Source: a virus
Reading direction: 5' to 3' (one strand)
Length of the DNA stretch: 25,577 nt
Virus record (IMG/VR): IMGVR_UViG_3300042465_009824
Coordinates: 1 to 25,577 of that record
Shown here: one piece after another, positions 1 to 25,577 of the stretch
Numbering within the stretch: position 1 is the stretch's first letter
How the letters are laid out: every line of letters begins with the position of its first letter
Notes under the pieces: generated by a model
The model's database searches: none
What the model was told of the DNA's origin: nothing
The model's input: only the letters and a program-made list of their open reading frames with translations
Made by a program: the position numbers and the translations under genes

Positions 1-172
1 CGACGCCGTCGCAGTTACGCAGCACGGATTCGAGGACGAGACGGATGGAGACCGGCAGGCGCGAGACCTTGCCGAGGCCGGCCTGCTCGAGCGCGGGCAC
101 GGAGTAGATCTGCCCGGACTTGCCGCCGGCGGAGAAGGGGCGGAGGGCTTTGAAGGGGTCTTTGAGGGCCAT
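1..172 (-). CDS. acnA: Aconitate hydratase, N-terminal fragment (host gene)
   Basis: Aconitase isomerises citrate to isocitrate through cis-aconitate in the TCA cycle and is cytosolic. Reading the minus strand from the ATG at 172 gives an open frame to the window edge that starts [19 protein letters not shown] and continues through [18 protein letters not shown]. The pattern 'GGK ... YSVPALE..GLG.V.RLP.SIR.VLES.LRN.DG' is the classic N-terminus of the AcnA/IRP1-type enzyme. Only 57 codons are visible, and the [4Fe-4S] cysteines lie beyond the edge. It is the only host-type gene here and marks the chromosome side of the prophage junction. The approximately 230 bp upstream, between 173 and the palindrome at 406, should hold its promoter. 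I am confident of the family; AcnA rather than AcnD or an IRP-like name is inferred from the N-terminal pattern. Confidence 0.85.
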
Positions 173-265
173 GGTATGTTTGGGTATGAAAGGGTGGGTC
201 CGGACGCGGGAGTCCGGGCGGATAGCCAAAAGCAAAGAAGGCGGTCGGGGCAATCTGATAACGAA

Positions 266-1624
266 ATGCCCAAAAAACCAACAAATCCTAAAGTCCCAGC
301 AAATCCTGATGTTCCGCCCGAAGCCTTGTCGGCCTATTCGGACCAATGCGGGCCTTGTCATGTCGAATCTCGTCCACGTGGCATCCACGGTGTTGACGGG
401 CCGGAAGAGGAAAAGTTTTCCTCTGCGCCAAGTGGCGGAATCGAACCGCTCAAACGCTCAACCCTCCGTCTGAAATCGGTGCGCCGAAACAAGCTCATAG
501 GATCCAAGTCCCTTCCCGGGGGAGTCCTGCTCTACCCGAGGACGGACCTGCCCGGGCGGTGGCAGGTCATGTGGCGTACCCCAGACGGCCGACGGTACAA
601 ATGTTTCCCGAACGCGGTCGAGGCCGGCGAGTTCGCCAATGAGATGTCCAGGCACCGCAAAATGCATGGCTTTGGGGCGGCCGCCGTAGGCTTCAGTACC
701 GAGGAGGCCCGGCGGCTTGCCGATTTTCGCGCTGCCACCGATAACGCCCCCCTGGATGAGATCCTCAAGGTGTGGAAAGCCCATAAGGCCGTCATGGACG
801 GCATCCGCCTTGGGGTCCTAATCGAGCGGTTCCTGAAGTTCCGCCGGACCGAGGGGGCGTCCCCGGATACCGTGGCCCGGTTCGAGGCCCATCTATATAA
901 GATGGCGGACCATTTTGGCTATGACCGGATGGTCAATTCCATCACCTTGCCCGAGACCCGCGAGTGGGCCCATTCCCTGACGGCCGCCGGCATGAGCCCC
1001 GGCACGGTTATCAAGCATGTGGGCGCCGCCAGCGGGATGTTCCGTCGTGGGGTCATGGAAGAGTGGAACATGAAGAACCCCTTCGAGGGGATCGTCATGC
1101 CGAAGGTGCAGCTGAAGGAGGTCACGGTCATGCCGTTGGCCGACGCGATTAAGCTCTTCGAGGTCAACAAGGACGACCCGGTCGTGATACGCCTGGCGCT
1201 CGAGGCCTTCGCCGGCTTACGCTATAGCAGCGCCCAGCGTCTGTCCTTGGAGGATATCAATTTCGAGGAGAAGACCATCGTGATGGCGGGGGTGAATCAT
1301 AAGAGCCGCCGCCGTCACCTCCTGGAAGGTATGCCCGACAATGTTTGGCCATGGCTGATTAAGTTCCGGTATGAGCCTAACGTCTGGGCGCTCAGCTCGA
1401 AGGCCTACCTATATAGGAAGATGCATGCCTTCCAGCGAGCCGAAGTGCCCAACCCTGGCAACATCCTGCGACACAGCTTCTGCTCTTACCACGTTGCGCT
1501 TCATCGCGACGCCGCGAAGACCGCCGTTCTAATGCAGCATACCAAGCCCGCTACGCTTTACCGGCATTATAAGGGCATGGCCCGACAGGCGGATGCGGAA
1601 CGTTACTTCAAGATCCTGCCTTGA
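266..1624 (+). CDS. Phage tyrosine integrase/recombinase
   Basis: Catalyses site-specific integration and excision of the prophage. Counting from ATG 266 (452 aa), an AP2-like arm-binding segment ([15 protein letters not shown]), then a SAM-like core-binding domain, precede the catalytic domain. Visible catalytic positions are Arg in FAGLRYSS (about 319), Lys in NHKSRRRH (about 346), NILRHSF (Arg about 402, with Asn replacing the usual first His of HxxR), His in LMQHT (about 425) and the nucleophile Tyr in LYRHYKG (about 435). All but the first box-II His are present, so it looks active. The start is uncertain. The frame is open from 176, but the stretch at 425-478 also reads as a tRNA-like fragment, so the true start could be GTG 479. 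No good Shine-Dalgarno supports any choice. It sits at the left prophage edge, next to the candidate attL, and converges on the small RHH gene. Confidence 0.9.
406..424. repeat. 19-bp palindrome at the host/prophage junction
   Basis: AGAGGAAAA, a single central G, and TTTTCCTCT form a perfect 9-bp inverted repeat. It directly abuts the tRNA-3'-like sequence. Read on the minus strand it follows the tRNA 3' end, so it could be the remains of the tRNA terminator. It could equally be an integrase core site. The sequence does not decide between these. Confidence 0.5.
425..478 (-). other. Candidate attL: displaced tRNA 3'-end-like fragment
   Basis: On the minus strand, 434-450 reads as a T arm, with AGCGG, loop TTCGATT and CCGCC, and four of five stem pairs good. 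A 7-nt acceptor-like ACTTGGC (427-433) and GCA follow. No 5' half, D arm or matching acceptor strand lies upstream, so this is not a complete tRNA. Counting back from the T arm rules out a short variable loop, so if it is real it derives from a long-variable-arm (Leu/Ser type) tRNA. On the plus strand CGCTCAA is directly repeated at 447-453 and 455-461. Integrases of this class usually insert at tRNA 3' ends, leaving such a fragment on one side. The partner attR is outside the window, so the core length is unknown. Confidence 0.42.
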
Positions 1625-1634
1625 GGGCAGGGGA

Positions 1635-1829
1635 CTAGGCCGGCTTCTTTTCCTTCGAGAGATAGCCCTGCTGCTCGAGTTCGATGCGGATCAGGCGCTG
1701 GATCATGTTGGACCGGTTCCGGTCCTGGCTGTCCGCCATCTTGTCCAAGGCGTCCAATATCTCCTTGGGGAGGCTGACCGAGACGTGCGTGGCGTCCTTG
1801 GCTCGGGCATGGCTGCGCTTTTTTTCCAT
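1635..1829 (-). CDS. Small ribbon-helix-helix (CopG/Arc-like) regulator
   Basis: A 64-aa basic protein. The segment THVSVSLPKEILDALDKMAD followed by QDRNRSNMIQRLIRIEL is the RHH layout: a short beta strand that would contact the DNA major groove, helix A, a turn, and helix B starting at RSNMIQ. Proteins of this type act as dimeric repressors. It is transcribed divergently from the early operon, and its stop is only 10 bp from the integrase stop, so it is placed like a lysogeny or integrase-control regulator. Its start region contains two copies of TGACCCT (plus strand) 10 bp apart, overlapping the ribosome-binding region, a plausible autoregulatory operator. Function beyond DNA binding is inferred. 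Confidence 0.75.
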   Translation of the reverse strand: MEKKRSHARAKDATHVSVSLPKEILDALDKMADSQDRNRSNMIQRLIRIELEQQGYLSKEKKPA

Positions 1830-1952
1830 AAGTGACCCTGTTTGACCCTAAATGCTACGATATATCAAGAACTTTGAATTAACATCATAAGTTGCTACGG
1901 CATAACACCCGTTCGTACCCCGCTTATGGACGAACATAACCGTATAGCTACG
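1830..1952. promoter_or_regulatory. Divergent early control region with repeated operator-like motifs
   Basis: An AT-rich stretch between the minus-strand RHH gene and the plus-strand early operon. TGACCCT occurs at 1833-1839 and 1843-1849, exactly one helical turn apart. TGCTACG occurs at 1853-1859 and 1893-1899, 40 bp apart, with a third GCTACG at 1947-1952. An inverted repeat, GTTCGT (1911-1916) and ACGAAC (1930-1935), straddles the start codon at 1926, and CATAAC is repeated at 1901-1906 and 1935-1940. This resembles a phage switch with regulator sites for both directions. No confident -10/-35 pair could be assigned. Confidence 0.45.
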
Positions 1953-2177
1953 TCGCACCCGCGGCGCACCCGGCCAGCCCCTGGCCGGAACGCACCCCGC
2001 CGAGGCACCGGCGACAAGAGCACAAAGGTCCAGTTCAAGCTGAGCGATGCCGAGTACCAGGCGCTCATGGTCCATGCGGCTGCCTTGAGGATTCATCCCT
2101 GCCGCCTGGCACGGATGATCATTGGCAAGAGCGTGGTCAGGTCGATGCATAGCGGGGAGCAAGGAGGTGGCAAGTGA
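1926..2177 (+). CDS. Putative ribbon-helix-helix/MobC-like DNA-binding protein
   Basis: An 83-aa protein. The N-terminal 30 residues are basic and low complexity. The C-terminal half, KVQFKLSDAEYQALMVHAAA then HPCRLARMIIGKSV, has the strand-helix-helix spacing of RHH proteins and resembles the 'lsdaEy..l...A...g.s.s.yvR..i.g' pattern of relaxosome-accessory MobC-like proteins. It is the first gene of the rightward early operon and divergent from the other RHH gene, so the two could act as an opposing regulator pair. No clear Shine-Dalgarno precedes the ATG. It overlaps the next gene by 4 bp (GTGA). The DNA-binding call is from residue pattern only. Confidence 0.6.
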   Translation: MDEHNRIATSHPRRTRPAPGRNAPRRGTGDKSTKVQFKLSDAEYQALMVHAAALRIHPCRLARMIIGKSVVRSMHSGEQGGGK

Positions 2178-2701
2178 GCTCCCGCCAGCCGGCACCGCTT
2201 TCTCCCGTGGACATGCGGGACATCTACCTAACCAAGCATGCCCAGGACGTGATGCGCATCGAGGAGATGTTCGTCGGCCTGGTCGTCGAGCTCAGGCGCA
2301 TGAGGTCGGATCTCGTCGGCCGGGTGAGGCTGCGCTCCGGCGATACCGACGCTATGGTCGAACTGCGGGATATCATGGCGTCGTGTCCGCACAGGCCTCC
2401 CGAGGTCCTGCCCGACGGGAGTCACAGCGTGTTCCAGGTGCTCCAGGAGGTTTTCAAGACTTTGCCCGAGAGTCCGGGTCTTCCGCGACGTGGTCGGCCC
2501 AAGGTCCTGCCTGGCACTCCGCAGACCGGTTACAGCCTGGAGTATTTCGCGTACCGCGCGGGCGTCAGCCTGACGACGGTCAAGCGGCTGCTCAGGCGCG
2601 GCGTCTTGCATCGCAACCTGGCCGGCCGGATTCCGCACGAATTCCTCGAGGCCTACACCGAGGGCCGGCCGCTGCCTGTCCGCTCACGCCGTGACCGCTG
2701 A
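2174..2701 (+). CDS. Early protein with C-terminal helix-turn-helix
   Basis: A 175-aa protein starting at GTG 2174, supported by a perfect AAGGAGG at 2161-2167 with 6-nt spacing. Residues 15-95 are helical and charged with no recognised family. Near residue 120, YSLEYFAYRAGVSLTTVKRLL is a convincing helix-turn-helix of the excisionase/MerR type, followed by a basic tail. It could be an excisionase-like or transcriptional regulator of early genes. It overlaps the RHH gene by 4 bp and runs into the following small gene, so it is translationally coupled. No family beyond the HTH is recognised. Confidence 0.65.
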   Translation: MSSRQPAPLSPVDMRDIYLTKHAQDVMRIEEMFVGLVVELRRMRSDLVGRVRLRSGDTDAMVELRDIMASCPHRPPEVLPDGSHSVFQVLQEVFKTLPESPGLPRRGRPKVLPGTPQTGYSLEYFAYRAGVSLTTVKRLLRRGVLHRNLAGRIPHEFLEAYTEGRPLPVRSRRDR

Positions 2702-2711
2702 TTTTACGAAC

Positions 2712-2960
2712 ATGAAACCCGATCCGAAACGTAAGAAGAGCAAGGCCGTGCCGAGGCAGCTGATGAAACCGAGCGATCCGCTGCTCGTCGCAGACGTATC
2801 CCGTGGCCTGCAAAGGGCGCTTTGCCTGCTGCGAGAAGGGCAGGACGAGGCCTTCATGTACGAGATCGTCGTCACGATGGGCGCCTATGCCCATACCGAG
2901 CGGGCTCGGTCCAGGATCCGCAAGACTTTCAAGCGCGTGCACTCGGAGGGCGACGCCTGA
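2712..2960 (+). CDS. Small basic early protein, unknown function
   Basis: An 82-aa protein with a lysine-rich N-terminus (MKPDPKRKKSKAVPRQ) and a helical remainder ending in RARSRIRKTFKRVHSE. An in-frame GTG at 2691 would extend it by 7 residues and overlap the upstream stop; neither start has a Shine-Dalgarno. No family is recognised. The high charge and the early position between a HTH protein and the replication genes suggest nucleic-acid contact, but this is inference. Its stop overlaps the start of the next gene (TGATG). Confidence 0.55.
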   Translation: MKPDPKRKKSKAVPRQLMKPSDPLLVADVSRGLQRALCLLREGQDEAFMYEIVVTMGAYAHTERARSRIRKTFKRVHSEGDA

Positions 2961-3229
2961 TGGCAGGACTTCCCGAGAAGCCGGTGAGCCTTCCGGATGG
3001 CGAGACCATCTGGCTCCGGACCCTGCCGCTCGTCCCCGAAGAATCCATGCGCAACCTGAAGCTTTGTCGTCTTTCCATCTACCTGCCTGAGCCATGTCTC
3101 AGGCGGGCGATGGGATTCGCCGCGCTTTCAGGCATATACACCAAGTCCGGCGCGATCACGCATGTGCTCCGTCACTGCATCGTAAGAAAGGAAGAACCTC
3201 ATGCCCCTAGGACCGGAAGAGCGGCATAA
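2960..3229 (+). CDS. Early hypothetical protein
   Basis: An 89-aa protein. ATG 2960 overlaps the upstream TGA by one base, and GGAGGG lies about 10 nt upstream. The middle segment (MRNLKLCRLSIYLPEPCLRRAMGF, then LSGIYTKSGAITHVLRHCIV) reads like a compact alpha/beta or RHH-type fold: a hydrophobic strand 'LSIYLPEPCLRRAM' followed by helices. It may be another small DNA-binding protein. The tail overlaps the next gene by 29 bp. An upstream in-frame extension to 2822 is only the shadow of the preceding gene. Unassigned otherwise. Confidence 0.55.
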   Translation: MAGLPEKPVSLPDGETIWLRTLPLVPEESMRNLKLCRLSIYLPEPCLRRAMGFAALSGIYTKSGAITHVLRHCIVRKEEPHAPRTGRAA

Positions 3230-3416
3230 GGCCAGGGAGATCATGCGGACGTGGCGCATCTCTTACAAGGAGGCCCTTTCGGTCATGAGCCAGGCCGCGG
3301 CCGTCAAGCGGGCGCAGCGTAATGTACGACGCGCGATCGCCAGCGAGAACTCCAAGCCCATTTCGGAGCGCCGGCTGACGCCGCCGCCCAGCAACCTTTG
3401 GTACAACCGCGACTGA
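3201..3416 (+). CDS. Small basic early protein
   Basis: A 71-aa protein preceded by AAAGGAAG at a good distance from ATG 3201. The first half (EERHKAREIMRTWRISYKEALSVMSQAA) is helical with a possible helix-turn-helix ('WRISYKEALSVM'); the second half is basic (VKRAQRNVRRAI) with a proline-rich tail ending LWYNRD. It is the last gene of the early cluster before the replication module. No homologous family is recognised. A DNA-binding role is a guess from charge and position. Confidence 0.6.
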   Translation: MPLGPEERHKAREIMRTWRISYKEALSVMSQAAAVKRAQRNVRRAIASENSKPISERRLTPPPSNLWYNRD

Positions 3417-3484
3417 CGGCCCCGGAGGCCCAGGCGTCACCATGAAACCACCATCCCGCAACAGCATTACCACGAGCGTCCTTA

Positions 3485-3555
3485 GATGGGCCGTCGGAGG
3501 CGCAGGGCAGTCTTTCCCTTCGCCGCTCTCCGTGTGGTCGGCCCATCGACGGCCC
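3485..3555. repeat. Branched inverted repeat upstream of the replication initiator
   Basis: The left arm GATGGGCCGTCG (3485-3496) has two alternative right arms. CGGCCCATC (3539-3547) pairs with its first nine bases and CGACGGCCC (3547-3555) pairs with its last nine. The two right arms share one base. It sits in the 167-bp gap before the initiator gene (3584). A leader RNA switch, an initiator binding region or an operator are all possible. Confidence 0.5.
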
Positions 3556-3571
3556 GCCGGTGCAGACGAGG

Positions 3572-3577
3572 AAGGAG
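3572..3577 (+). promoter_or_regulatory. Ribosome-binding site deciding the initiator start
   Basis: AAGGAG ends 6 nt before GTG 3584. This favours GTG 3584 over the in-frame GTG 3560, which has no such signal. Confidence 0.6.
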
Positions 3578-3583
3578 AGAGCA

Positions 3584-4327
3584 GTGGCTAGACGCAGGGG
3601 GCTTTCGATCAGGCCGGCGGAGTGGCTAAGCGACCAGAGGCTGGATCAGCTTCGGCCAGCCGAGCTCGGCGCGCTCATGCGCCTGGCAATCCTGGCCGTG
3701 GAGAATCACGACCGCGGACCCTTCGTCGCCGACGGGGGCAAGTCGGTGAGCTTCACCCAGCTGGCGAGGATGGTCCATGCGACCGACCCGACGGTCACCA
3801 GGGCGCTCTCGTCCCTTGTTCGACTAGGGCTGGTCTTGAAGGGCGAGGACGGAGCCTTCCGGGTCGCGTTCCTTGAGAGAGACAATTCCGGCGGCGGCGT
3901 TCTTGTACCTAGCAAGGTACAAAAAACTTCCCCCCTTTCCCCTATAACCCCTATCCCCCCAGAAAAAAAGAAGAGGGAGAAAGGGGGCAGGGGTGCGCCG
4001 GATGGCTGGGAGGATTTTCTGACGGAGAAACTGAAAGCAGGGAAGGGTATCCCGGAAGCATGGCGCTCCTGGGTCTCCCACGTCACCGGCTTCATGCGTC
4101 TGACCGAAGAAAAGCTCAGGCAGGACGTTCGCAGGATGGCCGAGATCCATGACCAGGTCGGCGACGATGGTCTGATCTCAGCGGTGTCCTGGGCTGTGTC
4201 CTGCGGCTACCGCACCATCACTCGGGAACCCCAGCAAAGACAGCGTATTTCTCCCAAAAATCCCCAACAATCCGCACCTGACGAAGGTGACGGATTCAGC
4301 GCAAGGCATCGGCCGAACGTCCTATGA
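3584..4327 (+). CDS. Phage replication initiator-like protein (winged helix)
   Basis: A 247-aa protein. The N-terminal 100 residues form a plausible winged-helix domain: LRPAELGALMRLAILAVEN, then VSFTQLARMVHATDPTVTRALSSLVRLGLV and a wing before FRVAFLERDN. This resembles replication proteins of the O/DnaD-type initiator class. A proline- and lysine-rich linker (SPITPIPPEKKKREKGG) follows, then a helical C-terminal domain. The gene overlaps a DnaC-like loader by 4 bp (ATGA). The pairing of initiator plus loader is the standard lambda-O/P-like or DnaD/DnaC-like phage replication arrangement. The linker DNA has origin-like structure (see 3903-3991). No primase or polymerase motif is seen. Initiator is inferred from fold and neighbour; simple transcription factor is the alternative. 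Confidence 0.7.
   Translation: MARRRGLSIRPAEWLSDQRLDQLRPAELGALMRLAILAVENHDRGPFVADGGKSVSFTQLARMVHATDPTVTRALSSLVRLGLVLKGEDGAFRVAFLERDNSGGGVLVPSKVQKTSPLSPITPIPPEKKKREKGGRGAPDGWEDFLTEKLKAGKGIPEAWRSWVSHVTGFMRLTEEKLRQDVRRMAEIHDQVGDDGLISAVSWAVSCGYRTITREPQQRQRISPKNPQQSAPDEGDGFSARHRPNVL
3903..3991. other. Candidate replication origin inside the initiator gene
   Basis: TTGTACC (3903-3909) and GGTACAA (3916-3922) form a perfect inverted repeat with a 6-nt spacer. A pyrimidine-rich tract (3927-3960) follows, then a purine tract (3961-3987). CCCCCTTTC (3931-3939) pairs exactly with GAAAGGGGG (3979-3987). The DNA encodes only a low-complexity linker, as the origin does within lambda gene O. No replication data; inference from structure and position. 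Confidence 0.4.
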
Positions 4328-4995
4328 CAATCCCCTCCGTCCCTCGTTCACCGGAGTGCCGTTGCGGCCCAGATAACAATCCTTGCGGGCATTGTCGCTG
4401 GCTGGCCGAAGCCCGCGAGGAGCACCGGCAGAAGATCCGTAAGGCTATCGAGGCCGAGATACCGCCGCTCTTCCTTCCCCTCACCGTGCCTGAACGGCTG
4501 CCTGACCGTGAGGCCTGGGCCAAGGCTACGGCCTTATCCGCCAAGGCCGGCCGCTGGCTCTGGCTGAGCGGTCCTAGCGGCTCCGGCAAGACGCGCAGCG
4601 CCTTCGACGTCCTGAGAGGCTGGAGTGCCGAACTGCAGGTGCCTGGCGCCTACGTGACAGCCCACGAGCTCATGCTTCGCGCCGTCGAGTCGGCCTTCGC
4701 CTGCAAGGAGTACGCCTTCGTCTCCGAATGGTCCCGCGTTCCCGTCCTCTTCATCGACGACCTAGGGAATAACCGCCTGACGCCCTCCATGGAGTCGGCC
4801 CTCTTCGGCGTCCTGAACAACCGCTTCGCCCATAAGCGGCCTACCGTCTTTACCACGCAGTTCCTGTTCAAGGACCTCCGGAAGCGCTTCGACAACGAGA
4901 AGCTCGCCGAGGCCCTCGAGCGCCGGATCGCCGAACATGCCGACGTGGTGTTCTTCCGGCGTTCTCAATCATCCCCTGATGCGAAACAAAAATAA
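4324..4995 (+). CDS. DnaC-like AAA+ helicase loader
   Basis: Loads the replicative helicase (DnaB type) onto origin DNA. It is a 223-aa protein with Walker A GPSGSGKT (83-90), Walker B VLFIDDLG (141-148), a sensor-1-like VFTTQF (about 175-180) and a basic LERRIAEH near 198-205 that could supply the arginine finger. This is the DnaC/IstB-type layout. Unusually, the N-terminus holds four cysteines, C12, C14, C21 and C24 (ECRCGPDNNPCGHC), likely a small zinc site in place of the usual helicase-binding extension. It is translationally coupled to the initiator gene. No helicase gene is in the window, so it probably recruits the host DnaB. IstB is unlikely because no IS21 transposase is adjacent. 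Confidence 0.85.
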   Translation: MTIPSVPRSPECRCGPDNNPCGHCRWLAEAREEHRQKIRKAIEAEIPPLFLPLTVPERLPDREAWAKATALSAKAGRWLWLSGPSGSGKTRSAFDVLRGWSAELQVPGAYVTAHELMLRAVESAFACKEYAFVSEWSRVPVLFIDDLGNNRLTPSMESALFGVLNNRFAHKRPTVFTTQFLFKDLRKRFDNEKLAEALERRIAEHADVVFFRRSQSSPDAKQK

Positions 4996-5839
4996 GAAAA
5001 CCAAATTGGCTGGTCCTAATACACGGTCCAAGGGCAAGGAGCCTGGTCGGCCAGAGAATCCCTGGGTCATGGCTGCGTTCAACTTGGGTGCCTTTCCTCC
5101 GGTGGAGGTCGACCTGGAGGATCCGTCCGCTGTCGAATGCTTCCGAAGGAAGGTCGCAGCCGAGCAGTCCAAGGTGCTCAAGTTTTGGGTAGAGGGCCCA
5201 TATTTGCCTATGGACGTTAGGAGCCAGTATTTGGCCGATAGGTTTAAGATGTTCAGATGTCCGGTGACGCGCGCTATCTACAAGCTGGAGATGATGCATG
5301 CCGTTGAGAGCGCCTTTGGGTTCGGGATCGCGGCCGGCATGCTCAGAAAGGCCTCATTGTTCCTCTGGAGGCTTCTAGGAAACAAGAACCTGGCCGCCTA
5401 TTATTCCTTGGCCCTGGCCGAGTTCGGCACCGAAAGCGGCGACACGCGATTCGTCGCAGATATGTGCAAGGCAGGGCTGGCCAACGCCAGCGCGCAGCAG
5501 CAGGTCCATTGTCTGCCTGAGTTGCGGAGGTTGTATGCCCAGGTGCTCCTGGATGCACGGCAGCTCAGCAAGGCGCGTAAGCAGATCCTGTTGGCTGAGG
5601 ATTCCGCTGCTGGACACCCTTACTATATGCCGGCGCTTTGGAACCGCATCTACGGCTGCAAGGCGGCCATCTTGGGGCGCCTCGGAGACGGGGAGGGGGC
5701 GGCGGAAACTAATGGTAGGGTGGGACTCAATCATCGCCTCTACTCTGACTCCGACAACTCTGACAGCGGGGCGGCTGGTTGGCTCCGTTGGTTCAGCACG
5801 AGGCCACCGATGGTACGTCCAGGCAGGCCTGTAAACTAG
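4979..5839 (+). CDS. Helical-repeat (TPR-like) cargo protein, unknown function
   Basis: A 286-aa protein. ATG 4979 overlaps the loader gene by 17 bp. The lysine-rich start (MRNKNKKTKLAGPNTRSKG) is followed by about 75 residues of mixed charge. From about residue 100 come repeated amphipathic helices (LAAYYSLALAEFG, RFVADMCKAGLANASA, LPELRRLYAQVLLDARQLSKARKQILLAE, PALWNRIYGCKAAILGRLGDGEGA) with TPR-like A-L-A spacing. No enzyme motif and no signal peptide are visible. It starts the cargo island and could be co-transcribed with replication genes. A scaffold for protein-protein contact is the natural reading of such repeats, but its partner is unknown. Confidence 0.6.
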   Translation: MRNKNKKTKLAGPNTRSKGKEPGRPENPWVMAAFNLGAFPPVEVDLEDPSAVECFRRKVAAEQSKVLKFWVEGPYLPMDVRSQYLADRFKMFRCPVTRAIYKLEMMHAVESAFGFGIAAGMLRKASLFLWRLLGNKNLAAYYSLALAEFGTESGDTRFVADMCKAGLANASAQQQVHCLPELRRLYAQVLLDARQLSKARKQILLAEDSAAGHPYYMPALWNRIYGCKAAILGRLGDGEGAAETNGRVGLNHRLYSDSDNSDSGAAGWLRWFSTRPPMVRPGRPVN

Positions 5840-5987
5840 GCCGCGACGTCAGGCCAGAGGTAGGATCATCGAGACCGTCGTACCCCTCGGTTCGGAAGCT
5901 TGGGAAGGGGGCAGCACAAGTGCGCGATTTCTACGCCTTCCTAAGGTGTTTCTGCTTAACGGCGCCGTAGTCAGCTCAACGATCTTC

Positions 5988-6302
5988 TTATGACTTCTCG
6001 GCGTCCGGAATGCGTGCTTTGCGGTATGCCAGCCAAATTGCCGCGATCGTGAGCAGGTTGATGACCGACCAAGTATCCTTACCGAATGGAACCCTGACTA
6101 TCGGATTATAAAGAGCCGCGAAGGCCCAGGCTGCGAGCGCGAGCTTATTAGCCCCGGCTATCTTTAGGCGCAAGGCCATCAGGATGGACGTGGCGCATAC
6201 TGCTATCTTTAGGAGAATGTAATAACCGTATGGCATGCTACCAAGCGCCAATAGGAGCATGAGCACCGATGTTACCGATAGTACCTTAAGCTCGTCTCTC
6301 AT
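5988..6302 (-). CDS. Small four-helix membrane protein
   Basis: A 104-aa integral membrane protein with hydrophobic segments at about 6-22 (VLSVTSVLMLLLALGSM), 27-44 (YYILLKIAVCATSILMAL), 53-70 (LALAAWAFAALYNPIVRV) and 79-95 (SVINLLTIAAIWLAYRK). The 'MPYGYYILLKIAVC' and 'NPIVRVPF' features resemble a widespread family of small uncharacterised inner-membrane proteins (I think the DUF6804 type, not certain). It lies alone on the minus strand inside the cargo island, in AT-richer DNA than its neighbours. This looks like an independently acquired moron gene. Function unknown; a role in superinfection exclusion or envelope change is only conjecture. Confidence 0.7.
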   Translation of the reverse strand: MRDELKVLSVTSVLMLLLALGSMPYGYYILLKIAVCATSILMALRLKIAGANKLALAAWAFAALYNPIVRVPFGKDTWSVINLLTIAAIWLAYRKARIPDAEKS

Positions 6303-6484
6303 CTGGTTTTACCTGGTTAATGAATCGATTTGTGCTGGCAACAATAACCAAGCTAGTTCTGCGATTTGATATAGTAAGTTCTATGCCATGAGGCACTAGT
6401 AACTATGTAATGAAGAATCTTCTCTTGGTTCGCCGTTGCCTTAGCTTGTGTTGCCAGGAAGCATCAACCCCTTAGCAAGAAATC

Positions 6485-6856
6485 ATGAAAAGTCCGATTA
6501 TCTCCAGTAACCCTAAGTTCGGCATGGTCGCCGTTCACGCCTGGGGTGCCGCACCCTATATTAAAAATGCCCTTCGGCTTCGGGCGGAAGTCTTGGTTTC
6601 TTGTTCTGCCGCCGATATTGCGCCGCGAACGTTGATGCATGGTCGTGTTCATCGGCCGGAGTCGCCATGGGCTGGGTTGTGGCCTCTGTCAATATTCGCC
6701 GCACATGATGTCGACTACCGAGAGTATGCTGATGACAAGATGACCCGTTGCACTGCTGGCGCGCTTTACTCAAAGTCGCAACTAGATGTTGCCGTAGCTA
6801 GGTTCCTTGAAGGACTCCCGGATGACGCGCGTGTCACGATCAACGTGATGGATTAA
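6485..6856 (+). CDS. Hypothetical cargo protein
   Basis: A 123-aa soluble protein beginning MKSPIISSNPKFGMVAVHAW. It has no signal peptide, membrane segment or motif I recognise. Hydrophobic strand- and helix-like blocks (AEVLVSCSAADIA, LWPLSIFAAHDVDY, LDVAVARFLEGL) point to a small alpha/beta fold. Codon use is less GC-biased than in the structural genes. It is 17 bp upstream of the Sel1 lipoprotein gene, so the two are probably one transcription unit. Start choice rests on ATG 6485 being first in the frame after a 180-bp AT-rich gap; no clear Shine-Dalgarno. Confidence 0.55.
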   Translation: MKSPIISSNPKFGMVAVHAWGAAPYIKNALRLRAEVLVSCSAADIAPRTLMHGRVHRPESPWAGLWPLSIFAAHDVDYREYADDKMTRCTAGALYSKSQLDVAVARFLEGLPDDARVTINVMD

Positions 6857-6873
6857 AGCCTTGATACGTTCTC

Positions 6874-8280
6874 ATGATTAACCCTGTTTCCAAAGTATTC
6901 AGCCTTATTGCCGTTGCTGTTTGTGCGTTGCTTTTGGGGTGTTCTAAAAGTGATTTAGACATTCTGAAGGATAAGGCGGCAGCTGGTAATGCTGATGCTC
7001 AGTTGGAGCTTGGTTCAGTATATGCCAACGGAACCGGCACCAGCGTGAACTATGCCGAGGCTATGAAGTGGTTCACCTTGGCGGCTGATGCTGGAAAAGC
7101 AGTAGCAGCCCGGAATATCGGCATAATGTATTCCAGGGGGCAAGGGACGCATCAGGATCTGCAAGCCGCTGTCGTTTGGTATCGAAAGGCTGCTGATGCC
7201 TCTGACGCTAAGGCGCAATATCTGCTTGGTGACGCGTATGCCAACGGCACTGGTGTCTCCCGGGATGAGCAGCAGGCGTTAAAGTGGTTTAAAGCTTCTG
7301 CGAAGGCGGGGCATCCGGCTGCCCTGACACGCATAGGTGCCATGCACTTGGAAGGACAGGGTGTCCCAATAAACATCCAGGAAGCCGTCAACTTATTCAA
7401 GGATGCCGCGGAGCAGGGGGATCCTGTCGCGAACGCCATACTTGGTTCTATGTTCAAAAAAGGCACGGTTTTGGAAAAAAACCTCGAGGCTGCCGCTCAT
7501 TATTTCAAGAGGGCGGCTGACGGAGGCAACCGGGCCGCTAAGGTCGAATTAGCTGTAATGATGCTTTCAGGCAAGGGTGTGCCCCAGGATCGTGCAACAG
7601 CGGAGCGCATGCTCACCGAGGCCGCCGACCAAGGGGTGCCTGAGGCTCAGTATCACATGGCCATGCTGAAGGCATTCGGCTCCTACGTGCCTAACTTCTA
7701 TGCCGCGGCTGATCTGCTGAAATCATCAGCTGCTCAAGGGCATGCCGATTCACAGGCGTTCTTAGCTACGCTCTATCAAGAGGGGAAGGGTGTTGTCAAA
7801 GATGACCGTGAAGCCCTCAGGCTCTTTAACGCTGCTGCCGCTGGAGGTAGCGCATCTGCTCAGAACTCGCTAGGTGTAATCCATCGCGACGGGATAGAGG
7901 TGCCCCGAAGCTTCCAGGAGGCGGAGAAATGGTTCCGTAAATCTGCAGAGGGTGGGGACCTTTCTGGCCAGACGAATTACGGTTCGTTGCTTTATTCTGC
8001 AGGAAGGTATTCGGAGTCGTTTATCTGGTCCCAGAAGGCTGCCCTCCGAGGTGATGCTACCTCCCAATATAACATGGGAGCCATGTACAACAACGGACTA
8101 GGTGTCATGGTCGATCGAGTCCTGGCTTACGCATGGGTTAATCTTGCTGCCAGCGGTGAGGAGAAGCTCCCCCGGGCTCAACGGCTTCGGGACAGTATGG
8201 AGCGCACCTTGTCTTATCAGCAGATTGTCCGGGCTCAGGCTGAGACGGCCAAGTTGAAGGAATTGATAAAGTCGGAATAG
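6874..8280 (+). CDS. Sel1-repeat lipoprotein
   Basis: A 468-aa protein with a type II signal peptide (MINPVSKVFSLIAVAVCALL) and lipobox LLLGC, Cys23 as the lipidated residue. The +2 residue is Ser, which favours outer-membrane sorting. The mature part is eleven consecutive repeats of about 36 residues of the Sel1 type (AxxxLGxxYxxGxGvxxDxxxAxxWfxkAAxxG). The first is at about residue 40 and the last (YNMGAMYNNGLGVMVDRVLAYAWVNLAAS) is near 400-435, followed by a helical tail. Repeats 5, 7, 9 and 10 are degenerate at the GxG turn. Sel1 arrays are solenoid scaffolds for protein-protein contact. A lipoprotein inside a prophage fits lysogenic conversion of the cell envelope. It could instead have been captured from the host. 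Confidence 0.88.
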   Translation: MINPVSKVFSLIAVAVCALLLGCSKSDLDILKDKAAAGNADAQLELGSVYANGTGTSVNYAEAMKWFTLAADAGKAVAARNIGIMYSRGQGTHQDLQAAVVWYRKAADASDAKAQYLLGDAYANGTGVSRDEQQALKWFKASAKAGHPAALTRIGAMHLEGQGVPINIQEAVNLFKDAAEQGDPVANAILGSMFKKGTVLEKNLEAAAHYFKRAADGGNRAAKVELAVMMLSGKGVPQDRATAERMLTEAADQGVPEAQYHMAMLKAFGSYVPNFYAAADLLKSSAAQGHADSQAFLATLYQEGKGVVKDDREALRLFNAAAAGGSASAQNSLGVIHRDGIEVPRSFQEAEKWFRKSAEGGDLSGQTNYGSLLYSAGRYSESFIWSQKAALRGDATSQYNMGAMYNNGLGVMVDRVLAYAWVNLAASGEEKLPRAQRLRDSMERTLSYQQIVRAQAETAKLKELIKSE

Positions 8281-8307
8281 TTTGCGCAGAAGTTATGCCA
8301 ATATCAC

Positions 8308-8367
8308 GGGGGGCTTGCGTCCCCTGTTTGGTTGGTGCAACTTATGTCCTGCTGGGGGGTTATCCCC
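8308..8367. repeat. Two short G4/C4 hairpins downstream of the Sel1 gene
   Basis: GGGG (8310-8313) pairs with CCCC (8321-8324) and is followed by a T-rich TGTTTGGTT. A second GGGG (8356-8359) pairs with CCCC (8364-8367). They lie in the approximately 200-bp gap between the lipoprotein gene and 8481. Either could be a weak terminator; stems are only about 4-5 bp, so confidence is low. Confidence 0.3.
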
Positions 8368-8480
8368 TGACGCAGACAAGGACTCCGCTCTAGGTGACGA
8401 TACTCACTAGGGCCGAATGGACAAAGCACGGTTCCCTCGGGGACCATCGCAGTGCGTTACCGCGAAACCAAACCAACCAC

Positions 8481-8738
8481 ATGAAATACAATATCAACAT
8501 CTCCCCTGCCTGGATCGGCCAGCTCGGCCTAATCGACGATTGGGGTCCCGAGATCGACCTTAAGGACATTCCCGCCGACACGGCCCGCGCCGTGGCGGTA
8601 AAACTTAAGTCTGGGCGCGTGCACCTCATCAGCTGGAAGCACGTCAAGGACCTGCCGGCGGACGATCCTGCCGTCGCTGCCGTCCTGGTGGACATCCTCA
8701 TCGACGAAAACCAACTCTTCAAACCCAACGCCGGCTGA
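8481..8738 (+). CDS. Small hypothetical protein
   Basis: An 85-aa acidic protein starting MKYNINISPAWIGQLG. An upstream in-frame ATG at 8394 would add 29 residues of unlikely composition. The core (ADTARAVAVKLKSGRVHLISWKHVKDL, then AVAAVLVDILIDENQLF) alternates strands and helices and looks like a small folded domain. It is 14 bp upstream of the CxCG protein at 8753 with matching GC-rich codon use, so the pair likely forms one bicistronic unit. No family recognised. Confidence 0.55.
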   Translation: MKYNINISPAWIGQLGLIDDWGPEIDLKDIPADTARAVAVKLKSGRVHLISWKHVKDLPADDPAVAAVLVDILIDENQLFKPNAG

Positions 8739-8752
8739 CCCGGCATCCCAAC

Positions 8753-9199
8753 ATGAAAACCAACATCCTATCTCTCTCCTTCCGCCAGGTGGCTGCGACC
8801 GACAAGTCGCCGGCCCACCTGGTCGGGGAGCTCCGCGTCGACGGCTCCCGCCTCGGCGAGGGGTATGTCCTGGACGTCCGCCGGCTGGCGGATGCCCTGA
8901 CCCGGGAAGGGGAGCACTTCATCTTCACCTGCGGGTGCGGTGAGCCTGGCTGTGTCGGCATCCACGAGGGGGTCCGTTCTCGGATCTCCGGGGACGCCGT
9001 CACTCTGGACGGCACCTTGCCCAAGGGTGGGGCTTTCTCTGTGGTTCTGGTGGCTTCCCAGGCTCGTAAGGCAGTGGCCGAGGCCCTAGCGGCCGTCGAA
9101 CCGGTGGCCTCGGCCATGGCCGGTGAGGAGGGTTATCCTATCGGGCCGGACGGCTTTAATTCTTCCCACATAAATGCAGCCTTGGTGGCGCTATCATAG
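8753..9199 (+). CDS. Hypothetical protein with CxCG..GC metal-site-like motif
   Basis: A 148-aa protein. Residues 57-71 read FIFTCGCGEPGCVGIH, which places C60, C62, C67 and H71 in a tight cluster typical of a small metal (probably zinc) knuckle. Similar F.CxCG..GC.G motifs recur in uncharacterised bacterial proteins, but I cannot name the family. The flanks (RQVAATDKSPAHLVGELRVDG before, SRISGDAVTLDGTLP after) look like beta strands. The C-terminal part is an alanine-rich helix. It pairs with the upstream 85-aa gene. The pair differs in base composition from the AT-richer genes on both sides, suggesting separate acquisition. Role unknown. Confidence 0.6.
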   Translation: MKTNILSLSFRQVAATDKSPAHLVGELRVDGSRLGEGYVLDVRRLADALTREGEHFIFTCGCGEPGCVGIHEGVRSRISGDAVTLDGTLPKGGAFSVVLVASQARKAVAEALAAVEPVASAMAGEEGYPIGPDGFNSSHINAALVALS

Positions 9200-9419
9200 T
9201 CGGCCGATTCGCGCCATGTGCATGAGCATGCTCGGCGTGTTGATTTTCGTGCGACATTTGGGATGCGATGTTTACGTGTTAAGTCGATGCTCTTGCCGTG
9301 TAGGTGCGACAGTTCGGGGTGTATTTTATGTATAAAAACACATAGGATATTATATCCGGAACGGTCTGTGTCTGATGTATTTGTATTGAATCATCATAAG
9401 GGTATATTATCACGGAGAA
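9200..9419. other. AT-rich gene-free spacer with a palindrome
   Basis: No convincing gene in 220 bp. The stretch becomes AT-rich toward 9320-9410 and contains GGATATTATATCC (9345-9357), palindromic except for the central base. ATGTATAAAAACAC just upstream could hold a promoter -10. It probably carries the promoter for the membrane protein gene at 9420, which is preceded by GGAG. Confidence 0.4.
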
Positions 9420-9839
9420 ATGGAACCTACCCCGTCCACTCCCCCTGCTGCGCCTGACGTCATCAGCGTAAATAAGAAAACCTTTATCGGCATGGCTGTG
9501 GCCCTTGTGGTTGTCTTGGCCATCGGCTTCATCTGTCTTTTGACTTTCGCTGTATCGAAGCCGCCGCTTCCTGTCACCGTCAAGTGGCGCGAGGCAATTT
9601 TGGATCACACCAGCGTTATGATAATTCGTTTAAACAATGATCAGTCATCCACTTTGCGGGTTCTTGTAACTTACCGCGACAATTCCCTGAATCAAGTTAA
9701 GCGCGCCTATGTCGATGTTCATGCGGGACAGGTAAGCGTTGGTCACTTGGAGGGCTTTTCATTCCTTCCTGGTGATACGGTTGAGCTTTCAAACGCGCGT
9801 TTTTCTTCAATCACGACAGTTTGTCCGCCTCAGAAATAG
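9420..9839 (+). CDS. Single-pass membrane protein, unknown function
   Basis: A 139-aa protein: a short proline-rich cytoplasmic start (MEPTPSTPPAAPDVISVNKK), one transmembrane segment at about 22-45 (FIGMAVALVVVLAIGFICLLTFAV) and an approximately 90-residue outward domain rich in beta-strand pattern (VTVKWREAILDHTSVMIIRL, STLRVLVTYRD, GDTVELSNARFSSI). This is a signal-anchor (N-in) topology with no lipobox. GGAG lies just upstream of the ATG. It is in the AT-rich part of the cargo island. An envelope-facing moron protein is plausible; no family recognised. Confidence 0.6.
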   Translation: MEPTPSTPPAAPDVISVNKKTFIGMAVALVVVLAIGFICLLTFAVSKPPLPVTVKWREAILDHTSVMIIRLNNDQSSTLRVLVTYRDNSLNQVKRAYVDVHAGQVSVGHLEGFSFLPGDTVELSNARFSSITTVCPPQK

Positions 9840-9907
9840 CAGGTTTCTTGTTAGAGAGTCTGCAGTAGCATCTTGAACGTGGGGAGGCTTTAGCCACTCT
9901 TTCCAAG

Positions 9908-10627
9908 ATGTTCGCTTTCGAAAGGGTGCCGGAGGATACGGTAAGTTTGCTCGCGCTAGACCGTAAGATTGCGGAGCAGGCTCATGCCTTTCTCGGAGAG
10001 GTCGAGCTGAAGGTCCAGTCGCCTGAAGTTATGCGCGAGAAGGTCATGCTTATCGCAGAGCGTACGAAGGCCCAGGAGATCCTGCATGCTCTCTTCCAGC
10101 AGCATATGTCGATGGTCCTTCGACGCTGCCAGTCTGACGTCATAGCAGATGAATGGCAGAAGGACGCACTGGGCGTGTTCAGCCGGGATGAACGCTTTTT
10201 CGACCGCGCGTCCCTTCTGGCTCATGCCTTGGCAGATCGGTCTTTTGAGTCCAAGAAGTTCGCCCAGTCGGAAGTCTGGGCCAATCGTTCAATCAAGGAG
10301 GCCGAAAGGGTAGGGAAGGACTTGCCTTGGTTGGCGGACGCCTGGCGCATATCCGCCCAGGCACTTTCGGATGATAATCTAGGGCCGGAGGTTGAATCGC
10401 GCCTGAGGAAGTCCATCGCCCTCTGGCATGAACAAAGATCCCCTGATCCGATAAGGGCCATGTTCGCCTTCATGGGTTTAGGGATATTTCTCTTGGAGGT
10501 CGGAAAACGTGCGGAGGCCGAAAAGGCCTTGGTCGACGCAGTGGTCTTCGCTAAGACTCTTCCCGGCGAGGCCAAGATGTTGGCTGCCGCACCCGAGAGG
10601 GTTTTGCTCAAGATTCGGACTCCTTAA
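9908..10627 (+). CDS. TPR-like helical cargo protein
   Basis: A 239-aa all-helical soluble protein. The first half is a charged helical bundle (LDRKIAEQAHAFLGEVELKV, REKVMLIAERTKAQEILHALF). The second half has paired helices with TPR-like spacing (FAQSEVWANRSIKEAERVG, LPWLADAWRISAQALS, MFAFMGLGIFLLEVGKRAEAEKALVDAVVFAK). The last pair matches the TPR 'G.y.eAe.aL..Al' ending. No catalytic motif and no signal peptide. It is the second TPR-like gene in the island but shows no obvious sequence similarity to the one at 4979. Function unknown. Confidence 0.6.
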   Translation: MFAFERVPEDTVSLLALDRKIAEQAHAFLGEVELKVQSPEVMREKVMLIAERTKAQEILHALFQQHMSMVLRRCQSDVIADEWQKDALGVFSRDERFFDRASLLAHALADRSFESKKFAQSEVWANRSIKEAERVGKDLPWLADAWRISAQALSDDNLGPEVESRLRKSIALWHEQRSPDPIRAMFAFMGLGIFLLEVGKRAEAEKALVDAVVFAKTLPGEAKMLAAAPERVLLKIRTP

Positions 10628-10682
10628 CCGGCAGGAAGACCGAACCTTTGACAACGTTTGGCTTGTCGGGAGTATGTTGAGC

Positions 10683-10880
10683 ATGGACGACGCCAATTCT
10701 CCCGATGGATATAAAGCTGATAAGGATGCGGCGGATTCACGCGTTGCCGGGGCTGGAAAGCCTGACGGTCGGCCGTCAGTCCCGCCCAAGGAGATGTCGA
10801 TGCAAGATGCCTTTGCCGTGGTGTTCAAGAAGATGAAGGCCGGGGTGAAGATGGACCTCCGTGAGCCCGGGGATAAGTAG
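10683..10880 (+). CDS. Small hydrophilic hypothetical protein
   Basis: A 65-aa protein starting MDDANSPDGYKADKDAAD and ending KKMKAGVKMDLREPGDK. ATG 10683 is chosen because GGGAG lies 10 nt upstream; ATG 10674 is in the same frame. It is mostly disordered-looking and charged, with one helix (MQDAFAVVFKKMKAG). It follows the TPR-like gene by 55 bp. No family is recognised, and it converges on the minus-strand membrane operon. Confidence 0.4.
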   Translation: MDDANSPDGYKADKDAADSRVAGAGKPDGRPSVPPKEMSMQDAFAVVFKKMKAGVKMDLREPGDK

Positions 10881-10914
10881 GCCGACCCTGTTTGCCCCGC
10901 TGGAGGCCTAGGGT
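10878..10914. repeat. Inverted repeat between convergent genes
   Basis: TAGGCC (10878-10883) pairs with GGCCTA (10905-10910), and ACCCT (10885-10889) is also complementary to AGGGT (10910-10914). It spans the gap between two converging genes, as a bidirectional terminator would, but lacks long T tracts. Confidence 0.28.
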
Positions 10915-11493
10915 TTACTGGCCGTGGCTCGCGATCAGTTTCCTGAGATTACTAAAAGCAGCTTCTGCCTTGGCCGAAAGCCGCGCCATTTCTTTATCGT
11001 CCTTTTCTCCGGCATTCTTGGATTCACGGTGGAGGTCTATTTTGCCCAGCCAGATGATGCAGTCGGCTTCGGTTTCCACCATTTTGAGGTAAGCCTCAGG
11101 TGAGTTTAATAGCAGGGTCTTCCCGTGGAACTCGTCCATCCAGGTCTTCCACATGCCTGACCTTGTCGCGGGGTCTGCGTAGAGCGCGCCTAGCGTGAAG
11201 GTCAATTGGTCGGCTGAGTCGTTGTCCGCGTCTTGTTTCTCCGAATCCAAGGCGTTATTTGCATCGAAGGCTTCTTGCTCGTCCTGAAGGTTCTCGTCGT
11301 CGTGGAATATAGATCGAAATTGGCTCCTGTCCTGCACACTAGGATCTACTTTATTGGACGGGCTTGCTTCATCGGCCTGGCGGCCCCGCTGTTCATTCCT
11401 GAGCGAAGAGATAGTTTCATCCCCGACCCTCCGTACGATGTCCATGAAATCGTCGGGCTTCTTGTTTTCTCCTCCCTGGGCAGGCGTGGTCAT
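10915..11493 (-). CDS. Acidic soluble protein of the minus-strand membrane operon
   Basis: A 192-aa protein; the start MTTPAQGGENKKPDDFMD is taken as ATG 11493, 10 bp after the upstream stop, because the longer frame merely shadows the membrane gene. The middle is strongly acidic and probably disordered (about 60-100: DDENLQDEQEAFDANNALDS). The C-terminal half is helical and conserved-looking (FTLGALYADPATRSGMWKTWMDEF, AYLKMVETEADCIIWLGKID, then a charged coiled-coil-like EKDDKEMARLSAKAEAAFSNLRKLI). It is the last of three minus-strand genes and the only soluble one, which suggests an intracellular effector or adaptor for the membrane partner. No family recognised. Confidence 0.6.
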   Translation of the reverse strand: MTTPAQGGENKKPDDFMDIVRRVGDETISSLRNEQRGRQADEASPSNKVDPSVQDRSQFRSIFHDDENLQDEQEAFDANNALDSEKQDADNDSADQLTFTLGALYADPATRSGMWKTWMDEFHGKTLLLNSPEAYLKMVETEADCIIWLGKIDLHRESKNAGEKDDKEMARLSAKAEAAFSNLRKLIASHGQ

Positions 11494-11503
11494 ATTTATG
11501 TTC

Positions 11504-12142
11504 TCAAAAGAGCGCTTTGACGAAGCCAACGGCCCAGCCGAGCAAGAAGAACAAGGGGATAGCCGCAATGGTGTTCCTGACCTTGTCCCAGCCTGTTCCG
11601 TCCACGTCGTCATTCAATCTGAACGATGATTCCCAGATGTGAAATGTGCCGTTGATAAAGGCGTAGAAGATCGCCGAATTTGCGATTGCTGACATTGGGG
11701 ATGTTCTCAGGTGCGACCAGAACGCAGTCAGCACTTCCGGTGCCCCGCTAAGCGGCGAGAGTCCGGAGATGAAGTAGGTCTTTGCTGTTTCAAGGAACCC
11801 GTTTGCCATTTGCCCGGGTCCGATGACCACCGCCGCAAATGCGAGGGGTAGTATCAACTGGCCGAAGCCATTCGCGGCCCGCTCTGCGAAAGGTCTTTTG
11901 GGCGCATCGCCGTCGGCTGTTTCTTTTAGCTGTAGGTATGCGCTCATCGGCACGAGCCCGATGATTATCTCCGGGTCTTGCTTCCTTGCTGTTAGGCGGA
12001 TGACGTTCCCGATCTGTATCTTTTGGACTGTACGACCGAATGTCGTAGCCATGAATGTCATCCATATTACTGACCCAATCGATACTAGGTGCAGGAATAT
12101 GTATACCCAGAGGACTGCTTCCCAGTTCGAAATCTGGCTCAT
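11504..12142 (-). CDS. Multi-pass membrane protein of the minus-strand operon
   Basis: A 212-aa protein with hydrophobic segments at about 8-30 (AVLWVYIFLHLVSIGSVIWM), 93-113 (GQLILPLAFAAVVIGPGQ), 148-168 (MSAIANSAIFYAFINGTF) and 190-210 (IAAIPLFFLLGWAVGFVKALF). Between the first and second lies an approximately 60-residue polar domain with basic patches (GRTVQKIQIGNVIRLTARKQDPEII). There is no signal peptide cleavage site and no transporter signature. It is the middle gene of the cassette, 10 bp before the soluble gene. AT-rich DNA (TTTAATTAA) precedes its start rather than a Shine-Dalgarno. A membrane-anchored defence or exclusion component is possible but unproven. Confidence 0.62.
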   Translation of the reverse strand: MSQISNWEAVLWVYIFLHLVSIGSVIWMTFMATTFGRTVQKIQIGNVIRLTARKQDPEIIIGLVPMSAYLQLKETADGDAPKRPFAERAANGFGQLILPLAFAAVVIGPGQMANGFLETAKTYFISGLSPLSGAPEVLTAFWSHLRTSPMSAIANSAIFYAFINGTFHIWESSFRLNDDVDGTGWDKVRNTIAAIPLFFLLGWAVGFVKALF

Positions 12143-12178
12143 TTAATTAAAGGAAGAGGTTGGAGTAAGGGCTTGAGC

Positions 12179-12367
12179 CTACTTGCTGGCACGAAGTGCA
12201 GCCATAGCCTTAAGCAGGCAAACCGTACCAGCGGATAGCCCAAGTGCAGTTATTGCGGAGCCAACTACAAGTCCGCCTCCATCTCCATGTTGCCAGAGGT
12301 ACCGGAAGAAGAACACGCAGTTTACAAGCAGGAAGGAGCCAGCAAATAGCCACATCGTGAACTTCAT
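12179..12367 (-). CDS. Small two-helix membrane protein
   Basis: A 62-aa protein with two transmembrane segments, at about 4-23 (TMWLFAGSFLLVNCVFFFRY) and 33-53 (LVVGSAITALGLSAGTVCLL), joined by a short glycine-rich loop (QHGDGGG) and ending in a basic tail (ALRASK). It is the promoter-proximal gene of the minus-strand operon. Its start lies just beside the palindrome at 12369-12397. The size and hairpin topology match small phage inner-membrane proteins (holin-like or superinfection-exclusion-like), but its location away from the lysis genes argues against a simple holin. Confidence 0.58.
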   Translation of the reverse strand: MKFTMWLFAGSFLLVNCVFFFRYLWQHGDGGGLVVGSAITALGLSAGTVCLLKAMAALRASK

Positions 12368-12368
12368 G

Positions 12369-12397
12369 CATAAGCATTTTAAAATGAATGCCTTATG
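12369..12397. promoter_or_regulatory. Operator-like palindrome at the head of the membrane operon
   Basis: CATTTTAAAATG (12375-12386) is a perfect 12-bp palindrome. Around it, CATAAG (12369-12374) and CTTATG (12392-12397) form an outer inverted repeat, slightly off the same centre. It lies within 2 bp of the start codon of the minus-strand operon and about 100 bp before the late operon. It could bind a repressor, or serve as an AT-rich promoter and translation-start region. Confidence 0.4.
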
Positions 12398-12437
12398 TCA
12401 AGTTGCCGAATCGGCCTTTTTGGCGTCAACGCTGAAC

Positions 12438-12458
12438 ACCTCCCACGTTGTGGGAGGT
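12438..12458. repeat. Perfect hairpin in the late-operon leader
   Basis: ACCTCCCAC (12438-12446), loop GTT, GTGGGAGGT (12450-12458): a 9-bp perfect stem with a 3-nt loop. No T tract follows, so it is not a classical terminator. The 3' arm contains GGGAGG, which could mimic a ribosome-binding site. A late-gene control element or operator is possible. Confidence 0.45.
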
Positions 12459-12495
12459 CAGTCGCGATGACTTTCTCCAGCGGAGGGGTTGTCTC

Positions 12496-13194
12496 GTGCG
12501 CATGGAGCACGGGCCCACAGTCGAACCGACGCCGGAGGCGGGGCCTCAACTAAAACACGAGCCTGCATCGCATGGCTGCGCCCAACTCAGCCTCCCCACG
12601 CTAGGTGATGAGGAAGGCCCGTGCTCCTCCCTTCCTCTCGGTTTCTTCCGGTTGAACCCGCGCGAGCGGATCTTCGTCGAGGGCGTAATGAAACATGGCC
12701 GCTATCGACAGGCCGCCATTGATGCCGGTTACAGCACTCGCAATGCCGCCTGGATCGCGAGCGACTTGGTCCGCCGCCCTGATATCCAGTCCGTCTTCAT
12801 GCAGCTCTGCCACCGGGCCGAGGAACGCGTCGCCGCCCGGGCCGGCGACTGCCTCGGCAAGTCAGAGTCCTACTCCTTCGACCTAGCCCTGGCCCGTGAG
12901 CGCCGCGCCGATGCGCAGCGCAAGGTCGACGAATCCTCCGACATGGTCGCCCGCGAGATCGCGGAGGCCGAGCTCACCGACGCCCGCAAGGAGGAGGACC
13001 GCCTGAGCCGGATCTGCTCCGACTGGACCAAGCTCGCCTTCCTCGCGATGGGCAAGGGCCTGCCTGAGTCCAAGGTAACCAACCATACCACCATTGTCAC
13101 CGGGGGCCGCGTCATCGAGCCGGCGCTCCTGGAGGCCATCACCCAGGCCCGCCTCGACGGCGTCCTTGAATCCAGGGAGGCCGTGCCCGCATGA
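12496..13194 (+). CDS. Terminase small subunit
   Basis: Recognises phage DNA and delivers it to the packaging motor. GTG 12496 is chosen because GGAGG (12482-12486) ends 9 nt upstream; ATG 12502 is the alternative, and the upstream TTG 12448 lies inside a hairpin. After an approximately 50-residue proline/glutamate-rich start, NPRERIFVEGVMKHGRYRQAAIDAGYSTRNAAWIAS and DLVRRPDI form the helix-turn-helix DNA-binding domain typical of Terminase_2-type small subunits ('F...yl..g....AAi.AGYs...A....s.lL..p.v'). A long charged coiled coil (about 125-165) follows for oligomerisation. It overlaps the large-subunit gene by 4 bp. At 232 aa it is longer than many relatives. Confidence 0.82.
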   Translation: MRMEHGPTVEPTPEAGPQLKHEPASHGCAQLSLPTLGDEEGPCSSLPLGFFRLNPRERIFVEGVMKHGRYRQAAIDAGYSTRNAAWIASDLVRRPDIQSVFMQLCHRAEERVAARAGDCLGKSESYSFDLALARERRADAQRKVDESSDMVAREIAEAELTDARKEEDRLSRICSDWTKLAFLAMGKGLPESKVTNHTTIVTGGRVIEPALLEAITQARLDGVLESREAVPA

Positions 13195-14711
13195 GCTCCG
13201 TCCTGACCGCCAAGGAGCGCGATCTCATCTCTTCGCCCTACGGGTTTGCCAAGTACCTCCTGGGCATCCCCGTCTACGACGGCCGCCGCAAGGGTGCGCC
13301 TTCTCAGGGTAGGGAGGTTCGTTGTGACGGCAAGGTGCTCTACACCGTCGACGAGAACCCTTCCTGGCAGCGCGAGGTGTTCGACGCCATGAAGGATTCT
13401 GGCGCACGCGTCTCGCTCCGGACCGCCAACGGCTCCGGCAAGACCTCCACGATCATCACCGGCCTGATACTCTGGCACCTGGCGACCTTCCCGAACTCCA
13501 CCGTCATCAGCACCGCCGGCGTCGACCGCCAGGTCCGCGCGCAGCTCTTCCCGAACCTTCGCCGGCACGCCCACAAGCTCAAGGGCTGGAACTTCAACGA
13601 GTCCTCCCTCGAGGTCACGGCCCCCAACGGCGCCCGTTGGATCGGCTTCACGACCGACAAGCCTGAGCGTGCCGAAGGCTGGCACGGCCGCGACGCCATC
13701 GCCAAGGACGGCGGTCCCGGCCCGCTCATGATCATCGTGGACGAAGCCAAGTCCGTCCCGACCGGCATCTTCGAGGCCTTCGACCGTTGCACCTACCAGC
13801 GCATTCTTTACACCTCTTCCCCGGGTGCGGCCACAGGTGAGTTCTGGAAGAGCCAGACCCAGGCGTCCTCACCCTTCAAGCGGTTCGTCATCCCGGCTAG
13901 CCAGTGCCCGCACGCCGACCATGAGAAGAACACGGTCGTCGTCGGCGCCCGCGGCGAGAAGAACCCGATGGTCCGCTCGGCAGTCTTCGCCGAGTTCACG
14001 GACGAGGACGCGAGCTTCGTCCTGTCCCTTTCCGACCTGGAGCGCTGCCTTCAGAACCCGCCCGCCTTCGACCCGGCCGGCGGCCGTCGGGCGTTCTGCG
14101 ACTTTGCGGCCGGCGGGGACGAGAACGTCCTCGCCCTGCGCGAGGGCAACCGCGTCCGCATCGTCGACGCATTCCAGGACCGCGACACGATGGCCGCGGT
14201 CGGCCGTTTCATCTCTCGCTTCCGCGAGCTCAACCTCGCCCCGCACGAGATCTACGCCGACGCGGACGGCCTAGGTGCGCCCATGCTGGACCGCCTCCAG
14301 GAACAGGGCTGGAAGATCAACCGTTGCCGGAACGGTTCCGCCCCTGACGACGCCGAGGTCTACCGCAACTGGGGTTCCGAGACCTGGCACGACGGCGCGG
14401 AAGAGATCCGCCGCTGCCGAGTGATCCTGGATATCGACGAGGACACGAAGATGCAGCTCTGCGACCGCCGTATGGACCGCAAGTCCGACGGCCGCCTGGG
14501 CCTCGAGTCCAAGGACGACATGCGCCGCCGCGGCGCCGGTTCCCCTGACCGCGCCGACGCCCTCCTGGGCTGCATGCGCGGTAGCCCCGCCCACGCCCCC
14601 GTGGACTTCATGGCCTCTGGCATGGCCCTCTCCCTGGACGAGCGCATGCGCCAGGAACTCGCCGATGAGGCCACCTCTTCCGGCGTCCATGACGGCTCCT
14701 ATGCCGGCTGA
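13191..14711 (+). CDS. Terminase large subunit (packaging ATPase/nuclease)
   Basis: Powers DNA translocation into the capsid and cuts concatemers. A 506-aa protein with Walker A ANGSGKT (79-85), preceded by the substrate-binding region NPSWQREVFDAM (adenine-binding Q motif), Walker B MIIVDEA (180-186, catalytic Glu185) and coupling motif YTSSPG (207-212). The RNase-H-like nuclease domain shows acidic residues at FCDF (D304), YADADG (D357, D359) and SPDRADA (D453, D456). All catalytic positions are present, so it should be functional. It directly follows the small subunit and precedes the lysis-like cluster and portal. Whether packaging is headful or cohesive-end cannot be told from this. Confidence 0.93.
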   Translation: MSSVLTAKERDLISSPYGFAKYLLGIPVYDGRRKGAPSQGREVRCDGKVLYTVDENPSWQREVFDAMKDSGARVSLRTANGSGKTSTIITGLILWHLATFPNSTVISTAGVDRQVRAQLFPNLRRHAHKLKGWNFNESSLEVTAPNGARWIGFTTDKPERAEGWHGRDAIAKDGGPGPLMIIVDEAKSVPTGIFEAFDRCTYQRILYTSSPGAATGEFWKSQTQASSPFKRFVIPASQCPHADHEKNTVVVGARGEKNPMVRSAVFAEFTDEDASFVLSLSDLERCLQNPPAFDPAGGRRAFCDFAAGGDENVLALREGNRVRIVDAFQDRDTMAAVGRFISRFRELNLAPHEIYADADGLGAPMLDRLQEQGWKINRCRNGSAPDDAEVYRNWGSETWHDGAEEIRRCRVILDIDEDTKMQLCDRRMDRKSDGRLGLESKDDMRRRGAGSPDRADALLGCMRGSPAHAPVDFMASGMALSLDERMRQELADEATSSGVHDGSYAG

Positions 14712-14724
14712 CCCTTTTGCCCTG

Positions 14725-15132
14725 ATGAAAAACAAACTCCCCATCCTGATGCTCGTCTGCCTGTTCGTCGCCGCCAACGCGGCCGGCGCCGACGTGCCCC
14801 CTACGACCCCCTCGGAATCTGCCGAGCTCCAGAAGGCCCTCACCGGCCTGTTGTCCGACGCCCTGAACGGGAAGGGCGGGTGGATCACGACGCTCCTGAT
14901 CCTGATCGGCGGCCTGCGCCTGCTGCTCAAGCCGGTGATGAACGTCGTGGGCGGCGTCGTCTGCGAGACGAAGATCAACGGCTACCGCACGACCTGGTGG
15001 TTCCGGTTCCTCGAGTACACCCTCGACCTGACCGCCTCGGTCAAGATCGCGCGTCCCGCCCAGGCGGCCCCGTGCGCGACCTGCTCCAAGGATGAGTGCG
15101 CCTGCGCCAAGGAGGGCGACCCCCTCAAGTGA
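14725..15132 (+). CDS. Holin-like membrane protein
   Basis: A 135-aa protein starting MKNKLPILMLVCLFVAANAAGA, a signal-peptide-like or first membrane helix, with a second hydrophobic stretch at about 52-78 (GGWITTLLILIGGLRLLLKPVMNVVGGVV). The C-terminus is cysteine-rich (PCATCSKDECACAKEGD). In-frame ATGs at 14689 and 14701 would overlap terL, but 14725 gives the clean signal sequence. It sits just before the spanin-like pair, so a holin or other lysis role is the best guess. Its size and second helix fit a class II-like holin. The terminal cysteine cluster is unusual for a holin and could bind metal or form disulfides. Overlaps the next gene by 4 bp (GTGA). Confidence 0.5.
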   Translation: MKNKLPILMLVCLFVAANAAGADVPPTTPSESAELQKALTGLLSDALNGKGGWITTLLILIGGLRLLLKPVMNVVGGVVCETKINGYRTTWWFRFLEYTLDLTASVKIARPAQAAPCATCSKDECACAKEGDPLK

Positions 15133-15500
15133 TCGGCCTGCTCTCAGACCTGGCCCGCGCGTTTTGCGACCTCTGCGAGGTGCGGCGCATCCGGGCGAGG
15201 TGGGAGCTTCTCCGAGACATCCGAGCCCAAGCCGATGCTACCGAGGACGAGATACTCCGCCTGCGTTCTGGCGACGCTGCTGACCAGCTTCGCGCTGACC
15301 GGCTGCGTCTGCGGCTCGAAGCGGACCTCGGGCTCGTTGCAGGGCTCGCCCCGGATCCTGCGCCTTCAGGCGGGGGCCCCGGTGCAGACCAAGGACGGCC
15401 TCTATCAACCGCAGGCGGACGAGACCTGGCACAGCCAGTCGGAGTATCTCCGACTGGAGCAGGAAGTCCTGATGCTCAGCCGCGCCGGCCAGGCGCGTGA
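15129..15500 (+). CDS. Coiled-coil protein, possible i-spanin-like partner
   Basis: A 123-aa frame from GTG 15129 that overlaps the upstream stop. The first half is a heptad-patterned coiled coil (VRRIRARWELLRDIRAQADATEDEILRLRSGDAADQLRADRLRLRLE). After about residue 70 it turns into Gly/Pro/Ala-rich low complexity, exactly where another frame takes over as a lipoprotein gene. This matches Rz/Rz1-type spanins, where the outer-membrane lipoprotein gene lies inside the inner-membrane spanin gene. However, the N-terminus (IGLLSDLARAFCDLC) is at best amphipathic, so the usual Rz membrane anchor is not obvious. It could be a tail-less coiled-coil lysis accessory. The frame may also be shorter than annotated in function. 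Confidence 0.45.
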   Translation: MIGLLSDLARAFCDLCEVRRIRARWELLRDIRAQADATEDEILRLRSGDAADQLRADRLRLRLEADLGLVAGLAPDPAPSGGGPGADQGRPLSTAGGRDLAQPVGVSPTGAGSPDAQPRRPGA

Positions 15501-15513
15501 CCAGAACCGATGA
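15235..15513 (+). CDS. Rz1-like lipoprotein (candidate o-spanin), overlapping frame
   Basis: A 92-aa protein in a second frame within the coiled-coil gene. MLPRTRYSACVLATLLTSFA is a basic start plus hydrophobic core, and LTGC is the lipobox with Cys24 as the modified residue. The mature 69 residues contain RILRLQAGAPVQTKDGLYQP and end in a helical DETWHSQSEYLRLEQEVLMLS segment. O-spanins are short outer-membrane lipoproteins that fuse with the i-spanin to disrupt the outer membrane in the last step of lysis, so the host would be a diderm. Its stop overlaps the portal start (ATGA). The lipobox is clear; the spanin role is inferred from nesting and position. Confidence 0.65.
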   Translation: MLPRTRYSACVLATLLTSFALTGCVCGSKRTSGSLQGSPRILRLQAGAPVQTKDGLYQPQADETWHSQSEYLRLEQEVLMLSRAGQARDQNR

Positions 15514-17420
15514 GCAACAAACTGCATGACAAGGTCCGGGCCGCCCTGGCTGCGCGCTCCCAGTGGGAGATGCGACAGTCCCGCTGGCAGGAGATGCGTC
15601 ACGACGGGGAGCGCCGGCAGGTGCGTCCCTGGAAGGGCGCGGCCGACATGCACTTCCCCTTGGCCGACATGCTCATCGAGAAGATGAAGCCGGCCTACAT
15701 CCAGCAGGTCTTCGCGGCCGATACCATCGCCTCCTTCACCGGCCTCGACGCCGACGCCGCCCGCTGGCAGATCGCCGCCGGCCAGTGGTTCGACCATATC
15801 CTCAAGCAACGGAGCAACTTCGAGGAGTTCGTCGTGCGGGCCGTCGACACGATGCTCGTCTCGGGCCGTGCTCCCGTGAAGGTCCGCTGGAACGCCCATC
15901 GTGAACGCCTGGAGTTCACGGTCATCCCTCCGCTGCGCCTCATCGTCCCGCCGTGGACCCGCAACCTCGCCGAGGCCGACTGGATCTGCCAGGTGCATAC
16001 GATTTCGGCCGACGAGTACGCACGCTCTGGACTCTACGACCAGGACCCCGACCTCATCCGCTCCATCACCGGACGCGGCAGCGAGGCCGGCATGGTCGCC
16101 GAAACCAACCGCCGCCTCCGCGAGGGCGTCACGCACTCCGACCAGGAGATGATCGTCGTCTGGGAGATCTGGCACCGCGACAGGGAAGGGCGCTGGGTCG
16201 TCTCGACCGCCAGCCCGCTCGCTCCCGACAAGCCTCTCCGGCCCGACTTCGTCTGCCCGTACCATTACGGCCCCTTCGCGGAAGGCGCCTGCCCGTTCGG
16301 CTCGTTCACCTATGAGCTGAAGGAGGACGGCTGGCATTCCCCTCGGGGTATCCCGGAGCGCGTCGCCCCGTTCGAGGCTTCCCTGAACAAGCTCTGGAAT
16401 ACCCAGATGGATTGGCTGACGCTGACCTGCCAGCCGCTCTTCTACACGCCTTCCGGCGGCCTCGAGAACAACGCCTCGGTCACCTTCCGCCCCGGTCAGA
16501 TCCTGCCCTACGAGGTCAAGTCAGTGGACTTCCCGCCGTCCCCGCAGGACATCCCCATGCAGATGCAGGCGGCCCGTGCGGTCGCCGAGCAACTCGTCAC
16601 CGTGCCGGACTTCGGCATGGGCCAGGCCTCGGGCATGGCCGGCCACAAGGGAGCCAAGACCGCCACCGAGGCCTCCATCATCTCGCAGGTGATGGGCAAC
16701 AACACCGAGCTGCGCTCCCGCATCTTCCGCCGCGAGCTCGGCGAACTCCTCCGCATGGCCTGGGCGATCTGCGCCCAGCACATGACCGGCGACCTGAAGT
16801 TCTATTTCGACAGCCAGGTCGGCCAGCTCGACGAGGCCGCGCTCAAGGCCTCCTACGCCATCGAGCCGAACGGCTCCGGCGATACCTCCAATCGCCCGCT
16901 TCAGATCCAGAAGGCCTATTCCCGCCTGCAGGCCTTCTCCGGCAGCCCCTACGTCGACCAGGCTGAACTTACCAAGTCCGCCCTTGAGGTCGACGACCCG
17001 CGGATCGTCCGCCGACTCTTCCGCGAGCCCGAGCAGAAGGCAGCCTCCCAGATGGAGGACCAAGCCCAAGAGATTTCGATCATGACCATGGGCTTCCCCG
17101 CCCAGGTCCAGCAGACCGACGACCACTCCGCCCACCTGCAGAGCCTCATCGGCTATATCCAGCGCCGGATCGGCACCGGCGAGCGCATCGCCCCGGAGCA
17201 GGGCATCCTCTTCGCGCAGCACGCCATGCAGCACTTCGAGGCCCTGAAGAAGTCCGACCCCGCTGGCGCCAAGCAGCTCGCGGCGGTGATGCAGGAGATC
17301 GCCCAGATGGGTGCCGCGGCCGTGCAGGCCGTCCAGATGCAGGCCCAGCAAGCCCAGCAGGCCCAAGCCCAGGCGTCACAGTCACAGGTGTCACAGGCAC
17401 CCCAACCCGTTTCCGCATGA
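15510..17420 (+). CDS. Phage portal protein
   Basis: Forms the dodecameric DNA channel at the capsid vertex. A 636-aa protein with the features of P22/T7-like podovirus portals: the N-terminal RPWKGAADMHFPLADMLIEKMKPAYIQQVF, a central stem/wing region (RAPVKVRWNAHRERLEFTVIPP, then WEIWHRDREGRW), the MNxLWN-type helix (LNKLWNTQMDWLTLTCQPLFY), and GAKTATEASIISQVMGNNTELRSRIFRRELGELLRMAW, the conserved barrel-side 'tAtE' helix. The C-terminus is a Q/A-rich barrel-like tail (MQAQQAQQAQAQASQSQVS). Context between terminase and scaffold/capsid is exactly right. Overlaps both neighbours by 4 bp, so translation is coupled. Confidence 0.88.
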   Translation: MSNKLHDKVRAALAARSQWEMRQSRWQEMRHDGERRQVRPWKGAADMHFPLADMLIEKMKPAYIQQVFAADTIASFTGLDADAARWQIAAGQWFDHILKQRSNFEEFVVRAVDTMLVSGRAPVKVRWNAHRERLEFTVIPPLRLIVPPWTRNLAEADWICQVHTISADEYARSGLYDQDPDLIRSITGRGSEAGMVAETNRRLREGVTHSDQEMIVVWEIWHRDREGRWVVSTASPLAPDKPLRPDFVCPYHYGPFAEGACPFGSFTYELKEDGWHSPRGIPERVAPFEASLNKLWNTQMDWLTLTCQPLFYTPSGGLENNASVTFRPGQILPYEVKSVDFPPSPQDIPMQMQAARAVAEQLVTVPDFGMGQASGMAGHKGAKTATEASIISQVMGNNTELRSRIFRRELGELLRMAWAICAQHMTGDLKFYFDSQVGQLDEAALKASYAIEPNGSGDTSNRPLQIQKAYSRLQAFSGSPYVDQAELTKSALEVDDPRIVRRLFREPEQKAASQMEDQAQEISIMTMGFPAQVQQTDDHSAHLQSLIGYIQRRIGTGERIAPEQGILFAQHAMQHFEALKKSDPAGAKQLAAVMQEIAQMGAAAVQAVQMQAQQAQQAQAQASQSQVSQAPQPVSA

Positions 17421-17758
17421 AACAGTTCCTACTCAAGCGTCTCCTCACCTCCGAGGAGCTCGACCTCCTGGCCTCCCTCCGCGTCAACGGACGCGAGGAC
17501 GAGGTCCAGCTCAACGAGGACGACTTCGCCGCCCTGGCTCACTTCCTGGGCACGACGAGCGGCAAGCGCATCGACGCCGCCATGCGCACGCTCGTCGCCG
17601 GCAAGGCCTCCACCGCCGTGTGGGGCACTCCCGGCGACGAGATCCGCGCCAACGCCGCCGCGCGCGGCTTCGCCAGCTGCTGGGGGACCGTCCGCGGCCT
17701 CGCCCAGCGCGCCGCCGCCAAGTCGGATGAAACTTCCGGGGAGGACGGCCAGGCCTGA
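17417..17758 (+). CDS. Small head-region protein
   Basis: A 113-aa protein, ATG 17417 overlapping the portal stop. The N-terminal helices (KQFLLKRLLTSEELDLLASL) are followed by DDFAALAHFLGTTSGKRIDAAMRTLV. A short loop and a C-terminal helical, Ala-rich section with AARGFASCWGTVRGLAQR complete it. No catalytic motif. Genes of this size between portal and scaffold are common in podoviruses and often encode head-assembly or accessory proteins. Unassigned beyond that. Confidence 0.6.
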   Translation: MKQFLLKRLLTSEELDLLASLRVNGREDEVQLNEDDFAALAHFLGTTSGKRIDAAMRTLVAGKASTAVWGTPGDEIRANAAARGFASCWGTVRGLAQRAAAKSDETSGEDGQA

Positions 17759-17804
17759 CGTCCCTTTCCCGAACTAGAACCCAGGCCAACAGCAAGACAC
17801 ACCC

Positions 17805-18716
17805 ATGGACCAGAATCAGGAACAGAACAGCCCCGTGACCGAGACGGTCGTCGACGACGTGTCGGCGATCATGCAGCTCGCGGAGAAGGCGGACACCGGC
17901 GTCACCGCCGAGACCGTCGACCAGCCCCAGCCCGAAGCGACCCAGCCCAAGGAGGAAGCAGCGAAAACCCCGGCGCCCGCTGCCGCCGTATCCCCCCAGG
18001 CCGAGGAGACCAAGCAGGACGACCAGGAGCCGCGCGAGCGGACCCCGTACCAGCAGGCGCTCGACAAGAAGCAGAAGGACGAGGTCCGGCTGGACCGTTC
18101 CTGGAAGCGGCTCCATGAGGAGAAGGAAGAGATCCGGCGCCAGCGGGAGCAGCTCACCCGCCAGTCCGAATCTCCCGGTAACGTGAAGGACCCCGGCAAG
18201 ACCTACGAGGACCTCGCCCGCGACTACAGGAACAAGGGAGACCACAAGATGGCCGAACTTGCCCAGGAGAAGGCGGAGGAGGCCCGCGACAAGGTACGTC
18301 AGGCCGATAGCGTCCCGGAACCCGACGCGCATTGGGACAAGCCCGCCTTCCAGCGGGATTGGGCCGGCGTGCGCGACACCCTCATCAGGCAGGACCCGAG
18401 CTTGGCCGACCCGGCGAATCCGGTGGTCAAGATCGCGAACGACCTGGTGAACGACAAGGAGATGGGTCCGATCGCAAGGAGCCATCCCAATGGACTCAAG
18501 GCAGCGGTAGGCATCGCCCGGCTCATGATCGAGGCGAACGCTCACCGGCTCCAGGTCCAGAAACTGCGCGAGGAGGTCAAACGCCTCAGCTCCCTGACCT
18601 CGGTCGAGGGCGGCAACGGCTGGAACGCCTCCTCGCGCAAATCCCCCGACGACATGAGCGATGTCGAACGGGAAGCCCACCTCCGCAGGGCCATGCTCAA
18701 CGCGGACGGAGCCTGA
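17805..18716 (+). CDS. Scaffolding protein (capsid assembly)
   Basis: A 303-aa acidic, proline/glutamate-rich protein between portal and major capsid, the canonical scaffold position. The N-terminal 90 residues are low complexity (PQPEATQPKEEAAKTPAPAA). A long charged coiled coil follows (KKQKDEVRLDRSWKRLHEEKEEIRRQREQL, then MAELAQEKAEEARDKVRQ), then the segment DKPAFQRDWAGVRDTLIRQD. The C-terminus is a basic helix-turn tail (LRRAMLNADGA after SDVEREAH), where scaffolds usually contact the coat. Sequence alone does not identify a family; position, charge pattern and coiled coils support the call. Confidence 0.75.
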   Translation: MDQNQEQNSPVTETVVDDVSAIMQLAEKADTGVTAETVDQPQPEATQPKEEAAKTPAPAAAVSPQAEETKQDDQEPRERTPYQQALDKKQKDEVRLDRSWKRLHEEKEEIRRQREQLTRQSESPGNVKDPGKTYEDLARDYRNKGDHKMAELAQEKAEEARDKVRQADSVPEPDAHWDKPAFQRDWAGVRDTLIRQDPSLADPANPVVKIANDLVNDKEMGPIARSHPNGLKAAVGIARLMIEANAHRLQVQKLREEVKRLSSLTSVEGGNGWNASSRKSPDDMSDVEREAHLRRAMLNADGA

Positions 18717-18756
18717 CGCGCCGGGCGCGCCCAATCTCCGCAATCCCTCAGCCCAT

Positions 18757-18766
18757 CCCCCCCCCC
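18757..18766 (+). repeat. C10 homopolymer before the capsid gene
   Basis: Ten consecutive C residues inside a longer pyrimidine-rich leader (18751-18780), about 25 bp before the capsid ATG at 18790. No Shine-Dalgarno is visible there. It may be a leader element, or a site prone to length variation or sequencing error. Confidence 0.6.
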
Positions 18767-18789
18767 CCTCCCTCATCCCTTAAGACGTC

Positions 18790-19779
18790 ATGTCTCTCGA
18801 TACTTCCCTCATCCAGACGCAGCTCCGCCCTCACTTCGAGAAGAAGCTGCTCACCACCGCCCAGCACACCCTGGTCTTCGACCAGTTCGCGCGCGACGGC
18901 GACCTGCCGCGTAACATCGGCAGCCGCACCGTCCGCTTCTTCCGCCGCGAAGAGGCCGACCTCTCCCGCCCGGGCGCCCCGATCGCCCTCACCGAAGGCG
19001 TCGCGCCGACCGTCTCCCGCGACGTCACCTACCAGTCCGTCGAGGTCTCGCTCTCGCAGCGCGGCCAGGTGGCCAAGGTCACCGACGTCGTCAACCACGT
19101 CAGTCTCCTGAACTATATGAACTCCACCATCTTCCTGATGGGCCAGGAGTGCGCGCTCGATGCCGACAGCATCATCCGCGACCAGCTCACGGCCGGCCTG
19201 AACAAGCGCTACGCCGGCGGCTTCACGTCGTTCTCGGCCCTCAAGGCCGGCACCGCCGCGTCGGCCCGCATCACCCCGCAGGACGTCCTGGACGCCGCGA
19301 CCCAGCTCCGCGTCAACAAGGCCGTCCCGATCCAGGGCAAGGCCTTCGTGCTCGTGGTGCCGCCGCAGGTCGAACGCGATATCCGCAACAACCCGGAGTG
19401 GCAGAACATGGTCCGCTACCAGTACGCCGATAAGCTCTTCAACAACGAGATCGGCGACCTGCACGGCGTGCGCCTGGTGTCCCACACGAATCCGTTCGTC
19501 GAAGGCGCCACCGAAGGCACCTACACGACGAACCACTCGGACGCCGACGCGGTGTTCTCGTCCTACTGCCTGGCCTCCGAGGCTTACGGCGTGACCAAGA
19601 TGGCCAGCCTGGGCGGTTCTCCGTTCAAGCCGTCCATCATCATCAACGACAAGCCGGACAGCCTTAACCCGCTGGCGCAGTACATGACCGTCGGCTGGAA
19701 GTCGTACTGGGGCAGCACCGTGCTGAATCCGAAGTTCGGCATCACGCTCAAGTCCAAGACGGAGTTCCGCGCCTCCTGA
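18790..19779 (+). CDS. Major capsid protein (N4-gp56/P22-coat-like)
   Basis: A 329-aa protein with the hallmarks of the N4-gp56/P22-like HK97-fold coat: an N-terminal HFEKKLLTTAQHTLVFDQFA, then LPRNIGSRTVRFFRREEADL, ALTEGVAPTVSRDVTYQSVEVSLSQRGQVAKVTDVVNHVS (the 'LtEGvtP...l....i..tl.qyG....itD....' motif), GQECALDADSIIRDQL, and ITPQDVLDAATQLRVNKAVPIQGKAFVLVVPPQVERDIRNN, and C-terminal VGWKSYWGSTVLNP. It is directly downstream of the scaffold and followed by a strong hairpin terminator, a typical setting for the most expressed late gene. The gene is very GC-rich with strong codon bias, consistent with high expression. No protease gene is visible. Confidence 0.88.
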   Translation: MSLDTSLIQTQLRPHFEKKLLTTAQHTLVFDQFARDGDLPRNIGSRTVRFFRREEADLSRPGAPIALTEGVAPTVSRDVTYQSVEVSLSQRGQVAKVTDVVNHVSLLNYMNSTIFLMGQECALDADSIIRDQLTAGLNKRYAGGFTSFSALKAGTAASARITPQDVLDAATQLRVNKAVPIQGKAFVLVVPPQVERDIRNNPEWQNMVRYQYADKLFNNEIGDLHGVRLVSHTNPFVEGATEGTYTTNHSDADAVFSSYCLASEAYGVTKMASLGGSPFKPSIIINDKPDSLNPLAQYMTVGWKSYWGSTVLNPKFGITLKSKTEFRAS

Positions 19780-19785
19780 TCCAAT

Positions 19786-19826
19786 CCCCGGGGCCGTCCA
19801 TCTGGGCGGTCCTGGGGACCCCTTTT
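19786..19826 (+). terminator. Strong intrinsic-type terminator after the capsid gene
   Basis: A 14-bp stem (19786-19799 with 19804-19817, three G-T wobbles) closed by loop ATCT, followed by ACCCC and TTTT at 19823-19826. It begins 6 bp after the capsid stop. It probably caps the capsid transcript and lets only part of transcription run into the tail genes. The T tract is short and separated by five bases, so efficiency is uncertain. Confidence 0.65.
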
Positions 19827-19848
19827 ACAAATCATTCACAAATCCAAT

Positions 19849-20208
19849 ATGCCCCAATCCCCTGAATCCAAGGCCGCTGACGGCCTCGCCCTCCTGATCG
19901 GCATGGCTCCCTCCGGTGCCTCCGCCAAGAAGCCTGCCTCGGGTAATCGCTGCATCGTCAACGTCCCCGCCAAGGCCCTCGAGGTCGACGGCCAGCTGCC
20001 CTCCGAGGGTGAGACCGTGGACTTGCAGGTCGTCGCCACCGTGCGCTCCGTCGGCAAGTCCGGTGTCACGCTCGAGCTCGCGACCGCCAACGGCCAGCCG
20101 ATGACCGAATCCGCCGAAGCGGAGTCCGCCGAAGGCGAAGCCATCGCCCGAGACGACGCCGAGATGATGCGCGCCGCCGAGCAGGCCGACATGGGAGGGC
20201 TGGCCTGA
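19849..20208 (+). CDS. Small head-completion/decoration-type protein
   Basis: A 119-aa protein after the capsid gene. The middle, VNVPAKALEVDGQLPSEGETVDLQVVATVRSVGKSGVTLEL, is a clear beta-barrel-like run ('v.vp...l.v.g..p.eGd.v.l.v.a.v..v...g.vtle'), a pattern seen in small phage head proteins. The tail (ESAEAESAEGEAIARDDAEMM) is acidic and disordered-looking. No family name is recognised. Position right after the capsid and terminator suggests a head-decoration or completion role. The next gene starts in its stop codon (TGATG). Confidence 0.6.
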   Translation: MPQSPESKAADGLALLIGMAPSGASAKKPASGNRCIVNVPAKALEVDGQLPSEGETVDLQVVATVRSVGKSGVTLELATANGQPMTESAEAESAEGEAIARDDAEMMRAAEQADMGGLA

Positions 20209-20474
20209 TGGGCCAGGCCTTCACCGTAAGCACCGCCCCCGTGTCCCTTGCGGCCGAGGGCCGGCGTACCGCCTTGATTGTCACCAACAGGGGCACGCAG
20301 GCCGCCGTATTCAAGGTCGGCGATTCCGGTCCCACGCTCGCCTGGTCTAACGGTGTCGCGCTGTTGCAACCCGGCGGGACGCTATCGATCGACACGCCTC
20401 GGGCTGCGAGGATGCCGCTGCAGGCGGTCGTCCAGAACGGCACCACTTTGCTCACCGTCCAGGAGGTCCACTGA
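20208..20474 (+). CDS. Small beta-sandwich virion protein
   Basis: An 88-aa protein. The pattern FTVSTAPVSLAAEGRRTALIVTNRGTQAAVFKVGD, then SNGVALLQPGGTLSIDTPRAAR and PLQAVVQNGTTLLTVQEV, matches the compact 'R..l.i.N.g...v.l..g......gi.l.pG.s..i' beta fold found in small phage capsid-fibre or tail-associated proteins. ATG 20208 overlaps the upstream stop. It is probably a virion component. The frame ends 2 bp before a GTG-initiated gene with a strong Shine-Dalgarno. Confidence 0.6.
   Translation: MGQAFTVSTAPVSLAAEGRRTALIVTNRGTQAAVFKVGDSGPTLAWSNGVALLQPGGTLSIDTPRAARMPLQAVVQNGTTLLTVQEVH
20461..20466 (+). promoter_or_regulatory. Ribosome-binding site setting GTG 20476
   Basis: AGGAGG ends 9 nt before GTG 20476. 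This supports GTG 20476 and rejects the upstream ATG 20278 of the same frame, which would run 197 bp inside the preceding gene. Confidence 0.6.
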
Positions 20475-20475
20475 A

Positions 20476-21447
20476 GTGATCGGAGTCCTCAATCCCGCCA
20501 CCCCGACGGTCGACATCGTCGTCCCTCCGCCGCGGCGTATCGACCTCATCGCCGGAGCTGGCACGCCGGAGGACCAAGGATGGTCCGTCTCTCGGCCGGC
20601 TGGCACTGCCGTCGACCCCGCTTACCTCGACTATGACGGCGCCGTATCCATCCGGATGGCCGATGCCAGCAACCTTGCGCAGCCTTCCATCGCTCGTCTC
20701 GTCGATACGGAGATGCTCGACGACCTCTGGAACTTCGGGGGCCGTCTCTATTACAGGTTCTCGGGCAATTCCAACGAGCTCGCCGAATGCTGCGTCGTGG
20801 GCTTCGGCATCCCGGTCTCGGAAGGTCGCGGTTGGTCCAGCCCCGCCGTCGCCGGCGGGCACATGGGTTTCTACGTCGTGATCCGCAAGTACAGCGGAGG
20901 ATTCAGTTTCCAGGCTGTGGGTCAGACCAATATCTACACTCTCAACGTCTCCTCGACCCAGTCCGTCGACCTGGAGATTCGTCTCAACCCTAAGCTCTCA
21001 CGCATCGACTGGTGGGTCAGCGGAACTTCCCAGACTTCCAGTTCCACCTGGCAGGCCATCGATGAGTTCTTCACCGGCGTCGTCGGAGTCTACACGAAGC
21101 CGATCGGTTCCGTCACGGCGCCCGTAAATATCCGTCGTCTCATGCTGGCGGCCTACCGCGAGGATGGGACCGTGACCGTGCCGGCAGGGCAGGTCGCCAC
21201 CCGGGTCGTGTTTCCTGATGAGCCGCGGGCATGGACCATCAAGGTTCCTGACGGTGGCTTCCTTCAGAACGCCACCATCGACGTCAACTCGCGTGGCTGC
21301 AACTCCGTCACCTTCGCCCCCGCCGGGACCAAGGCTCTTTTCAACGGCCGCTCCACGGCGGTACATGCCCGGCCCTCGAACGTTTCCCTGCGAGTCACCG
21401 CCACCCAGTCCGGCGGCGACGGCGGAAACTGGTGGGTGACCGGCTGA
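20476..21447 (+). CDS. Probable virion appendage/fibre protein (lectin-like)
   Basis: A 323-aa protein from GTG 20476. Residues about 60-230 resemble a beta-sandwich lectin-like module: LWNFGGRLYYRFSGNSNELAECCVVGFGIPVS, HMGFYVVIRKYSGGFSFQAVGQTNIYTLNVSS, and SVDLEIRLNPKLSRIDWWVSGTSQTSSSTWQAIDEFF. The C-terminal 85 residues form a separate small beta domain ending GGDGGNWWVTG. The aromatic- and Ser/Thr-rich strands fit carbohydrate or surface binding. It is placed between head and collar-domain genes, so a receptor-binding or side fibre is likely. The exact family is not recognised. Stop precedes the next ATG by 6 bp. Confidence 0.6.
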   Translation: MIGVLNPATPTVDIVVPPPRRIDLIAGAGTPEDQGWSVSRPAGTAVDPAYLDYDGAVSIRMADASNLAQPSIARLVDTEMLDDLWNFGGRLYYRFSGNSNELAECCVVGFGIPVSEGRGWSSPAVAGGHMGFYVVIRKYSGGFSFQAVGQTNIYTLNVSSTQSVDLEIRLNPKLSRIDWWVSGTSQTSSSTWQAIDEFFTGVVGVYTKPIGSVTAPVNIRRLMLAAYREDGTVTVPAGQVATRVVFPDEPRAWTIKVPDGGFLQNATIDVNSRGCNSVTFAPAGTKALFNGRSTAVHARPSNVSLRVTATQSGGDGGNWWVTG

Positions 21448-21453
21448 CGACTC

Positions 21454-21735
21454 ATGCCCACCTACGAATACGAATCCAGCGAACCTCGGCTGCGCGTGAT
21501 CTGCATGCGTCCGGTCGAGGACCGCGACAAGCCGATCCTTCTCACGCGGGTCCAGGTGCCCACCGGCATCTCGCTCGCCAATACCGACACGGGCCGCTCC
21601 AAGGCCCCCTCGCTCGAGAAGGACATCCGCGCCGGCTACGCCAAGCTCGAGGACAAGGAAGGGTCCCGGTATCGGGACTCCGGCGACCTCTTCTCCAAGG
21701 ACGAAGTCCGCAAGGCCTGGGAAGCCGAGGGCTGA
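21454..21735 (+). CDS. Small hypothetical protein in the fibre cluster
   Basis: A 93-aa protein. The start MPTYEYESSEPRLRV looks like the first strand of FmdB-type zinc-ribbon proteins (MPtYeY.C..Cg), but the expected cysteines are missing, so it is not that family. The middle (KPILLTRVQVPTGISLANTD) is beta-like and the end is a charged helix (GDLFSKDEVRKAWEAEG). Possibly a chaperone or adaptor for the neighbouring fibres. Unassigned. Confidence 0.55.
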   Translation: MPTYEYESSEPRLRVICMRPVEDRDKPILLTRVQVPTGISLANTDTGRSKAPSLEKDIRAGYAKLEDKEGSRYRDSGDLFSKDEVRKAWEAEG

Positions 21736-21738
21736 GCG

Positions 21739-22524
21739 ATGCCCGTAACCGTAACAGTCCAGCGGCCAAACCTCCGGGACGGCGACGTGATCGATGCCGC
21801 GCAGCTGGCTTCCCTCACGGCAATCAACGTCTCCGTGGACGGTGCCGTCGCCCAGGACGAGTTCGCCGCCTATAAGACCCAGGCCGCGGCCAACGTAACC
21901 TCTTCGATCGCCGCCTTGGTCATGGTTCCCGTCGGAGCCATCGTCCCTTATGCCGGCATCGCCGTACCCACGAACTGGTGGTCATGCGAAGGACAAGAGG
22001 TCAGCCGGATAAGTTACCCGCAGATCTTCGCGGTCGTCGGTACGCGCTGGGGGGCAGGGGACGGGTCCACCACCTTCAACCTTCCCGACCTGCGGGGGCG
22101 CACCTTGGTGGGCATGGACACTTCCAGCGCCCGAGTCACCGGAGCCACCAACGTCGGCATCACGGGCGGGGCTCAGACCGTCGCGCTTACGCCGGCGCAG
22201 ATGCCCGCCCATACCCATGCTGTCGACCCTGCCGTTGCCACCACGAGCTCCGCTGGGGATCACCGGCACATGGTCTCCGATAAGGTGGTCTTACAGAAAG
22301 CCCAGACCGGTTACCCTGACGAAGATATCTATGGCAACGGGTATCACCAGACCCCTGCCTATGCCTTCCCGGCCGACGATCCGGACCGTTTTACGACGAC
22401 CGCCCCGGCTCATACCCACACGGTTGACATCCCTTCCACCACCACCACCTCGGTCGGTTCCGGGCAAGCGCATGAGAACATGCCGCCTTACGGGGTCATC
22501 CGCTGGATCATCCGCATCCGCTGA
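21739..22524 (+). CDS. Tail-collar domain fibre protein
   Basis: A 261-aa protein. After an N-terminal helical region (about 1-60), MVPVGAIVPYAGIAVPTNWWSCEGQEVSRISYPQIFAVVGTRWGAGDGSTTFNLPDLRGRTLVGMD is a textbook phage tail-collar domain. The C-terminal tip contains AHTHAVD, GDHRHMV and APAHTHTVD, HxH motifs like those that bind metal ions in short tail fibre tips such as T4 gp12, and closes with HENMPPYGVIRWIIRIR, the typical collar-protein end. Function: receptor binding or fibre-tip assembly as a trimer. The ATG follows the previous stop by one base. Confidence in the family is high; the exact place on the virion is not known. Confidence 0.9.
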   Translation: MPVTVTVQRPNLRDGDVIDAAQLASLTAINVSVDGAVAQDEFAAYKTQAAANVTSSIAALVMVPVGAIVPYAGIAVPTNWWSCEGQEVSRISYPQIFAVVGTRWGAGDGSTTFNLPDLRGRTLVGMDTSSARVTGATNVGITGGAQTVALTPAQMPAHTHAVDPAVATTSSAGDHRHMVSDKVVLQKAQTGYPDEDIYGNGYHQTPAYAFPADDPDRFTTTAPAHTHTVDIPSTTTTSVGSGQAHENMPPYGVIRWIIRIR

Positions 22525-22526
22525 AG

Positions 22527-23117
22527 ATGGACGCCGGCCAGATAGTCGACCACGCCTGCCGTCTCTCCGGGATGGAGGACGCCCCGACCCGCGAAATCGC
22601 CTGGGAGTTCCTTCGTAACCGGTGGTCGCTTGTCTGGAACGCCTATCTCTGGAAGACCGGGATGCGCGCGGCCGCCTTTGGTCCGGATTCTCCCCGCGAC
22701 AGGCTCACCATGCCGGCCGAGCCCGAGATGGTCTGCGAGGTTCGTGTCGGCGAGACGCCATACTTTCCGGAATCCGACGCAGATCCCTCGGGGTTATGGT
22801 TTCGGCAGGAGGGGCTCGACATATTGCTATTCCCTCCGATCCCCACGGGGGTGGCCGCGTTTGTGCGATGGAAGCCCCCGGCCGCCGAACTCGAAGAGAC
22901 TACGCTTGTGCCACTGCCGGGAGGGGCCGAGTGCCTCCTGGCCTTCGTCACCGCCGATTTATACGAGTACATGCGGCAGCTGGCTAAGTCGCAGGCCAAG
23001 CTCCAGGAGGCTGCCGCGCTGCTCGAACGCATGAAGTCCGTCGAGACCGGCCAGCGTAGCCGTTCGGCGATGCTCATCCCTCACGAATCCGTCCGCTGGG
23101 AGGAACCACATGCCTGA
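22527..23117 (+). CDS. Head-tail adaptor / tail tubular protein A-like
   Basis: A 196-aa protein. The helical N-terminus (DAGQIVDHACRLSGMEDAPTREIAWEFLRNRWSLVWNAYLW), a beta middle (MVCEVRVGETPYFPESDADPSGLWFRQEGLDILLFPPI) and a helical C-terminus (AFVTADLYEYMRQLAKSQAKLQEAAALLERM) match the general layout of podovirus adaptor proteins (T7 gp11/TTPA, P22 gp4). The length equals that of T7 gp11. It precedes a large beta-rich hub protein, as gp11 precedes gp12. It overlaps the next gene by 8 bp. Homology is inferred from layout and context, not motif identity. Confidence 0.6.
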   Translation: MDAGQIVDHACRLSGMEDAPTREIAWEFLRNRWSLVWNAYLWKTGMRAAAFGPDSPRDRLTMPAEPEMVCEVRVGETPYFPESDADPSGLWFRQEGLDILLFPPIPTGVAAFVRWKPPAAELEETTLVPLPGGAECLLAFVTADLYEYMRQLAKSQAKLQEAAALLERMKSVETGQRSRSAMLIPHESVRWEEPHA

Positions 23118-24660
23118 TTTCTTCGTCGAGTCTTTGGACGACCCCTTGCTCGACGCGGGCGCCAGGGCTTTCACGGCCGTGAATTCGGCCGTCAATCCCG
23201 CCGTCATCGACTCAACCACGTTGCGCTCAGCCGGCAACATGGTGCTTGAGGGGGACGGCGCGTGTCGAAGGCGCCCCGGTTTCGTGCAGGTCATTCCTCC
23301 GGGTCTTCCGGTCGCCACCACGGCCCACTGGTACGATACGCCCGAATTGGAGGCGCTCATCCTTTGTCGTGATGGCGCTCTTTATTCCTACCCGAGTGAC
23401 AGGGCAGGCTATGCCGAGAGTGCGGTTGGCCTGGCGGACGCGGCCTGCGGCCGTGCGCCGATGGCCCAGCTCGTCAACACCCTGTTCGCGGCACGCGTCG
23501 CCGGTGGCGTGGCTTGGGCCCGGTTTGGCGGCGGATCTTGGACCACGGGTAAGGTGATTTCTGACGCCGACGACGGCGTGCTGCCTCGTTTTTCATTCCT
23601 TTCCGCCCACGCCTTCCGGCTCTTCGCCGCAGAACAAGGTACGGATACCTTGTGGGTCTCCGATATTCTTTCCGCCGACGTCTCCGCAGCCTGGAGCTCG
23701 CTGCGTACCGTGCGCATCGGCACGGGTGAGGGCGATCCGATCACCGCCATTCTTCCGTTCCAGGAGCAGGGTTTGCTCGTCCTTAAGGAGCACTCCGCCT
23801 GGATCCTCGATGTCTCCGGCCCTGATCCCGCGCTCTGGGCCGTTCGTAAGCTGACAGGCCTCGCCGGTTGTATCGCCGGCCGCACCGCCGTCCAGCTGGG
23901 CCAGGACGTGCTATTCCTCTCGCGGCTTGGCATGATGAGCCTGTCGGCTCTTTCGCGCAGTGACTCGGTAAGCACCGCCTCGAGCGTGTCCGCGCCGGTC
24001 CGCGCTGACATCGACCGCATCAACTGGTCCCAGGCATCCACTTCATTCGCGGCCGTATGGAGGCAGCATTATCTGTTGGCTGCCCAGCGTGACGACGAGA
24101 CCTCGCCGACGACTTTCCTAGCCTATAACACGGAGACCAAGACCTGGTCAGGCCTCTGGTCGGTGCCAGGTTCCTCCGCCTCCTGCTACTGTGTGACAAG
24201 GCTTGGCGGCAGGCAGGAATCCATGGTCATGACCTCCGACGGCGGGGTCTGGCGCCTTGACCCTCGATCTGCCACCGACGACCAGGGCGATGGCTGGGTC
24301 CGTTGCGAGGCCGAGACCAAATCCTTCGACTGGGACGCGGGCCATGTCGGCAAACGCCTCATGCGAATGGAACTAACCCTCGAGTGTCGTTCCGATGCGG
24401 AAGTATCAGTGCGGCTTCGTCCTGACCAGTCGGACCCGGTGCCCGTCGAAGACATGCTCCTGTTCAGGTCCCGTTGCCGGCTCCCGCTCACTCTGCCGCT
24501 ACGTCTCGACCGCACCGAAAGCATCAGACGCTCCTGGAATCTTCGCCCTTTGCTCGGCGGGCCTGTTCGTGAGGCCTCGGTCATCGTCTCGGCTCGTAGC
24601 CGCGGAAGCTTCGCCTTGGGAGGGGTCACGCTCAGCGCGTGCGCCGAGGGAGTCCGATGA
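23110..24660 (+). CDS. Beta-propeller-like tail hub protein (TTPB/gp10-like)
   Basis: A 516-aa beta-rich protein starting MPDFFVESLDDPLLDAGARA. The early NMVLEGDGACRRRPGFVQV ('Ng.....g..rkRpGf..v') is typical of podovirus tail tubular B/P22 gp10-type hub proteins. It continues with repeated short strands with W/F turns (YDTPELEALILCRDGALYSY, NTLFAARVAGGVAWARF, DTLWVSDILS, RDDETSPTTFLAYNTETKTWSGLW), suggesting propeller blades. Immediately downstream of the adaptor-like gene and overlapping the following gene by 4 bp (ATGA). It likely forms the nozzle or hub of the short tail. No lysozyme or protease motif visible. Confidence 0.65.
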   Translation: MPDFFVESLDDPLLDAGARAFTAVNSAVNPAVIDSTTLRSAGNMVLEGDGACRRRPGFVQVIPPGLPVATTAHWYDTPELEALILCRDGALYSYPSDRAGYAESAVGLADAACGRAPMAQLVNTLFAARVAGGVAWARFGGGSWTTGKVISDADDGVLPRFSFLSAHAFRLFAAEQGTDTLWVSDILSADVSAAWSSLRTVRIGTGEGDPITAILPFQEQGLLVLKEHSAWILDVSGPDPALWAVRKLTGLAGCIAGRTAVQLGQDVLFLSRLGMMSLSALSRSDSVSTASSVSAPVRADIDRINWSQASTSFAAVWRQHYLLAAQRDDETSPTTFLAYNTETKTWSGLWSVPGSSASCYCVTRLGGRQESMVMTSDGGVWRLDPRSATDDQGDGWVRCEAETKSFDWDAGHVGKRLMRMELTLECRSDAEVSVRLRPDQSDPVPVEDMLLFRSRCRLPLTLPLRLDRTESIRRSWNLRPLLGGPVREASVIVSARSRGSFALGGVTLSACAEGVR

Positions 24661-25079
24661 TCGCCATAGCCTCACCTAAGCTCGCCGAATACCGGGCCGT
24701 GCTCCTCGAGCACCTTCCGCACCTTCGCAACCTTTCCACCGAGGAGTTGGACATGCAAATCCGCTGGCACATCAGCCTCGGGTGTTTCTCCTCCGTCCGC
24801 CACGAGGGCAAGATCATCGCCGTCGGGCTCTATCGCCGCGTGCGCTCCGTCGAGGAAGCGGAGAAAGACCGCTGGGCCCATCGCCGCGACGGCAAGGTGG
24901 TCTGGATCGACCAGCTGGCCGCCCCTGGCTGCGTCCTCGGGCACATGCTCTGGCACTTCCTTTCGAGGGAAGCCCTCGAGGACCCCTTCACCCATTTCGC
25001 CGGCCACCGGATGACCCGCAACCAGCGGATCACCTGCCTGCCGGCCTCAACCGTCGAAAGAATCCTCCTACCTCGCTGA
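24657..25079 (+). CDS. gp13-position virion-associated protein
   Basis: A 140-aa protein from ATG 24657 overlapping the hub stop. The mixed alpha/beta sequence (LAEYRAVLLEHLPHLRNLSTEELDMQIRWHI, GKIIAVGLYRRVRSVEEAE, GKVVWIDQLAAPG, MLWHFLSREALEDPFTHFAGHRMTRNQRI) has a GNAT-like strand-helix order. T7-like phages carry a GNAT-like gp13 of nearly the same length at this place. The acetyl-CoA P-loop (Q/R-x-x-G-x-G/A) is not seen, so it is probably non-enzymatic. Virion or ejection-protein assembly is the likely role, inferred from context. Confidence 0.55.
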   Translation: MIAIASPKLAEYRAVLLEHLPHLRNLSTEELDMQIRWHISLGCFSSVRHEGKIIAVGLYRRVRSVEEAEKDRWAHRRDGKVVWIDQLAAPGCVLGHMLWHFLSREALEDPFTHFAGHRMTRNQRITCLPASTVERILLPR

Positions 25080-25083
25080 ACCC

Positions 25084-25577
25084 ATGGGAAGCAGTTCCGA
25101 TCCACCTCCTCCGCCTGACATCAAGGAAGAGAGCCAGAAATCCGTCGAAGCCGACCTCGGCACGCTGGCCTTGCGCCGCGCCGCCGAACTCGGGGCCTCC
25201 AAGGGCCTGGGCTATTACGCCGGCGGGAAATACTATAAAGACAGGTCAGGGCTGGACGCCGACCTCGTGGCTACGAGGGCTGCGCTTGCTAAATCGGGAG
25301 GCAGGGACGCCACTCTGGCCGCCAAGGTCAGGGAGCTCGAGAACCCCCAGGACTTCAGTGGCCTCGCCGACTCCGAGTTCGCGAAGAATGCGCTGGGCAT
25401 CCTACTGGACAGCAACGATTCCATCTCCCGTCGGCAGCTCGCCCTGCGCAGGGAGCTGGGCGTCGAGAACGTCAAGCAGTCGGTCGAAGAGCTGAAGGCG
25501 GCGGACCCCGAGTCTTGGGCCCTGCGCCAGCGTCTCCTCGGCGAGGTCGCCGATGATCGGACGAGCCCGGAGCTCCA
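25084..25577 (+). CDS. Internal virion/ejection protein, 5' part (runs off the edge)
   Basis: An open frame from ATG 25084 to the window end, 164 codons. MGSSSDPPPPPDIKEESQKS is a short Ser/Pro tail typical of podovirus internal virion proteins of the gp14 position. Helical, Ala/Leu/Glu-rich sequence follows (LGTLALRRAAELGASKGLGYYAGGKYYKDRSGLDADLVATRAAL, then RRQLALRRELGVENVKQSVEELKAA). Such proteins are stored in the head and ejected with DNA. The C-terminus is missing, so length and exact class are open. No Shine-Dalgarno is visible before the ATG. Confidence 0.6.
   Translation, partial: MGSSSDPPPPPDIKEESQKSVEADLGTLALRRAAELGASKGLGYYAGGKYYKDRSGLDADLVATRAALAKSGGRDATLAAKVRELENPQDFSGLADSEFAKNALGILLDSNDSISRRQLALRRELGVENVKQSVEELKAADPESWALRQRLLGEVADDRTSPEL

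Follow-up and report, generated by a model that had tools for sequence, protein, structure and literature searches.

Two overlapping reading frames in a virus whose host is probably a member of the Opitutae (Verrucomicrobiota) are, on the evidence of substitutions among their relatives, both genes: the first encodes a helical protein that lies in the position of an i-spanin and has no membrane anchor, the second a lipoprotein. We propose that the locus makes up the membrane-disrupting portion of a lysis cassette and that the middle of its three genes encodes, in the window clade, an i-spanin without a TMD, a reading that we hold to be about evenly balanced between right and wrong. The window, that is, the whole stretch of DNA analyzed, is the 25,577-base virus record IMGVR_UViG_3300042465_009824 (positions 1 to 25,577).

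Three coupled genes and a double-coding overlap

Three small coupled genes lie between those for the terminase large subunit and the portal protein (Table 1). The GTG start of the middle gene overlaps the stop of the upstream gene by 4 nt (GTGA), the lipoprotein gene begins 106 nt into the middle gene, and the portal start overlaps the lipoprotein stop (ATGA). The portal protein resembles that of MW202718 and gives a match, below the cut-off, to the SU10 portal. In two relatives (L010 and L011, portal 46% identical) the portal gene directly follows the terminase gene, so that the cassette of the window clade resembles a module set between the two genes.

The late gene block of the window holds no convincing N-terminal TMD or lipoprotein gene outside the cassette, and no endolysin was recognized among the ORFs of the window that were scanned; the endolysin gene may lie beyond the end of the fragment. 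Positions 23110–24660 match phrog_5107 'amidase' (1e-18) and also head-closure Hc3: a connector is the probable identity, and the 'lysis' label attached to phrog_5107 is doubtful there. Positions 6874–8280 encode a lipoprotein of 468 aa that contains nine Sel1 repeats (Pfam 2e-75), an odd cargo for a phage.

Table 1. Positions of the cassette genes, their parts and their neighbors (window coordinates unless a contig is named)
Feature	Position	Strand	Basis or remark
Terminase large subunit, upstream neighbor	13191..14711	+	phrog_2, E=1.5e-18
Two-helix protein, holin candidate	14725..15132	+	predicted signal peptide, one TMD, invariant W..T..R..KP residues
AAGGAGG, likely ribosome-binding site	15109..15115	+	13 nt before GTG15129 (10 nt in L008)
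Gene in i-spanin position, 123 aa, GTG start	15129..15500	+	selection on codons 1–75; positional match to relatives' TMD-bearing i-spanin genes
Residues 1–73, one long predicted helix, N-terminal part amphipathic and charge-rich	15129..15347	+	AlphaFold
Candidate o-spanin, lipoprotein, lipobox LTGC, 92 aa	15235..15513	+	+1 of first frame; ATG start
Codon of predicted lipidated Cys24 (...SFALTGC24)	15304..15306	+	invariant in six homologues
Disordered, unconstrained C-terminal tail of first frame, over mature lipoprotein	15357..15500	+	substitutions and pLDDT
Portal protein, downstream neighbor	15510..17420	+	phrog_156, E=2e-4
Fourth TMD-plus-helix gene, in relatives	L062:2716-3204; L063:2184-2549; L060 about 2190-2496		also after lipoprotein in L042, L039

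Open second frames are cheap in such G+C-rich DNA: recoding gave one frame a 29–47% chance of staying open and the other 57–75%. For this reason coding was tested by substitutions, counted across six homologues comprising four virus records (the window included) plus two contigs from one Opitutae MAG. In the first frame 16 of 24 changes in codons 1–35 are synonymous (P=2e-4), as are 17 of 23 in the overlap up to position 15356 (P=2e-5), a stretch that covers the lipoprotein signal peptide; from 15357 the first frame is unconstrained (9/46 synonymous, 0.31 expected) and the lipoprotein frame is constrained (25/46, P=6e-5), all these P values being approximate because the counting of changes took the consensus as its reference instead of a tree, and boundaries were picked after viewing the alignment. 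The third frame, serving as control, gives no selection signal. Constraint is handed from the first frame, at about codon 76, to the lipoprotein frame, and the end of the helix predicted by AlphaFold (residue 73) agrees independently with this switch. Both frames are kept in all six sequences, and the three genes have identical i/o spacing. The frequency of open second frames in this DNA (29–75%) might suggest that one of the two is open by chance, but each is under significant selection in its own stretch and the lipoprotein persists in six relatives; the substitution pattern leads us to reject this idea as scarcely credible.

The lipoprotein has the lipobox expected of an o-spanin, invariant in the six sequences, and its gene lies, as o-spanin genes may, in another frame of its partner with both frames coding (+1, 266-nt overlap). 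The mature protein has no Asp at +2. In E. coli absence of this residue means placement in the outer membrane, and by that rule the window lipoprotein should be found there.

The middle protein is predicted to have neither a membrane helix nor a signal peptide. Its best 19-residue Kyte-Doolittle mean is 0.87 (clade range 0.5–0.87) and its longest run without charged residues, N, Q or H is six, the maximum in the window clade. An upstream start that might supply a TMD is ruled out, the in-frame residues upstream of GTG15129 being charged. The missing anchor is real and common to all six clade members. AlphaFold predicts one unbroken helix (residues 2–73, mostly pLDDT >90) followed by disorder, with pLDDT <50 across most of the tail. 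Amphipathicity of residues 1–32 is modestly above that of shuffled sequences: the hydrophobic moment is higher than all but 5% in the window (matched by 100 of 2000 shuffles) and all but 2% in L008 (36 of 2000). Heptad regularity is mediocre.

Much of the preliminary description of this locus is borne out: the two overlapping frames, the clear lipoprotein in the second and the absence of a clear membrane helix from the first were all recovered, and the lipoprotein frame, whose conservation in relatives it had set as a test, came through. Two points need amendment. The first frame was called a coiled coil; the prediction upholds a single helix and leaves the coiled coil itself unestablished. 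It was also said to turn low in complexity just where the lipoprotein begins; the switch exists, but falls some 50 nt after the codon of the lipidated Cys.

The upstream protein has one hydrophobic helix and then a C-terminal amphipathic helix. Its predicted topology is N-out/C-in, which places the C-terminal part in the cytoplasm and leaves, beyond the predicted signal peptide, only ∼28 periplasmic residues. No family match was found for it, and its AlphaFold model is too poor for use (mean pLDDT 46). A Cys-rich tail (CATCSKDECAC; 15060–15120 in the window) occurs in the window, L007 and L003 and not in L008, L019 or L020. L019 and L020, two contigs of a single Opitutae MAG, carry differing copies of the cassette, which suggests two related phages or prophages.

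Homologous cassettes with and without an anchor

Profile searches revealed homologues of the upstream gene in ten further genomes from the same class; an HMM made with just the close set finds those in TMD-bearing cassettes (E down to 1.9e-7; hhalign 97%). In all ten loci the order is the same: two-helix protein, short gene, lipoprotein. In seven (G173, G159, G225, G721, G733, G657 and G749) the middle gene encodes a clear N-terminal TMD: these proteins of 73–119 residues open with a hydrophobic helix of 20 uncharged residues (Kyte-Doolittle mean 1.9–2.7), and the lipoprotein begins 100 or 112 nt into the middle gene, always in +1. In G225 the geometry (an i protein of 119 aa, whose gene contains the o start at 100 nt = 0.28 L, with 260 nt of overlap) is nearly that of the window (123 aa, 106 nt, 0.28 L, 266 nt). 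The remaining three (G016, G175 and G222) have a short middle protein with a hydrophobic start of just 12–13 residues; the lipoprotein gene is nested in +1 at 112 nt in G222 and lies downstream of the middle gene in G016 and G175. Judged from the predicted proteins, the anchor spans the range from clear through marginal to absent within one cassette type.

A link to known spanins comes from the relatives: the G173 lipoprotein matches phrog_456 'Rz-like spanin' (E=4e-4) and those of G159 and G721 do so weakly, whereas the window lipoprotein gives no match at E<=10. Its profile agrees weakly (58%) with the lipoproteins of the homologous cassettes. The window proteins match no known spanin family and have no useful family match in PHROGs, Pfam or PDB. 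Searches of GenBank phages by tblastn, with the cassette proteins of the window and its relatives, returned no match, and scans of viral contigs with the distant homologues added no further cassettes. Between the window middle protein and the TMD-bearing i-spanins no homology is detectable (hhalign 0.3%; shuffles). With the marginal group there is a 42-column profile alignment in which the two starts coincide (P=0.008; hhalign gives a probability of only 4.8%), which is at best suggestive of homology. Sequence cannot show orthology here; the case for a spanin cassette is built on the order of the genes, their coupling and the nested +1 geometry.

In several cassettes the lipoprotein is followed by a fourth gene, absent from the window, whose product has an N-terminal TMD and a long helical C-terminal part; this product may be another i-spanin-like protein.

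A proposed spanin without a membrane anchor and its alternatives

We infer that the middle protein of the window clade has kept the i-spanin role without a TMD. The upstream gene would then supply a holin-like protein, the middle gene the spanin-like inner component and the third gene, read in +1 of the middle one, an Rz1-like lipoprotein of the outer membrane. Lacking TMD and signal, the middle protein would be made in the cytoplasm and held there until the holin opens the membrane. Lesions made by the holin would let it out, the route taken by canonical endolysins; with its amphipathic N-terminal helix (residues 1–32) it would dock on the inner membrane, perhaps aided by the holin-like protein, and its distal part would bind the lipoprotein, joining the two membranes. 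That the inner subunit is soluble or peripheral, and periplasmic only after holin triggering, is a tentative and somewhat doubtful part of the proposal. In favor of a TMD-less i-spanin we count the selection on both frames, the retention of all three genes at constant spacing in the close relatives, the homology of the holin-like gene to those of TMD-bearing cassettes, the G225-like geometry, the weak agreement of the lipoprotein profiles and the phrog_456 match in G173, the lack of another convincing candidate in the late block, the amphipathic N-terminal helix and the three cassettes with an intermediate hydrophobic start. Against it stand the want of an export signal in a protein that, as an i-spanin, must act in the periplasm; the lack of detectable homology to TMD i-spanins, which makes an unrelated replacement gene possible; the modest amphipathicity; and the fact that no endolysin was recognized. 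The lysis defect of lambda Rz with a charged residue in its TMD (C14R) also counts against it (PMC5295617).

The main rival is a cytoplasmic lysis regulator. The middle gene would no longer be a spanin and would encode a helical, antiholin-like regulator of the holin, or serve lysis in some other way; the lipoprotein would breach the outer membrane with an unlinked or host partner, or the breach would occur without spanins. A protein with neither TMD nor signal and no firm sequence link to i-spanins fits such a role, as does its start-stop coupling to a holin-like gene whose product has a C-terminal part predicted to be cytoplasmic. Yet the gene matches TMD-bearing i-spanin genes in position and in the nested +1 geometry of its lipoprotein, and the late block offers no alternative i-spanin candidate; we consider the regulator rather unlikely. 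The preliminary description had itself favored a spanin-like function, which the homologous cassettes and the phrog_456 match in G173 uphold, and had proposed that the i-spanin role is split, the upstream protein being the inner-membrane half and the middle protein the soluble half. The 4-nt overlap of the two genes would suit this, and the late block has no other membrane protein. However, homologues of the upstream protein carrying the same motif stand beside complete, TMD-bearing i-spanins, so that it is not a dedicated anchor and has an independent role, most likely that of a holin; its predicted topology, moreover, leaves the conserved C-terminal part on the wrong side, and its periplasmic portion is short. 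The split is thus improbable.

The membrane helix of the upstream protein could also be fused to the helical protein, whose frame is −1 of the upstream gene and open upstream of GTG15129, by programmed −1 frameshifting close to where that gene ends. No conservation is seen in the C-rich stretch (GACCCCCTC, GATTCACTC, GACCCTCTC), a good ribosome-binding site precedes GTG15129 and several relatives with their own TMD use the same stop-start overlap; with no slippery site conserved, we reject this very improbable fusion.

Relation to known spanins

The cassette shares with lambda Rz/Rz1, and with overlapped and embedded two-component spanins generally (PMC6139136), a helical first protein, a +1 lipoprotein and a holin-like neighbor. 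Lambda Rz is anchored by an N-terminal TMD (N-in, C-out); the middle protein of the window lacks one and ends in an unconstrained tail. Because the TMD that defines an i-spanin is missing, we do not class the pair as a two-component spanin and say rather that it would work like one. Nearer at hand, the seven TMD-bearing cassettes of the same class share the homologous holin-like gene, the order and the +1 lipoprotein; they differ in the uncharged helix with which their middle proteins begin and, in several, in the fourth gene. The unimolecular spanin (T1 gp11) is an outer-membrane lipoprotein, as the window lipoprotein is predicted to be, but needs a C-terminal TMD, and the window lipoprotein has no C-terminal hydrophobic stretch.

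I-spanins without a TMD would be invisible to surveys that define and filter them by this feature. Kongari et al. (2018) required an N-terminal TMD, with other anchors not considered, and acknowledged as a gap 31 genomes with a lipoprotein and no linked i-spanin (PMC6139136); a 2025 survey discarded I-spanins without membrane helices (PMC12596118). A targeted word-matching search of open-licence papers turned up neither an i-spanin without a TMD nor a treatment of spanins in phages of Verrucomicrobiota. The cassettes, which had no description in the papers searched, would represent spanin-type genes in phages of Opitutae and their relatives, and in this set clear-, marginal- and no-anchor forms can be compared directly. 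If the proposal is true, membrane fusion would be gated by release of the spanin itself, beyond the removal of peptidoglycan.
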